From Candidatus Caenarcanales bacterium (GTDB taxonomy: Bacteria; Cyanobacteriota; Vampirovibrionia; LMEP-6097): a stretch of DNA of 64,000 nt. Below, in pieces: positions 1-64,000 of the stretch. The stretch's first letter is position 1. Every line of letters starts with the position of its first letter. Below the pieces are notes generated by a model, which saw only the letters and a program-made list of their open reading frames with translations, had not been told where the DNA came from and did no database searches. Made by a program: the position numbers and the translations under genes. Location of the stretch: positions 1 through 64,000 of the forward strand of contig JABSOS010000015.1 of NCBI GenBank assembly GCA_013216135.1. The letters run 5' to 3'.

Positions 1-1
1 C

Positions 2-55
2 AATCAGGAGCTAGAAAAGGAGTTGTACGAGTTAGTAATTTCTAAAGAATCATAA
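2..55 (+). CDS. C-terminal end of an unknown protein (partial)
   Basis: The second forward frame is open from the window edge to a TAA at 53-55. It gives 17 residues rich in Glu, Lys and Leu, which looks like a helical protein tail and not random translation. It converges on the next gene with a gap of only 3 bases. Nothing can be said about function, and the rest of the gene lies outside the window. Confidence 0.45.
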   Translation, partial: NQELEKELYELVISKES

Positions 56-58
56 AGT

Positions 59-1123
59 TTAATGGTCTAGAGCCTTAAAATTATTCAAGAAGTTATTTAT
101 TGAATCAAGCGATGCAGAACTCGAATCTAAATTATCAATAATGTGCTGAGAAACTTCCCCCATTAGCCTAATATCGTAGGTATTCCAAGCATTCATAACG
201 GGTAAATTTTCTGCTACTTTTCTAACTAATTGAAACTCATTATTCAAAATGTTGGCTTTCTTTGTCTTATCTAAATTTAAACTTTGACAGATTTCCATAT
301 TTGCTTTTCCTGCAAAAGCAAAGCATTTAGTGACTTCCACAGGATTAGAACTGAAGTCGCTATTCTCAATCATTTTTTCCTGAGCATCATTAAACAGTTC
401 AAATACTTTTTGAAAACCTTCTAAATCCTTAGAGCTTCGACCTTCAACATCAGTGCTAGCTATTAATAGTTGATTTAAAGGAAGTATTACAGCCTCAAAA
501 ATACTCTTAGAGTCATCCAATTCATCTAGGAAAATCTTATTTAAAACAGCCACAGATTTGATCCTCTTATTTGTTTCAAGAATTTTCTTTGCCTCTATAA
601 TATGAGAGTCGTTTATATTTATTGATTTATCTTTAAAATTATCCAAATTTAAAATCAATTGACCAATATCATCGACTAATTTATTTTTGATAAAAGAAAC
701 TAATTTAGTTTCCCCAATCCCACTATGTAACACACTTTTCTTATAATTTTCATAATCTTCCACTTTCAATTTCAAGACTTTTTCAAACTCATCAAGTCCA
801 ATTTCAGTATATAAACCTTCGACTTGAACATTTGGCATCGAATCTAAAAGTTCTAAAGTTGGACCCATATTCGGTTCTTTTTCAATTGCACCCTTAGATT
901 CAAAAGGTGCACTTTGATGAACTATCATATTATCTTCTTGGGTCACTTCACTAGGAATAACCTGCTTTAAGCTAAGCTGAGTATTCATAAGTAAATCTGG
1001 TATTTTTTGCCGAAAAAAACTCAACATCCTTATCCATAAAAAGTTGAATTTTTCATTTTTTTTACAAATCCAATTTAAACTAAACCCAGACAAGCTCAAG
1101 ATAACTCCAATTTTTACTTTCAA
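59..1123 (-). CDS. Unknown protein, lineage-specific
   Basis: I do not recognise this 354-residue protein. It is mostly charged and helical, with an acidic, Leu/Ile-rich body and no clear catalytic motif. The first 45 residues are unlike the rest (hydrophobic and aromatic). A start at the internal Met at 988, where the sequence begins with a polar Asn/Thr/Gln-rich segment, would give 309 residues and leave a more normal 177-base divergent promoter region, so the longer start is uncertain. It is divergent from the gene at 1166, which is also unknown and of similar composition. Confidence 0.6.
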   Translation of the reverse strand: MKVKIGVILSLSGFSLNWICKKNEKFNFLWIRMLSFFRQKIPDLLMNTQLSLKQVIPSEVTQEDNMIVHQSAPFESKGAIEKEPNMGPTLELLDSMPNVQVEGLYTEIGLDEFEKVLKLKVEDYENYKKSVLHSGIGETKLVSFIKNKLVDDIGQLILNLDNFKDKSININDSHIIEAKKILETNKRIKSVAVLNKIFLDELDDSKSIFEAVILPLNQLLIASTDVEGRSSKDLEGFQKVFELFNDAQEKMIENSDFSSNPVEVTKCFAFAGKANMEICQSLNLDKTKKANILNNEFQLVRKVAENLPVMNAWNTYDIRLMGEVSQHIIDNLDSSSASLDSINNFLNNFKALDH

Positions 1124-1165
1124 TTTAATCTAAACTTAACCATATTACATTACTAATAAAGTCGG

Positions 1166-1891
1166 ATGGATTCAGAACTCAACAGCTTCAACTTATCTTC
1201 TGAACTAGTTAAACGCTCTTTAGGGAGAGAACTAAATAAACTTGCTAGCGAAGATAAGTCAATGAGCTTAAATTTCAGCAGCAAAGAAGATGATAGTTTA
1301 AAACATGTTTCTTTGATGCTGCCGAATATCACAGTAAAAGAAATACAGGAACGATTAAATTCAGGTGAACTTGATTATAAGTTTCAATACCTGCAAACTA
1401 AGCAGAGTCAAGAGATTAAAGAAATTAGCATCAGGGATTTTATTGATAAATTAAAAGATGCCTCTCTATTTGAAGATGAAATTCAAGTAGAAAATCTTGA
1501 AGAATTAGAGCTAGAGTCTGAAAATAAAAAGATTAAATTCAAGCTTGATACTAAAGATTTAGCCTATATCTATATTAAACATGACCTCTTAAGTTCCTTA
1601 AAAGTTAAGTTAAATCTAGCGGCAAATAAAGAGTTTTTAACATTTACTACTAAGATCTTAGAGGCGAAGAAAAACCTTATAGTTTCTAAAGATGAAGTAG
1701 CTAAATTAATAGAAAATATAGAATCTGACTCACTTGATCATAAAATTGTCGTTTATTACGAACAAGAAGCTTATTTCATCAAATTAGAGAATCTAATTAA
1801 AAAAGTTTGGACTTGCAAATTACTAAGAAAATCACTGGGCCTATCTTCCAGCAATGATTCTAGTGCATTTATAAATTTCTCAAAGAACTAA
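1166..1891 (+). CDS. Unknown protein, lineage-specific
   Basis: This 241-residue protein starts with ATG and has a Ser/Asn-rich N-terminus followed by alternating charged and aliphatic residues. It has no signal peptide, membrane segment or recognisable motif. Codon use matches its neighbours (Leu TTA, Lys AAA). It is followed by about 250 bases holding a possible structured RNA and a strong terminator. Function unknown. Together with its divergent neighbour it belongs to the group of poorly conserved, polar-N-terminus proteins scattered through this window. Confidence 0.6.
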   Translation: MDSELNSFNLSSELVKRSLGRELNKLASEDKSMSLNFSSKEDDSLKHVSLMLPNITVKEIQERLNSGELDYKFQYLQTKQSQEIKEISIRDFIDKLKDASLFEDEIQVENLEELELESENKKIKFKLDTKDLAYIYIKHDLLSSLKVKLNLAANKEFLTFTTKILEAKKNLIVSKDEVAKLIENIESDSLDHKIVVYYEQEAYFIKLENLIKKVWTCKLLRKSLGLSSSNDSSAFINFSKN

Positions 1892-1938
1892 GCCATAAAT
1901 ATTTTTCACAAATTAATATCAAAAAAGCTGTAATACAT

Positions 1939-1956
1939 ATTTGTATATACACAAAT
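1939..1956. promoter_or_regulatory. 18-bp near-perfect palindrome
   Basis: Bases 1939-1956 read almost the same on both strands (one mismatched pair), centred on TATATA. It lies upstream of the structured segment at 1982-2104, so it could be an operator or part of an AT-rich promoter. Given the AT content, chance cannot be excluded. Confidence 0.25.
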
Positions 1957-1981
1957 CATGATATCCCCCCGATGAACAAAT

Positions 1982-2104
1982 ACTTGCCTTGATGAATGAA
2001 AGATCCCTCATGCATAAGATATCTCCCATCATCTCCTTATCGCTTTTATTGATTAGGGCAAGTTGATTTTAAGAGAAGCGACAAAGCCGTCGCTTCTTTT
2101 TTTT
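1982..2104 (+). ncRNA. Possible structured small RNA ending in a terminator
   Basis: A 12-bp continuous helix can form between 1982-1993 and 2052-2063 (ACTTGCCTTGAT with ATTAGGGCAAGT, two G-U pairs). It encloses about 58 bases that hold only weak internal pairing, and a strong intrinsic terminator follows. A long closing stem around a larger internal region is the general shape of 6S-type RNAs. I see none of the signatures of SRP RNA, tmRNA or RNase P RNA. It could equally be a long 3' UTR of the gene ending at 1891 or a leader of the gene at 2138. Confidence 0.3.
2074..2104 (+). terminator. Rho-independent terminator
   Basis: A perfect 9-bp stem (AGAAGCGAC at 2074-2082 with GTCGCTTCT at 2089-2097) has a 6-base loop and is followed by a run of eight T. 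It ends transcription before the PEP carboxylase gene starts at 2138. Confidence 0.85.
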
Positions 2105-2137
2105 GTAATTTTATAGACAGGATATACTAATAAGAGC

Positions 2138-5100
2138 ATGGCAATTAAAAAATCTATCCGCTCTTTATATAAGATCATTGGTAACACCATCGGTAAACAG
2201 GTATGGAATAGAATCAGTGTCGATGAACATATAAGTCATGACCCTGCTATAAGAAAAGAGCTTGCCTATAAATGTATTGAACTTATTACCGAATGCAGAA
2301 AATTATTACAAGACAATGGTAGATCTCCAGAAAAAATAATTGAATTTATGAATGGTGATTCTATTGCACCAGAATATAGATTAAAACTAATCTCATGGGT
2401 CTTAGAAGCATATCTGCTACTTAACCAATCAAGTACAGCAAGTGCTGATGTTACTAAAACTCTAGAATCCGACAAAATCTTCAGTAAAGATCTTATTGAA
2501 AATTTACTAGATATGGGGATTTCAAGATCAGAGCTTGAAGATGTTTTCACGAAGGACGTTTCAGCAAGCTTAGTGCTTACAGCTCACCCTACAGCTGGAA
2601 TTCAGCCAGATTACATGTATCATATAGCAAACATGATCTCTAGGGTTCAGGAAATAGCTGAAGTTATTAGAGACGATGAAAATAATTTAGTCCTAGAGCA
2701 TAAACTAAAAGGCATACAAGAAGATTTAGCAGCTTCAATCTCGCACATGGTGAGAGTTAAACCTTACAATGAAAACAAATTAAAGCCTTCAGATGAATCT
2801 CAAAACTTTTTAGATGCTGTCAACCAAATCTATGAAATCATTCCAGAGAAATTAATTCGCTTGGAAACTGAAATCTCAAATGCATTGAATAAAAAATTTC
2901 AATTCAATCCTGAATTTTTCAAAATTCACAGTTGGGTAGCAAGAGACATCGATGGAAACCCTACAGTGAGTGCACAAGAACACTTTAAATCTTTAGTTCA
3001 AGAAAACCTTTTCTTTTTCCAAAAGTACTTTTTAGATCTTCAAAAACTCTGGAAAACACTCAGTGACGACTTCTCTTCAGACATAGACTTACCAAGTAAA
3101 ACACTTTTCGTGGATGAAGAATTTAAACAACTATATGAATCTATTTTAGCGAAGCACCCTGAGTTTGCTGCAAACAAGCTTACCTATAGATTAGTAATTG
3201 AATATCATATGCTCAATCCACTCTCTAGATTCATTAGTGAGCTTGAAGTTCTTCACTCAGAAATACACAGTCAAGGGAAATATAATTTCAACTTTAACTT
3301 CAGGAAATTTTCTATCGATCTAATTTTACTTAAACCATTAAAAGCAATCCTTGCAAATAAAGAGGGGGTTAACACTAAAGAAATTGAAAAGCTGATTAAG
3401 AAAGTAGAAATCTTTGGAAGATTTGGTTCTAAAGGACATACCCGTCAAGGAAATGAAGTTATAAACCTCCTAGTGAAAAAACTTTTAAACTTTGAAAATT
3501 ATGGACAAATCGAAGAAAAGACCAAGTTCTTAATAAGTCCAGATGAAAGATTAACCGATCTTCCTAAAAATATTAAAGCTACAGTTACTGAATTAAAAGA
3601 CTCTCAGAATAAAAATGAAATCAAAGCTTTGCAGACTTTAGAACTACTAAGCTTAATTCCAGCTGGTGGAATAAAAAGACAAATCATAAGCATGAACACA
3701 TGCTTTGAAGATATGCTTAACGCACTGTTATTGATAACTTGCTTCAGAGGTTTTAACTTTGACACTGTTCTGCACCCACACACAGATAACCAATTAGACA
3801 TAGTTCCACTTACTGAGCAGATTATAGATCTAAGAAACTCTTATGAGTGCACTATAGAAGCTTTATTGAATCCGGTGTGGAGAAGATATTTATTAAAGAA
3901 TGCTTTTAAATTTATTAAAATGCGTGGACCTTCAGATAGTGGTAAGCAAAACGGTTTCACTGCATCTCAATGGGAAATGTTCCGCTCAAAGCAGCTAGAC
4001 GCTATTACTGTAAATATTTTCAATTCTTTTCTAATGAAACATTTGTATGGCGACAATTCAGAGCTAGAGAAATGGCAAGAACTTTATAAGCCTGATCAGA
4101 AAGATGATTATTCACTTGAAAATAAAGTCATAGGCTTATCTCTAGAAAAGTTTAAAACTTACTTTGAGACTGACTTTAATGATGAAAAAAATCTTTGGCT
4201 AGAAACAGCAAAATATTACTCACTAGAACAAGCTCAAATTAAGTTAATTAGCTTTGATGGCTGGGGCGAGCCTGTAGAAAGAGGTGGTGGACTAGAATTC
4301 AAGACTACTGCTACTTGCACGCAACCTTTAGGTAGCTTTGCCCACTATGAAAGGACCCTTCAAGGTGGTGGTGCTCAGCAGTTAGTATCTGTTTTTAGAA
4401 GCCATGAAATCATCCAGGACTTTATAGCAGCTGTTTCTGAAATCTCTACCAGAAACACTTTCTTGAATAATTTTAAAGAGAATAAATCATTAATGATCTT
4501 AGATTCAGTCTTTGTAAAGGAACTTACAAATATGATCAAACATATTCGTGAGAAACTGAGATTTGAGGTGTTAGGTTTGGATCTTGATCAAGACGACAAA
4601 TGCTCTAATGAAAAGATTTTAAGAGAATATTTTAACCACGTTATCAAATCCCCTCTTATCTATTTAGATCTATTCAACATCGCAAGTAGACCTACAAGCC
4701 GTTCTGGAACTAAGATAAAAGAAGTTTTAAGTAAAGATGGTTACGATAATGACTTAAACCTCTTTGCAAGTAAGCTTCCAATAGAAGATATCCTAAATAC
4801 CTTAGCTGATGTTCGTGCCATACCTTACTCTGCCATGTTCAACCTCATAGGAGGTAACCACGTATCATTCTATGGCTACCAAGATTTACTTGAAAATCAA
4901 GGACTCGTAGATATACTACAGTATTACTATCACTTTAACCAAAACTCTCAAGAAGCTAGATTAACTCAACACATTATGGATTCACTTGAAAGAGGAATTT
5001 TCACTGCTGATTTAGAAACCTATGCTTCGGCTAGATCTTTAATAGAGGGACAGATTTCAGATACTTATAAACCTGAAGAGGACGCTTTGCTTCAAAAACT

Positions 5101-5416
5101 AATCAGTGCAAATCAAGCTACTAGGAACTTTATAGCTCATATTAAAAAATATCCAGTTGCTAACCCTTATAAAGTTCAGCTTTCAGAACTACTTCAAAAC
5201 AACCCTGATGAGCGTGATTTAATGCTCGCGAGAAGAAACGACGCTGCTGTCCCTAGGCTAGGAATTGCTTACAGCATGTCACAAATCATCGCAAACTCTA
5301 AAGCACGAAATGTAAACCCACTTGATATAACCACTATTCAAACTAAGTACTTAGATTTATTAAGGAAGGCGTTTGCAGCTGGAGCTTCAACTTTTGGTAA
5401 TGGGTGTATAGATTGA
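2138..5416 (+). CDS. ppc: Divergent phosphoenolpyruvate carboxylase
   Basis: PEP carboxylase adds bicarbonate to PEP to give oxaloacetate, refilling the TCA cycle in the cytoplasm. The 1092-residue protein is longer than the usual 880-970. It keeps the family order: LTAHPT with the catalytic His at about 150, an SDSGK segment at 599-603, an ERGGG phosphate loop near 714-718, ERTLQGG, SRPTSRSG and RAIPY. Three hallmark motifs are altered. TAHPTE is TAHPTA, GYSDS-K-D is GPSDSGKQ, and the first half of HGRGG-GRGGG reads DGWGEPVERGGG. The usual C-terminal AAG-NTG is AAGASTFGNG followed by CID. The fold assignment is firm, but normal activity is not assured. A TATACT box lies about 13 bases before the ATG. 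Confidence 0.85.
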   Translation: MAIKKSIRSLYKIIGNTIGKQVWNRISVDEHISHDPAIRKELAYKCIELITECRKLLQDNGRSPEKIIEFMNGDSIAPEYRLKLISWVLEAYLLLNQSSTASADVTKTLESDKIFSKDLIENLLDMGISRSELEDVFTKDVSASLVLTAHPTAGIQPDYMYHIANMISRVQEIAEVIRDDENNLVLEHKLKGIQEDLAASISHMVRVKPYNENKLKPSDESQNFLDAVNQIYEIIPEKLIRLETEISNALNKKFQFNPEFFKIHSWVARDIDGNPTVSAQEHFKSLVQENLFFFQKYFLDLQKLWKTLSDDFSSDIDLPSKTLFVDEEFKQLYESILAKHPEFAANKLTYRLVIEYHMLNPLSRFISELEVLHSEIHSQGKYNFNFNFRKFSIDLILLKPLKAILANKEGVNTKEIEKLIKKVEIFGRFGSKGHTRQGNEVINLLVKKLLNFENYGQIEEKTKFLISPDERLTDLPKNIKATVTELKDSQNKNEIKALQTLELLSLIPAGGIKRQIISMNTCFEDMLNALLLITCFRGFNFDTVLHPHTDNQLDIVPLTEQIIDLRNSYECTIEALLNPVWRRYLLKNAFKFIKMRGPSDSGKQNGFTASQWEMFRSKQLDAITVNIFNSFLMKHLYGDNSELEKWQELYKPDQKDDYSLENKVIGLSLEKFKTYFETDFNDEKNLWLETAKYYSLEQAQIKLISFDGWGEPVERGGGLEFKTTATCTQPLGSFAHYERTLQGGGAQQLVSVFRSHEIIQDFIAAVSEISTRNTFLNNFKENKSLMILDSVFVKELTNMIKHIREKLRFEVLGLDLDQDDKCSNEKILREYFNHVIKSPLIYLDLFNIASRPTSRSGTKIKEVLSKDGYDNDLNLFASKLPIEDILNTLADVRAIPYSAMFNLIGGNHVSFYGYQDLLENQGLVDILQYYYHFNQNSQEARLTQHIMDSLERGIFTADLETYASARSLIEGQISDTYKPEEDALLQKLISANQATRNFIAHIKKYPVANPYKVQLSELLQNNPDERDLMLARRNDAAVPRLGIAYSMSQIIANSKARNVNPLDITTIQTKYLDLLRKAFAAGASTFGNGCID

Positions 5417-5453
5417 TCAGTTGAATATTGAAGATGGGCTATAATAGCTATCG

Positions 5454-6794
5454 ATGGCTAATCCTATAATTTCAAAAATCAAAAACTTCAAAAAGTCTAT
5501 TAAGATTCCTGGAGATAAATCTATTTCTCATAGATCTATAATTTTTGGATCTATCGCAAAAGGTAGAACTGAAGTAACTAATTTCTTAACTGGTGAAGAC
5601 TGTATCTGCACTCAGAAAGCTTTTGAAGCATTAGGAGTTGAGATCGAAACTTACTATGGTACTCCTGATAACCCGACACTTAGAATAAATGGAAAAGGAA
5701 TGCTTGCATTACAAGAACCTAAAGAAGAAATCTATTTAGGTAACTCAGGCACAGGAATGAGATTACTTTCAGGTCTTTTTGCTGGGCTTCCATTTGAATT
5801 TAAATTAACAGGTGACGAATCACTCAGCTCACGCCCGATGAAAAGAGTTATAAACCCACTTACAGAAATGGGTGCATCGATAGATTCTCAAGATGGTAAA
5901 GCTCCACTTTTAATTCATGGGACAAATAACCTTCAAGGAATTACTTATAAATCTCCAATAGCCTCTGCTCAAGTGAAATCTTGTTTACTTCTAGCGGGTT
6001 TAAATGCTGAAGGAGTAACTACTATTATCGAACCAGAAAAATCTAGAGACCACTCTGAAAGAATGCTTGAATACTTCGGCTCTCCGATATCTCATCACAG
6101 TGCTAGTTTAGAAGTTAGTATTAAAAAACCAGAAAAAGATCTTTTTGCTCAAATCATTAGAGTTCCTGGAGATATCTCTAGTGCAGCTTTCTTTATGGTA
6201 GCTGGAGCTATTTGTGAAAACTCTGAACTAGTTCTAGAAAACGTTGGCATCAACCCTACTAGGACTGGAATCTTAGATGTTTTAACTATGATGAAAGTTG
6301 ATTTCAGTGTAGAAAATATCAGCGATGAAGCTCGTGAACCTAGAGCTGACATCATTGTAAAATCCTCTAATATTAAAGCGTGTGAAATCAGTAGTGATTT
6401 AATTCCTAGATTAATTGATGAAATCCCTGTCATTGCAATTCTTGCAGCTCAAGCTGAAGGTACTACAGTTATTAAAAACGCTGAAGAATTAAAAGTGAAA
6501 GAATCTAACCGTATAGCAACCACCGTAAATATGCTGAAGCTTTTAGGGGTTAATGTTGAAGAAACAGAAGACGGTATGATTATCGAAGGACTCGCCGGAA
6601 AAGCTTTCCCTGGTGCTAAAGATAGTGTTAACACAATTGCCATTGATAGTAATGGTGATCATAGAATCGCTATGAGTTCAGCTATAGCTGGGCTTCACTC
6701 AGAAAAAGGAGTGGAGATAATTAAAAGTGAATTTGTAAACACTTCATTTCCTGGATTTTTTGAGATATTAAGAAAAGAAGAAGCTAAGATTTAG
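5454..6794 (+). CDS. aroA: 3-phosphoshikimate 1-carboxyvinyltransferase (EPSP synthase)
   Basis: This enzyme transfers the enolpyruvyl group of PEP to shikimate-3-phosphate, the sixth step of chorismate synthesis. It has the family's usual length (446 residues) and all landmarks: PGDKSISHRS near residue 18, GNSGTGMRLLSG near residue 100, SSAAFFMVAGA, and the C-terminal KVKESNRI and NGDHRIAMS segments. It begins 37 bases after the PEP carboxylase gene on the same strand, so the two PEP-using enzymes are probably co-transcribed. Its end overlaps the stop of the convergent broken gene by 11 bases. Confidence 0.96.
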   Translation: MANPIISKIKNFKKSIKIPGDKSISHRSIIFGSIAKGRTEVTNFLTGEDCICTQKAFEALGVEIETYYGTPDNPTLRINGKGMLALQEPKEEIYLGNSGTGMRLLSGLFAGLPFEFKLTGDESLSSRPMKRVINPLTEMGASIDSQDGKAPLLIHGTNNLQGITYKSPIASAQVKSCLLLAGLNAEGVTTIIEPEKSRDHSERMLEYFGSPISHHSASLEVSIKKPEKDLFAQIIRVPGDISSAAFFMVAGAICENSELVLENVGINPTRTGILDVLTMMKVDFSVENISDEAREPRADIIVKSSNIKACEISSDLIPRLIDEIPVIAILAAQAEGTTVIKNAEELKVKESNRIATTVNMLKLLGVNVEETEDGMIIEGLAGKAFPGAKDSVNTIAIDSNGDHRIAMSSAIAGLHSEKGVEIIKSEFVNTSFPGFFEILRKEEAKI

Positions 6795-7035
6795 AATTCT
6801 GGTTCAAATCTTTTAATTCTTGTATAAATTCATCAGAAAATTTAACTAAGGTATCATCAAAAATACCTAAGCTTTGAAGTTCCTGAATATATGCCTCAGG
6901 ATAGTAACCTACTGAAGCAAGACTATATTCTTGAATAGCTTTATAATCTTGCTTTGGATCAAATTTCTTTTTAATTTCATCAATTGCTATTTTTAATTTT
7001 TGAAAACCGGGTCGTTTATTCACGAATACTTGCAT
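6784..7035 (-). CDS. C-terminal remnant of the frameshifted unknown gene
   Basis: This 83-residue frame has an internal ATG but is best read as the tail of the gene above, because the same frame stays open upstream of it back to the T-run at 7271-7277. Independent translation is possible but not supported by any ribosome site I can see. Confidence 0.35.
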   Translation of the reverse strand: MQVFVNKRPGFQKLKIAIDEIKKKFDPKQDYKAIQEYSLASVGYYPEAYIQELQSLGIFDDTLVKFSDEFIQELKDLNQNSKS

Positions 7036-7252
7036 TAAATTTAGGAAAATTGCCTTGTCTCTATCAACAAAATGTTCTGATATTTGTCTTGTTGGTTCAT
7101 AATAACGAGCTGGATCTCTTTCAAAAAACTCATTTAATAGATATATCCCTAAATTTTCAACCTTTTCAATTTTCTCTTTGACTTTGTCTAAATCTGGGTG
7201 AGTACTATATTTGCCTTCATTGATATCATTCTCTAATTGTTGAGCATAAAAA

Positions 7253-8107
7253 CTAATTCTGGCATAATCTAAAAAAACCTTCTATAGATGGATTTATACG
7301 TTTTTGATATAAGAAAGTACCTAAATGTGCTTTTTCAATATATTCTTTATGATTATCTATCCAACTACTATCATTTCTAAAAAGTAGTAAATCTTTTGGA
7401 CTTAAAGCTTCTTTAAAAGTATATGTAAGATTACCTCCTCTTGCGACAGAATCCAAATCTGGAATAAATGATGCATAAGGTGGTTCATAAATTTCTCCAT
7501 AGTACGCTAAAGGGAATATTTGAGCCTTTCCATCATTATTATTACTTTGATACTCATGCGTTAAAACGCTATTAAGTGGATAATTAAAGATAAGAGAGTT
7601 ATTTTCTTGCAGCCCTAGTTTATTATTTAGAGTATAAAAAACTTGCTTTTCTTCCACAACCGATTTTTGTTTATTTAGATAAGATTGAAATATAAACTGA
7701 TTTTGATCATTGTCTACTTTAACTTGTTGATATTTTTGTTCAATCTGATCTAATTTTTTTGCAACTTCATAATATTCACGCTTATTAATTGTTTTAATTT
7801 CTGCCGGAAAGTTTTTAAAGATTTCCTTAGTAGTACTTTTCTCATTTAATGCCCAAAATAAACTTTTACTATACTGATTCACAAAGTTATTGTTTGTACT
7901 ATCAATTTCTACATTATCAGTAGTACTATTTTTAAGCTCTATTAAATCATCAAGATGCTCATTAATAGTTTGAAAAATATTAGTAAGACTTTGAATATCA
8001 TTTAGAGTCTTCAACCCCTCTTTTATCTCGGAATCACGTTTTGATATAGTCTGACGAATATCAAGTGCTCTTTCAGGAGTTAGTCGAATTAAATTAATAT
8101 CTTGCAT
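7253..8107 (-). CDS. N-terminal part of the frameshifted unknown gene
   Basis: These 284 residues are the open part before the homopolymer frameshift. They are polar and helical (many Lys, Asn, Gln), with a conserved-looking stretch PLAYYGEIYEPPYASF near residue 205. There is no signal peptide or membrane segment. Unknown function. Confidence 0.55.
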   Translation of the reverse strand: MQDINLIRLTPERALDIRQTISKRDSEIKEGLKTLNDIQSLTNIFQTINEHLDDLIELKNSTTDNVEIDSTNNNFVNQYSKSLFWALNEKSTTKEIFKNFPAEIKTINKREYYEVAKKLDQIEQKYQQVKVDNDQNQFIFQSYLNKQKSVVEEKQVFYTLNNKLGLQENNSLIFNYPLNSVLTHEYQSNNNDGKAQIFPLAYYGEIYEPPYASFIPDLDSVARGGNLTYTFKEALSPKDLLLFRNDSSWIDNHKEYIEKAHLGTFLYQKRINPSIEGFFRLCQN

Positions 8108-8269
8108 GACTTAATCAATAATCATATGGGCTATTGGTAATACACAATACCTCAAAGACAGGGAGCTTACCAAGATAATATTCATGGTTTGAAAGATTAG
8201 GTAATAATTCTAATATTATTCTTAGTCTATTTATATCTATGCTAAAATAACTGATTCGAGGCGCATATT

Positions 8270-8371
8270 ATGTCAAAAAAAATCAACCCAGATAAGCAAC
8301 AGCCAGGAATGAAAAGAGCTGAAAAAGTATTAAAAAGAAAACAGAAAAAGGCTAAACAAAACCAAGCTTGA
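8270..8371 (+). CDS. Small basic protein, 33 residues
   Basis: An ATG at 8270 opens a 33-residue frame very rich in Lys, Arg and Gln, with no acidic stretch. Its TGA (8369-8371) overlaps the TTG start of the aminotransferase gene (8368-8370), the arrangement seen in translational coupling. The basic composition suggests nucleic-acid or ribosome contact, but it could also be a leader peptide whose translation controls the downstream gene. No family recognised. Confidence 0.5.
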   Translation: MSKKINPDKQQPGMKRAEKVLKRKQKKAKQNQA

Positions 8372-9561
8372 GAGTCCCTCTATTAGATTTACAAGCACAA
8401 TACGTTCAGATTCAATCTGAGATTGAACCAGTAGTCATTGATATTCTTCGTAGTGGAAGATATATCATGTCAGAACACGTAAAATCATTTGAAAAAAATT
8501 CAGCTGAATTTTTAGGAGCTAAGCATTCGATTTCTTGTGCAAATGGCTCTGATGCACTCTATATTTCATTACTAGCCTTAGACGTGAAAGCTGGTGATGA
8601 GGTTATTACTACACCATTTACATACATAGCTAGCGCAGAAGCTATTGACCAAGTCGGTGCAAAGCCTGTTTTTGCAGATATTGATTTAAATAACTTCAAT
8701 ATTTCCCCAGAAAAAATTGAAGAGAAGATTACTAATAAAACTAAAGCTATTATTGTTGTTCATTTGTTTGGACAAGCATCTAATATGGATGCAATCTTAA
8801 AAATAGCTAAGAAAAACAATATTAAAGTTATTGAAGATACTGCTCAAGCCTTTGGGACTAAGTTCACAGGAGCTGATTCTAAGGAATTTAACGCTGGTGC
8901 GATAGCAGACATAGGAACTTATAGCTTTTACCCCACAAAAAACCTATCATGCGCAGGAGACGGTGGTCTAATGACGACTAATGATGATGAACTTGCAGCT
9001 AGACTCAGAAGAATTAAAGCTCATGGCTCAGATAAAAGATATTACCACTCTGAAATTGGTGTAAATAGTAGACTTGATGAGATCCAAGCAGCTATTTTAG
9101 ACGCTAAGCTACAACTTATTAATAAATGGAATGAATCTAGAGCTAAAAATGCAGAGATTTACTTCAGTGAATTGGCAGATTTAGAAAAAGCTGGGCTTAT
9201 TAAGCTTCCGAGAAAGGAATCATATAGCACTCACATTTACCATCAGTTTAGTATTTTAGTGAGTCCAGATTCTAAAGAATCCGCTTCTCTAAGAAATGGA
9301 CTAAAAGAATTTTTATCACAAAGAGAAATTGGCTCTGAAATTTATTATCCTTTAGCTCTTCATGAGCAAGAAGTTTATAAATACTTAAATTACGAATCTG
9401 ATGATTTTCCTAATTCAGTAATAGCTTCTAATGCTGTTCTTTCTTTACCTGTATATCCAGAGTTAACTAATGAGCAAATCAAATTTGTTTGTGATTCGAT
9501 AAAAGATTTTTTTAAGAATAATAGTGAATTAAGAGTAGAGGCAAAAGCAGCTTTAGCTTAA
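8368..9561 (+). CDS. DegT/DnrJ/EryC1-family aminotransferase
   Basis: A PLP-dependent aminotransferase of the family that aminates nucleotide-linked keto-sugars for lipopolysaccharide O-antigen, capsule or glycan synthesis. The 397-residue protein shows the family landmarks: VPLLDLQAQY at the N-terminus, TTPFTYIASAEAI near 90, EDTAQAFG near 160, SFYPTKNL near 190 with the PLP-binding Lys, and GVNSRLDEIQAAIL near 230. The start is TTG, overlapping the stop of the 33-residue frame, which makes the short upstream frame a likely translational partner. The exact sugar substrate cannot be told from sequence. No other sugar genes are adjacent. Confidence 0.9.
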   Translation: MRVPLLDLQAQYVQIQSEIEPVVIDILRSGRYIMSEHVKSFEKNSAEFLGAKHSISCANGSDALYISLLALDVKAGDEVITTPFTYIASAEAIDQVGAKPVFADIDLNNFNISPEKIEEKITNKTKAIIVVHLFGQASNMDAILKIAKKNNIKVIEDTAQAFGTKFTGADSKEFNAGAIADIGTYSFYPTKNLSCAGDGGLMTTNDDELAARLRRIKAHGSDKRYYHSEIGVNSRLDEIQAAILDAKLQLINKWNESRAKNAEIYFSELADLEKAGLIKLPRKESYSTHIYHQFSILVSPDSKESASLRNGLKEFLSQREIGSEIYYPLALHEQEVYKYLNYESDDFPNSVIASNAVLSLPVYPELTNEQIKFVCDSIKDFFKNNSELRVEAKAALA

Positions 9562-9567
9562 ATAAAC

Positions 9568-9615
9568 CTAGACTTGTTCCGTGATAATTAGATCTGCATT
9601 ACTAAACAAATCTAG
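9568..9615. terminator. Inverted repeat between convergent genes
   Basis: CTAGACTTGTT at 9568-9578 pairs with AACAAATCTAG at 9605-9615 (10 of 11 positions) around a 26-base loop. It sits between the stops of two convergent genes, where it could act as a terminator in either direction, but it lacks a good T-run. Confidence 0.3.
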
Positions 9616-9620
9616 TTAAA

Positions 9621-10109
9621 TTACAAAAATTTTATCAAAGCATTTTCATTGCACTTCCCATAGAATGGGCATCTAATACATTCTTTAAAAACTTTTTCTG
9701 GCAATGAATCTATATCAATAAGTTCATAGCTTAATTTCTTAAAGAAATCTACCTGATAGGTTAAAGCAAAAACTTTTTTTATAGATATATCGACAGCTTC
9801 TCTCTCACAATCTTCAACTAATACCCTTCCAACTCCTAAACCATGATAATCAGGGTTAACAGCTAAACTCTTAACTTCAGCAAGGTTTTCAGTAAAAATA
9901 TCTAAATGTGCAGAACCTATTACAATATCTTCTCCTGATTTAGAATCATGAGTCACTGCAACTCTAAAGCCTCGAATTTGCCTATAAAGATCATCAATAC
10001 TTTTAGGTAACAAAAGCCTCTGGTCAGAGAAAAACTTTAAAAGCCCAGCTATAGATTCAATATCTTCAATCTCAGCTCTTCTGATTTTATAACTTACACC
10101 TAATTTCAT
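9621..10109 (-). CDS. argA: Short-form N-acetylglutamate synthase, GNAT family
   Basis: A 162-residue single-domain GNAT acetyltransferase. It resembles the stand-alone amino-acid N-acetyltransferase that starts arginine synthesis in organisms lacking the long kinase-fused ArgA. Diagnostic segments are LLPKSIDDLYRQI near 35, LAEVKSLAVNPDYHGLGVG near 88-106 (acetyl-CoA loop), FALTYQVDFFKKLSYELID near 125, and the C-terminal LPEK-F-EC-RC-F-KC-E cluster with three Cys. The family match is good. The substrate (glutamate) is inferred from these motifs. No arginine genes are adjacent. Confidence 0.8.
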   Translation of the reverse strand: MKLGVSYKIRRAEIEDIESIAGLLKFFSDQRLLLPKSIDDLYRQIRGFRVAVTHDSKSGEDIVIGSAHLDIFTENLAEVKSLAVNPDYHGLGVGRVLVEDCEREAVDISIKKVFALTYQVDFFKKLSYELIDIDSLPEKVFKECIRCPFYGKCNENALIKFL

Positions 10110-10170
10110 TTTAACCTTTTAGGCCTCAGCTAGGTCCAATACGCTTAAATTACCGGGAATCTAAGTATAC

Positions 10171-10216
10171 AAAAACAAAAAAAGACCATACTCAGGGGGG
10201 GGAGAAGTATGGTCTT
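10171..10216 (-). terminator. Terminator of the alpha-operon block
   Basis: A perfect 11-bp stem (10182-10192 with 10206-10216) closes a 13-base loop holding eight G on the plus strand (C on the transcript). On the minus strand it is followed by a run of T. It lies 60 bases after the rplQ stop and ends the ribosomal transcript. Confidence 0.9.
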
Positions 10217-10275
10217 GGATATATTTATAGCATATTATCTGACTAAAATAAAGTAATATTAACAATAAGTAAACA

Positions 10276-10626
10276 TTACACTAACTGAACAACAGCTAAT
10301 TGAGCGTTATCACCACGACGGAAACCGCTTTTGATGATTCTAGTGAAACCAGACTTTTGCTCTTTATATCTATCTGCTACAGCGTCAAATAAATCTTGAA
10401 CAACTTCTTTATCATAAATAAAGCCAGCTGCCTTTCTTCTAGCGTGAAGATCACCACGTTTCGCTAAACCAATCATTTTTTCAACTTCACATACTAAAGC
10501 TCTAGCATTTACAAGAGTAGTATTGATTTGCTTTTCTCTTAATAGACATGTAGTTAAAGCTCTAAGAGCTGCCTTTCTCTGGTCAGCTGGTCTATTTAAT
10601 TGTCTTTTCTTTTTTCTATGTCTCAT
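10276..10626 (-). CDS. rplQ: 50S ribosomal protein L17
   Basis: bL17 lies near the peptide exit tunnel of the large subunit. The protein has the normal length (116 residues) and the family start MRHRKKKRQLNR, the ADQRKAALRALTT segment and the C-terminal GFTRIIKSGFRRGDNA. It is the last gene of the minus-strand block, 44 bases after rpoA, and is followed by the strong terminator. Confidence 0.98.
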   Translation of the reverse strand: MRHRKKKRQLNRPADQRKAALRALTTCLLREKQINTTLVNARALVCEVEKMIGLAKRGDLHARRKAAGFIYDKEVVQDLFDAVADRYKEQKSGFTRIIKSGFRRGDNAQLAVVQLV

Positions 10627-10670
10627 GATTTGAACCTTTATTGTATGTAATGTTTATATATTTTGATTAA

Positions 10671-11660
10671 TTAAAACTCACCGTGAGCTAAAGCTGAATC
10701 TCTGCTTTTTAAGTTATAGCCCATAGACTCTAATTTATCTAAAACTTCTTCAGCTGATTTCTTACCAAAGTTTTTGATGTTCATTAAATCAAAGTCAGTA
10801 AGTTTTAAAAGATCAGATAAGTTGTTGATATTTGCTCTCTTTAAGCAGTTATAAGATCTAACTGATAATTCAAGTTCTTCAACACTAACATTGTTCGCTT
10901 TATCTTCTTCTTGAGTTTCTTCTTCTTGTGTAGTTTCTTCAACAGTCTTAACTACACCAACTTTAGAACCAGTGAAATCGATAACAGCTTTCATTAAACC
11001 TGTTACTTGTGCTGCTGCTTGACCAATAGCGTCCCTTACTCCAACAGAACCGTCACCCCAAATTTCCATAGAAAGCTTATCGAAGTCATTAGACTGACCT
11101 GAAGGACCAGGTACTTCTTCTACAGTGTAAGCAACATTTTTAATAGGAGTGAAAACTGAATCAACAGGAATTACATCTAAAGAAACAGCTGCTTCATGCT
11201 CTTCAGAAACTACATAGCCATAACCTCTAGCTACTGTAATCTCTACATTTAAGTTACCATCTGGAGCTAAATTAGAGATTTCTAACTCAGGATTGACAAT
11301 CTCAACATCTGCTGGGCATTCAATCTGAGCAGCAGTTACAGTCTGAGTACCAGAAGCTTTAAGAGTTAAAGTTCTAGTCTCTTCTGTATCCATCTTAACG
11401 ATTAATTGCTTTAAGTTAAGCAAAATGTGAAGAACATCTTCAGATACTCCAGATAAAGAAGTAAATTCGTGATTAACTCCTTCGATTCTTACGTGAGTTA
11501 CCGCTGAACCCAAAATTCTTGATAAAAGAATTCTTCTAAGAATATTACCTACAGTGTGGCCGAAACCTCTATATAAAGGCTCGAGTACAACTGTTCCACG
11601 TACACTACCACCTTCATCTGGTTGTTCATCAACGATTATTTTTAATTCAATATCTTCCAT
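10671..11660 (-). CDS. rpoA: RNA polymerase subunit alpha
   Basis: Assembles the core RNA polymerase and contacts UP elements and activators through its C-terminal domain. The 329 residues contain the N-terminal dimerisation domain (VVLEPLYRGFGHTVGNILRR near 25-44, VRIEGVNHEF near 58), a Glu/Thr-rich linker near 235-260, and a C-terminal helix-hairpin-helix domain (ELSVRSYNCLKRANI near 265). The N-terminal wording is closer to cyanobacterial RpoA than to proteobacterial, which supports the lineage guess. It is preceded on its strand by a good GGAAGG ribosome site. Confidence 0.98.
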   Translation of the reverse strand: MEDIELKIIVDEQPDEGGSVRGTVVLEPLYRGFGHTVGNILRRILLSRILGSAVTHVRIEGVNHEFTSLSGVSEDVLHILLNLKQLIVKMDTEETRTLTLKASGTQTVTAAQIECPADVEIVNPELEISNLAPDGNLNVEITVARGYGYVVSEEHEAAVSLDVIPVDSVFTPIKNVAYTVEEVPGPSGQSNDFDKLSMEIWGDGSVGVRDAIGQAAAQVTGLMKAVIDFTGSKVGVVKTVEETTQEEETQEEDKANNVSVEELELSVRSYNCLKRANINNLSDLLKLTDFDLMNIKNFGKKSAEEVLDKLESMGYNLKSRDSALAHGEF

Positions 11661-11686
11661 ATTTGAAACCTTCCTATAAATAGATT

Positions 11687-12094
11687 CTACACTCTTCTTG
11701 CACTTGGTGCTCTACACCCGTTATGTGGAAGAGGAGTAACATCTTTTATTACTGTAACCTTTAAACCTGCTTGTTGTATAGCCCTAGCTGCAGTTTCTCT
11801 ACCAGCACCAGGTCCACTGATTAAAACTTCAACTTCTTTAAGACCATAAGATTCAACAGCCTTACGAGCTGCAGCTTCAGCTGCTAACTGAGCAGCGAAT
11901 GGAGTACTCTTTTTAGAACCTTTAAACCCAGCAGCACCAGCTGAAGAAGCAGCGATAGCACCACCTGCTGTATCAGTAATAGTTACGATTGTGTTGTTGA
12001 ATGTTGAGCTAATATGAACAACACCCTTAGGTACCGATCTCTTATTCTTTTTAGCTTTGCTTTTATCTTTTGACTTACTTTTAACTGCTGCCAT
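11687..12094 (-). CDS. rpsK: 30S ribosomal protein S11
   Basis: uS11 is part of the 30S platform. The 135-residue protein has a Lys-rich N-terminus, then [47 protein letters not shown] and the C-terminal [15 protein letters not shown], all family hallmarks. It sits between rpsM and rpoA in the conserved order. Confidence 0.98.
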
Positions 12095-12116
12095 TTTTAA
12101 AATCCTTTCTAATTAA

Positions 12117-12494
12117 TTATTTCTTACCAGGTTGTTTCTTACCAGGAACTGCAACTCTCTTCTTAGCTCTTCTAGTTCTAGAATTAGTTTTAGTTCTTTG
12201 ACCTCTACAAGGTAAACCTTTTCTATGTCTGATCCCTCTGTAACAATTAACTTCAATCAATCTCTTGATATCAAGACCAATTCTTCTACGAAGATCACCC
12301 TCAAGTTCGTACTGCTTTAAGGCATCACGAATTTTAATTAAATCTTCTTCGCTAAGATCATTTGCTCTTACACTCTCATCAATACCTACTTCTTTAAGTA
12401 TGCTTTGACTTCTCGTCAAACCTATACCATAGATATAAGTTAAAGCAATGACGATTCTTTTATTCGGTAAATCTACTCCGGCTACTCTGGGCAT
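12117..12494 (-). CDS. rpsM: 30S ribosomal protein S13
   Basis: uS13 in the 30S head contacts the P-site tRNA and bridges to the large subunit. The 125 residues include [20 protein letters not shown], the IYGIG loop, [18 protein letters not shown] and the basic C-terminus [15 protein letters not shown], with a KKQPGKK tail. Start and length are normal. Spaced 9 bases after rpmJ. Confidence 0.98.
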
Positions 12495-12503
12495 ATTCTC
12501 ACT

Positions 12504-12617
12504 TTATCCTTGTCTTTGTTTATGTTTTGGGTTTTCACAAATAACCATAACTCTACCTTTGCGGCGAATTACCTTGCATTTGGAACAAATTTTCTTAACT
12601 GACGACCTAACTTTCAT
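12504..12617 (-). CDS. rpmJ: 50S ribosomal protein L36
   Basis: A 37-residue frame between infA and rpsM encodes the zinc-ribbon protein bL36. It begins [20 protein letters not shown] and ends with [11 protein letters not shown]. The three Cys and one His that hold the zinc are all present (CSKC near 11-14, C near 27, H near 32), so this is the zinc-binding form. The position is exactly where rpmJ lies in alpha operons. Confidence 0.96.
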
Positions 12618-12703
12618 TGTATGTACTTGTCCTATTTAACAAAATCAAAATTCTACCATACCACTTGACTAATTTAGAAATTATTTATGTTTTACTTAAT
12701 AAT

Positions 12704-12949
12704 TCAACTTCCAGTCTCAGTGTTTGGTCTCTTTTTGGCTACCCTATAAGTGATTCTTCCTACCTTTAAGTCATAAGGAGTGAGCTCAACCTTAACTCTA
12801 TCACCGGGTAAAATCTTTATATAATTCTTTCTAATCTTTCCAGAAATACTAGCTAATACCTCATGATCATTATCTAAACGCACTACGAATTTAGCACCTT
12901 GAACAGTCTCAATTACGGTACCTTCCATTTCAATTATTTCTTTAGACAA
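12704..12949 (-). CDS. infA: Translation initiation factor IF-1
   Basis: IF-1 binds the A site of the 30S subunit during initiation. The 81-residue OB-fold protein shows [21 protein letters not shown], the [21 protein letters not shown] core and GRITYRV, all typical. It is a few residues longer than usual at the C-terminus ([10 protein letters not shown]). It lies between map and rpmJ, in the usual order. Confidence 0.97.
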
Positions 12950-13066
12950 CTAATATTTCTCCTTGATTAATATAACGAGAGTACTAACACCACCGTTAGC
13001 ACCAACATCTAAAAATAGCATCTACTAATAAAAAAAGTTAAACTTTGTTTCTAAATTTACAAATAT

Positions 13067-13897
13067 TTAGGATTCAACAGCATTTTCTTCGAACTTATTT
13101 CTAGTTTTACGAACATCAGTGATGATCTCGATACCTTCTTCAGTTACTAAAGCTGAATGCTCAAAGTGAGCAGAATTTTTCCTGTCAGCAGTAGTAATAG
13201 TCCAACCATCTTTATGTTTTTTAACAGCAGATGTTCCTAAATTAAACATAGGCTCTACAGCTAAAACCATACCGACTTTGATCTGATCATCTGGGTAATG
13301 CTTGAAATATTCAGTGAAATTAGGGATAAATGGCTGACAGTGATATTCAGGACCAATGCCGTGGCCACCAAATTCCATCACGTTCCCGTATCTTTTCTCA
13401 CGCGCGATTTTCTCAATAGCAGTAGCGATATCACTGATATATCCACCAGCCTTAATAGCATCGAGCCCGGCCCAAAGACCTCTATTCGTATCCATTAAAA
13501 GGCGCTTAGACTTAGCACTAACTTCACCACAAGGAAAAGTGAAAGCATTATCGCCAACATATGTAAAAGGCTTACCATTAAAATCTTCCGTCACTGTTAC
13601 ACCGACATCTATACTGACAATATCGCCTTCTTTAAGTTCTTTATCATTAGGAATACCATGAACAATATTTTCGTTTACAGATGTACATAAGGTATTCGGA
13701 AAACCCATATAGCCCTTAAAAGTAGGTATAGAGCCTTGATCACGAATCCACTCTTCAGCAAAAGCATCTAATTCAAGCAAAGTTACACCGGGCCTAACCC
13801 TTTCACCTACTAGGTGTAAAATCTCCCCCGCTTGGGCCGCTGCTTCACGGATAAGAGGGTATTGTTCCTTTTCAAATATACATATCGGTCCCGACAT
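13067..13897 (-). CDS. map: Methionine aminopeptidase, type I
   Basis: Removes the initiator Met from nascent proteins using two metal ions. The 276-residue protein keeps all five metal ligands: Asp in VSIDVGV, Asp in VGDNAFTF, His in GGHGIGPEYH, Glu in AVEPMF and Glu in HFEHSALV. It appears to be the first gene of the ribosomal block, divergent from rpsT with only 47 bases between them. In most bacteria secY and adk precede it here; both are absent. Confidence 0.96.
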   Translation of the reverse strand: MSGPICIFEKEQYPLIREAAAQAGEILHLVGERVRPGVTLLELDAFAEEWIRDQGSIPTFKGYMGFPNTLCTSVNENIVHGIPNDKELKEGDIVSIDVGVTVTEDFNGKPFTYVGDNAFTFPCGEVSAKSKRLLMDTNRGLWAGLDAIKAGGYISDIATAIEKIAREKRYGNVMEFGGHGIGPEYHCQPFIPNFTEYFKHYPDDQIKVGMVLAVEPMFNLGTSAVKKHKDGWTITTADRKNSAHFEHSALVTEEGIEIITDVRKTRNKFEENAVES

Positions 13898-13944
13898 AAT
13901 TTATAAGAAAAAGCATAACACGATGTGCTATTATTATTTTTCCT

Positions 13945-14220
13945 ATGCCAAATATTAAATCTGCTAAGAAAAGAGTTGAAATTGGTGAAAGAAACCGTAA
14001 AGTAAACATCGAATTAAAATCAAAGGTAAGAACTTTGATCAAATCAAGCTTAAGAACTGCTGAAACAGGAAATGAAGAGGCAGTTATCGCTACTCTAGCT
14101 CAAGTTTTCAAAGCTATCGATAAGGGTGCTAAAGGAAGTACTTACCATAAAAATAAAGCTGCTAGATTGAAGAGCCGCTTATCTAAGAAAGTTAAAGCAA
14201 TCTTAGAATCAGCTAAGTAA
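13945..14220 (+). CDS. rpsT: 30S ribosomal protein S20
   Basis: bS20 binds the 16S rRNA 5' and 3' minor domains early in assembly. The 91 residues are almost entirely helical and basic, opening MPNIKSAKKRVEIGERNR and closing with KNKAARLKSRLSKKV, as in the family. It is monocistronic, with its own terminator directly after. Confidence 0.96.
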   Translation: MPNIKSAKKRVEIGERNRKVNIELKSKVRTLIKSSLRTAETGNEEAVIATLAQVFKAIDKGAKGSTYHKNKAARLKSRLSKKVKAILESAK

Positions 14221-14247
14221 TAGTTCAATAATTTTTTTTGTAAAGAG

Positions 14248-14279
14248 ATCAGGAGCCTTATTGGTTCCTGATTTTTTTT
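14248..14279 (+). terminator. Terminator of rpsT
   Basis: A 10-bp stem (ATCAGGAGCC with GGTTCCTGAT, one G-U pair) with a 5-base loop at 14248-14272 is followed by eight T. It separates rpsT from the flagellar gene fliP. Confidence 0.9.
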
Positions 14280-14315
14280 GTATTAAGCTCACAATACTGT
14301 TACCATAAAGAGAAA

Positions 14316-15053
14316 GTGCGTATTTTCTTATCAACTTTATTTATTTTTTTATCAAGTAGTCTTGCTGCAAATGCAGCTCCAGGCTTAAATATTTCCTTCG
14401 GTGATGGTGGACCCCAAGGAGTCGGCTTAGGTGTTCAGATACTAGTTTTATTAACTATATTAAGTGTTGCCCCTTCAATATTATTACTAACTACAAGCTT
14501 TATCCGTTTTGTAATTGTCTTCGGTTTACTCAGACAGGCACTTGGTTTAGGTAGTTTACCACCAACACAAGTTTTAATAGGTTTATCTATAATCCTTACT
14601 TTTATGGTTATGAATCCATACTTTAAAAGAATTAACGATGAAGCTTTGCAGCCTTTCCTCACTAGAGAAATAGATGAAAGAACTTTTTTCAAAAAAGCTT
14701 TTGATCCACTTGAAGAATTTATGCTTTCACAAACTCCAGATTCAGAACTGGAACTAGCCATTAAAGTTGCACACATCGAGCAACCTGATAAACCTGAAGA
14801 TTTACCAATGCATATCCTTATGGTTGCTTTTATCCTAAGTGAACTGAAAAAAGCTTTTCAAATAGGCTTTATTCTATTTTTGCCGTTTATTGTTATCGAT
14901 ATGATATCTGCCAGTGCTCTGGTGTCCATAGGTCTGATGTTCTTACCTCCAGCCACAATTTCACTACCATTTAAAATCGTTCTCTTCATTCTAGTAGATG
15001 GTTGGAATATAATCTCAGAGAACCTAGTCGAAAGCTTTTATGTAGGTCAATGA
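14316..15053 (+). CDS. fliP: Flagellar export apparatus protein FliP
   Basis: FliP forms the core of the export gate of the flagellar (type III) secretion system in the inner membrane. The 245-residue protein starts with GTG and has a cleavable signal-like N-terminus (about residues 1-20), then GVGLGVQILVLLTILSVAPS, SFIRFVIVFGLLRQALG, the PPTQVLIGLSIILT segment and a C-terminal FLPFIVIDMISASALVSIGL helix, all FliP hallmarks. Length is normal. Only fliP and fliQ are here; fliR, flhA and flhB are not, so the flagellar genes are dispersed. Confidence 0.96.
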   Translation: MRIFLSTLFIFLSSSLAANAAPGLNISFGDGGPQGVGLGVQILVLLTILSVAPSILLLTTSFIRFVIVFGLLRQALGLGSLPPTQVLIGLSIILTFMVMNPYFKRINDEALQPFLTREIDERTFFKKAFDPLEEFMLSQTPDSELELAIKVAHIEQPDKPEDLPMHILMVAFILSELKKAFQIGFILFLPFIVIDMISASALVSIGLMFLPPATISLPFKIVLFILVDGWNIISENLVESFYVGQ

Positions 15054-15100
15054 TGACTTTCCATAGCCAGATTCTCAAGCTGGGAATATAATTAATAATA

Positions 15101-15370
15101 GTGAAAGATACTTTGATTCTTGAAGTTACGAATAAAACATTGATCGTTTCTGCAATGATCAGTGTTCCTATATTAATACCTGGACTAGTAGTTGGTATTG
15201 TTGTAAGTATTTTTCAGACTATTACTTCGATTCAAGAGCAAACTTTAACATTTGTCCCCAAATTTATAGTTCTTATAATTACCTATCTTCTCGTGGGTGG
15301 GTGGATTACTCAATATGTTGTCGGTTTTGCAAAAGAAATTTTTAACAGAATACCAGAGTTTGCAGCATGA
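15101..15370 (+). CDS. fliQ: Flagellar export apparatus protein FliQ
   Basis: FliQ wraps around the FliP/FliR gate. The 89-residue protein has two membrane helices and the conserved PGLVVGIVVSIFQTITSIQEQTL region (residues about 27-49). It starts with GTG, 47 bases after fliP. Its TGA overlaps the ATG of the following dehydrogenase by 4 bases (ATGA), so that gene is probably translated from the same message. Confidence 0.95.
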   Translation: MKDTLILEVTNKTLIVSAMISVPILIPGLVVGIVVSIFQTITSIQEQTLTFVPKFIVLIITYLLVGGWITQYVVGFAKEIFNRIPEFAA

Positions 15371-16173
15371 AAAAAAGAACAGCATTAATTACAGGCGCCT
15401 CAAGTGGCATAGGCTACGAACTAAGTAAGTGCTTTGCTGCTGAAGAATATAATTTGATTTTAGTGGCTCGAAGAGAAGATCGTTTAAGTGAATTGAAAAA
15501 CTATATTAATGAAGAGTTTAATGTTCAAGCAGAATACATAGTAAAAGATTTAAGTAAACCAGAAAGCGCAAATGAGCTTCACGCTGAAACTATTGAGATA
15601 TTGAAAAAATCTCACCTAGAGAAAATTGATGTATTGATTAATAATGCTGGAGTCGGTGATTTAGCTGAATTTAGAGACTCTAGCCTTGAGAAACTCGAAA
15701 CTATGGTGAATTTAAATATATTGAGTTTAACCAAATTAAGCAGGTTATTTATTGATGATATCTGCTCATCTGAAGATGGCGCCTTGATTAATATTGCCTC
15801 CACTGCTGCTTTCCAAGCACTACCTTGCATGGCAGTATATGCGGCAACAAAATCTTACGTATTAAGCTTCACAGAAGCTATAGCTGAAGAGATTAAATCT
15901 CAACAATTACAAACTAAAATAATTTGTATATGCCCTGGAATAACAGAATCTGAATTTCAAGTCAGAGCTGATATGGAATCTTTAAAAATAGATCGAAAAT
16001 TAGTAGCAAGCTCAGCAGAAGTCGCTGAATATACTGTTAAATCTCTTAAAAAAGGTAAAAAGACCACTGCTGTACATGGCTTAATGAATAAAATTGGTAC
16101 TTTATTACCTAGAATTTTACCTAGGGGCTCAGTAAGTAAACTAAGCCATCAAATAATGAAAAAAATTGTGTAA
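15367..16173 (+). CDS. Short-chain dehydrogenase/reductase (DltE/YqjQ-like)
   Basis: A classical 268-residue NAD(P)-dependent short-chain dehydrogenase. It has the cofactor motif TGASSGIGYE at residues 8-17, ARRED after strand 2 (suggesting NADP use), NNAGVGD near 98, a catalytic Ser in NIASTAAF near 145 and YAATK with the catalytic Tyr and Lys near 158-162. The substrate cannot be told. The ATGA overlap with fliQ shows transcriptional linkage, but a flagellar role is not implied. A separate C-terminal basic stretch may lie on the membrane. Confidence 0.88.
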   Translation: MKKRTALITGASSGIGYELSKCFAAEEYNLILVARREDRLSELKNYINEEFNVQAEYIVKDLSKPESANELHAETIEILKKSHLEKIDVLINNAGVGDLAEFRDSSLEKLETMVNLNILSLTKLSRLFIDDICSSEDGALINIASTAAFQALPCMAVYAATKSYVLSFTEAIAEEIKSQQLQTKIICICPGITESEFQVRADMESLKIDRKLVASSAEVAEYTVKSLKKGKKTTAVHGLMNKIGTLLPRILPRGSVSKLSHQIMKKIV

Positions 16174-16175
16174 AA

Positions 16176-16322
16176 CTACTTGTCTTTACGACTATACATG
16201 TCTTTAACTAAGTCCTGAGGACGTGTTTGATTAAATACTTTATACATATCCTTATCGAAATAATCCATAAATTTCCGGTATGCATCTGCTGTAATATTCT
16301 TTACTTTCTGAACTAAAACCAT
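16176..16322 (-). CDS. Small unknown protein, 48 residues
   Basis: A minus-strand ATG at 16322 opens a 48-residue frame of normal-looking composition (Tyr, Asp and Lys rich, ending with SRKDK). A GGTAGAG element sits just before the ATG. It converges on the dehydrogenase gene with a 2-base gap. The rest of this 320-base interval (16323-16494) shows no other gene. No family recognised. Confidence 0.4.
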   Translation of the reverse strand: MVLVQKVKNITADAYRKFMDYFDKDMYKVFNQTRPQDLVKDMYSRKDK

Positions 16323-16494
16323 ATCTCTACCTACAAATCCCTTTTAATAAAAAATTTGATAATCAACTTTGATCTATCTACTCCATTTGGACTATAAAAC
16401 GTCCGCACCTAGATAAATCATTTTTTTGTTAAAATTGGTTTAAGTATAACTGCGAAGAACCCTAAGTAATTTTGCACCCAATTGCATATAATCA

Positions 16495-17208
16495 GTGATA
16501 GTAGGCATGCAAGTAGTTTTATTATTAATATTTTTTATTTTTTCACCTGTAAATGCAAGAGAAAGACACCCCTTGGAGAACGATTTAAGTAGATTTAGCT
16601 TTGATTCTTTTAAGAAGGTACTAAGCAGATCAAAAAGATTTACCAGTGTAATTAACCCTTTTTCTCTGCTTCGAGCTCAACCGACCGCTTATCAAGTAAT
16701 CTTTGAGACTGAAAAACTAAAAAAGCAAAATATTCGTGCTCTTAGACTGATGCACCATCACCTAAAGCAAGATTATAAATTGACTAAGCCTGACAATATC
16801 TCTACTTATATATTTCCTCTTAACCAATTAGCTCATGATTATAATGAAAATACAATTATCGGCTTTAGAAGCAGAACTCATAGGAATTTCAACTCTGCGA
16901 AATTCATGGACTCTAAAAGAAAATTATCATGTGAAGCTGTGCAAAGTGAAAAAATCAAACATAAAGTCCCAGAAGATAGAATCATACTCATGGCACAAAG
17001 AACTCCATATATACCAATGGGACCAAGCTTTGGAGAGCCTCAGTTTTGGTTAAACCGAGATCTTGATTCAGTTTTTCTTGAATTTGATAGAGACTGTGTT
17101 CAAAAACTTAAAAAGCCGATGCTGGTAATAGAATCAAAAAATAAAATCAATGGTCAATTAATTTATAACCACATAGGCTTAGATGAAAGTTTATATGAAT
17201 CTTGGTAA
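16495..17208 (+). CDS. Secreted unknown protein, paralogue of the next gene
   Basis: A 237-residue protein with a hydrophobic N-terminal signal (VVLLLIFFIFSPVNA) likely cleaved after the Ala near residue 21, so it is exported. The start is either GTG at 16495 or the ATG at 16507. Two Cys remain in the mature part, one in KLSC and one in RDC, followed by KLKKPMLVIES. The next protein has both in the same relative context, which suggests a disulfide and common ancestry. The 3' end overlaps the next gene by 26 bases. Function unknown. Confidence 0.7.
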   Translation: MIVGMQVVLLLIFFIFSPVNARERHPLENDLSRFSFDSFKKVLSRSKRFTSVINPFSLLRAQPTAYQVIFETEKLKKQNIRALRLMHHHLKQDYKLTKPDNISTYIFPLNQLAHDYNENTIIGFRSRTHRNFNSAKFMDSKRKLSCEAVQSEKIKHKVPEDRIILMAQRTPYIPMGPSFGEPQFWLNRDLDSVFLEFDRDCVQKLKKPMLVIESKNKINGQLIYNHIGLDESLYESW

Positions 17209-17953
17209 CATCTATACCGTGTCTAAAAAGCTACTAAAACTTATTCCAGCACTCTTACTCTGCCTAACATTTTTCGTTGGCACTAATAATTTCACATCAG
17301 CAAAATCTGAAGAAATCAAGCTCAAAAAAAGAAAACATCGAAAATATATTTATCGTGTTCCCAGAGGGATTTTAAGTGATATGCAATACAGTGAAGAAGC
17401 TCACTTTCAGCTAGCTTTCATTACTCCAAAGGTACGTGAATACTTAAAATCTAGAGATAGAATGCCTGCAGAAGTGCCATATTGGGATAAATCTGAAGAT
17501 CTAACAATCTATGTAATCCCCGTAAAAGTTGATCATGAAAGTGGGCGCAGAGATTTTGCGAGTTACTCTGGAGGAGCACCAAAGAAATTCTATTTTAAAG
17601 ATAAAAAGAATGATAGCTTAACATGCCTTCCAGAGACACAAGAAAGTATTCCACTTAAAGGAGATACTTTGGAGTATATGTATCGAACCTACTGGATAAC
17701 TGATATTGCAGACTCGTATGTCGTAGATATAGATCATAGAGGAGTTATTCCTTTTCTGAAAACGACTTTCACAAAAAATTGTCTAAGTAAACTCGCAAAA
17801 CCAGTTGCATACTTAGAATCTGAAGGTACAAGAAATAACCTTGGGACTTTTTGGGTTAATTATAAGAAGCCGATAGTGATTAAAAAAGTTACTACAGTTA
17901 GTAAAGCTAGGATTAAGAAAAGTGTTCTTGAGTATTTGTTTGAGCAGTTTTAA
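17183..17953 (+). CDS. Secreted unknown protein, paralogue of the previous gene
   Basis: A 256-residue protein with a long signal sequence (hydrophobic core IPALLLCLTFFVG near residues 21-33, probable cleavage after the Ala near 40). The mature part is very basic at first (KLKKRKHRK). It shares with its upstream neighbour the patterns TIYVIP / STYIFP, LTC / LSC and NCLSKLAKP-YLES / DCVQKLKKP-VIES, so the pair arose by duplication. The most likely start is the first Met, inside the upstream gene, which would couple the two. No known domain. Confidence 0.72.
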   Translation: MKVYMNLGNIYTVSKKLLKLIPALLLCLTFFVGTNNFTSAKSEEIKLKKRKHRKYIYRVPRGILSDMQYSEEAHFQLAFITPKVREYLKSRDRMPAEVPYWDKSEDLTIYVIPVKVDHESGRRDFASYSGGAPKKFYFKDKKNDSLTCLPETQESIPLKGDTLEYMYRTYWITDIADSYVVDIDHRGVIPFLKTTFTKNCLSKLAKPVAYLESEGTRNNLGTFWVNYKKPIVIKKVTTVSKARIKKSVLEYLFEQF

Positions 17954-18027
17954 TTCTATTTTTATCTACGAGATATATAAAAAAATCTTACAAAAATACG
18001 TTTTAGATAATAAAACGGAAAACACCA

Positions 18028-19683
18028 GTGGAAATAAATAGTCAGACTTCAGCTGAAAAAATTCTAAAAGCTCAAAAGCCTCAAAAAAAGAAAGCAGCAG
18101 AAGAACTACAAGAACAAACTCCAATAAAAACAAATGAGAAGACTTCAGAAATAACTGAAGCTCAAACTCCGTACTTTACTAAAGAATTTCTTCAACTACA
18201 CCTAGCTAAAGATGAGAGTCAACAATCAAGACTTGCTATTAGCAATAGAATAAATGCTTATTTTCGTTTTGCAATTACGGGAGCACAAGTAATGCAAAAT
18301 ATTCAAGAACAATACCATGAAAACCCAGAAATTACTGCAAAAGAAATTCAAGCAAATATACTTGAAACCTTTAATGGTAAATTAGGAAGAAAGCAAATTG
18401 CTATTCTTAACCAAATTACTGAAACTCGGGAAACACAAGCACAAGATTTACAAACTAGTTTAGTAAAGTCATTGAATGAGGCTAGAGAAAAAACAGGAGT
18501 AGTTGAAGGGAAAACACCTTCCACTCTATATGAATGGCAAAGCTTATTTAGTGAAGCTGATAAGGGAGAACCTGGTACAGCACTAGAATTCAAAAGACAA
18601 TTTTTACAAAATAGAGATATTTATTCACAAATTAATGTTCAGGAGCTAATAAGTGATGAAAATATTAATAAGGTTCAAGTAAGTTTAGTGATGAATGCTC
18701 CGTCTGTGACATATAATTTTTTAGAAGCTATTGATCATGATTTATTTACAGATTGCAATGCATTAGTCCCACCAATTAGCTCTAAGAGAAAAAATGAATC
18801 TAATAATATATTAGCTGGTCCAGAAACAGCATTGTATCCATCTCTTGTACCTATAACTAGTAAAAACTATTCTAATGAACTCTATGACTCAAGCGATGAA
18901 ATAATGAAACACGAAAGTGGACATATTGCTTACAATAACCTGATTGAAGTTCTTAATGCCAATGAAAATTCAAATGAGATGAATAAAAAATTAACAAAAC
19001 CATTGAATCAATTCAATTTAGAAGAATTAATGATATGTAGTGAAGAGATATGTGAAAGTTTTGAAGATAGTTTAACTTTATTTGAAAAACATACACAAAC
19101 AGAAATTATTGAATATATGAAAATGAATACCGACCTTACAATTTTTAATAGTAGTAGAGAAACTGCTGATTTTGAAACAGAGTATGAAGATATTTTCACT
19201 TTAGAAAATATCTATGAATCATTTTTAGGTCCAAGTAGCGATGCTGCAATATACACGAATATAGAGCTTATAAGAAATATAGACCTCAGAGCAAAGCTAG
19301 GAGTTAACAGAAATGAGCTTGCAACTTTGACATACGCAAGCCCAGACCCATTTTCATTACTGCTAAAGCTTGAAAATGATTACCCCTTAGAGAAAGGTTC
19401 TACAGATGACATCATAGACACGATTAGCCATCTATCCTATCTTCCAACATTTCACAGTGGTGAATCAATTCTTAGATTATTAGATGTTCTTGAACAGAGA
19501 GGAGAAGAAGCAATAGAAAGTTTCGATGATTTCTTCCTTGAACTTAGCGAGCAAGATCAATCAGACTTCATAAATATCATGCAAGATCTTGATGGTGAAT
19601 TATATGGGGAATTCTTCTACGAAGGTATTAATCAGGAGCGGAAAGAAGAACTATATCAATGGGTCGATTCTCTGGTTGAATAA
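18028..19683 (+). CDS. Putative zinc metalloprotease (HExxH), otherwise unknown
   Basis: A 551-residue protein with a GTG start. The first ~50 residues are polar, repetitive and probably disordered (Lys, Gln, Glu, Thr). The middle contains IMKHESGHIAYN with HESGH at residues 295-299, a textbook HExxH zinc site preceded by a hydrophobic turn. A third ligand could be one of the Glu residues around 330-340. Family unknown; the C-terminal third is acidic and helical. There is no signal peptide. The last 56 bases overlap the convergent gene at 19628. The metalloprotease reading rests on one motif. Confidence 0.6.
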   Translation: MEINSQTSAEKILKAQKPQKKKAAEELQEQTPIKTNEKTSEITEAQTPYFTKEFLQLHLAKDESQQSRLAISNRINAYFRFAITGAQVMQNIQEQYHENPEITAKEIQANILETFNGKLGRKQIAILNQITETRETQAQDLQTSLVKSLNEAREKTGVVEGKTPSTLYEWQSLFSEADKGEPGTALEFKRQFLQNRDIYSQINVQELISDENINKVQVSLVMNAPSVTYNFLEAIDHDLFTDCNALVPPISSKRKNESNNILAGPETALYPSLVPITSKNYSNELYDSSDEIMKHESGHIAYNNLIEVLNANENSNEMNKKLTKPLNQFNLEELMICSEEICESFEDSLTLFEKHTQTEIIEYMKMNTDLTIFNSSRETADFETEYEDIFTLENIYESFLGPSSDAAIYTNIELIRNIDLRAKLGVNRNELATLTYASPDPFSLLLKLENDYPLEKGSTDDIIDTISHLSYLPTFHSGESILRLLDVLEQRGEEAIESFDDFFLELSEQDQSDFINIMQDLDGELYGEFFYEGINQERKEELYQWVDSLVE

Positions 19684-20343
19684 TTTGAACTAAGTTTTTA
19701 TCTGCTAATTTAACAAGTATATTTATTAAATCTTCTGAACCAATATTACTGAGTCTTTTATTAAGCTCAGGAAAACTAATCCTAGGTGCTTGACCTTTAG
19801 ACAATTTTTGACCTTTTAGTCTTTCAAGAAAAGAAAAAACATTTTTATATTTAATGTCAAAATCTGTAAATTTATTTTTAGGGCGAATTTTATAATTTGG
19901 CAATATTACATTATCTTTGACTAAAAGATTTAAAGTCTGACCTAAGTATTCTAAGTTTTGCTCTCTTGATTCTAAATGATAGAAATCTTCTAAACTTAAA
20001 CCAATAATATTCCCTTCTTTCATATCTGCAATTTTTTTTACAATTACAAAACGAGAATCTTGATGAGACTTTAATGCCTCTTTATTTAAAAGAAATGTTG
20101 TATTTCCAAGACTAATCTCTAGATTTAGCTTTTTGCTTATTTCCAAAAGATCTAAATTAAGCTTCTCAAAATCTAACCTTTGTAAATCAATATCATTTTC
20201 AGGAAGAATATCATGAAAATCAAAGCCATCAGGTTTAAGATTTATGGCTTGACGAACTTTAGCTGCAAGATTATATTCACGGGTATAAAGTTTTCTAGCA
20301 AAACCACCAAACTGAAGATGAAGCGGCTCTTTAGCTTCTGGCA

Positions 20344-20344
<1 letters not shown>
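19628..20344 (-). CDS. Unknown protein translationally coupled to purA
   Basis: A 238-residue protein of unknown function, charged and helical, with no membrane segment. Its ATG shares one base with the TAA of purA (TAATG), so the ribosome finishing purA can restart here. The C-terminal part overlaps the convergent metalloprotease-like gene by 56 bases, so one of the two ends may have been extended by mutation. The C-terminal ~60 residues look like a small winged-helix-like segment, but this is only an impression. Confidence 0.6.
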
Positions 20345-22529
<2,185 letters not shown>

Positions 22530-22559
22530 TCGTTACTATAATTCTTTAAACGATAATTT

Positions 22560-24476
22560 ATGCTTACTCTAAAATACAGACCTAAAACCATAGGTGATCT
22601 TATCGGACAAGACTCTGTCCGTGAGACTTTAGAGCATGCTTTTAATAATAATAAACTTGCTAACGCTTATTTATTAACAGGTCCCCGTGGTGCTGGTAAA
22701 ACCAGTACCGCAAGGATCATAGCGAAATCTATTAATTGTAAAAACAAAGCCGAACCAGGCAAACCGACCCTAGAACCATGTGGCACATGCTCTAGCTGTG
22801 TTAACATCGCAAACTCAAATGACTTAGATGTAATTGAAATCGATGCCGCGAGTCATGGTCACGTAGAAGATGCAAGATCGTTGATCGAGAAAGCAAGCCT
22901 TGCAGCTATCAATAGTGATTATAAAATCTACATCATAGATGAAGTTCACATGCTAAGTAATGCTGCATTTAATGCTTTACTTAAACTCTTTGAAGAGCCG
23001 CCTCATAATGTAATTTTCATTTTAGCGACGACAGAAGCCCACAAAGTACTTCCGACGATTACTAGTCGCTGCCAGCAATTCCGCTTTAAACCTATAAGTA
23101 TTAAAGATTGTGAAAGTCGTTTAAAAGAAATCTGCAATTTAGAAAATTTCAACATTAATGACTCAGCTCTTGAGTTTATCGCAGAAGAATCTGAAGGTGC
23201 GATGCGTGATGCGCTTAGTATTTTAGAACAAATCAGTGTTTACTGTGATGATGGTAAAGAAATCGATAAAGCTTTAGTAGAAAAGATTTTAGGGAAAGTT
23301 TCTCAACATGAAATTATTGATTTATTAAATGCTATTTATGCTAGATCTGACTCAGAATTACTCACTAAGCTAAATGCTATTTTAGAAAAAAACTCTAATC
23401 CTAATATTATTGCTGAAGAGCTTTTCCAGAACAGCATCAGTATTCTTAATAATATTTGTTTAAATAAAAGCGATGAAAAATTCAGTGCTGTAAAAAATTA
23501 TATTAATGAAAACAATATTCCTAAAAGTGAATTAGTTTATATTGCTGAAGAATTATCTAAACTTGATTCTAGTCTTAGACTAACTACTCAAGCAAATAAA
23601 TTATTGCAGACGCTTTGCTTGAAGCTATGCTTTAGAGAAGATTTTATAACTTTAAAAGAACTGAAGGAAAGGTTAGAGAAAATTGAAAGTGGTTCTGTTG
23701 CGATTCCACAGTCGCATGCTCCTAGTTCTGTAAGCAAGCCTAATTTCAATGCAGCTCCAGCTGTACCTAAACCTCAGCCTATAGCTGAAAAACCAGCAGC
23801 AGTAGCTGCTCCACCAAGTAGTACACCTGCTCCATCGGTATCTGAACCTACACCACAAGCTAATCAAGCAGCTCCATCAAGCGCTAGCCCTGTAAATTCT
23901 GAACCAGAAAGAAAATCTGGCTTTGTAGATTTAAGTAATCCAGAAACTAGACCTAGCAATGTAAGCTCGTCTAGTAATGATTTTGTTTCTGAATTGAGTC
24001 CTAGCTGTAAAGGTTTATTTATCAGTAGTAAAGCAAGTCTTCACTCAATAGAAGGTTCGGTAGCTACAATTAATATCCCTGAACGTTTTAAATTCTTAAA
24101 AAATAAGCTAGAAGCTAAATCATCAGAGGTTATAACTGCGATTAATAAAACTAGTGGTAAAAATATTGCTCAGATTAATTTTGAATTATCGAATGCTGCC
24201 CCAGCTCAAGCTGCTAATACTTATACACCTCAACCCAAGGTAGAAGTGAGTAATAGTTCACAAACTGTAAGCACTTCAGCTCAACAATCTTATACACCTT
24301 CATCTTCACCTCAAATGAGTTCAGAGCCTAGTTCAATGTCAGCTCCACAAGAGGCGTATACTCCAAACCAACAAGCAAATAATAATCCTGACACCTGCTG
24401 CGATCGTGAATCAGCCTTAGATGAAGTACTACAAGCTGGTATATCTATCTTTGGTGGTAGTATACTTGAAGAGTAA
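22560..24476 (+). CDS. dnaX: DNA polymerase III subunit gamma/tau
   Basis: The ATPase motor of the clamp loader. The 638-residue protein has a Walker A site GPRGAGKTST near residue 41, a four-Cys zinc module (C-x8-C-x2-C-x2-C near 58-78), the Walker B DEVHML near 122, the sensor TTEAHKV and the SRC arginine finger near 165. A Pro/Ala/Ser-rich disordered linker spans about 385-465 and a second one about 545-610, with a short folded segment between them. I see no obvious A-run for a gamma-type frameshift inside the gene. Confidence 0.95.
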   Translation: MLTLKYRPKTIGDLIGQDSVRETLEHAFNNNKLANAYLLTGPRGAGKTSTARIIAKSINCKNKAEPGKPTLEPCGTCSSCVNIANSNDLDVIEIDAASHGHVEDARSLIEKASLAAINSDYKIYIIDEVHMLSNAAFNALLKLFEEPPHNVIFILATTEAHKVLPTITSRCQQFRFKPISIKDCESRLKEICNLENFNINDSALEFIAEESEGAMRDALSILEQISVYCDDGKEIDKALVEKILGKVSQHEIIDLLNAIYARSDSELLTKLNAILEKNSNPNIIAEELFQNSISILNNICLNKSDEKFSAVKNYINENNIPKSELVYIAEELSKLDSSLRLTTQANKLLQTLCLKLCFREDFITLKELKERLEKIESGSVAIPQSHAPSSVSKPNFNAAPAVPKPQPIAEKPAAVAAPPSSTPAPSVSEPTPQANQAAPSSASPVNSEPERKSGFVDLSNPETRPSNVSSSSNDFVSELSPSCKGLFISSKASLHSIEGSVATINIPERFKFLKNKLEAKSSEVITAINKTSGKNIAQINFELSNAAPAQAANTYTPQPKVEVSNSSQTVSTSAQQSYTPSSSPQMSSEPSSMSAPQEAYTPNQQANNNPDTCCDRESALDEVLQAGISIFGGSILEE

Positions 24477-24484
24477 GCCCCCGC

Positions 24485-26119
24485 TTATGGAATTATCTTC
24501 CCTTTGAAATTTGGAGGTATGTAAGTGAGTTGCCCCTTTCTACCATATACTTCCGGACACTTAAGACTATCGCTCAGCTTTGTTATAGAACTCTTACCGA
24601 TATGAAGTGAGTCTTCAACAGTTAAATTATTAGGTAATTCTCGAATCTCATCTGAAACAAAATGAACAGTCTTCTTCACTCGTGTTTTATCTGGAAAAGT
24701 AACCTCTGCTGGTTTTACAACAGACAATCCACCTTCGATATTAATATTTTTAGAAAGTTCAATATTACCATCCCATAAAGCTAAATCACCTGATACATTT
24801 TCAAGAACTAATTTATTTTCATTCTCTCTTTGAATAGGGTCTACACCTTGAATAATTAAACTACCTAGTACGAGTCTTAAGTTCTTAATTTTATTAATAT
24901 CAGAAATCTCAGTCCTTTCATTAGCTAAAGCAATCGTGTTTTCATTTAACTCATCTATACTTGTGGCTATCTGATCGTGATCACAATTGAGGATTTTTGA
25001 TAGAGATGACTTCAAATCAATATTATTCTTAATAGTTCCAACTCGACTATCCTCTCCATATCCGAAACCAGCAACTTTTTCTTGATATAAAAAAACTAAA
25101 TCCTCAAGACCTAATGAATGACCTTTTTTGATCTTAGTATCAATTTCATTAAGCTTCTTTGCACTATTAAGTTTTATTCGTACATAATTACCGTGTTTTA
25201 TATTAGTTAATTTTTCTTCCAGAGCTTGATCATAGATACCGAGATTTTGATTCTCAGTAACTCCACGAATTTCTCGAGCCTCACCATCTTGATTAAGTAT
25301 CAATACCTTAGGGATTGTATAATCTCCAGTTTTATCTTTCACTAAATATAAAAAAGCATTACCCTGTCCTAAATATATCTCTGCAGATGGGGAACACCTT
25401 ACACAGAGATTTGTTCCTTGCCCAGCAAAAGATTCTACAAGCTCACTTGCACTTGAACCCTGTGGAAAAGTTCTCCATTCACCATCCATAGGATCCTCAC
25501 CTTCTTGATCCTTTAGAGCAATGTTGAAGAAATGAGTATAAATTTTATTAAAGCTAACAAAAGTATCCTTAAAAAGACTCTTTTTATCTTCATCAACATT
25601 TCCATTATTCAAATATTGAGTTACAAGTTCAACAAAATCCTTTAAAGCTTTTTTATTAAGTTCAGGGAAAAATTTACTACTATTTTTATCTCTTTTACTT
25701 AGAACCACATTATTACTTTTATCTACGGTTTGTTCAGCATTTGTAATTTGTTGCCAAATATAATATTTCATCCAAGTCGGCGTATTTGACATTTCAGGTG
25801 AGCTTAAATGATCCAACCATACTTTTAAAGATTCAATTTTACACTCCTTAATATGGCTATTTCCTTCATTAGAAGTATATTTTTCAAGATACTCTCTCTC
25901 AACTTGATTATAGAGAGAATGATTTTTTTGTTTCATCTCCATATATTTATTGAAATAATCATCAATCAAATTAATTGATTTATCTTCAAAAGATAGGTTG
26001 TGAGCTTGAATTCTATTATTAGATAAAACTTTATTATCAGCAACAAGCTTTTTAATTACCTTATGTTTATGAGGTAAGTGAGATTTCAAAAATTTATTTA
26101 CTTGATTTGCAGTTAGCAT
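24485..26119 (-). CDS. Unknown protein with LRR-like C-terminal repeats
   Basis: About 544 residues from the Met at 26119; a longer start at 26179 adds 20 residues that look non-coding. The N-terminal half is Lys/Asn-rich and helical. The middle has a compact segment (WRTFPQGSSASELVESF, then LCVRCSPSAEIYLGQG) unlike its surroundings. The C-terminus repeats a roughly 20-residue pattern of the form L-x2-L-x-LP-x2-L (REL-PNNLTVEDSLHIGKS is one unit), reminiscent of leucine-rich repeats in effector-type proteins. No catalytic site is recognised. It converges on dnaX with an 8-base gap. Confidence 0.6.
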   Translation of the reverse strand: MLTANQVNKFLKSHLPHKHKVIKKLVADNKVLSNNRIQAHNLSFEDKSINLIDDYFNKYMEMKQKNHSLYNQVEREYLEKYTSNEGNSHIKECKIESLKVWLDHLSSPEMSNTPTWMKYYIWQQITNAEQTVDKSNNVVLSKRDKNSSKFFPELNKKALKDFVELVTQYLNNGNVDEDKKSLFKDTFVSFNKIYTHFFNIALKDQEGEDPMDGEWRTFPQGSSASELVESFAGQGTNLCVRCSPSAEIYLGQGNAFLYLVKDKTGDYTIPKVLILNQDGEAREIRGVTENQNLGIYDQALEEKLTNIKHGNYVRIKLNSAKKLNEIDTKIKKGHSLGLEDLVFLYQEKVAGFGYGEDSRVGTIKNNIDLKSSLSKILNCDHDQIATSIDELNENTIALANERTEISDINKIKNLRLVLGSLIIQGVDPIQRENENKLVLENVSGDLALWDGNIELSKNINIEGGLSVVKPAEVTFPDKTRVKKTVHFVSDEIRELPNNLTVEDSLHIGKSSITKLSDSLKCPEVYGRKGQLTYIPPNFKGKIIP

Positions 26120-26275
26120 TATTTTGGATTCCAATCGACCACTATTTAAGATAATACACTTTTCGCCGCGACAAGTCAATACTATTTAGACAGGCTTCAA
26201 ATTATCCATATTTTCAAATAATTTCAGCTTACAAACAAATTGGTTAATTAGGTTATGGATTATTGATAATTAAGT

Positions 26276-26995
26276 TTAAATCCTAAGCTTCATAGGACCA
26301 TCTAAAGCACCATCTCTAAACTGCCTAGCAAAAGGATTATCATTATTATGATCAAACAACTCCTCCGGAGTTCCTTCCCAAACTATATAACCTTCATATA
26401 ACATTAAAACCCTTTGAGCAGTTCTTCGAATAGTAGACGCTTGGTGGGTTACCACGATAGAAGAAGCTTTCTTCTCACGCTGAAGCTTCACAATCAAATC
26501 TTCAATAACAGTACTTGCCATCGGATCAAGTCCAGCAGTAGGTTCATCATAAAGCATAATCTGTGGATCATTAATAATCGCCCTAGCAAAGCTCACTCGT
26601 TTTTTCATTCCCCCAGAAAGTTCTGACGGAAACTGATGTTCTATATTAGGTAAACCTACTAAATTTAGAGTATCACTAACCTTAGTATTTATTTCTTTTA
26701 AACTGTAGCCAGGCAAATCCTCTCCAACCTCAAAAGGAAACGCAATATTGTCTCTCACTGTAAGCGAATCAAATAATGCTGAATACTGAAAACTCATCCC
26801 AATATTATCAGAAGAAAGATTAATATCACCTTCATTATATGTTTCCAAGCCAGCAATTATTCTAAGTGCTGTACTTTTCCCACAGCCTGAAAAACCGATA
26901 AGAGCGACAACCTCCTCGTCAGCGACTTCAAAGCTAACGTCTTTTAAAACATCATTTACCCCGAAGGATTTTTTTAGATTCTCAACTTTAATCAT
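26276..26995 (-). CDS. mlaF: ABC transporter ATPase, MlaF-like
   Basis: The ATP-binding subunit of an MCE-type lipid transporter, which moves phospholipids between the inner and outer membranes. The 239 residues hold Walker A GFSGCGKST near 33-41, an FQYSALFDSLTVRDNIAFPF Q-loop near 68, the signature LSGGMKKRV near 123 and Walker B LYDEPTAGLDP. The wording GGMKKRV and YDEPTAGLDP is specific to the MlaF/Mkl group. The permease and MCE genes are not beside it. Confidence 0.88.
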   Translation of the reverse strand: MIKVENLKKSFGVNDVLKDVSFEVADEEVVALIGFSGCGKSTALRIIAGLETYNEGDINLSSDNIGMSFQYSALFDSLTVRDNIAFPFEVGEDLPGYSLKEINTKVSDTLNLVGLPNIEHQFPSELSGGMKKRVSFARAIINDPQIMLYDEPTAGLDPMASTVIEDLIVKLQREKKASSIVVTHQASTIRRTAQRVLMLYEGYIVWEGTPEELFDHNNDNPFARQFRDGALDGPMKLRI

Positions 26996-27019
26996 TAACT
27001 TTAACTATTTTAACCGTTA

Positions 27020-28249
27020 TCAAGTTAAATATTTCCTATCCTTTAATTCCTTTGGTAAATATTCCTGCTCTACTTGAGAATTAGGGTAATCATGAGGATA
27101 TTTATACTTAGTAATCGGGTTTTCTTTTTTATTATCAGATTTAGCTGGGCAAGCATAATTAATAGGCTTTAAATGAGCTGGAACCTCAAATTCAGGAAAA
27201 GCATTACAATCCTTCATAGCCATATTCATAGCTTTATATGAAGCATTAGATTTAGGAGCATTTGCGATGTATATAACAGCCTGAGCTAAAGGAATCCTAG
27301 CCTCTGGCATCCCTAGTTCTAAAGCTGCCCTGTAGGCAGCTTCAGCTATTAAAAGTGCATTATTGTCAGCAAGTCCCACATCTTCACTTGCTGTAACTAA
27401 GACCCGCCTAGCAACAGCTTTAAGGTCAGCCCCACCATTTAGAAGTCTAGCTAACCAATACACAGAAGCATCCGGGTCAGAACCACGCATAGATTTCTGG
27501 AGAGCAGAAACACATGAGTAGTAAGCATCAGGATCACCTGAGAAGATCTTCCTCTCCACTAACTCTTCACAAAGTTTAAGTGAGATATTTGCCCCAACTT
27601 CCTCTTCTGGGAAACTTAAAAGACAAGCTTCTAAAGCATTAAGTAAAACTCTAGCATCACCACGAGCAGCTTTAATTAAAAACTCACGTGCATCATGATC
27701 AATACTAAAACCTTCTTTTCCTACAACTTTAGTAACAAGATTACGTAAATCTTCAAAGCCATGTGACTTTAATTCAAACTTCAGAATTCTACTTAAAAGT
27801 GCTTTGTTAACTGAAATTGCTGGGTTTTCAGTAGTCGCTCCAATGAAAATAATTTTCCCTTGTTCAATTGCATTTAATAAGGAATCTTGCTGAGTTTTAC
27901 TAAAACTATGAAGCTCATCTACAAATAAAATCCCTGGTTTTACTTGCTGCTCAAGAAAATAAATACTTTCACGAATATCCTTAACCCCTGAGTTAAAAGC
28001 CTGAAGTTTAATAAACTCACGCCCAGAAAGATTTGCAAATAATTCAGCAATAGTAGTCTTACCTACTCCAGGAGGACCCCAGAATAAAGCTGAAGGAATT
28101 TTCCGATTAGAGAAAGCTGTATTGAACCAATTTCTAAAACTTTGATTCTTTTTAATAGGTCCTAATAAATCATCAAGAGACTTCGGGCGATACTTTTCAG
28201 CAAGTGGCTTATTAGTCGGGTCATCTTGGAATAAGTTTAATTGCTGCAT
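27020..28249 (-). CDS. rarA: Replication-associated recombination protein RarA (MgsA)
   Basis: An AAA+ ATPase acting at stalled replication forks. The 409-residue protein starts with a Gln/Leu-rich segment resembling a clamp-binding peptide (QLNLF at residues 3-7). It then has LAEKYRPKSLDDLLG, Walker A WGPPGVGKTTIAE near 58-66, Walker B LFVDELHSFSK, sensor IGATTENP and SRI. The C-terminal MgsA domain (SYKAMNMAMKD) is complete. It is divergent from the PBP2 gene, with at most about 20-60 bases between their starts. Confidence 0.95.
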   Translation of the reverse strand: MQQLNLFQDDPTNKPLAEKYRPKSLDDLLGPIKKNQSFRNWFNTAFSNRKIPSALFWGPPGVGKTTIAELFANLSGREFIKLQAFNSGVKDIRESIYFLEQQVKPGILFVDELHSFSKTQQDSLLNAIEQGKIIFIGATTENPAISVNKALLSRILKFELKSHGFEDLRNLVTKVVGKEGFSIDHDAREFLIKAARGDARVLLNALEACLLSFPEEEVGANISLKLCEELVERKIFSGDPDAYYSCVSALQKSMRGSDPDASVYWLARLLNGGADLKAVARRVLVTASEDVGLADNNALLIAEAAYRAALELGMPEARIPLAQAVIYIANAPKSNASYKAMNMAMKDCNAFPEFEVPAHLKPINYACPAKSDNKKENPITKYKYPHDYPNSQVEQEYLPKELKDRKYLT

Positions 28250-28268
28250 ATAAATATAAATTCCTCTA

Positions 28269-30062
28269 TTGAGTAATACTATAGCTAAGAGTATACTTTA
28301 TATTGAATTGAGTCGTTCAAGTATACTAATTTTAATCTGTGTAAGTCTTTTTGCTGTCTTAGCTGCAAGACTATTTCAGATGCAAATCCTTGAGCATAAT
28401 AAGTACAAAACCTTAGCTAAAAACAACTCCACTAAGGCTTCTATTATTAGAGCACCGAGAGGAATTATCTATGATCGAGAGGATTCTATTTTAGCGACAA
28501 GCAAACTTGCGTTAAAGATCATCGCTTACCCTAGAATCCTTGCAAAAGTAAAAGATAAAGAACAGCTAGCAACAAGACTAGCCTCTGTTACAGGAAAAGA
28601 CGCAGAAAAAATTCTTAAACAAATAACAGATATAAACTCAAGGTTACCTTTACCTATAACTCTTGCAAATGATGTTCCTGTAGATAAAGCACTGCAAATT
28701 TTTGAAAATGCTCACCTCCTACCTGGAATTGACGTAGAAAGCCAACCTCAAAGATACTATCCATATGAGGAAATTCCGGCTCATATCTTAGGTTATGTAG
28801 GAGAAGTTAATGAAAATGAGCTTAAAGACAATAGTCGTGTTAAAAAGAAACTTAAACTTAGAGACCAAATTGGAAAAAGTGCTTTAGAAAAATATTACGA
28901 TCAAACCCTACGTGGAGTCGATGGTGAGAAAAGAATCTTCGTAGATAGATACGGGAAATCCTTTGCTAAAAGAACTAACCAAAAAGAATTACATAATGAT
29001 GCTGTAAAAGGCTCTGATATTCACTTAACGATAGATATTGATTTACAGAAAGTTGCCTATGATGCTCTTGGAAATATCCATGGAGCAGCTGTAGCCATTA
29101 ATCCTAAGAATGGTGAGATACTCGCTCTAGTGAGTAAACCAAGCTACAATCCCAACCTCTTTGCGCAAGGAATCCCTTATTCCATCTACCAAGAACTCAA
29201 TAAGAAAAAAGCATTTTTAAATAGAGCCGCTTCAGGATTCACTCCTGGAAGTATTTGGAAACCGATAACAGCTCTTACAGCTTTAGAAAGAAAAGTTATA
29301 AGTCCAAACAAACAACTTTTTGTTAGTGGTGCAGTTAACTTCGGTGGTTTTCGTTTCGGAGACTGGACTGGTAAAGAAGACTTTATGGATATTAGAGAAG
29401 CTTTAGCTTGGTCTAGAAATACTTACTTTTATCAAATCGCTAAAAAGATGAAGCCTGAATGGCTTGCCAAATCAGGTCGCGGCTTTGGCTTAGGCTCCAA
29501 AACAAATGTTGAAACCAATAATGAAAGTAGTGGGATAGTTCCAGATCCGAGTTGGAAAAAGAAACACATGCGTGAACCATGGTTTCCTGGAAATACTCTT
29601 CACTTATCTATAGGACAAAGCTACCTTATGGTAACCCCGCTTCAAGCAGCCCGTATGATAGCTGGGATAGCGAATAGAGGAAAAATCCCACAGCTTCACA
29701 TCATCAAAGATGAAAGTAAAGAGAAATTTGACTATGAGAATAAAGATTTCTCTGATTCGAGTTATGACGTGGTCCATGAAGGCTTAAGACGCTGCGTTAA
29801 AAGTGGTACGGGGGCAGCTGTTAATTTATGGGGACCATATAGAAAGGTTAAAATAGCTGGTAAAACTGGCTCTGCTGAAGTTTCTGGCTATGCTCATTCT
29901 ACTCACGCTTGGTTTGTATCATTTGCGCCGTTTGATGATCCTGAAATTGCAATTGCAGTATTCGGGGAAGGAGCTGGGCATGGTGGTAGTATCTGCGCGC
30001 CTGTAGCAAGAGAAATTTATCAAAAATACTTCGAGAAGTATCACCCTGAAATAGCTGAATAG
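28269..30062 (+). CDS. mrdA: Penicillin-binding protein 2 (peptidoglycan transpeptidase)
   Basis: Crosslinks peptidoglycan during cell elongation. It has one N-terminal membrane helix (about residues 18-38), a dimerisation domain with RAPRGIIYDR, and the transpeptidase domain with the catalytic Ser in TPGSIWK near 335, SRN near 377 and KTGS near 535. About 590 residues is normal. The given start is TTG. A second in-frame TTG at 28308 lies just after a TATACT box and may be the real one. It is followed after 22 bases by gpmI on the same strand. Confidence 0.93.
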   Translation: MSNTIAKSILYIELSRSSILILICVSLFAVLAARLFQMQILEHNKYKTLAKNNSTKASIIRAPRGIIYDREDSILATSKLALKIIAYPRILAKVKDKEQLATRLASVTGKDAEKILKQITDINSRLPLPITLANDVPVDKALQIFENAHLLPGIDVESQPQRYYPYEEIPAHILGYVGEVNENELKDNSRVKKKLKLRDQIGKSALEKYYDQTLRGVDGEKRIFVDRYGKSFAKRTNQKELHNDAVKGSDIHLTIDIDLQKVAYDALGNIHGAAVAINPKNGEILALVSKPSYNPNLFAQGIPYSIYQELNKKKAFLNRAASGFTPGSIWKPITALTALERKVISPNKQLFVSGAVNFGGFRFGDWTGKEDFMDIREALAWSRNTYFYQIAKKMKPEWLAKSGRGFGLGSKTNVETNNESSGIVPDPSWKKKHMREPWFPGNTLHLSIGQSYLMVTPLQAARMIAGIANRGKIPQLHIIKDESKEKFDYENKDFSDSSYDVVHEGLRRCVKSGTGAAVNLWGPYRKVKIAGKTGSAEVSGYAHSTHAWFVSFAPFDDPEIAIAVFGEGAGHGGSICAPVAREIYQKYFEKYHPEIAE

Positions 30063-30084
30063 CCCCTGCTATAATATAGTCTGC

Positions 30085-31665
30085 ATGAATAAAGCACTAT
30101 TATTAATTTTAGATGGCTGGGGTTACTCAGAAGAAGAGAAAGGTAACGCTATTAAAGCTGCTAAGACTCCGTGTTTTGATTCTCTTATCCAGAACTACCC
30201 TAACACTCTTTTAAATGCTAGTAGCACCCATGTAGGTCTTCCAGAAGGGATTATGGGCAACTCTGAAGTTGGTCATGAAAATATAGGTTTAGGTAGACCG
30301 ATTAAACAAAAACTGACTCAGATCTCTGACATGGTAAAAACTGGTGAATTCTTCCAGAATCAAATCCTAATAGATGCTGTAGAGCATGCAAAGAAAAATA
30401 ATTCTAAATTACATTTCATGGGTCTAATCTCAGAAGGAGATGTTCACTCTCACCTAGGTCACCTCTATGGTCTTATAGAACTAGCTGAGAAAAAAGGTTT
30501 AGATAAATCTCAAATTTTCCTTCAAGCCATCTGTGATGGTCGTGACGATCCACCTAAAGTTGCTGAAAAATTAATGGAAAGAGTGGCTTCTAAAATTGAG
30601 ATTGCTACCGTTTCTGGACGTTACTGGGCTATGGACCGTGATAAGAACTGGGAAAGAACAGATAAATACTTTAACACTGTAGTTAACACAACAGTGACAG
30701 AGCTAAAAGATTTCACTCCATTTAAAGCAAGCTCTGGAGCAGAAGCTATTACTAATTACTATGACTATGCAGCAAAGAATCCAGGTAAAGTAGTCGGTGA
30801 TTCTGATGAATTCGTAGAAGTTACTGTAATTAATGAAAATGGTTTAATAGAAGAGAAAGACTCCATAATATTCTTTAACTTTAGACCAGATAGAGCTATC
30901 CAAATCTCTACTCGTTTTGAAGAGTTACAAAAATCAAAGCCAGATTTACACTACGCTTGCTTTACTGAATATAACTCAGACCTAGACTTACCTGTAGCAT
31001 TTGATGCAAATAGTTTACCTAAACAAGAATTTGCAAATGGTTTAGGTGAGTGGATTTCAAAGAAAGGCTTTAATCAATTCAGAGTTGCTGAAACTGAAAA
31101 ATATCCACATGTAACTTTCTTTATTAACGCTAAAACTTCTAAGAGAAAAGATCCTTTTCCTAATGAGGATAGGCTTTTAATTCCTAGTCCTAAAGTTGCG
31201 ACATATGATCTTCAGCCAGAAATGAGCGTAGTAGAAGTTACAGATGGTCTTTTAGAAGCTATGGCAAATAAAGAGAAAGACTATAAGCTTATCATTTGCA
31301 ACATTGCAAACCCTGACATGGTAGGGCATACAGGAAATTGGGATGCTGTGCTTAAAGCTTTAGAAGAAGTTGATAATCAACTCGCTAGAATCGTAAAAGC
31401 TAGTGAAGAAAATGAATATAAGCTATTAATAACCGCAGACCACGGTAACGCTGATCAAATGCATGATGGTGATGGCACTACTAGAACTGCACATAGTACG
31501 AACAAAGTTCCATTTATAGTTTTAGATAAAAACCATAAGCTTAAAAATGAAGAGAGCAACGCTCTTAAGAACATTGCTCCTACTATTTTAGACTTAATGA
31601 ATCTTGAAAAACCAAGTGAAATGACTTGTGAGAGTCTTTTAGTTAAGCAAGAAGCTAGTGTTTAA
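30085..31665 (+). CDS. gpmI: 2,3-bisphosphoglycerate-independent phosphoglycerate mutase
   Basis: Interconverts 3- and 2-phosphoglycerate in glycolysis using two metal ions. The 526 residues have LLILDGWGY at 5-13, MGNSEVGHENIG near 60 with the catalytic Ser, the CDGRDD segment near 150, DRDKNWERT near 185, FFNFRPDRA near 260 and the C-terminal ADHGNADQM metal site. Length is typical. Its TAA overlaps the stop of the convergent surface-protein gene by 4 bases. Confidence 0.96.
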   Translation: MNKALLLILDGWGYSEEEKGNAIKAAKTPCFDSLIQNYPNTLLNASSTHVGLPEGIMGNSEVGHENIGLGRPIKQKLTQISDMVKTGEFFQNQILIDAVEHAKKNNSKLHFMGLISEGDVHSHLGHLYGLIELAEKKGLDKSQIFLQAICDGRDDPPKVAEKLMERVASKIEIATVSGRYWAMDRDKNWERTDKYFNTVVNTTVTELKDFTPFKASSGAEAITNYYDYAAKNPGKVVGDSDEFVEVTVINENGLIEEKDSIIFFNFRPDRAIQISTRFEELQKSKPDLHYACFTEYNSDLDLPVAFDANSLPKQEFANGLGEWISKKGFNQFRVAETEKYPHVTFFINAKTSKRKDPFPNEDRLLIPSPKVATYDLQPEMSVVEVTDGLLEAMANKEKDYKLIICNIANPDMVGHTGNWDAVLKALEEVDNQLARIVKASEENEYKLLITADHGNADQMHDGDGTTRTAHSTNKVPFIVLDKNHKLKNEESNALKNIAPTILDLMNLEKPSEMTCESLLVKQEASV

Positions 31666-33398
31666 TGCCGGGCTTTCTCCATAATCTCCTGCATTACACT
31701 CAGTGGTAAAGTAATAGTAAATTCTACAGATTCATTATTAATGATTTTCATATCACGTATAGTTGTCGGCAACTCAAACCCTAAAGGTACGACTAAGTCA
31801 CCTGAACCATTAGCACCGTCACCAGAAGAATCCTTCTCTTCTTGAATTCTTCTTAGCTCCTCTTCATCTACCGCTAACTGAGCTGGATCTATATAAGAGA
31901 CTTCAAGGTATGGCTTATTCACTGCTGAATCCTTAGAGTAAATTCCATTCCAGCCACCGCCATCATTAGATAAGTAATTCATTAAAGTAATTTCTGGAAC
32001 TGGATTAGCTAATAAATATTCACTTAATCCAGATGTAACATCTACATGGAACCACTGGTCTCCAGCTGAAACAGCATCTTCACCGATTACAATAGATGGG
32101 TCACGCTGAGGAAGTTGCAATGGACTCTCTGTCCAATTATTATCGCCATGTACGTGAGTCAGTATAGTTCTTGCTCCTTTTATAGGTGAGCCAAAACTAA
32201 GATTAAAGTTTGCACTTACGATTTGCTTACCAAGCAACTCTGAGAAATCAAACTTAGCATAAAATCTATTCCATCTAGAGATAGAAGTCTTAGCTTCCAG
32301 TCCTGTTTTCACACCTTGTGATGAGGTATCTTCACTTGGATAAATAATAGTTGAAAGTTCACCAGCGGCTCTGGTTTTCACAGTTAAGAGAGCTGGACTT
32401 GATACATTATTAGAAGTATCAACAGCTTTTAAACTGATATAGTACTTAGTATTTGCTGACAGAGAATTAACATTTAAACTATTCACATCACCTATGTTCA
32501 CTGAATTAAATCCAGGAAGAGCTGAGCTAAAATCACTGTTTTCACTGATAGTTAATAAATAATGACTAACCCCAATATTATCAATAGCTGCCCCCCAGTT
32601 CAAATCAAAGCTAACTAAACCTAAGTTACTAACATTTAAATCAAGTGGTGAACCAGGTTCAATTAAATCTACTTGATTAGAAGATTCAGTAATAAAATTC
32701 GTTATAACTTCTATCTTAGCTGTATCTGTAGCACCTTTCTCATCTTCAATAGTATAAGTGAGTATATCCATACCATCAAAACCATTATTAGGAGTGTAAA
32801 GTATCTTAGAGTCTTGGATAGAAACACTTGCATTCGATGAATCACTCACTGTGATAATTTTCAAAGCATCACCGTCATAGTCAGTATCATTAGCAAGAAC
32901 ATCTATTATAGTTTCTTCTCCAGGGTTAGCTCTGACTTTATCAATCATGGCAAAGGGTTTATTATTCCCTGGAATATAAGTACCTAAGTACTGTGCATTT
33001 GCAAAAGTAGATGACCAATCAACAGTAACATCAATAGGAATATCTTTAGATTGAATTTCACCAGTAACCCTATCTTCAAAGATCTCACTAACAACTAACA
33101 TCTTAGTTCCAGATTCATCCCCTGAAGTGTAATAACCAACATTTTCAATTAAATCTTTTAATCGACTTGAATCCCAAAAGGCTTCATCATTACCAAACGG
33201 AAAACCAATATTACCAAGTGAGTCATGTTTAATACCTTTAATATCAACATTCTTTCTATTTGCTTGCCAAGAAGATTCTGGGTTCAAAGTCAAATCAGCA
33301 TTATCACCGATTTCAAGACTTAAAGGCTGAGTCTCTAAGCTCGCAAACTCTTCAGTTGTAAGGAAAGTATCTTTCTCTGGATCCATTTTAGGATACAA
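31662..33398 (-). CDS. Cadherin-like Ig and FN3 part of the same surface protein (C-terminal part)
   Basis: 578 residues from an artificial TTG start. It has a beta-rich N-terminal segment and a VRANPGEETIIDVLANDTDYDG repeat of the bacterial Ig/cadherin-like type near 155-230. A fibronectin III domain follows at about 245-340, then a C-terminal DNRLRE-like beta domain (about 350-500) with WNRFYAKFDFSELLG, and a Lys/Glu/Asp-rich end. It is the adhesion stalk of the split protein and converges on gpmI. Confidence 0.7.
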   Translation of the reverse strand: MYPKMDPEKDTFLTTEEFASLETQPLSLEIGDNADLTLNPESSWQANRKNVDIKGIKHDSLGNIGFPFGNDEAFWDSSRLKDLIENVGYYTSGDESGTKMLVVSEIFEDRVTGEIQSKDIPIDVTVDWSSTFANAQYLGTYIPGNNKPFAMIDKVRANPGEETIIDVLANDTDYDGDALKIITVSDSSNASVSIQDSKILYTPNNGFDGMDILTYTIEDEKGATDTAKIEVITNFITESSNQVDLIEPGSPLDLNVSNLGLVSFDLNWGAAIDNIGVSHYLLTISENSDFSSALPGFNSVNIGDVNSLNVNSLSANTKYYISLKAVDTSNNVSSPALLTVKTRAAGELSTIIYPSEDTSSQGVKTGLEAKTSISRWNRFYAKFDFSELLGKQIVSANFNLSFGSPIKGARTILTHVHGDNNWTESPLQLPQRDPSIVIGEDAVSAGDQWFHVDVTSGLSEYLLANPVPEITLMNYLSNDGGGWNGIYSKDSAVNKPYLEVSYIDPAQLAVDEEELRRIQEEKDSSGDGANGSGDLVVPLGFELPTTIRDMKIINNESVEFTITLPLSVMQEIMEKARH

Positions 33399-33571
33399 AT
33401 CTCCATCATCTTTATAGTCCTCACATTGGATATTTACTAAGACATACCCTAGGTCACCATCTTCAATACCAACTCTATCTTGGGTATGTCTTCTAGTAGC
33501 TTTAACACAATCAGCAAAGCCTTTAATATTAATATCTTTAAGGACTATATCTTCAGTTGTGTTATAAAGAG

Positions 33572-35338
33572 TTACCCCCAGCCATCTTGATATGATGACT
33601 TAGAGCGAATCAAATCAAAATCTTTCAAAGTATAGTGAGCAGTGTATTGCAGCAATGCTCCAGAATCCACTTCCCAAGCAATAAGCCCATCTAGCATAGA
33701 TCTATGATCGTGCCCCTGCTTCATTGAAGCTTTGATAATTTCAAGTGCTCTTCCTGATGCTATAACTTCATTATCGTGAAAATTATGAATTGGAGGCTTA
33801 TCAGTTGGTGCCATCTCTTTTCCTTTAAATACTTCAGGAATATCTGAATGGGCAGAGTATACAGGAAGATTGTCAGAACCTCTATGCATATAGACAATAC
33901 CGTGGCTCTTTTGACTAATAGCCACATTTTCTTCATTTGAGACTAGTCTTCCCTGGTACCAGTAACCAACACCCTGGAAACCAACATCAAAATTAGCAGT
34001 GTGTTTAGCGATACCAGACCTACCACCACTTTTGATAACTATATTTTTACGCCAGATACCAGTTTCATTACCAGTCTCAGCGACGATACCTGCACCATAT
34101 GAATCATAGACTAAATTATGTTCAATAATTGCATGACTGTCATGGTGAATAATACCCCAACCTGGTGAACCTAAAACTACGTTACCAACTGCGATAGCGG
34201 GTTCATCTTGATGCATCACCCCAACTCTATGGAAATGCACTGGGTATCTACCGCGCATATTGTCTATGAGAAGAGGATCTTCTTTATAGTAAGTAGGTCT
34301 ATAAGAAGGACCAGTAAAAATTCTTTTACCATTTTCATCTAATTTAAAGTCATCAAATGGATAACTTTTATCAGATCTTCCTAAACCTATAAAGCTTGCG
34401 TATCTCAAATCAACTTTATGAGAGTGCATAAACATAGTGTGTGCTCTTTGATTATTGGGCACATTTTGATTTTCATTTTCAAAAATTATATTCCTAGAGG
34501 CATTAGCAACATATGCCTTAAGGTCTGCTCTAGGGCTATCGTGGTCAAAGTCTAATGGTTTATCTAAACCAATGGTGTTTCCAGAAATTGAACTAATAGT
34601 TCTAATCTCATCTTCTGTCACATATGGAGATTTATCTCCCCATCTCATTCTTTTATAGTGAGTACTTCCAAGTATAATTTCATCCCCCACTTTCCAATTC
34701 ATAGGAATTTTAGAAAGTAGAAGCTCAGTGTCACCGGCAAAAGCATCTCTGGCTATTTTCATGTGAGAATCTTTAGCTTGACCTACTATAGAAGTTTTAC
34801 CGTGTACAACCATACCTCTTGAAAGTTGTTGCGGGTCAATATTTCTATCTAAAGCACCATTATCTAAGAAAACTATTTTCACTGAAGAAGTTACTGGCGC
34901 AGCCTTAGTACCAATCTCCAAATAACTAGTGGTATCACCTACAATAGTATCTACATATAATAAAGAGTCTGAATTCGCGTCAAAGATTAATGATCCGTTA
35001 ACGCGAATATACTTAATACGTTTAGTACTTGTACCTGAAAAGCTAACAGTTAAATTCTCCGGGATTAAAACACGAGCATTATCATCCGGAACCTCAGCCG
35101 GACTCCAAGTACTAGCTTCAAACCAAGAACCATTTTTTACAGCCTTATGAGTCATCGTATCTTCAGATACTAAATTCAATAAAGCCATATGCTCCGCCAT
35201 TTTTGCCGGATCATCAGGGTGATGCATCATCGCATATGAGTTAAAAGTATTACTAAATAAAAAACTAAAAATTAAAAATAGGATAAGAGATTTTAGACGC
35301 ATATTCCCCCCGAAATATTTACTAAAATAATATGCCAA
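33572..35338 (-). CDS. G8-domain and right-handed beta-helix surface protein (N-terminal part)
   Basis: 588 residues before the frameshift. The signal sequence has its core LILFLIFSFLFSNTFNSYA at about 17-35. A real start at the Met 12 residues in (MRLKSLILF) is likely. The G8 domain follows (NGSWFEASTWSPAEVPDDNARVLIP near 70-95, with many conserved Gly and Trp; known in human CEMIP and TMEM2). Then come parallel beta-helix repeats with several His-rich turns (HFHRVG, HHDSH). Such proteins bind or cleave polysaccharides. No transmembrane anchor is seen in this part. Confidence 0.75.
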   Translation of the reverse strand: MAYYFSKYFGGNMRLKSLILFLIFSFLFSNTFNSYAMMHHPDDPAKMAEHMALLNLVSEDTMTHKAVKNGSWFEASTWSPAEVPDDNARVLIPENLTVSFSGTSTKRIKYIRVNGSLIFDANSDSLLYVDTIVGDTTSYLEIGTKAAPVTSSVKIVFLDNGALDRNIDPQQLSRGMVVHGKTSIVGQAKDSHMKIARDAFAGDTELLLSKIPMNWKVGDEIILGSTHYKRMRWGDKSPYVTEDEIRTISSISGNTIGLDKPLDFDHDSPRADLKAYVANASRNIIFENENQNVPNNQRAHTMFMHSHKVDLRYASFIGLGRSDKSYPFDDFKLDENGKRIFTGPSYRPTYYKEDPLLIDNMRGRYPVHFHRVGVMHQDEPAIAVGNVVLGSPGWGIIHHDSHAIIEHNLVYDSYGAGIVAETGNETGIWRKNIVIKSGGRSGIAKHTANFDVGFQGVGYWYQGRLVSNEENVAISQKSHGIVYMHRGSDNLPVYSAHSDIPEVFKGKEMAPTDKPPIHNFHDNEVIASGRALEIIKASMKQGHDHRSMLDGLIAWEVDSGALLQYTAHYTLKDFDLIRSKSSYQDGWG

Positions 35339-35411
35339 GATCAGGTTAAGATAAAACCAACAAACCGTAAATCTTTGTAATTTTAATGATTTGTAAGAGC
35401 CACTACTTAGC

Positions 35412-36131
35412 CTAAATCACAGCCTTAACAGGCTGTTTAAGCATATATCCAGAACCACGCTTAGTATGAATTAATTTCCCATACTTTTTCTCCATTAATT
35501 TAGAGCGCAAGTATCTAATATAAACTTCAATAACATTACTTTCACCAATAAAGTCATAACCCCAAACCTTATTAAATAAGAATTCACGAGTTAAATACTC
35601 TTCAGGATGCATCATAAAGATTCTTAATAAAGAAAATTCTTTTGTTCTAAGTGAAAGTTCCTCTTCTTTTCTTTTAGCAGAACGGCTTAACTGATCCAAC
35701 CAAAGATCACCATAGATAAGCATAGAGCTCTGTCCTGGAGCCTTTCTTCTAAAAATAGCCCTAATCCTTGCAAGTAATTCTTCTGCTACAAAAGGTTTCA
35801 CTAAGTAGTCATCGGCACCACTATCTAAACATTTGACTTTATCTTCAATACCATCCTTCGCAGTAATGAAGATAATCGGCTGATCAAAACCTTCTTCTCT
35901 TAACTTTAAACAAACCTCTTCCCCACTTAGGCTAGGCAGCATACAATCTAATAAAATTAGATCGGGGTTATGTTCTCTTACTAATGCTAAAGCTTCTTTG
36001 CCGTCTGCGCTGGTGATAACATCATACCCTTCATATTTTAATTCCAGCTCAATTAACCTCAGTATCTGCGGTTCATCTTCTACTACTAGGACTTTAGTGA
36101 GTTTAGGATCTTTTGAAGAATTGCTTTGCAT
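35412..36131 (-). CDS. OmpR-family response regulator, orphan
   Basis: A 239-residue DNA-binding response regulator. The receiver domain has the acidic pair in VVEDE, phospho-acceptor Asp in LLDCMLPS near 60, Thr in FITAKD and Lys in VKPF near 110. The C-terminal winged helix is of OmpR type ([40 protein letters not shown]). No histidine kinase lies nearby. It starts at the Met at 36131; a GTG 3 codons upstream is also possible. It is divergent from fumC over about 130 bases. Confidence 0.93.
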
Positions 36132-36261
36132 GACGAACACTAATGATTCTACAAATTCAGTTATACGAATGTCAATTTATATTTCCCTAACACAAAATAA
36201 TACGATCAAAAAACTAAAAGTTTTCAAACATAATCAGCTTTTTTCGATTATTATTAAAGCT

Positions 36262-37671
36262 ATGGAAACAAGAATTGAAAAGGATACTATGGGTGAATTA
36301 AGTGTGCCAGCAAACAAATATTACGGTGCACAAACGGCAAGGTCACTAATTAATTTTAAAATTGGTCACGATCATATGCCTTTAGAAGTTGTAAAAGCTT
36401 TTGGTGTTCTAAAAAAAGCAGCAGCTTTAGTTAATTCTGATCTAGGTTTACTAAGTAAAGATAAAGCTGACTTAATCTCAAAAGCAGCTGATGAAGTTAT
36501 CTCTGGAAATTTAAAGGATAATTTCCCATTAGTAGTTTGGCAAACAGGCTCAGGCACTCAATCAAATATGAATGTAAATGAAGTTATTGCCAATAAAGCG
36601 ATTGAATTTGCTGGTGGAGTTTTAGGGTCCAAAGATCCAGTTCACCCAAACGATGACGTGAACAAATCACAATCATCAAACGATACATTCCCTACAGCAA
36701 TGCATATTGCAGGAAAACTATTTTTAGAAGATTCATTAATTCCTTCTCTAGAATTGCTTCAAGAAAGCTTAGAGAAGAAAGCAGAAGAGTTTAAGGACAT
36801 TACCAAGATTGGTAGAACTCACTTAATGGATGCCACACCTTTAAGCTTAGGACAGGAATTCTCTGGCTATGCTGCGCAATTAAAGAAAGGAATCGAAAGA
36901 GTGAAAACTACTCTAGCAGATCTTTCTGAATTAGCACTAGGTGGAACTGCTGTAGGAACGGGTTTAAACTCACACCCTGAATTTGCAGTTAAAGTTGCAG
37001 CTAAGATCTCAGAGATTACAGGTAAAGAATTTATCACTGCTCCTAATAAATTTGAATCTCTTGCAGCCCACGATGCTGTAGTAATGTCATCTGGAGCATT
37101 AAAAACCGTAGCAGCTTCATTAATGAAAATTGCAAATGATATTCGTTTACTAGGTTCTGGACCACGTTCTGGCTTAGGTGAATTAAATCTCCCAGCGAAC
37201 GAACCAGGTTCTTCAATCATGCCAGGTAAAGTTAACCCTACTCAGTGTGAGGCTTTAACTATGGTTTGTGCTCAAGTAATGGGCAATGATGTCGCTATAA
37301 ACTTCGGTGGCGCAACTGGTCATTTTGAGTTAAATGTTTTCAAACCAATGATGATATTTAACTTATTAAACTCAGCAAGATTACTTGCTGATGCCGCTCA
37401 GTCATTTAGAAACAACTGCGTGATCGGAATTGAGGCTAATAAAGAAAACTGTCAAAAGCATTTAAATAACTCTTTAATGTTAGTAACAGCTCTTAACCCT
37501 CATATCGGTTATGATAAAGCAGCTGAGATTGCGAAAAACGCTCACAAAAAAGGTTTAACACTTAAAGAATCTGCTGTAGCTTTAGGTCACTTAACAGAAG
37601 CACAGTTTGATGAATGGGTAAAACCAGAAGAGATGTGTGCACCTAATATTTCAGCTAAAGCTGGAGTTTAA
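36262..37671 (+). CDS. fumC: Fumarate hydratase, class II
   Basis: Interconverts fumarate and malate in the TCA cycle, iron-independent. 469 residues from the ATG at 36262. The reading frame extends upstream, but that part overlaps the regulator gene and does not look coding. Hallmarks are [10 protein letters not shown]-like [31 protein letters not shown] near 98, [20 protein letters not shown] near 180, and the signature [16 protein letters not shown] near 310. It follows the response regulator divergently and converges on the hydrolase gene with a 3-base gap. Confidence 0.96.
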
Positions 37672-37674
37672 AGT

Positions 37675-38415
37675 TTATTTTATTCCGAGGTAAGACTTAA
37701 TCCCAGGCACAGCCTGATGCACAGCTTTTGCATCCCAGATCCAATCATGCTCTGTATTCTTAAGCTCAAGAATAGATTTTTCTTGAGCTGGCATTTCAGC
37801 GAAAAGTTGGTCCATGACTTGGTTGTTTACGACTAAGTCATTTTCGACTTGGATTAAAAGCATCGGGTTTTTAAATTTAGATAGCTTTTCTGGGAGCTTT
37901 TTTGACATCATTAAAATCTGCCAAAGTAAGTTAGGACTTACATCGTATACTTTAAGAGGATCTTCATCTGTAGCATCCGGCTCATCTTTTGAGCTTGGTA
38001 AGCGAATTAGACGGTCTTCATGCTTAATGAATCTATCTTCAAAAAGCTGCCAAATAGTTTTAATAGTAAAAGCTAAGCTAAATGTAGATTTAGCTCCTTT
38101 AAAACCTGGAACTGAAAAAATCAGTTTATCTTCTGAGTCTATTTTAAGATTCGTAAGGATAACTGCACCTAAACTGTGCCCCATTAGAATAAACTCTGCT
38201 TCCGGATATTTCTTTTTTAACTCTGCGTACTTCGATTCTATTTGATCTAACCATTGCTTATAAGAATCTAAATGCCCTCTAGGCTCATTTTCTCCAAAGC
38301 CTTGCAAATCTGGACAATAAAACTTAATCTCATCAGATTCCAACTCTTTCACTAAATTATCAAACCATGCACCTCTACCGCCTAAACCGTGAATAGCTAG
38401 AATTACTTTGTTCAT
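37675..38415 (-). CDS. Alpha/beta hydrolase
   Basis: About 246 residues from the Met at 38415; a longer start adds a hydrophobic leader that is probably not translated. It shows an oxyanion HGLGGRG near 8-14, the nucleophile elbow GHSLGA near 78 and a C-terminal catalytic His in EHDWIWD. The cap region contains DRLIRLPSSKDE. The substrate cannot be told from sequence; lipase, esterase and lysophospholipase roles are all possible. Confidence 0.85.
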   Translation of the reverse strand: MNKVILAIHGLGGRGAWFDNLVKELESDEIKFYCPDLQGFGENEPRGHLDSYKQWLDQIESKYAELKKKYPEAEFILMGHSLGAVILTNLKIDSEDKLIFSVPGFKGAKSTFSLAFTIKTIWQLFEDRFIKHEDRLIRLPSSKDEPDATDEDPLKVYDVSPNLLWQILMMSKKLPEKLSKFKNPMLLIQVENDLVVNNQVMDQLFAEMPAQEKSILELKNTEHDWIWDAKAVHQAVPGIKSYLGIK

Positions 38416-38520
38416 ATTTACTTTATACACTGAAATGAATAATATAAAGCAAATTAACACTCAAAAATACGAGAATGATTATTCATATATTTGCTAGACT
38501 TGCAATTCGAGATAATACAC

Positions 38521-39573
38521 ATGGATCAAATAAATCCCCAATTGTTAATTAATACAAATGCTAAAATAGCAGAATTTGGTAAAAAGCAAATATAGCTTCA
38601 AAAATGCGATACGTAAGAAACATCGCAGAAAATTACGGTATCTCAGCTAAAACATTCGATGATTTAGAGCCATATAAACCAATAGCCATGGGATTAAAGA
38701 AGAATGGTCTTTTCAGCCTTGCCTTACAAGAAGCTCATAAAGAAATAGAAGAAAATTATCATTAACCATGAATATTTAGCTACTGAAGATATGGGTAACA
38801 TGGTCGAAAATTTAATCAATAAAGATTCAAACAATAGATTCAATCTTGGACAGTTTTTCAAGAATAATATTCTCGCCCCTAATTTACTAAAAAATAGTAA
38901 AAATCTAAGTTCTTTTATTGCACCACTTATCCAAAAATATAAACAAGAAAGAGTTGATATTCAATTTAAAGCAGGTGAATCATACAACAATATAGAAGAA
39001 TATAATCTGATACTGCAAAGATCTTTAAAATATTTTGAATCACTAAATAAAGTCAAACAATCCTTAAATACTAAAATTAATCAAAATTCAAATTTCAATG
39101 TCAAAGAATTTACAAAGATGCTTGAAAACCTTAATAATGAAACACAAAAAACCATGTTTACTGAACACAGAAATATTAATCAAGCAAACAGACTTATTGA
39201 ACTAAACTCTCAAGAACCTGATGCAGTAATTATTGACTTATTTGGCTATGCCCACTCTAACCAAATACCATTAATCACAGAAATAGAGCCTAACTCTATC
39301 ACTGTGCCTGTTGGATACCCAGATAGCGAGAATAAAGACTTTAGCCCAAATCCTAATAAAAATATATCTATGATGAAAAGTACTAGCCCTATTCAAAATT
39401 TACTAATTGACTATGCGAAAAATGACAATGATATTAATTTTGTCCAAAACTTAGCCCCCGAGCAAGAACAGCAATTTATCACAATATTGGAACAAAATAT
39501 TAATTCATCTAATTCAAAATCAAAACTTTCAGAATTTATAGAAACAAGCTTTCAAGAACTTGTAAATTACTAA
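38521..39573 (+). pseudogene. Unknown gene with two compensating frameshifts
   Basis: An ATG at 38521 starts 24 codons that stop at TAG. The neighbouring frame then reads IASKMRYVRNIAENYGIS through to TAA at 38763-38765. The first frame resumes with NHEYLATEDMGNM and is open to 39573. Adding one A to the AAAAA run near 38581 and removing one from the AAAA run near 38752 joins all three into a 351-residue protein of uniform character. The first and last segments are in the same frame, so two opposite single-base changes explain everything. Confidence 0.6.
38791..39573 (+). CDS. Unknown protein (C-terminal part of the broken gene)
   Basis: 260 residues, Asn/Lys/Gln-rich and mostly helical, with a more ordered central part (PDAVIIDLFGYAHSNQIPLIT near 150-170). 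The ATG used is internal to the larger reconstructed gene. No motif recognised. Its end overlaps the convergent PAP2-type gene's stop by 4 bases. Confidence 0.5.
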   Translation: MGNMVENLINKDSNNRFNLGQFFKNNILAPNLLKNSKNLSSFIAPLIQKYKQERVDIQFKAGESYNNIEEYNLILQRSLKYFESLNKVKQSLNTKINQNSNFNVKEFTKMLENLNNETQKTMFTEHRNINQANRLIELNSQEPDAVIIDLFGYAHSNQIPLITEIEPNSITVPVGYPDSENKDFSPNPNKNISMMKSTSPIQNLLIDYAKNDNDINFVQNLAPEQEQQFITILEQNINSSNSKSKLSEFIETSFQELVNY

Positions 39574-40031
39574 ACCAAAACCAAATGCACAGCTAAACTA
39601 ACAGCTATACCTAAAACCGCTCCAGCTAAAACTTCACGTGGACTATGTCCTAAAAGTTCCTTTAGACTAACTTCCTTAAGATCGTGTCCATCAGGAAGTT
39701 CATGAATAATTTTATTTAAAGCTGCAGCCTGCCTTCCAGCAGAGCGGCGGATTCCCGCCGAATCATACATTACCACCGCTGACATAGTCAGCGCTATCGC
39801 AAACTCCACTGAATCAAAACCAGCTATTAAGCCTGCTGAGCAAGCTAGCGCTACTATAGAGGAGCTGTGACTCGATGGCATACCACCAGTATTGATTAAC
39901 ATATGCCACATGATTCTCTTCCTAACTGAAGAATAAATAATAGTCTTAACAACTTGTGCGATTACATTAGCAAGAACAACAGAAGTGAGAACTTCATAAC
40001 CATTGTTTTTAATTGTTTCTGCTAATAACAT
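39570..40031 (-). CDS. Divergent PAP2-family (DUF212) membrane protein
   Basis: A 153-residue membrane protein with the acid-phosphatase-like signature GGMPSSHSSS near 48-57, an invariant Arg-rich stretch (GIRRSAGRQAAALN) and about four hydrophobic helices. In Cyanobacteria this family commonly follows the geranylgeranyl diphosphate synthase gene, as here. Whether it dephosphorylates prenyl diphosphates is not established. It overlaps the upstream gene's end by 23 bases, so the pair is one operon. Confidence 0.85.
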   Translation of the reverse strand: MLLAETIKNNGYEVLTSVVLANVIAQVVKTIIYSSVRKRIMWHMLINTGGMPSSHSSSIVALACSAGLIAGFDSVEFAIALTMSAVVMYDSAGIRRSAGRQAAALNKIIHELPDGHDLKEVSLKELLGHSPREVLAGAVLGIAVSLAVHLVLV

Positions 40032-40980
40032 AATCTGCGATCAATTTTAGTTTATCAGAATAAATTGAAGTGGTCTCTAAAATTTCTTTTGCTTCTATAA
40101 TTAAGTCTTTTGATATTTTACGTGCTTCCTCTAAACCATAAATATCAACATAAGTAAGTTTATTTTGCTCAGCATCTTTTTGAGTCTTCTTCCCCATTTC
40201 TTCAGTACTGGCTGTGTGATCTAGAATATCATCTGCAATTTGAAAAGCAAGTCCGAGGTTTTTAGAGTATTTCTCTAAAGCAAAGACTTCTTCATCTGAT
40301 GCTCCAGCTAAAATCGCTGCATTTACTATAGCTGCCGATAATAATGCGCCAGTTTTATACTCCTGCATCACCTTAGATTCTTCAAAACGTTTCTTTATAT
40401 ATGTTTCTGTTTGTTCATCCGTATTAACATTTTCGCGTGCCAATTCTAAATCCATCGCTTGACCAACTATCATTTTTTGAACAGCTATTAATATATTTTG
40501 ACTAACTTTTAAAACAAGATTAGCATCAAGATTTAAATTATCTTGGCTATATTCTATAAATACAGATATAGGATTTACTAATAAATAGTCTCCTGCAAGT
40601 AATGCGATATCTTCACCATACATAATATGACTAGTAGGTTTACCTCTTCTTAACTCGTCATTGTCCATACATGGTAAATCATCATGAACCAAACTACCAC
40701 AATGTATTAACTCAATAGCAAGTGCTAACCCTAAAGCAGGGTTATGATGTATGTCTCCAGCATCTTCATTCTTTGCAACAGCATCAGCTGTCATTAACGC
40801 TAAAATAGGTCTTAACCTTTTCCCACCATTGGAAAAACTATAGTCGATAGCCTCAAAAAGTATATTTTCGGTATTTTTTTCAAAAAACTTTAAGAATTTT
40901 AATTTTTTTTTCAAATTTAAGAGAATATCTTCGAAATTTCGGGTATATAGTTTATGTGAATTGGCTAAAGAATAGGTCAT
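40009..40980 (-). CDS. crtE: Polyprenyl (geranylgeranyl/farnesyl) diphosphate synthase
   Basis: Builds short-chain prenyl diphosphates by head-to-tail condensation. 323 residues with GGKRLRPILALM near 53-64, the first Asp-rich motif DDLPCMDND near 97-105, the RRGKPTSH segment, the KTGALLSAAI stretch and the second motif DDILD near 250. Product length (C15 or C20) cannot be fixed from sequence; the symbol follows the cyanobacterial gene context with the PAP2-type partner. It is divergent from the small coiled-coil gene at 41081. Confidence 0.88.
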   Translation of the reverse strand: MTYSLANSHKLYTRNFEDILLNLKKKLKFLKFFEKNTENILFEAIDYSFSNGGKRLRPILALMTADAVAKNEDAGDIHHNPALGLALAIELIHCGSLVHDDLPCMDNDELRRGKPTSHIMYGEDIALLAGDYLLVNPISVFIEYSQDNLNLDANLVLKVSQNILIAVQKMIVGQAMDLELARENVNTDEQTETYIKKRFEESKVMQEYKTGALLSAAIVNAAILAGASDEEVFALEKYSKNLGLAFQIADDILDHTASTEEMGKKTQKDAEQNKLTYVDIYGLEEARKISKDLIIEAKEILETTSIYSDKLKLIADYVISRNN

Positions 40981-41080
40981 AAGAATGATTCTAACTTAAT
41001 TCACAAAACAAATTAACACTTTCTTAACTAAGGAATGTTTAATTACATGAGTGTGAGCGTAATCAAGGAGGCAGTGAAAA

Positions 41081-41482
41081 ATGGCGGCAATAAACACAGC
41101 ACAACAATTGGCGAAGGTCAGGTCAAAGATCGACGCACAACAACAAATTGTAGATAAATTAGAATTAGAATTACAAAAAGCAATTTTAGGTGATCAGACA
41201 AGTACAACAGTAGGTAATGTACTTACTGATATACAAAACATTTATAACCCATTATCAGATGGTACTATTTTATACAACTCATTATTTAATGGATTAGAAG
41301 AGTTCGCTGGACACGGTACAGGTTTCGCTGCAACAGAAACTGACCAGACCATGCTAAGACAGCTTCTTTATCAAGCAAGGGCTATGTTAGGTGAGCTTAG
41401 AATCGAAGAGCAACACTATAACCAAGAAGTCCAACAAGAACAAAACTTAAGAAAGTCATTGATTGACTTATCGAAAGCATAA
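41081..41482 (+). CDS. Small helical/coiled-coil protein, probably abundant
   Basis: A 133-residue protein, helical at both ends (QQQIVDKLELELQKAI and RIEEQHYNQEVQQEQNLRKS) with a Gly-rich loop in the middle (EFAGHGTGFAATETD). It has one of the best ribosome sites in the window, AAGGAGG eight bases before the ATG, and an excellent terminator after it, which suggests strong solo expression. No Cys, no membrane segment, no signal peptide. I do not recognise the family. A structural, chaperone or secretion-related role is possible, but I have no direct evidence. Confidence 0.7.
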   Translation: MAAINTAQQLAKVRSKIDAQQQIVDKLELELQKAILGDQTSTTVGNVLTDIQNIYNPLSDGTILYNSLFNGLEEFAGHGTGFAATETDQTMLRQLLYQARAMLGELRIEEQHYNQEVQQEQNLRKSLIDLSKA

Positions 41483-41560
41483 TAATTTTTATCTTTGCCT
41501 TGCCGTAGGGGGGAAGTTGAAGAAGAAAAGAATTTTATTACAATCCATCAATTTGCGCTA

Positions 41561-41597
41561 AAAACCGACAGCTTATGCTGTTGGTTTTGTTTTATTT
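41561..41597 (+). terminator. Rho-independent terminator
   Basis: A 12-bp stem (41561-41572 with 41577-41588, one G-U pair) with loop TTAT is followed by TGTTTTATTT. It ends the transcript of the small helical protein 79 bases after its stop. Confidence 0.9.
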
Positions 41598-41649
41598 AGG
41601 AGTTTTTAGTTTTTGATTCAGTAAAAAATCTTTCATCCATTTTTATGAA

Positions 41650-41739
41650 TTACAGATAAAGAGCTACTGGACTTGCTAGAAGAAGAGATAATATAGGTCC
41701 TAATACTTCTTTTAGAGAAAAATTATCAAAGTCTGTCAT
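41650..41739 (-). CDS. Small hydrophobic protein, 29 residues
   Basis: ATG at 41739 with GGAG eight bases upstream opens 29 codons ending in a hydrophobic stretch (VLGPILSLLLASPVALYL). The ATG overlaps the TGA of the frame before it (ATGA), as in operons. It could be a small membrane subunit or regulator. I do not identify it with any known small subunit. Confidence 0.4.
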   Translation of the reverse strand: MTDFDNFSLKEVLGPILSLLLASPVALYL

Positions 41740-41971
41740 GTTGAATCTCCACAATTTTGTTTTTCTTCTTTTTGAATAATATTCACAGCATAAGACATAA
41801 TGAAATTAGCAAAATATAAAAAGAGAATTGATACCAATAACTTTACTGCTTCAAGATAGTTAAATGGTGTATTTGCATCTAAAATAATCCTAGCACCATA
41901 TTTCCAAATGGAATAGCAAATGCCCGCAAGCTGTTTGCCTTAAATTTAGTGGATTCTAAAACCTCCTTCAT
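41736..41971 (-). pseudogene. Small membrane protein gene with a -1 frameshift
   Basis: ATG at 41971, preceded by no clear ribosome site, gives MKEVLESTKFK. Beyond that a shifted frame is clearly coding: GKQLAGICYSIWKYGARII, then a hydrophobic helix (LLVSILFLYFANFIM) and a charged tail (QKEEKQNCGDST) ending TGA at 41736-41738. One extra A in the AA of AAATTTAAGG would join the two parts into a 78-residue, one-helix membrane protein. The overlap with the 29-residue frame supports a two-gene operon. Confidence 0.4.
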
Positions 41972-42041
41972 AATAATAATTATGAATTCAAATGCAATCA
42001 AAATCTTAAAATGCAGTGATCTTACTATATAAAAAGCAAAA

Positions 42042-42066
42042 AACGAAAATCATAAAGACTTTCGTT
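42042..42066. terminator. Weak hairpin in a gene-poor stretch
   Basis: AACGAAA at 42042-42048 pairs with TTTCGTT at 42060-42066. On the minus strand it is followed by T-rich sequence, so it could end transcription coming from the tRNA side. The rest of 41972-42243 is AT-rich and shows nothing convincing. Confidence 0.25.
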
Positions 42067-42243
42067 AAAAATAATTTTTTGTTTGTGCTTATTTTATACC
42101 CAAATTTGAAATGTTTTAAACCTGTTTTTTGCAAATATTTGAAAAATTTTTCAAATATTTTTACTCGAAGTCAGAAATATCCTGTTTTTATATTTCCTCA
42201 AGACTTAAATATTAGGATATAAGTTATAATTAATCTTTGATTT

Positions 42244-42324
42244 GGTCCCATAGCTCAGTTGGCTCGGAGGCGATCAGCCTCACGTAAGAAAGAGTCAGTC
42301 AAGACTGCGGGAATCAAAACGAAT
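42244..42324 (+). repeat. Partial duplicate of the tRNA-Met 5' end plus 62-nt insert
   Basis: The first 19 bases of the tRNA gene (acceptor strand through most of the D-loop) occur twice: at 42244-42262 and, in the intact tRNA, at 42325-42343. Between them are 62 bases unlike any tRNA arm, including the hairpin GAGGC-GATCA-GCCTC. The first copy has no matching 3' acceptor half, so it is not a functional tRNA. It looks like a small tandem duplication or insertion-site duplication. Confidence 0.7.
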
Positions 42325-42401
42325 GGTCCCATAGCTCAGTTGGTCAGAGCAGTCGACTCATAATCGATTGGTCGTTGGTTCAAGTCCAACTGGGACCACC
42401 A
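42325..42401 (+). tRNA. tRNA-Met (anticodon CAT), elongator type
   Basis: A 77-base tRNA with a full cloverleaf: acceptor GGTCCCA with TGGGACC, D arm GCTC-AGTTGGTCA-GAGC, anticodon loop CTCATAA with anticodon CAT, T arm GTTGG-TTCAAGT-CCAAC, discriminator A and encoded CCA. The D-loop and anticodon-arm wording resembles elongator tRNA-Met more than initiator or tRNA-Ile2. A tRNA-Ile(CAU) cannot be fully excluded by eye. Confidence 0.93.
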
Positions 42402-42409
42402 TTATTACT

Positions 42410-42440
42410 AAGCCCTGGTCGAGAGATTGGGGCTTTTTTA
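42410..42440 (+). terminator. Terminator of tRNA-Met
   Basis: AAGCCC at 42410-42415 pairs with GGGCTT at 42430-42435, extended by a G-U pair, and a run of T follows. Positioned 8 bases after the tRNA CCA end. Confidence 0.8.
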
Positions 42441-42491
42441 TTGGATAAATGCTACAATTTGTATCACATATCTTCGATCTAAATATATAGA

Positions 42492-44135
42492 ATGGCAAAT
42501 ATTGCAATTAATCAAGCAAAACCATTAGGGAGTGTGCAGAATAACACACAATCTCTCCAGAAAAAAACGAGTTCTAATAATAAAAATACACTAACTATTC
42601 ATCAACCAGAAGATAATTATTTAATTGGTCCAAGTCTATCTGAGATGAAAAATCAAATTAATTGGGAGAAAATTAAAACTGAAAATTCAGATAGAAAAAT
42701 TAAACTTACAGATATTTTTAATCCAATAAAACTTTTAAATAAGGTTCTTAAAAAGATTTTTTACCCAGGTACTTTTCAAAAACATCCTAGTTCTTATATA
42801 GCATCAGCACCATCTAATCTTGATCAGTTTAGAAAATTAGGAGCGAATATAAAATCTGAGTATATTCTTACCGGGAATAAAACCCCTATCTTGGTTTGGC
42901 ATATAAGACAAGCAGACAAGTCTGATGCAAAAACTAAACTTTACTTTCACGGTAACGCTGGTTCTGTTAATGATTTTTCCAAAAATGCCTTAAAAGACTT
43001 TAAAGCTGGTAGTAATATTGTTTTAACAAGCTATGGTGGATATTCTGCTAACCCAGGCAGTCCATCACAAGCAAATCTCACAGAAGATTCTAGATCTATA
43101 ATTAGTTATCTGATTGACCAAGAAGGGGTTAAATCAGAGGGTTTGAATATTATTGCTCATTCATTAGGTTCTGCAGTTGCTTTAGCTGGTCTGGAGAAGA
43201 GAAGTCAGGAGAAAAATCCTGAATACTACAAATTGCTTGAAGATCTTGAAAATTTAGCTAAGAGTAATCCTGAAGAGTTACAAAAGCTAATGACAGACCC
43301 AGAAAAACTTAGATCGAAAATATCAGATAGTATAAAGGAAAGGTATGGAAACTTAACTCTAATATCTCCTTTCTCCAAGTTTATTGACTTATTAAAAAAT
43401 AAATTGAAAATCATTTCGAAACCACTTTTATCGAAAGTGTTTAAAACAGAGCTATGGGATAATCCAGATAAAGTTATAAAATTATCTCGTTTAATAAATT
43501 TTCTCGAAATTAAACATGGTGAAAAAGATACCCTAATTCCAATAAAACATGCAGAGGACTTACATCAATCTGCTAGACAAGCTTCTATACCAATATACTT
43601 TAATAAAATAAGTGCAGCTGGACATAATGATATTTTGAATGATAGTTATGAAGCAGAATTATTATCATTACCAATAGATAAAAATTTAAATCCTTCTCAA
43701 ATGAGCTCACCAACAAGCCACATGAAAGAAACAGGACAAGAGTTTGCAATTGATTTATTTTCACCACAATTACAAATTGGATCTCCTATTTATGCCTGCG
43801 AAGGTGGAATAGTCCTTGATGATTTAGTTACAGGGAGTGGAGTAATTGATAATAATATTGATAGACCAGAAGGTGACTTTTCTTTTAATCCAAGTGAGGA
43901 AATGAAAATAAATCGTTTATTTATTCAAACCCCTACTGGCAAAATTGACTTATATGCACACCTTAAGCAAGGAAGCACAAAATTGAAGCCTGGAGATAAA
44001 GTCAAGAAAGGTGAAAAGGTCGGGGAGGTAGGCAATAATGGAGCGAGTGATGGTCTTCACTTACATTTTGCAAGAGGAGATAAAGATCCATCTAAGGTTT
44101 TTAAATTCAACTCTATACCAATAAAATTTGGATAA
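42492..44135 (+). CDS. Alpha/beta hydrolase fused to an M23 metallopeptidase
   Basis: A 547-residue, two-enzyme protein. After a polar ~60-residue N-terminus (many Asn, Gln, Ser), residues about 100-385 form an alpha/beta hydrolase: oxyanion HGNAGS near 153, nucleophile Ser224 in AHSLGS and a late catalytic His in AGHND. From about 405 comes an M23 (LytM-type) endopeptidase: zinc ligands His410 and Asp421, then YAHL and His525 in LHLHF (His523-Leu-His525). M23 enzymes cut peptidoglycan cross-links. There is no classical signal peptide. The combination is unusual. Repeat copy 1 begins 18 bases after the stop. Confidence 0.82.
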   Translation: MANIAINQAKPLGSVQNNTQSLQKKTSSNNKNTLTIHQPEDNYLIGPSLSEMKNQINWEKIKTENSDRKIKLTDIFNPIKLLNKVLKKIFYPGTFQKHPSSYIASAPSNLDQFRKLGANIKSEYILTGNKTPILVWHIRQADKSDAKTKLYFHGNAGSVNDFSKNALKDFKAGSNIVLTSYGGYSANPGSPSQANLTEDSRSIISYLIDQEGVKSEGLNIIAHSLGSAVALAGLEKRSQEKNPEYYKLLEDLENLAKSNPEELQKLMTDPEKLRSKISDSIKERYGNLTLISPFSKFIDLLKNKLKIISKPLLSKVFKTELWDNPDKVIKLSRLINFLEIKHGEKDTLIPIKHAEDLHQSARQASIPIYFNKISAAGHNDILNDSYEAELLSLPIDKNLNPSQMSSPTSHMKETGQEFAIDLFSPQLQIGSPIYACEGGIVLDDLVTGSGVIDNNIDRPEGDFSFNPSEEMKINRLFIQTPTGKIDLYAHLKQGSTKLKPGDKVKKGEKVGEVGNNGASDGLHLHFARGDKDPSKVFKFNSIPIKFG

Positions 44136-44152
44136 TATTTTTTAGAAAATGT

Positions 44153-44242
44153 GTTTAAAACTTTTCAAAACTGGGCATAATATACTTATCGAAACAAAAT
44201 AGAACTTTTAAATGATCCAAGTAATTGGGTCTTTTTTATTTT
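44153..44242 (+). repeat. Dispersed promoter-hairpin element, copy 1
   Basis: About 90 bases. It starts with TTTAAAACTTTTCAAAACTG, then an extended -10-like CATAAT (44176-44181), about 30 bases of AT-rich sequence and a hairpin GATCCAA-GTAA-TTGGGTC (44214-44231) with a run of six T. If transcribed from the box, it would give a ~50-nt RNA. Three further copies in the same orientation follow at 46949, 50649 and 52194. It begins 18 bases after the stop of the hydrolase-peptidase gene. Confidence 0.85.
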
Positions 44243-45309
44243 CAAGAAACTATTCTAAAATTAAGAGTTTTACTCATTTCAGCAGTCGCAGACCTTTCTT
44301 GATTATCGACATGAATACCAACCGAATCTTCTCCAGCATCATACATTGCTATGGTAGGAATTCCTAAACGCTTATGAGTATTTATAGTCTCAGGATCAGT
44401 TCTCCTATCATCATTTGTTACATGCCCCAATCCGTTTATTGTGATGAACTTTTTACCTGGACTAGATAAAGATCCTTTAATTACATTTTCAATATAAGGT
44501 TCAGATTCTTTCTGCCTCAATGCACACCAATGAGCACCTGTTTCAGCATGAATAGGAGAGATCCCTGTATTTTTATCAAAATCTAGACATTCACTTGAAT
44601 CAGCACAAAGAACTTTAATACCATTAAGCTGAGCTGCTTTAAATAATGCAAGATGTGATTCTGCAAATGCCTCTGCATCCTCAAATGGAGGAACCCAAGA
44701 TTTCAACCTTGTTCTTAAAGCTTCTTCATTAGTACTTTCTTCAGCTGTTCCAATCGAATCCAAATAAGCATTAACAAGATCAGTATTTCTATTATCTATC
44801 TCAAAAGCAATGACCTCCAAGCCTTGCTTCTTCAAATCAGACAATAAACCAGCAATTATATGCCTATGTTTATTACTAAAATGGTATTCGCCAACCGCGA
44901 CACCTGGGTGCTCTTCTAAAAGTCTTGAGAAGAGTTCGAAAACTGGATTTTTAGTTGAATTAATTTCTCCACTTTGAACAGCTTCTTTGATTTCATCCAA
45001 GTCTAGTTCTGGCATAGATAAGTTTGGAGATTCAGTATAGTTTTCATATTTTGCAATTAAGCTTGAAAGTTTTTCATCATAGTTTGCAACTCTAAGGTCA
45101 GTTTTAACAAAAGAAGTAAAGTCATCAAACTTAACATCATTAAGATCAGCTCTTATCATATAAGCTTCATCAAACTTTGCAGCTTTAAGATTAGCACCAG
45201 ATAAATCAGCTTCACATAAGTCTGCACGAGTAAAGTTTGTACCTAAAGCTTTAACATCTTTTAAAATAGCAGAATCTAATGATGCTCCAGTGAAATCTGC
45301 CTCACTCAA
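44242..45309 (-). CDS. Pentapeptide repeats and EreA/ChaN-like domain (C-terminal part)
   Basis: 355 residues from an internal TTG. The first ~75 are A(D/N)LxG pentapeptide repeats forming a four-sided helix. Residues about 125-355 resemble the EreA/ChaN/Tiki fold: GVAVGEYHFSNKHRHIIAGLL with a GE-H pair, VIAFEIDNRN, then a late GLGHVTNDD His. Proteins of this superfamily include haem-uptake ChaN, erythromycin esterases and toxin domains. Function here unassigned. There is no signal peptide. Confidence 0.65.
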   Translation of the reverse strand: MSEADFTGASLDSAILKDVKALGTNFTRADLCEADLSGANLKAAKFDEAYMIRADLNDVKFDDFTSFVKTDLRVANYDEKLSSLIAKYENYTESPNLSMPELDLDEIKEAVQSGEINSTKNPVFELFSRLLEEHPGVAVGEYHFSNKHRHIIAGLLSDLKKQGLEVIAFEIDNRNTDLVNAYLDSIGTAEESTNEEALRTRLKSWVPPFEDAEAFAESHLALFKAAQLNGIKVLCADSSECLDFDKNTGISPIHAETGAHWCALRQKESEPYIENVIKGSLSSPGKKFITINGLGHVTNDDRRTDPETINTHKRLGIPTIAMYDAGEDSVGIHVDNQERSATAEMSKTLNFRIVS

Positions 45310-45536
45310 GTCAGCGCCAGTAAAATCGACACCATTTAATAAATCATTTGTATTCCAGTCTTTCTTTCCTCAGAGAACTTCAGCTTTAGTTCATGAGTGA
45401 AAGCTAAGCTTGCACCTCTTAAGTTTGCGTTAGAGAGCTTTGCTCCATTTAATAAAGCACCTTCTAAATTAGCTCCATCTAAATTTGCGTATGATAAATC
45501 AACATTAGATAAATCACAGTTGCTTAAATCAGCACC

Positions 45537-45842
45537 TTAAAAGTTAGCTCCTCTCAAATCAGCACTATTAAAATTAATACCTGATAAATTTAGACCTTGA
45601 AAATTCTTACCTTTATAATCTTTAGCTGCATGATCATGCCCTGAGATATCGACTAAAGCATCCATTTGAGGTCTAAAAAACAATGGAGCAAAATTAGCAG
45701 TTTGAACTTTTATCGATTTCTTTGTATTTTGAATTAACTTATCAATTACTGGAAATAATGATTTAACTAATTTAGACTCTTTAATTTCACTTAATGAGTC
45801 AAGCTTCCATATCTTATTCTGTTGAGAATTTCTGATTTCCAT
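45537..45842 (-). CDS. N-terminal fragment of the pentapeptide-repeat gene
   Basis: 101 residues: a polar N-terminus (MEIRNSQQNKIWKLDS), a helical stretch and a His/Asp element (ISGHDHAAKD), followed by the first pentapeptide units before the internal TAA. On its own it would be a truncated product. Confidence 0.5.
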   Translation of the reverse strand: MEIRNSQQNKIWKLDSLSEIKESKLVKSLFPVIDKLIQNTKKSIKVQTANFAPLFFRPQMDALVDISGHDHAAKDYKGKNFQGLNLSGINFNSADLRGANF

Positions 45843-46022
45843 TGATAAAGATAATCTCCATCAATCTATACAAATGTAAGAAAATGTATATCTTGATAAA
45901 GGCTTATGAGATCAACTGATACTATACTGGATTAATTCAGCCTCTTTATGAGTGATTTGCAGCTCCATATAGCTTTTTAAGAATTTCTTGAAATACATAA
46001 ATATATCTAATATAGTGAATAT

Positions 46023-46901
46023 GTGGACTTTGAAGCTTGGAAAGTTTTTTTTACTTTATTACTAGGTTGTAACGGTTTTATTTTTGGTACATTTATGACC
46101 GTTGAAAAAGTCGTAAACGAAAAAACCAAAAACTCAGCTGTGACATGGCTAACTAATAATGATTTATCAGATCAGTATTACAAAGATTGGGGATCCATAT
46201 TTTTAGCAACCTTTGATGGATTATTTACTAAAAAACATTTATCATTGGAATGTTTTAAAAGATCAGCGATTATTTCCTTAACGACTTTTATTTTCGTTTT
46301 TTACCTTTTTGAAAATTTTAAAGATGAGACTGCTACATATCAATTACGTGACCTCGTGATAATGTCTCCTCTTTTTTTTACGGTTAACATTTTTTGGAAT
46401 ATCTTAATTGACTATTTATCGTTACTAGAAACTAGATATATTTTAAGATGGCTCATCAAAAATACATCTCCCCTTAAAGTAACAAGTATTTTATTGCTTG
46501 ACCTATTAGCTACTGGTTTAATTTATTTTATAGGTAGTGTATTATTCTTACTTATACTTATATTCGGTTATGCAAATGAATTAGTGATTTCGATAATTAA
46601 TTATATGACTAAAAGTTTCGATAAAGATGGATTAATAATCTTTTACATTTTAGGATTTTTTTTCATCACAACTTTCTTTACATCAATCTATTTATATTTA
46701 TACCTAATATCTTCCTTTACTATTAAAAACTTAGTAAAACTTAACCCTATATTGAGATTCTTAAAAGAACGCCTCGCAATTGAAAAGCAACCTTTCATCA
46801 GCATGGGCGTTATATTAGTATTATTAATCTCATTAATTGCTTTTATTATAATTTTTTCTATACAACCAATAGTTTTTATTTGGAATATGTTGTTTACCTA
46901 A
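46023..46901 (+). CDS. Integral membrane protein of unknown function
   Basis: 292 residues with about six hydrophobic segments (near 8-25, 82-98, 112-135, 155-185, 205-232 and 262-288). It starts with GTG, the only start in an open frame here. The loop between the first two helices is polar (about 55 residues). No transporter or enzyme signature is seen. Repeat copy 2 follows 47 bases after the stop. The preceding 180 bases (45843-46022) hold no other gene. Confidence 0.7.
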   Translation: MDFEAWKVFFTLLLGCNGFIFGTFMTVEKVVNEKTKNSAVTWLTNNDLSDQYYKDWGSIFLATFDGLFTKKHLSLECFKRSAIISLTTFIFVFYLFENFKDETATYQLRDLVIMSPLFFTVNIFWNILIDYLSLLETRYILRWLIKNTSPLKVTSILLLDLLATGLIYFIGSVLFLLILIFGYANELVISIINYMTKSFDKDGLIIFYILGFFFITTFFTSIYLYLYLISSFTIKNLVKLNPILRFLKERLAIEKQPFISMGVILVLLISLIAFIIIFSIQPIVFIWNMLFT

Positions 46902-46948
46902 AGCAAAATTTTCACGATAAAAATATATACAAAAATTTCAAAAAACAC

Positions 46949-47038
46949 GTTTAAAACTTTTCAAAAATGGGCATAAAATATTTATTGAAACAAAATAGAA
47001 CTTTCAAATGATCCAAGTAATTGGGTCTTTTTTGTTTT
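46949..47038 (+). repeat. Dispersed promoter-hairpin element, copy 2
   Basis: Same layout as copy 1: TTTAAAACTTTTCAAAAATG, box CATAAA in place of CATAAT, then the hairpin GATCCAA-GTAA-TTGGGTC at 47010-47027 and six T. It is closest to copy 1 in the loop (GTAA) and in the stretch before the hairpin. It lies between the membrane gene and the decarboxylase gene, both on the plus strand. Confidence 0.85.
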
Positions 47039-47121
47039 GTAAACGACTTCAAGCAGATAAGCTTATATTGGTAAAAACTTCTAGTATTTGATATAGTGGT
47101 GGAAAAGATAGGGAGCTTAAA

Positions 47122-48288
47122 ATGTCAATTACTCGCAAGAAAGAAATACAAGATTTTGCATCCGAATTAAAAGAAATTAACACTATAGATGAATTCATCT
47201 CAACGATAAGAGAATGGTTTCGTGAAGATACTTATGAATTCAAGACAAAGTACTTAAATGCTGTTAAAAATGTGAATCCTTTTCCAGCAGGTACCGACTC
47301 TAGTGTTAAATACGAATGGAAAAAGCCTAAGAGTGAGGCATTAGATAACTTATGTAATTTTTTTAAAGATTGGTACGAGTGGAACCCTAGTCTTCAAACG
47401 GGATTAGAATATATTCAAAAATTCAGTTGGCTCTATTATGAAAATCAAGATGGTTTAGATTTTGTCACGACTGGCATGGGTTTCCTTATGACTCTAGCCT
47501 TTGTTAAATTAAATGGAACTAAAATGGATTCTTCTGCAAGCAAAGCACTTGTAGATAAATGGATAGATCAGATTGGAAAAGAAGAAATGTCCAAATATAT
47601 TATTCCAGAAGGCGGCTACAAAAATTTCAATGAATTTTTCGCAAGAGAATTAAAAACCCCTAGAACAATTAGTTCTCCAGATGATGAGTCTATAGTGGTG
47701 TCACCAGCAGATGCAATTGTAAACATGATAGATGACAGCTTAACTGTAAGCAAAAAGTTAGATGTCAAAACTCAAAAGTTAAGTGTAGAGGAATTATTAG
47801 ATAATTCTCCACATGCAAGCTCCTTTGAAGGAGGAACCGCTATATCTAATATTTTAATGCCCACTGTTTATCATCGCTATCATGCACCAGTAAGTGGTCA
47901 AGTTATTGAATCAAATGAAGATGTTACAGGAATTTACTTCGGTATTCAAGATTTCCCTAAACTCATAAATGGTGGAAATGTCGGCTATGGCTATGATTAC
48001 AGCATATTCGAACATTTTAGAAGAGGCTATTTAATCATCGAAACTAAAGATTACGGTAAAGTTGCAATGATCCCTGTAGGTTTAAACACTATATCCTCAG
48101 TCATTTTCCACTCAAAATTCAAAAAAATTGAGTCTGGTGATAAAACACATGAAATCAAAAAAGGTGAAGAAGTAGGTTACTTCCAGTATGGAGGCTCTTT
48201 AAATATATTGTTGTTTGAAAAAGGGGTATTTCCAGCTATTAGAATCCCACAAGGACAAATGATAGGTACTATGAATAAGATTCAATAG
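47122..48288 (+). CDS. psd: Phosphatidylserine decarboxylase
   Basis: Converts phosphatidylserine to phosphatidylethanolamine using a pyruvoyl group made by self-cleavage. The 388 residues contain FNEFFARELK near 172, SPADA near 193, TVYHRYHAPVSGQV near 250 and the processing site YGGSLNIL near 356-363, with Ser359 as the expected pyruvoyl source. The site is GGS instead of the LGST of classical bacterial enzymes, as in a separate clade that also includes eukaryotic and other bacterial members. It has a longer, non-membrane N-terminus and a good GGGAG ribosome site. Being in the accessory region, it may not be the housekeeping copy. Confidence 0.85.
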   Translation: MSITRKKEIQDFASELKEINTIDEFISTIREWFREDTYEFKTKYLNAVKNVNPFPAGTDSSVKYEWKKPKSEALDNLCNFFKDWYEWNPSLQTGLEYIQKFSWLYYENQDGLDFVTTGMGFLMTLAFVKLNGTKMDSSASKALVDKWIDQIGKEEMSKYIIPEGGYKNFNEFFARELKTPRTISSPDDESIVVSPADAIVNMIDDSLTVSKKLDVKTQKLSVEELLDNSPHASSFEGGTAISNILMPTVYHRYHAPVSGQVIESNEDVTGIYFGIQDFPKLINGGNVGYGYDYSIFEHFRRGYLIIETKDYGKVAMIPVGLNTISSVIFHSKFKKIESGDKTHEIKKGEEVGYFQYGGSLNILLFEKGVFPAIRIPQGQMIGTMNKIQ

Positions 48289-48380
48289 TCTGAACATAAG
48301 CCTCAAAGCATTCAACTTAATATCAAACCTTTAAACATCTTATCTTTATAATAGTGTATTTACACACACGGAGTAGAGTG

Positions 48381-49343
48381 ATGAAAAGATTTAAAGAATT
48401 GATGGCAAGACCTAGACTTGCCTTTAAGGTGTTTGGTCAATATTTAAGTATGTTTGACTATTCAAAAGCTAATGCTAGTATTGCAATAAACTCAAGTAGT
48501 AACTTTGAGAATAAAAATTTATCAAAAGTTATTTATAATCCTGAAGAGCAATTGGGAAAAGTTAGTCTAGAAAATAAAAATATAAAATTAGCTCAAAATA
48601 TACATCCCCAGGTTCAAAACCCTATGAATGTAAATTTCCCACCAGCTAATGATAGCAGCAGAATTCAAAATACAGAACAGAGTGTTAGAAAAGAAGCTAT
48701 TGAACTTAATGATAAAGAATTCCAGTAAATCCTCAACTATATTAAAAGTGGAAATGCAAAATCACCGATTGAAGCTCTAGAACTGTATGCAAAAAAACAA
48801 GGTATTGATTTAGAAAAAAATGAGCTGAAAATCAATGCAATTTCTCTTGCAAACTTACTTGATGTACAAGCTTCAGCAAATATAGACAACAGCACAACTT
48901 CCAAACCAGGTTCTTCAGTTGAACCTCAACACAACACATCAAATAATGCTGGTGACCTTGGTACAGGTTTTTCAGTAGGAAGTAACTCTCAAAATACTTC
49001 ACAAGTAATAGTTCCTCAACCCAATATAACTAGCCCCGAAAATAATATTTCCAGTCAGCAATTAAGAGTTGCAGCAAACCTAGTAAGAGCGAGTGCAAAT
49101 GCTGAGCAAAATATTAGTTTATCAATAGATAAAAACTCCGGTTCACTAGTATTTAAAACCGAAAAAAATATAAATTCAAGTGCTATAGAAATTGACGCTA
49201 ATGGTAACTTAAAACCTGGAAATATTAATGCAAATGGTGAGTTCACAGGAGATACTAGCATCAGCTTAGAGTCAAGCATTCGAGCAATTTTATTTAGATC
49301 AAATACGACAGATTCAATTGAAGTCGTTCCTAAAGATGAATAA
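48381..49343 (+). pseudogene. Unknown gene interrupted by an in-frame TAA
   Basis: ATG at 48381 (GGAG about 8 bases before) opens a frame that stops at TAA 48726-48728. The same frame, with no shift, is then open for another 204 codons to TAA 49341-49343, with normal codon use (NYIKSGNAKSPIEALELYAK and on to EVVPKDE). So a single substitution (for example CAA or AAA to TAA) explains it. The reconstructed ~320-residue protein is Asn/Ser-rich with no signal peptide. It is followed after 18 bases by the next gene, with which it may form an operon. Confidence 0.7.
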
Positions 49344-49361
49344 ATAGGTAGTGAAAACATT

Positions 49362-50642
49362 ATGGTAACTATACTTGAGACATTCAAGCCTTTCAGACAG
49401 AGCAATTCATTTTCAAATAATGAGCAATTAATTGCTAGATCTTTTATAAATGAAACTAGCAAATATAATAATCTCACTCAAAAGCACGCTATAGAGCTAG
49501 CACTTAATCGCTTATCCAAAGGAGAAGACATTGACATTGCTTTAATCTTAGTTGCTTCAATAGACGCTAATTCAGAAACAGAAACCTATCAATTTAAAAG
49601 AGGAATAGAAAACATTCTTAATGCTAAATCAAACAGACAGCGACCTCAACAAAATAAAGTCCTAGCAGTAAGTATCAATCTTGATAGTGACACCAATAGA
49701 AAGTTTTTAAAGCAAATAGCTAAAAATAGCAATAGTAAAATTAGCAAAACAGGCTTAGAAGCTTTACAGAATAATGATTTAGAAAAAGTCTATCTGCTTA
49801 TTGATAAATCTTTAGACTCTAAATCTAAATTAAACATCCTCACTCCAAGCGAGTTTGTAAATTATAGTAATGTACCTGAGGAAAGAGATTCTGAGCTTAG
49901 AATATCAACTGGAGAAAGTCAGAGTCAAGAAAGCCCAAGAAATCTACTCAGCAACGCTAGATTAAAACTTCATTCAAATACCTCAGTACCTTTATCTGTA
50001 ATTGAATCTATAGGAAAAAGTTTTAAAAGTAACCCTGAAGATTCTGATTTCAAAGCTGGAATAAGAGCTATATTAGGTGAGGATTCTAAAAATAAAGCTG
50101 TAAAAGTTTATTTAGATAAAAATCATAGAGAGTTTGGAGTTGCCTATAGTGCAGTATCTGAATCGTCAGGACTTGTTACTAGTTTTGAATTAGGAAAGCA
50201 GCAAGCTGTTTACCTTTTTTCAATTAACGAAAATAATGAATTGATAGCAGAGCTAGAAAAGAATGAACAGAAATTAGAAATTAACTTTAATGATCAAGCC
50301 TCAAGACAAACTCTTGATACCATCGCCAAATATATTTCTGAGAATTCAGGTGAACTTAATAATTTAAATATAGATAAACTAAATAGTGAAATTAGTAAGT
50401 ATGGTTTCACTGTGAAGATTAATGAGCTTGACAATAAACCTAGCTTAGAACTAAGCCATATATCTGGCTCTATAGATAATGATAAAGTCAATGCTTATAG
50501 AATAGCTGTTGATTACCAGACTAGTGGTGATAATCCAAATTTGAAACTCAAATTCACTTTACTGAATAATAATTTAGGGACAGAGGTGGAGCTTGACTCA
50601 GATGCACAATATAACTTTGAAATTTTATATAATATTTTTTAA
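49362..50642 (+). CDS. Unknown protein, Asn/Ser-rich
   Basis: 426 residues, no motif recognised. It alternates short helical segments with beta-rich stretches near the C-terminus (DNPNLKLKFTLLNNNLGTEV). The N-terminus is polar (MVTILETFKPFRQSNSFSNN) and there is no signal or membrane segment. It starts 18 bases after the gene with the internal stop, on the same strand, and is intact. Repeat copy 3 begins 7 bases after its stop. Function unknown. Confidence 0.65.
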   Translation: MVTILETFKPFRQSNSFSNNEQLIARSFINETSKYNNLTQKHAIELALNRLSKGEDIDIALILVASIDANSETETYQFKRGIENILNAKSNRQRPQQNKVLAVSINLDSDTNRKFLKQIAKNSNSKISKTGLEALQNNDLEKVYLLIDKSLDSKSKLNILTPSEFVNYSNVPEERDSELRISTGESQSQESPRNLLSNARLKLHSNTSVPLSVIESIGKSFKSNPEDSDFKAGIRAILGEDSKNKAVKVYLDKNHREFGVAYSAVSESSGLVTSFELGKQQAVYLFSINENNELIAELEKNEQKLEINFNDQASRQTLDTIAKYISENSGELNNLNIDKLNSEISKYGFTVKINELDNKPSLELSHISGSIDNDKVNAYRIAVDYQTSGDNPNLKLKFTLLNNNLGTEVELDSDAQYNFEILYNIF

Positions 50643-50648
50643 AAAGAT

Positions 50649-50740
50649 GTTTAGAACTTTTCAAATCTGGGCATAATATATTTATCGAAATAAAATAAAG
50701 TTTTCAAATTGATCCAAGAAATTGGGTCTTTTTTGTTTTT
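50649..50740 (+). repeat. Dispersed promoter-hairpin element, copy 3
   Basis: Layout as in copy 1, with TTTAGAACTTTTCAAATCTG, an intact CATAAT box, and the hairpin GATCCAA-GAAA-TTGGGTC at 50711-50728 with six T. The loop GAAA and the text before the box match copy 4, so copies 3 and 4 form one pair and copies 1 and 2 another. It lies between convergent genes. Confidence 0.85.
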
Positions 50741-50767
50741 ATATTTAATTTTAAGCATAGTCAAGCT

Positions 50768-51952
50768 CTATACTAAACTAATATGCGAGAAAGGGAAAAC
50801 AGTTAAATCTGTTCTCTCTTGAACATTTTGCCCACCATAAACCAGTACTCTTTGTTTACATTCATTTGGAAAGAGTTTAGATAAATAATCTAAAGAACTC
50901 CACAAACTTTCTTTAATTGTTTCCGAATATTTAATCTCTACAGCTGTAAATTTTGAAGCATCTCTTAAAATCAGGTCAACTTCTTTACTTTTATCTCTAT
51001 AAAAATTCAAATTATTGGTTTTCCCCTGATTAAATCTTGCTTTCAAAAACTCCATAACAATCATATTTTCAAACAAATTTCCCTTAAGAGGATGACTACT
51101 CACATGTCCTTCACTTTCAATATCAAGTAAAAAGCTAGCAAGCCCAGTGTCATAAAAGTAAATTTTTGGAGACTTAATAAGCCTTTTATTTATATTTGCG
51201 TGATATGGCTCCAGGCGAAATAAGATATAACTCGCCTCCAAAATTGATATCCATCTCTCGACTGTCGATGCATCTATGCCAACATCATTACTAATACTTT
51301 CTTTATTAAGCAATTGACCAGTTCTTGCAGCACATGCGCGTAGGAATTTACGAAATAAGCTTATGTTTTCGATTTGTGATAATTGATTTAAATCTCTTTC
51401 TAAATAAGTCCGAACATAGTCAGCATAAAATCTTGAAGGGTTTATTTTATCCTTAAAAATGGCAGGATAAAAACCGTTATAAATAAGGAAGTCCTTATCG
51501 TAAAGTTTATTTTTAAAGTCCTTTACTTCTTTTGTTCTCTTGGATGAGTAAATTTCACTTAAACTACAAGGTAATAAATTAATAATACTAGTTCTTCCCG
51601 CAAGAGATTGACTTATATTTTGCATCATTGAAAACTGTTGAGAACCAGTTAAAATAAATTGGGCTTTTTTATCTCGGTTCTCATCAACTTTTACTTGAAT
51701 ATAGGACATTAGATTTGGTACATGTTGAATTTCATCAATAATTGCACCATCTTCAAGTGGCTTTAAGAAAGCCTTTGGGTCACTTTGGGCAAAATCTCTT
51801 AACTCTAAATCCTCTAAATTAAAGTAAGGTTTTGCTTTGAAAAAATGTTTTGCAAGAAAAGTCTTTCCAGTTTGTCTAGGACCTGTAATGGTAATCACTG
51901 GATATTGGCTTGAAATTTCATTTAAATGTATTTCTATATCTCTTTTAATCAT
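50768..51952 (-). CDS. AAA ATPase with DUF4143 domain
   Basis: A 394-residue AAA_14/DUF4143 protein: Walker A TGPRQTGKTFLAK near 24-34, Walker B in GAIIDEIQHVP near 70, sensor FILTGSQQF near 100, and a C-terminal DUF4143 nuclease-like region with LPCSLSEI, YFYDTGLASFLL and VDLILRD-FTAVEIKYSET (a PD-(D/E)xK-like pattern). Such genes are common in mobile and accessory regions; their role is debated (possible toxin, defence or transposition ATPase). It is bracketed by repeat copies 3 and 4, and an 18-bp inverted repeat lies just before its start. Confidence 0.88.
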   Translation of the reverse strand: MIKRDIEIHLNEISSQYPVITITGPRQTGKTFLAKHFFKAKPYFNLEDLELRDFAQSDPKAFLKPLEDGAIIDEIQHVPNLMSYIQVKVDENRDKKAQFILTGSQQFSMMQNISQSLAGRTSIINLLPCSLSEIYSSKRTKEVKDFKNKLYDKDFLIYNGFYPAIFKDKINPSRFYADYVRTYLERDLNQLSQIENISLFRKFLRACAARTGQLLNKESISNDVGIDASTVERWISILEASYILFRLEPYHANINKRLIKSPKIYFYDTGLASFLLDIESEGHVSSHPLKGNLFENMIVMEFLKARFNQGKTNNLNFYRDKSKEVDLILRDASKFTAVEIKYSETIKESLWSSLDYLSKLFPNECKQRVLVYGGQNVQERTDLTVFPFSHISLV

Positions 51953-51962
51953 TAGTTACTTT

Positions 51963-52017
51963 ATACCACAATTGGACAAATCAGGGATCAAGTCCTTGTT
52001 TTGTCCAATCGTGGTAT
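51963..52017. promoter_or_regulatory. 18-bp inverted repeat upstream of the AAA ATPase
   Basis: ATACCACAATTGGACAAA at 51963-51980 is matched in inverted order by 52000-52017 with one mismatch, around a 19-base centre. It begins 11 bases before the ATPase start codon (minus strand). It may be an operator for self-control, a promoter-embedded hairpin, or the terminal repeat of a small element. Confidence 0.6.
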
Positions 52018-52056
52018 CTCGAATTCGAAAAGCTCAATACTCACCTTTTAAAGTAA

Positions 52057-52221
52057 GCTATTTTATCTGCTCAATTCGGTAAAGGGAAAACTTGGTTTAT
52101 TAAGAAATTTTTCACAGAAAGCAAGTATAAAAAGGACATCTTTGAATTAATCAAATACGATATTTTACTTGAGATCAATTCAAAATATCAAGCAATTAGA
52201 ACTTTTCAAATCTGGGCATAA
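52057..52221 (+). pseudogene. Remnant of a P-loop ATPase gene
   Basis: An open plus-strand stretch of 54 codons, without a start codon, reads AILSAQFGKGKTWFIKKFF and then helical, Lys/Asp-rich sequence to TAA at 52219-52221. GKGKT is a Walker A site preceded by a beta strand, in a wording like KAP-family or related P-loop ATPases. A TAA directly precedes it, and the frame runs into repeat copy 4, so only a fragment survives. Confidence 0.45.
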
Positions 52222-52285
52222 TATATTTATCGAAACAAAATATAGCTTTTAAGTGATCCAAGAAATTGGGTCTTTTTTGTTTTTT
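52194..52285 (+). repeat. Dispersed promoter-hairpin element, copy 4
   Basis: Starts at AATTAGAACTTTTCAAATCT, box CATAAT, hairpin GATCCAA-GAAA-TTGGGTC at 52255-52272 and six T. It replaces the end of the ATPase remnant and lies between that and the convergent gene at 52313. With copy 3 it brackets the DUF4143 ATPase in direct orientation. Confidence 0.85.
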
Positions 52286-52312
52286 AAAAGATACATTACA
52301 TCCAATAAAAGG

Positions 52313-53197
52313 TTAATCAGGAATATTGATCTTAGTTTCTTGCCCCGGACGTCCTATCCTTAAACTTTGAACCTCACCATTTTTAACACTAAAAACTATT
52401 CTATCCTGTCCATTCCCTTGATATTTTTGAAAAACTAGTTCTTCCTTAGCTGGAAAAATTTTTCCTTTCCTCTTTCTTTCTGGAGAGTTTGTTTGCTTTA
52501 AATGAAGTCTATCTATATTCGAATAACCACCAAAACCATAATTTGTCTCAAAAATTGATTTATCTTTTTTGTCTAGTTTTGTAAGCACTTCACCTACATC
52601 ATTAGTATTTGTTTCAACTCCAAGATTGTATGACAATCTTGGTACATCCCCTGATAAATTTTTATATGCTTTAAAAATCGTTGCACCATTTTCATTAAAA
52701 ATCAAATTCAAGGATCTATTTTTTGGATCAAGTTCGAATTCATCTATGTAAGCTTTAGTCACATCATCTTGCAGCTGTGTAGTTTCATGCATAAGTATAT
52801 TTACAGCTAAATGAATTTTATCTCGCTCTTCACTTAGTAATAGATCTTTTACAAAGTCATAATTTATATAGGTGTATCCAGTAGGGGTTTGATATGTTTG
52901 ATCAATTGGAATTCTCGCTGTTTTAGCCATAGTTCCATTTTTAATGATTGCTCCATCTAAATATTTATCATTTCCAGAAGATGGTTCAAAACTATTTCCT
53001 CCTGGTTCAACTTCAGCAGCAAGTACTCTAGGTATACTAATTTCCCCAGGTTTATTATCTCTTATATTTAATGCAGCAGGAGCAACATAAGCAAATTCAA
53101 GAATCTCCTTGAAATTTTGAGTTGGAGGCTGTTGATTATTGAGATATTGAGCAGCCCTAACTGCTTGTTTTAATGGACCAGAAAACACCACAATCAA
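52313..53197 (-). CDS. Unknown protein with a metalloprotease-like HExxQ stretch
   Basis: 294 residues. The N-terminus is weakly hydrophobic (MIVVFSGPLKQAV), not a clear signal. A Tyr/Pro/Thr-rich part follows (QTYQTPTGYTYINYDFV), then a helix ILMHETTQLQDD near 135-146 that looks like HExxH with the second His replaced by Gln. The C-terminus is a beta-rich segment (EELVFQKYQGNGQDRIVFSV). If it was a metallopeptidase it may now be inactive. No family recognised. It is the last gene before the ATP-grasp cluster. Confidence 0.6.
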   Translation of the reverse strand: MIVVFSGPLKQAVRAAQYLNNQQPPTQNFKEILEFAYVAPAALNIRDNKPGEISIPRVLAAEVEPGGNSFEPSSGNDKYLDGAIIKNGTMAKTARIPIDQTYQTPTGYTYINYDFVKDLLLSEERDKIHLAVNILMHETTQLQDDVTKAYIDEFELDPKNRSLNLIFNENGATIFKAYKNLSGDVPRLSYNLGVETNTNDVGEVLTKLDKKDKSIFETNYGFGGYSNIDRLHLKQTNSPERKRKGKIFPAKEELVFQKYQGNGQDRIVFSVKNGEVQSLRIGRPGQETKINIPD

Positions 53198-53239
53198 GAT
53201 AATAGTATAAGTCTTATATTGATTTCTTTTTTTTGCAGA

Positions 53240-54235
53240 TTAAGTAAAACTAAACTCCTTTAAAGCAAAAAACGAGTTATAAATAGCCTCATCAACTTCA
53301 TTTAACTTCATCTGAAAATCATCAATAAACTCATGCAAGCCGATAGCTAAAATATTTTTAGTATCATTCGAATCAAGCATATACTTAAGATCCTTCATTC
53401 TTCTTTCAGCTGGAATCTCAGATGAAGACTTAGAATTTTTACAGGATTTTATCCCTTCATCTTCTTTAATAATCGCAATAATTTTATTCAAAGAATTAAA
53501 AGCTTCATTTACACAGAAGGACATTGAGCGAGGGAAATCTCTGTCATAGATTAAGAACTCAGAAACATTTTCATAATTAATCCTATGATATTTTTGCCTA
53601 TACATCTGAAAAGCATTTACAGACTTAAGTACCGCACCCCACTCGATAGCATCATAAGGACTATCCACATAAGTAGGGTTAGGGAGTAAAGAAAAATACT
53701 TAACGTCTAAAAGCCTAGCTATTTTATCTGCCCTTTCTAGATACTGAGCTAGCTTTAGAAAATGCCATGCCTGATCATGTGTTAAAGAATTATGAATCAA
53801 ACCAATAATCTGATTATTATAAGCTTTAATAGCTTTATAGAAATCCTGAAGCTCACTATGTTTCTTTTTCTTCGCTTCGTCTTTTACATAGTAGTAAAGT
53901 TCATTTGTAACTTCCCATTGTTCAGTAGGAATAATCTCTCTAACCGTCCTTGCATTCTCCCTGGCGTTTTTCACACAAGAGATTATTGAATTAGGATTCT
54001 CTTCATCAAAGCTTAAAAACTTAATTACACTTTTCTCATCTGATTTTTTATATCTTTCAAAGAACAATTTATCATCACCACTAGCAAATATAAGTGGTCC
54101 CCATTGAGTTGGTTCATCCGTCGCAGCCTTTTCAAGCATTAGAAAGTAATTAACATTTATAAACCTAGAGATACTATCAAGCCTCTCTAAGTATCTACTC
54201 ATCCAGTAAATAGAATTAGCAACACGACTTAGCAT
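53240..54235 (-). CDS. Alpha-E domain protein (DUF403)
   Basis: 331 residues, all helical, with the family opening MLSRVANSIYWMSRYLERLDS, the internal repeat LKLAQYLERADKIARLLDVKY near 165 and an end rich in Glu and Phe. The domain name comes from its conserved helices and Glu residues. It is always found beside a circularly permuted ATP-grasp, as here (7-base overlap), and is thought to assist it in forming peptide-like bonds. It is the last gene of the minus-strand part of the cluster. Confidence 0.92.
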   Translation of the reverse strand: MLSRVANSIYWMSRYLERLDSISRFINVNYFLMLEKAATDEPTQWGPLIFASGDDKLFFERYKKSDEKSVIKFLSFDEENPNSIISCVKNARENARTVREIIPTEQWEVTNELYYYVKDEAKKKKHSELQDFYKAIKAYNNQIIGLIHNSLTHDQAWHFLKLAQYLERADKIARLLDVKYFSLLPNPTYVDSPYDAIEWGAVLKSVNAFQMYRQKYHRINYENVSEFLIYDRDFPRSMSFCVNEAFNSLNKIIAIIKEDEGIKSCKNSKSSSEIPAERRMKDLKYMLDSNDTKNILAIGLHEFIDDFQMKLNEVDEAIYNSFFALKEFSFT

Positions 54236-55677
54236 GGAATTTCATCCCCTTCTAAAACCCAAGTATCTTTACTCCCACCACCCTGAGATGAATTAACTAC
54301 TAAAGAACCTTTTACTAGAGCGACTCTAGTTAAACCACCAGGTGTCACAAAAATATCTTTTCCATAAAGAATATATGGGCGAATATCTACGTGTCTTCCT
54401 TCTATACCTTCTTCTACTACAGTAGGTGAACGCGACAGTGCTAAAGTTGGCTGAGCAATATAAGCACGAGGATTCGCTTTAATTTTCTCTTTAAACTCTT
54501 CCCTTTCTTTCTTCTTAGACTTAGGTCCTATAAGCATACCGTAACCACCAGATTGATCAACAGCTTTCACCACAAGGTCTTTAAGATTATCTAAAACATA
54601 TTCCCTGTCTTTTTTATTATCACAGAGGTAAGTAGGAACATTAGGGATGATAGCTTCTTCACCTAAATAGTATTTGATAATTTTAGGGACATAGGAGTAA
54701 ACAGCTTTATCATCTGCAATCCCAGTACCAGGTGCATTTGCTAAAGCTACCTTACCTTTACAGTATGCATTTATTAAACCTGGAACTCCTAATAGTGAGT
54801 CTGGATTAAAGACTTGTGGATCTAAAAAGTCATCATCTATTCTTCGATATATGACATCTACTTTTCTAAAACCTTTAGTGGTTCTCAGCATGACTTCGTC
54901 ATTGATTACAGTTAAATCGGAGCCTTGGGCTAGAGTAACTCCCATTTCTTGAGCAAGGTAGGTATGCTCAAAGTAAGCTGAATTATAAATCCCAGGAGTT
55001 AAAACTACGATACTAGGATCTTTACTAGATTCAGGAGCTAAGTGCATAAGCGTCTCATAGAGCTGGTCAGGGTACTCAGCAACTCTTCTTACTTTCATAG
55101 TATGGAAAACATCTGGAAAAGTTTTTTTTAGAATCGCTCTATTCTCTAGGACATAAGAAACTCCAGATGGGCATCTTAAATTATCTTCTAAAACATAAAA
55201 CTCTCCATCTTTATCTCGAACTAAGTCAGTTCCAGTAATATGAATCCAAATCCCTTTAGGTGGCTTCAATCCCTCACACTCTTTTAAGTAAGTACTTGAT
55301 GATTTAATTAGATTTTTTGGAACGACTTTATCTCTAAAAATCCTTTGCTCATTATATACATCATCTATAAAGAGATTCAAAGCTTTAATTCTTTGCTTAA
55401 GACCTCTTTCAAGTCTATCCCACTCTGAACCAGGAATTACTCTAGGGATAATATCAAATGGAAAAATCTTTTCTATACCTTGTTTATCACCATAAACACT
55501 AAAGGTTATACCTTGTTGTTTCAGCGCTCTATCTGCAGCTAAGCGTCTTCGCTTAAGTTCTCTTTTAGAGAGTGTGTTGATTTTTTTGATGAGGGGCGCA
55601 ACAAAGTTGCGTGGCTCTGAGCTATCATCAAAGAGCTCATCATAAAACCCACCAATATCATAAGAATCAAAGTTCAT
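54229..55677 (-). CDS. Circularly permuted ATP-grasp protein (DUF404/DUF407)
   Basis: 482 residues of the circularly permuted ATP-grasp type 2: MNFDSYDIGGFYDELFDD at the start, LRCPSGVSYVLENR near 175, GIYNSAYFEHTYLAQEMG near 235, AVDQSGGYGMLIGPKS near 375 and RPYILYGKDIFVTPGGLTRVAL near 425. By analogy with ATP-grasp ligases it should couple ATP hydrolysis to amide-bond formation; the substrate is unknown. It overlaps the genes on both sides (7 and 11 bases), so it is co-translated with the alpha-E protein and the fused amidotransferase/transglutaminase. Confidence 0.92.
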   Translation of the reverse strand: MNFDSYDIGGFYDELFDDSSEPRNFVAPLIKKINTLSKRELKRRRLAADRALKQQGITFSVYGDKQGIEKIFPFDIIPRVIPGSEWDRLERGLKQRIKALNLFIDDVYNEQRIFRDKVVPKNLIKSSSTYLKECEGLKPPKGIWIHITGTDLVRDKDGEFYVLEDNLRCPSGVSYVLENRAILKKTFPDVFHTMKVRRVAEYPDQLYETLMHLAPESSKDPSIVVLTPGIYNSAYFEHTYLAQEMGVTLAQGSDLTVINDEVMLRTTKGFRKVDVIYRRIDDDFLDPQVFNPDSLLGVPGLINAYCKGKVALANAPGTGIADDKAVYSYVPKIIKYYLGEEAIIPNVPTYLCDNKKDREYVLDNLKDLVVKAVDQSGGYGMLIGPKSKKKEREEFKEKIKANPRAYIAQPTLALSRSPTVVEEGIEGRHVDIRPYILYGKDIFVTPGGLTRVALVKGSLVVNSSQGGGSKDTWVLEGDEIPC

Positions 55678-57538
55678 CGAAGACTTCTTTTATTTTAACT
55701 TCAACTTTCAGAGTTTCAAGTCCCCCGCCTCTAAAAATCGTCCCCGAGGTCGGAGTTGCATCACGGTAGTTTCTACCACAGGCTACCCTTATATGATCCT
55801 GTGAGACTTTGCAGCCATTAGTAGGATCAAAACCACGCCATCCCATATAAGGTAAGTAAACTTCTGCCCAAGCGTGAGATGCTTCTGACTGGAGTTTATT
55901 TTCATAATTAGCTCCAGTGTAAATATACCCCATTCTGTATCTAGCTGGAATACTGAGCAAACGGCACAGACAGATAAAAAGATTTGCAAAATCTTGGCAA
56001 ACACCTTGACGTGAAGCGTAGACTTCAAACGGAGTCGTACTGAGAGATGTACTCCCTTGGATATAATCATAATCTTTATAAATAGTTTGATTCATATCCT
56101 CTAAGGTGTTAATCAAATGATATTCATTTCTCTCAGCAAAGCTCATTGCATAATCAGTTAATTCAGAGAGTTGAGTCTCTGGAAGCTCCTCCGGAAGAAG
56201 GTATGACATCATCATCTGCCTTTGCCATGGCATCCAAACAAGTGGCATAGAGGTTTTACGACTTGCAATATTATAGTCATCAGGTGGGGAAGCATATAGC
56301 TTTACTCTACTAGTAGCTTCTATACAAAGTGCCTTATAAGGTAAATCTATACTGTAATGAACACTCTGATTACCGAAGACATCTTCATAATAAATTTCTT
56401 CCCCTTCGACACTTACTGTAAGCTTCGAGAGAACTACATCCTGCACCTTATCTTCTAGTGGCTGTAAACGAAATCTATGAGTACTATGCTCGACCGCTTC
56501 AGTATATTCATAGCTACTAATATGAGAAACATCGAAGACTCTATAAGTAAGTGGCTCACCTTCATTCGTATGTGTCATCGCCCTAATGTTAGTAATTGAA
56601 GCTATGTGAGGTAAAGGATTTAAGTCTTGAATAACTGCTGACTGATTAGTCTGAAGTTGCTGAGCGGGTCTATGAACATTCGTGAAATCTTTTTGCTCTG
56701 CACTAGGTTCTAGTCCCTGATAGACAGGTGATTTTTCAGAAGCATCAGCTTTGTTATTCCAAACCACAGCTCCTCTTTTAGCAACAATTATTTGTCCAGG
56801 CTGCATTTGCTGCCATTCACCCTGTTTAAATTTAGAACTACTAAAGATTACAGCTGTTCTATAACTATCTCTTGGATCATTAATCTCAAGAGATACTTGG
56901 TCTGAAAAAAACATTTTTGTTTTAGTTTTGGGTTTAATTCTCGTGTAGTAAATAGGTGATGGTGATTGAGATCCCTGGAAACAAACTAAAGTTAAACCAT
57001 CTGTGATAACCATATCAGCGCTACCTAATTTATCTAATTCAGTAAACCAAGCCTCTAATTGTTCTGGTTTAATATCTGCAAGTTTACGTGCGCCAGAAGC
57101 TTGCATCATACCTAATAAGTAACAGAAAGCAATTTCAGAATCAGTAGTACCTAATGGCTCGAGGAAACGAGACTTATTAGCATGAAGCTTATATAAGCTC
57201 ATCTTATCTAAATCACCATTATGCATAAAAACCCAGTCTCTACCAGCAAAACTTCTGGAGAAGGGTTGAGTTTCATGATTAGTATAGCCTTGTGCAGCGC
57301 CTAAAATTTTAGAGATAAAAGTAGTGGAACGGAAATTTTCCCAGTCCATTAAAGCTTCAGTTAAAATCTTAGTATTTTTTGCTCCGGGATCTTTAGCGAC
57401 AGCAGCTCCCTGATAATCATTTGGGTACCAAGCAAAGCCCCAACCTAAAGGATGCCTTCCCTGAGCAGCTTCAGCTATATTCAAACTAATTGAAGGGGAG
57501 CTTAACGCATCAAAATTAAGTGCAAAGATATCGCTCAA
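55667..57538 (-). CDS. Class II glutamine-amidotransferase-like domain fused to transglutaminase
   Basis: 623 residues, TTG start. Residues 1 to about 270 are a class II (Ntn) amidotransferase-like domain: HPLGWGFAWYP, NHETQPFSR and FMHNGDLD. The nucleophile position, Cys2 in classical members, is Ser (MSDIFALNFD). About 330-420 is a transglutaminase N-terminal beta domain, and about 450-600 a transglutaminase-like protease domain with Cys514 in QGVCQDFAN, His in SHAWAEVYLP and Asp in GFDPTNG. It could release ammonia or cut amides in the same pathway as the ATP-grasp gene. It overlaps that gene by 11 bases and is divergent from the DUF2126 gene. Confidence 0.88.
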   Translation of the reverse strand: MSDIFALNFDALSSPSISLNIAEAAQGRHPLGWGFAWYPNDYQGAAVAKDPGAKNTKILTEALMDWENFRSTTFISKILGAAQGYTNHETQPFSRSFAGRDWVFMHNGDLDKMSLYKLHANKSRFLEPLGTTDSEIAFCYLLGMMQASGARKLADIKPEQLEAWFTELDKLGSADMVITDGLTLVCFQGSQSPSPIYYTRIKPKTKTKMFFSDQVSLEINDPRDSYRTAVIFSSSKFKQGEWQQMQPGQIIVAKRGAVVWNNKADASEKSPVYQGLEPSAEQKDFTNVHRPAQQLQTNQSAVIQDLNPLPHIASITNIRAMTHTNEGEPLTYRVFDVSHISSYEYTEAVEHSTHRFRLQPLEDKVQDVVLSKLTVSVEGEEIYYEDVFGNQSVHYSIDLPYKALCIEATSRVKLYASPPDDYNIASRKTSMPLVWMPWQRQMMMSYLLPEELPETQLSELTDYAMSFAERNEYHLINTLEDMNQTIYKDYDYIQGSTSLSTTPFEVYASRQGVCQDFANLFICLCRLLSIPARYRMGYIYTGANYENKLQSEASHAWAEVYLPYMGWRGFDPTNGCKVSQDHIRVACGRNYRDATPTSGTIFRGGGLETLKVEVKIKEVFDEL

Positions 57539-57708
57539 GACTTATCCTAGGTACCAGATTATTATATACCCTAGATTTACTGATTTAAAGACCCACTTTA
57601 AAATCCTGAACTAATTTTCAGTCCTTAAGATAAAAAATAACTAATCTCTATGGTTGAGAAGTACAAATTAAAGATATTTGTATATTATATAGATGGAAGA
57701 TAAAGCAA

Positions 57709-60700
57709 ATGGGTAAGCTGGTAGCATTAAATCATAAAACACATTATAAGTATGATAAATTAATCCAGCTTGGGAGTCAGACGATAAGGCTAAAGCCTGC
57801 ACCACATACTAGATCCCACATCCAGTCTTATTCTTTAAAGGTCACTCCAGAAAATCATTTTATAAACTGGCAGCAGGATCCTTTTGGGAATTATTTAGCA
57901 AGATTAGTTTTCCCAGAAAAGACTAAAGAGTTTAAAGTTGAGGTTGACCTCATCACGGAAATTAGAGTTTTTAATCCCTTCGACTTCTTCTTAGAAGAAT
58001 ACGCTGAGACTTTTCCTTTCACTTATACAGATAACCTAGAAAAAGAATTAGCACCTTACTTAGAAATTAAAGAAAAAGGTAAACTTCTAAAGAAAATAGT
58101 TAAAGAAATTAGCAAGGATATTGAAGCTAAAGATGAGTATAAAAGTATCGATTTCTTAGTTAGTGTAAATCAAAAAGTATACGACTTACTAAAATACGTA
58201 ATCCGTTTAGAACCAGGAATTCAAAGCTGCGAGGAAACATTAGAACTTAAAAGTGGTTCCTGCCGTGATATGGCATGGTTATTATGCCAGGTCTTTAGAC
58301 ACTTAGGCTTAGCCACTAGATTTGCTTCTGGATATTTAATTCAATTAACAGCTGATGAAAAAGCACTAGATGGTCCTTCTGGTCCTGATGAAGATTTCAC
58401 TGATTTACATGCATGGACTGAAGTTTATTTACCTGGAGCTGGCTGGGTAGGTTTAGATGCCACCTCTGGTTTATTTACGGGGGAAGGTCATATTCCACTT
58501 TGTGCTACCCCAAATCCATCTAGCGCTGCTCCCATCAGTGGTTCATTAGAAGACTGTGAAAGCTCTATGGAGCATGAAATGTCTGTAAGTAGAATTCATG
58601 AAGAAAAAGCAGTTGCAAAACCATATACAGATACTGAGTGGAATGAAATCAATGAGCTTGCTTATAAGGTAGATAGAGACTTAGAAAGTGAAGATATTCG
58701 TTTAACCATGGGAGGAGAACCGACCTTCGTTTCTCTAGATGATAGATCAGGAAAAGAGTGGCATTTTACTGCACTTAGTGAAAATAAAAGTAAGCTTGCA
58801 CTAGATTTACTTTATCGATTAAAAAATAAATTCTCCGATGGCGCTAGTTTACAATTCGCTCAAGGAAAATGGTATCCAGGAGAAGAATTACCGAGATGGT
58901 CAATGAATTGTACTTGGAGAAAAGATTCAGAGAAAATATGGAAAGATGAAACCCTGCTTGCAAGACCAGATATAGATCTTGGGCATAGTGAAAAAGATGC
59001 TAAGAATTTCTTAGTAAAACTTGCAAACAAGTTAGGTATACCAGACTCATATATAATCCCAGCCTTTGAATCTGAAGCTCATTTTATTAATATTGCAAGA
59101 GGCTCGTTTGTCTCAGGAAAACCTATTAAACTCGATGAAGTACGCAAGAAAAATATTAATAAAGAGGTAGCCTTCATTCTTCCTCTACATCACTCACCTA
59201 CTCGTGAACAATGGATTAGTAACAAGTGGGAATTCTTTGAAGGTAAGCTTAGTTTAATAGTTGGTGATTCACCTGCTGGTTTACGTTTACCCCTTGCAGA
59301 CTTACCTTATGTAGAAGCTGCTAATAGTGAATTTAGAGAAAACAGATGCCCATTCGACCAAAAGAAACAACTTCCAAGCCGAGAAGATTTAAGTAAGCAA
59401 CTAAAGTCTTATAAAGTTTCAGATGAAGCTTTTAAAAACGATCCTAATGCTCTTATTAAAAGTGCAATGTGTACAGAGATTAGGAACGGAATCATTCATG
59501 TCTTTCTAGCACCAACACATTTAATAGAGCATGGTTTAGAACTTTTAATAGCTTTAGAAGAAACTGCAAAAGAATTGAAAACACCTATCGTGGTAGAAGG
59601 TTATCCACTAGCTAAAGATTTAAGAGTAGAGAACTTTAGTGTTACTCCTGACCCTGGAGTAATTGAAGTAAACATCCAACCTTCCTCTAACTGGGATGGC
59701 CTTAAAAATATTATTTCAAATATCTATGAAGAAGCACGTAAATCTCGTTTAAGTGCTGAGAAGTTTATGCTAGATGGTAGGCGTGTTGGAACAGGTGGTG
59801 GCAACCATATCGTAATCGGCGCCGCTAGTCCAGAAGACAGTCCATTTCTAAGACGTCCAGATTTATTAAGAAGCTTTCTTGCTTTCTGGCAAAACCACCC
59901 TTCTCTTTCTTATTTATTCTCTGCGATGTATATAGGACCAACTAGTCAGTTCCCGAGAATTGATGAAGCTAGACACGATTCTCTATATGAATTAGAGATT
60001 GCTTTTAAGCAGATAGATAATTTAGATACCCCATATATTCAGCCTTGGTTAGTGGATAGATTATTTAGGAATTTATTAGTAGATCTCACCGGGAACACTC
60101 ATAGAGCGGAATTTTGCATCGACAAGCTTTATAGCCCTGACAGCAACACTGGTCGCCTTGGTTTACTCGAGATGAGAGGCTTTGAGATGACCCCTCATCC
60201 ACAGATGAATCTTTTGCAAGCACTGCTAGTAAGAGCTGCCCTAGTAAGTTTCTGGAAGAAACCATATAAGCAAGACTTAGTTAATTGGGGTACTTTATTA
60301 CACGATAAATATATGCTTCCTACTTACCTAATGGAAGACTTCACAGATGTTTTAAACTACTTATCAGACTCTTCGTATCATTTTCAAAAGTCTTGGTTTG
60401 AACCTTTCTTTAATTTCAGATTCCCTAAATACGGTGAAGTAAATATAGAAGGTATTAAGCTTGAGCTAAGAATGGCACTTGAACCATGGCCAGTCATGGG
60501 TGAGGAAGCCAATGCAGGAGGAACTAGCAGAGCTGTAGATTCTTCTGTAGAAAGACTTGAAGTAAAACTTACAGGTATAGTCCCAGAAAGACATATTCTG
60601 ACTTGCAATGGCATTGAAGTTCCACTAAAACAAACTAGAGAAAAGGGAACTAGTGTAGCTGCTATTAGATTTAAAGCTTGGGCACCTTATTCAAGCCTGC

Positions 60701-60984
60701 ACCCTAATATCGATGCTCATGGTCCACTTATCTTTGATCTTTTTGATAAACGTTACGATAGGTCAATCGGTGGCTGCACTTACCATATATCCCACCCAGG
60801 TGGTAGAAACTATGATACTTATCCAGTAAATGAAAATGAAGCTGAAGGGCGTATACTTTCTCGCTTCGAAGCTGCTGGACATAGTCCAGGAGAAATATCA
60901 ATTACTAAAACAGAAGCGAATTCATACTTCCCACATACTTTAGATTTAAGGCTCTATCCTAATATTAGAAAGGTTTTTGTGTAA
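57709..60984 (+). CDS. Transglutaminase-like protein with DUF2126 domain
   Basis: 1091 residues, two-part. Residues 1 to about 290: transglutaminase N-terminal beta domain and protease-like domain with Cys185 (GSCRDMAW), His234 (DLHAWTEVY) and Asp250 (GLDATSG). From about 310: the large DUF2126 domain, starting with RLTMGGEPTFVSLDDRSG and including DGRRVGTGGGNHIVIG near 690 and EMRGFEMTPHPQMN near 825, regarded as an amidoligase-like module. This gene is a regular partner of the alpha-E/ATP-grasp pair in bacteria. Divergent from the other three genes, with a 170-base AT-rich promoter interval that holds no other gene. Confidence 0.92.
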   Translation: MGKLVALNHKTHYKYDKLIQLGSQTIRLKPAPHTRSHIQSYSLKVTPENHFINWQQDPFGNYLARLVFPEKTKEFKVEVDLITEIRVFNPFDFFLEEYAETFPFTYTDNLEKELAPYLEIKEKGKLLKKIVKEISKDIEAKDEYKSIDFLVSVNQKVYDLLKYVIRLEPGIQSCEETLELKSGSCRDMAWLLCQVFRHLGLATRFASGYLIQLTADEKALDGPSGPDEDFTDLHAWTEVYLPGAGWVGLDATSGLFTGEGHIPLCATPNPSSAAPISGSLEDCESSMEHEMSVSRIHEEKAVAKPYTDTEWNEINELAYKVDRDLESEDIRLTMGGEPTFVSLDDRSGKEWHFTALSENKSKLALDLLYRLKNKFSDGASLQFAQGKWYPGEELPRWSMNCTWRKDSEKIWKDETLLARPDIDLGHSEKDAKNFLVKLANKLGIPDSYIIPAFESEAHFINIARGSFVSGKPIKLDEVRKKNINKEVAFILPLHHSPTREQWISNKWEFFEGKLSLIVGDSPAGLRLPLADLPYVEAANSEFRENRCPFDQKKQLPSREDLSKQLKSYKVSDEAFKNDPNALIKSAMCTEIRNGIIHVFLAPTHLIEHGLELLIALEETAKELKTPIVVEGYPLAKDLRVENFSVTPDPGVIEVNIQPSSNWDGLKNIISNIYEEARKSRLSAEKFMLDGRRVGTGGGNHIVIGAASPEDSPFLRRPDLLRSFLAFWQNHPSLSYLFSAMYIGPTSQFPRIDEARHDSLYELEIAFKQIDNLDTPYIQPWLVDRLFRNLLVDLTGNTHRAEFCIDKLYSPDSNTGRLGLLEMRGFEMTPHPQMNLLQALLVRAALVSFWKKPYKQDLVNWGTLLHDKYMLPTYLMEDFTDVLNYLSDSSYHFQKSWFEPFFNFRFPKYGEVNIEGIKLELRMALEPWPVMGEEANAGGTSRAVDSSVERLEVKLTGIVPERHILTCNGIEVPLKQTREKGTSVAAIRFKAWAPYSSLHPNIDAHGPLIFDLFDKRYDRSIGGCTYHISHPGGRNYDTYPVNENEAEGRILSRFEAAGHSPGEISITKTEANSYFPHTLDLRLYPNIRKVFV

Positions 60985-61011
60985 AGCTAAAATCTATAGT
61001 AAATTAAACTT

Positions 61012-62700
61012 ATGAGTAAAGATGCCTTAAAATATTCTGGCTACAGCCTATTAGTCCTAGCATTAATAGGAATAATAATACTTAATGTCACATTTATAAA
61101 TGAAAAAGTAAAGTACCATGAATTCATTAATGACTTCATTCCCCAAGCATTAGAAAAAAATATCTTTAGCTTCCCGATAAAGAAAGGACATGATCTTTTT
61201 GACCCTAAAACAAATCATAAAATAACTAAAGTCTATGCTCCTTATGGAATCAGTTTAGATGCCATCTCACAAAACCCAGATTTAAGAGTTTCTAGATTTA
61301 GAACTAAAAAACAAATCCCTATTAATTCAAACGCTTTACTTTATTTACCGAAACCTTACTTAATCGCTGGAAGTTTTCATAATGAAGCTTACCCACACGA
61401 TACTTCTTACAGCATTGAATTATTCATGGATTTAATAAAATCAGCTGCTATCGATAGAGATTATGCACAGAAGCTTTTAGAAATCACGAAAGATCAGCTC
61501 GATAATTTTTATTACGAAGTGAAACATTTTAGTTACCCACTAAACGGTAATAGAGCTTATTTTTCAACTCGAAGCCAAGCAAACACTATAGTAACGAACG
61601 TTAAAGATTATTATGAAATCACAAAAAACAAAAAATGGTTAAAGAAAAAAGGTATAGCTTTAGCTCAAGGAATCATAGACTACTGGCTTAAAGGGAAAGT
61701 TTACTTAGATAAAGAAAGACAGCATTTTGCTTTCAAATGGATCGCAGATGGTTCAGGAAAGTGTTTTGAGTTAATGGAAAGCTACGAAGATCATGATTAC
61801 TTCTACGACAAAATTCATGATCAATTAGAAGCTTATAAAGAATTACAGGAAAAAGATGATTTGAGCTTACCTCACTTTGCTAAAGGCTTTGACTATAAAA
61901 AAGTTTTAACAAAGAAAAATAAAAGTAATCTCGGTTTGAGTTACTTCTATTACTATAGCGATCGATTAAGTAAAGTATCAGGCTATGATACTAATTCTAT
62001 CTATGGTCCTTTTAATGCTTTTACAGATGATTTCATTCCAGCTGACCACAACCTAAAACTCTATAAGTCTCTCAATGACTTTATCTTCTTACTTAACGAA
62101 ACAGAAGCAGAGCCAGTAACTATTAAGAAATACTCAAACATAGCTAAGAGGCTAAAAGAAAGTATCAACAAATATTTATGGGATGAAGAGCAAGGTTATT
62201 TCTTTGAATATAACTATAAAAGAGAAGATTTAAGAACAAAGTATGGCTTTCTTTCTTCTGCTTATGCTCTATGGGCAGAGTGGTTTGATATAGAAAGCTC
62301 AGAAGATCTAGAGCAACTCTATAAAACATTTAAGTATCTAAAGAATAATTTCAAAAGTAAAAAAGGTTTATACGCCTCTAATGTAGAAACAGGAATCCAA
62401 TGGGACAAGCCATATATCTGGCCAATTCAGCAAGGCATGGTGATTAAAGGCTTAATGAATTACTCGAAGAAATTAGAAAACTTAAACCCTAAAAAATCCA
62501 AGAAGTTTAAAAAGTTTGCCTTAGAGATGGCTTATAACTTTAATAATTCAAATTTTCAAGATTGGCTAAAAGCAAATGGTACAAGCATTAAAGAGAAAGT
62601 TACTCCAGAGGAAGAAACCTTATTTACAGGTTATGCAACTGGGGAGAACTATACTTGGAATATGGCTACGGTATTGTATTTTGACTCTATATTAAATTAA
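61012..62700 (+). CDS. Membrane-anchored trehalase-like protein (GH37-like)
   Basis: 562 residues. One N-terminal membrane helix (about 9-26) anchors a large external or periplasmic domain that looks like a diverged six-hairpin glycosidase of the trehalase family: LIAGSFHNEAYPHDTSY near 117 (trehalase GGRF-E-YYWD-Y site), FIPADHNLKLYK near 344 (usual VPVDLN), QWDKPYIWPIQQ near 462 (signature QWD-P-WAP) and a late GENYTWNMATVL. Key acidic residues are not all in place, so the substrate may not be trehalose. It starts 27 bases after the DUF2126 gene and is probably co-transcribed. Confidence 0.7.
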   Translation: MSKDALKYSGYSLLVLALIGIIILNVTFINEKVKYHEFINDFIPQALEKNIFSFPIKKGHDLFDPKTNHKITKVYAPYGISLDAISQNPDLRVSRFRTKKQIPINSNALLYLPKPYLIAGSFHNEAYPHDTSYSIELFMDLIKSAAIDRDYAQKLLEITKDQLDNFYYEVKHFSYPLNGNRAYFSTRSQANTIVTNVKDYYEITKNKKWLKKKGIALAQGIIDYWLKGKVYLDKERQHFAFKWIADGSGKCFELMESYEDHDYFYDKIHDQLEAYKELQEKDDLSLPHFAKGFDYKKVLTKKNKSNLGLSYFYYYSDRLSKVSGYDTNSIYGPFNAFTDDFIPADHNLKLYKSLNDFIFLLNETEAEPVTIKKYSNIAKRLKESINKYLWDEEQGYFFEYNYKREDLRTKYGFLSSAYALWAEWFDIESSEDLEQLYKTFKYLKNNFKSKKGLYASNVETGIQWDKPYIWPIQQGMVIKGLMNYSKKLENLNPKKSKKFKKFALEMAYNFNNSNFQDWLKANGTSIKEKVTPEEETLFTGYATGENYTWNMATVLYFDSILN

Positions 62701-62709
62701 AACTATATC

Positions 62710-63786
62710 TTAGCGAAGCTTCCTACCACCAGAATTCCCGCCAGGACTTGCATTCAAAATTTTATTTTTTGTATTAGCATTATAGTTCCATTGAATAATC
62801 TTAGTTAATTTAAAACTTGCACTTGTAATCGCCTTCTCAAGTGTAGTTTCACCAGAATCTTCTATCTGTTTAGAGTTAACTACTGTTAAAATTTTATCTT
62901 TGCCTAAAACTAAAATCAATGCAGGTTTCAAATCTTTAATTTTCTCTGGGTGTTTCTCCAAAAATTTCAATATCGAAACAGCCTTGGCTTCATTGTTTAT
63001 GAAGTAATTCTGAAGCTCAGTAAAAGCTTTTGTAACTGGAGAAGTTTCTTTATAAACTATCTTTAATTTTTCTTTACCTGATTTACTCATGTCTCTACGT
63101 GCATTTTTTGGAAGTAACTCAAATACTCTATTGAGATTTTCATCTTCTAATACAGTCGGAACCATATTCAAGATTGATTGAAAGTTCTGTTCATCACTAT
63201 GAGCCTTCTTTTTCCTATCTAACACTAAGCCACCGTAACTTATATTAGCTATACGACTAAGAGCTTTAGCTGAAGATTTATCTGATAAACTCTTTAATTG
63301 TTCACCAAGAGATTTTCTCACTATATTTTGACCATTTGCAGTTGAAATATTAGAGATATGGTTTTCCGCTGGATTGAAAATATACTTGTCAAAGACATCC
63401 TTATTCTCATACAACTTTTTAACTCCACCTTCCATATTCTTCAAAGATTCAGTAATATGCCCCCAAGCCTTTCTCACAATCTCTTTCGAAACTTCTTTTA
63501 AATTAGACTTCATTTCATTCATAGAGCCATTTTGACTATCCAAAAAATTATTAGCCCCTTTATAAAAACCAATATAAGAATCTAAAAATTCAAAAACAGG
63601 CAACATGTCCTCAATAGAATTAGCTTTACTCAAAGAAGTAATCGCTTTGTCTAAATCAAGCTTAACTTCCTTCGGTAATTTTTTTACAAGTTTCAAATTA
63701 TATTGATTCACTTGATCAATATTTTCTTGAAGTGATGTAATTTGACTATAGTCATTTGCTTTAATAGTTTGAGCTTGTGTTTTCAT
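62710..63786 (-). CDS. Unknown helical protein
   Basis: 358 residues, nearly all helical, Lys/Asn/Ser-rich, with a Gly/Ser/Arg-rich end (SPGGNSGGRKLR). The N-terminus is polar (MKTQAQTIKANDYSQIT), without signal or membrane segment, as in the other unknown proteins of this window. No motif recognised. It converges on the trehalase-like gene with a 9-base gap. The 81 bases upstream (63787-63867) hold no gene. Confidence 0.6.
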   Translation of the reverse strand: MKTQAQTIKANDYSQITSLQENIDQVNQYNLKLVKKLPKEVKLDLDKAITSLSKANSIEDMLPVFEFLDSYIGFYKGANNFLDSQNGSMNEMKSNLKEVSKEIVRKAWGHITESLKNMEGGVKKLYENKDVFDKYIFNPAENHISNISTANGQNIVRKSLGEQLKSLSDKSSAKALSRIANISYGGLVLDRKKKAHSDEQNFQSILNMVPTVLEDENLNRVFELLPKNARRDMSKSGKEKLKIVYKETSPVTKAFTELQNYFINNEAKAVSILKFLEKHPEKIKDLKPALILVLGKDKILTVVNSKQIEDSGETTLEKAITSASFKLTKIIQWNYNANTKNKILNASPGGNSGGRKLR

Positions 63787-63867
63787 AAATTTTTGAAAAT
63801 TTTACAACACCTATATACACTTAAGAATTAAATCTAATTAATATCAGTCAAAGTAAAATAAAAAAAA

Positions 63868-64000
63868 TTATATCTTCTTAAAAACCAAAGTCCTATTATT
63901 AGCAGGCATTTCATGATCAGCAACTAGCTCAAAACCATCTACAGACATAGCTTCAGCCACAGCTTCAAAATCACGGATTCCACTAAGTGAGCTTCTATCT
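63868..64000 (-). CDS. C-terminus of a DUF938 SAM-dependent methyltransferase (partial)
   Basis: The last 43 codons of a minus-strand gene that continues beyond the window. It reads SGIRDFEAVAEAMSVDGFEL, then EMPANNRTLVFKKI and TAA. The WGIRDLE and EMPANN-LVF elements are characteristic of the end of DUF938 class I methyltransferases. The SAM-binding part is outside the window, so the assignment rests on this tail. Confidence 0.7.
   Translation of the reverse strand, partial: DRSSLSGIRDFEAVAEAMSVDGFELVADHEMPANNRTLVFKKI

Follow-up and report, generated by a model that had tools for sequence, protein, structure and literature searches.

Peptidases of family M23 (Pfam PF01551), such as LytM, DipM and MepM, carry an HxxxD motif and an HxH motif with a preceding catalytic His, while the alpha/beta hydrolase superfamily is characterised by a nucleophile elbow and a Ser-Asp-His triad in this order. 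The ABH effector domain of MARTX toxins has been described as a PI3P-specific phospholipase A1 (PMC4640098), the export of non-flagellar proteins by the flagellar machinery, including the phospholipase YplA, has been reported (PMC2764114, PMC4336687), and a type IV system has been put forward for the predator Vampirovibrio (PMC4451040). The organism studied here belongs to the same class as Vampirovibrio. A photosystem II protein is found in 20 of the 59 sampled genomes of the phylum and in 0 of the 21 of this class, so that the 64,000-nucleotide stretch of DNA that was analysed (hereafter the window) comes from a class of Cyanobacteriota that does not photosynthesise, probably Vampirovibrionia/Melainabacteria.

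The gene at 42492..44135 of the window (+ strand, as are all the features located below by dotted ranges) starts with ATG and encodes P0001, a protein of 547 residues that joins in one frame a polar leader roughly 70 residues long (residues 1-70, 42492..42701), an alpha/beta hydrolase domain (about residues 90-395, 42759..43676, with limits inferred from alignments) and a C-terminal M23 peptidase domain (about residues 405-547, 43704..44132, from Pfam and alignments). Judging from the 547 codons, the matches to two families and a homologue that spans the full length (L026:9454-11019), the frame is not due to chance, and the hydrolase and the M23 peptidase that the initial annotation had placed in one chain are indeed found there. 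The same annotation had described the protein as lacking a classical export signal and as having a polar N-terminus, both of which hold. An in-frame stop (TAA) lies four codons 5' of the ATG, which excludes a longer start or product; near the N-terminus, the highest hydrophobicity of any 12-residue stretch is 0.58, compared to a median of 0.98 for 100 ORFs, and there is no hydrophobic export segment, with no 19-residue stretch above 1.19. Thus, this frame cannot give rise to a Sec signal. By contrast, a hydrophobic N-terminal stretch is present, by eye, in 6 of the 6 M23 proteins compared (two of this genome and four of one other family of the class).

The fraction of S, T, N and Q in the leader, 0.53 over 30 residues, is the highest among the same 100 ORFs (median 0.27), a set of ORFs of at least 150 residues taken by a greedy rule from six stretches of this genome and including some false frames, such as the over-long start of a fumarase frame that ranked second. 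In two homologues that have the N-terminal end the fraction is 0.50 and 0.53, and the leaders of three homologues are rich in these residues although they share almost no leader sequence. The bias is also present in some ORFs adjoining flagellar genes. This composition fits type III export, although disorder alone would give an equal bias. It is noted that two long proteins of the window with no Pfam match (49362-50642 and 62710-63786) have N-termini rich in S, T, N and Q, and that a further long protein at 24485-26179 has no Pfam match.

In the hydrolase part, Abhydrolase_1 matches residues 150-236 at 2.1e-5, with 24.7 bits just under the Pfam cut-off of 25.8. The motifs FHGNAG, AHSLG, HGEKD and AGH follow one another in the usual order, giving the nucleophile elbow and the triad of the superfamily: Ser224 (43161..43163) is the nucleophile in AHSLG, a motif also present in a gene remnant of a relative (G005, see below), while Asp346 (43527..43529) and His378 (43623..43625) are the likely acid and base, with roles inferred. 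All three residues are identical in the homologue of G002, a genome from a different genus in this family. The class also has standalone alpha/beta hydrolases (Hydrolase_4 / Abhydrolase_1), which share the FHGNAG-type oxyanion stretch, the nucleophile elbow and the triad order, but they have no M23 domain, and the polar leader and a charged helical insertion at about residues 236-286 belong to the fusion. A tree built from 21 hydrolases groups the two fusions with support 84/76, and nearest to the pair, on a very long branch, is a standalone hydrolase of the same genome. A likeness to toxin hydrolases was rejected as a specific indication: the best sequence match among solved structures is the MARTX ABH effector domain (1.6e-6), but this match is non-specific, as both control hydrolases of the class (only two were tested) match the same chains first.

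In the M23 part, Pfam Peptidase_M23 matches residues 474-527 at 9.6e-12, with 45.4 bits above the cut-off of 28.7. The initial annotation had claimed a complete M23 zinc site, and comparison with an alignment of 61 distinct viral M23 homologues bears this out for most of the metal residues. Asp421 (43752..43754, a zinc ligand), His490, and His523 and His525 of the HLH motif (44058..44066) each occupy a column that holds the same residue in 61 of 61 homologues, and all four are identical in G002. What needs correction is the first ligand, because the His of the HxxxD motif, present in 60 of the 61, is Glu417 (43740..43742) in P0001 and Glu in G002, so that ExxxD takes the place of the motif. 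A His at the non-canonical spacing of 11 residues before Asp421 (H-x10-D), namely His410 (43719..43721), lies in the same alignment column as a His in G002 and is a plausible candidate for the first zinc ligand. By eye, the lone viral exception (L077) likewise has no HxxxD His, and has an upstream GHR with the His 11 residues before the Asp; four M23 proteins of another family of the class (L010, L014, L019, L023) also have no HxxxD His and carry an upstream GHR. From these alignments, we read the domain as a probable M23 subtype with a shifted first ligand, a degenerate site being possible. Compared to LytM, DipM and MepM, P0001 has Asp421, His490 and the HLH motif in common and differs in Glu417, in the hydrolase fused in front and in having no Sec signal.

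The fusion is rare. The genome of the window (G000) has four match places in all, with only single-domain matches besides the gene itself, and 55 of 60 related genomes (this one included) have some match, nearly always to one domain. A two-row profile at 1e-15 matches 8 of 382 genomes of the class, at full length in G000 and G002, as a fragment in G007 and in the hydrolase only in five. Hence an intact fusion is present in 2 of the 382, the G002 copy having 521 residues, covering the whole protein and being about 32–34% identical, and broken remnants are present in two more. The G005 remnant covers about residues 196-293; that of G007 covers residues 70-136 and 148-209 in two frames near a contig end, in a genome that is 54% complete, where an assembly error is possible. 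Directly before each remnant lies a protein of 377–427 residues (L025:7141-8274 in G007, with 0 Pfam families, and L024:5483-6766 in G005). The remaining five of the nine family genomes (G000 and G001 to G008) give single-domain matches and no fusion match at 1e-15. The initial annotation had regarded separate genes in most relatives as evidence against its reading; formally, 380 of the 382 genomes have no intact fusion and the ordinary relatives of either domain in the class carry it on its own, but these are relatives of the domains and not orthologues. Fast evolution of the fusion was also considered and is not adopted, since the gap between its identity in G000 and G002 (32%) and that of FliF (49%) is modest and one comparison is insufficient.

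Two scans of genome contigs with a few weak peptide patterns returned no fusion and only one M23 match, from Lachnospiraceae; with so few patterns a miss carries little weight, here as in the viral contigs discussed below. Matches in seven plasmid records neither cover 80% of the query nor pass residue 431 into the M23 domain. P0001, its homologue and four neighbours have 0 matches to the PADLOC defence families.

The gene also moves. In G002 it is flanked by a PLP decarboxylase and an Fe-S oxidoreductase, which are adjacent with no fusion between them in G003, G004, G006 and G008, the last two being of the same genus as G002 (the oxidoreductase was not seen in the stretches fetched from G000, G001, G005 and G007, and the G002 locus L063 ended before it). 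In the window, a tRNA-Met(CAT) at 42325..42401 lies 90 bases 5' of the gene, and a 20-base copy of its 5' end at 42243..42262 has a similar partial counterpart in G007. The upstream side of this site (a PAP2-like protein, a polyprenyl synthase, a 133-residue protein and the tRNA-Met) is kept in G001, G005 and G007, while the downstream cargo varies: G007 has proteins of the Fic, tyrosine integrase and DUF5906 types, G001 has ORFs that match these in size and start, and G005 has a MazG-like protein and a Schlafen-type helicase. The fusion is therefore an accessory, moving gene of this non-photosynthetic class. No repeat of the tRNA 3' end occurs elsewhere in the window, so that an element boundary cannot be drawn. 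As for the neighbours, the 133-residue helical protein (41081-41482) is conserved in all nine family genomes and has several paralogues, one of them near the second FliF set; and the gene at 44242-45309, convergent with the fusion gene, encodes a protein with pentapeptide repeats and, after them, a weak match of the ChaN/Tiki type (PF04187, 0.00087, under the cut-off).

With regard to export, the genome has two FlhA-like proteins, which score 732 and 715 with the FlhA model versus 539 and 616 with the injectisome model, and two FliF-like proteins; 8 of 9 family genomes have two or more FliF-like matches (in one draft genome, some of the three matches are fragments). The window itself encodes a FliP that passes the flagellar cut-off, and the genome has nine rod-type matches and two secretins. 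The second FliE-FliF-FliH set lies at L043:9713-13957 (contig C6), with a FliF-like protein of 605 residues that shares only 27% identity with the other FliF along 245 residues, and the second FlhA-like gene is on contig C45. An injectisome was considered but finds no support, as both FlhA-like proteins score higher for FlhA and no translocator, needle or injectisome was identified; a type IV system was rejected as VirB4 was not found in the genome. The two type III sets thus look flagellar-like. The fusion is not adjacent to export genes in G000 or G002, and a literature search returned no paper joining "Caenarcaniphilales" with "type III secretion". In the neighbourhood of one FlhA (L029:15463-17844, contig C12), a 793-residue protein has FG-GAP repeats (5e-26) and a weak N-terminal flagellin match (0.0027, under the cut-off); two similar ORFs adjoin it, and these are possibly flagellins with an inserted beta-propeller-like domain.

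Based on these data, we propose tentatively, with a probability of about 40%, that P0001 is a lytic enzyme with two domains, encoded by an accessory gene that moves horizontally, and that it leaves the cell by a route other than Sec and acts on the envelopes of other cells. The hydrolase would cleave an ester or a lipid, the M23 domain would cut peptidoglycan cross-links, and the protein would have its site of action beyond the cytoplasm, at another cell's envelope, after an exit that would most likely be type III (flagellar-type) export by means of the polar leader. Counted in favour are the retention of both domains with their motifs in two genera whose copies are about 32–34% identical, the missing Sec signal, the leader composition shared by three homologues, the movement of the gene, the two type III export sets of the family and the flagellar export reported for YplA. 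On the other side, the first zinc ligand is non-canonical and no same-strand neighbour resembles an immunity gene (the next gene downstream being convergent), the leader may reflect mere disorder, and a single-sequence structure model has a mean pLDDT of 34.1, which also counts against the proposal. Like type III effectors and proteins such as YplA, P0001 has no Sec signal, a polar leader and an accessory, moving gene; it differs in having no chaperone and a genome with no identified injectisome, the export being a prediction. Of the secreted antibacterial or predatory effector suggested by the initial annotation, the accessory and moving character is as expected, but the missing immunity-like neighbour, the flagellar look of the type III genes and the missing VirB4 lend no support to secretion, a target or antibacterial action.

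Three other explanations have to be weighed against this lytic enzyme. Replacement of the first-ligand His by Glu417 in both intact copies, together with the missing export signal, would also fit an enzyme of the cytoplasm, perhaps a moonlighting one, whose hydrolase has small esters or lipids as substrates and whose M23 domain has degenerated or serves for binding only; some standalone hydrolases of the class have, by eye, no export signal either. We consider this rather unlikely, because Asp421, His490, His523 and His525 are all shared by two proteins that are about 33% identical overall, as is the His 11 residues from the Asp, and because we know of no obvious substrate for a peptidoglycan peptidase domain in the cytoplasm. 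An enzyme derived from phage or an island is quite unlikely. Such an enzyme would have no signal because its release formerly depended on a holin or on lysis, and its hydrolase would be a second envelope-breaking activity. The M23 part does match phage endolysin families (best 1.6e-9 for P0001 and 1.5e-17 for G002), but several of these are very long proteins sharing only the M23 domain; no match to P0001 was found in 50,697 phage records at 1e-5, and no relative was confirmed in a scan of viral contigs with a few weak patterns. Likewise, the tRNA-Met site holds the tyrosine integrase and a DUF5906 protein in relatives, but in G002 a single gene is inserted, no integrase was seen near the fusion in the window, and no phage genes were recognised beside it there.

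The third explanation makes use of the same two flagellar-type sets and the same missing Sec signal as the flagellar-type exit proposed above. FlgJ is a precedent for a flagellar-exported enzyme that opens the sacculus, and P0001 could likewise leave through the flagellar machinery and open the cell's own wall. This is improbable, since the fusion is absent from most family members that have both sets and is unlinked to rod genes, and a hydrolase is unexpected for opening the sacculus. Going further than the lytic enzyme preferred here, one may suppose a dual envelope-dissolving effector, with a lipid ester hydrolase and a peptidoglycan peptidase in one chain, that these non-photosynthetic cyanobacteria release against neighbours by flagellar-type type III export and that is traded at tRNA sites from lineage to lineage; in this full form we hold the idea to be unlikely.

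Finally, we note what the lytic enzyme would mean for the organism. P0001 in itself represents a variant of M23 in which the usual first zinc ligand is replaced. If it is exported, it would pair an attack on lipid and an attack on the wall in one chain, and it would provide this branch of the Cyanobacteriota with a weapon that can be tested and is distinct from the type IV system proposed for Vampirovibrio (PMC4451040).
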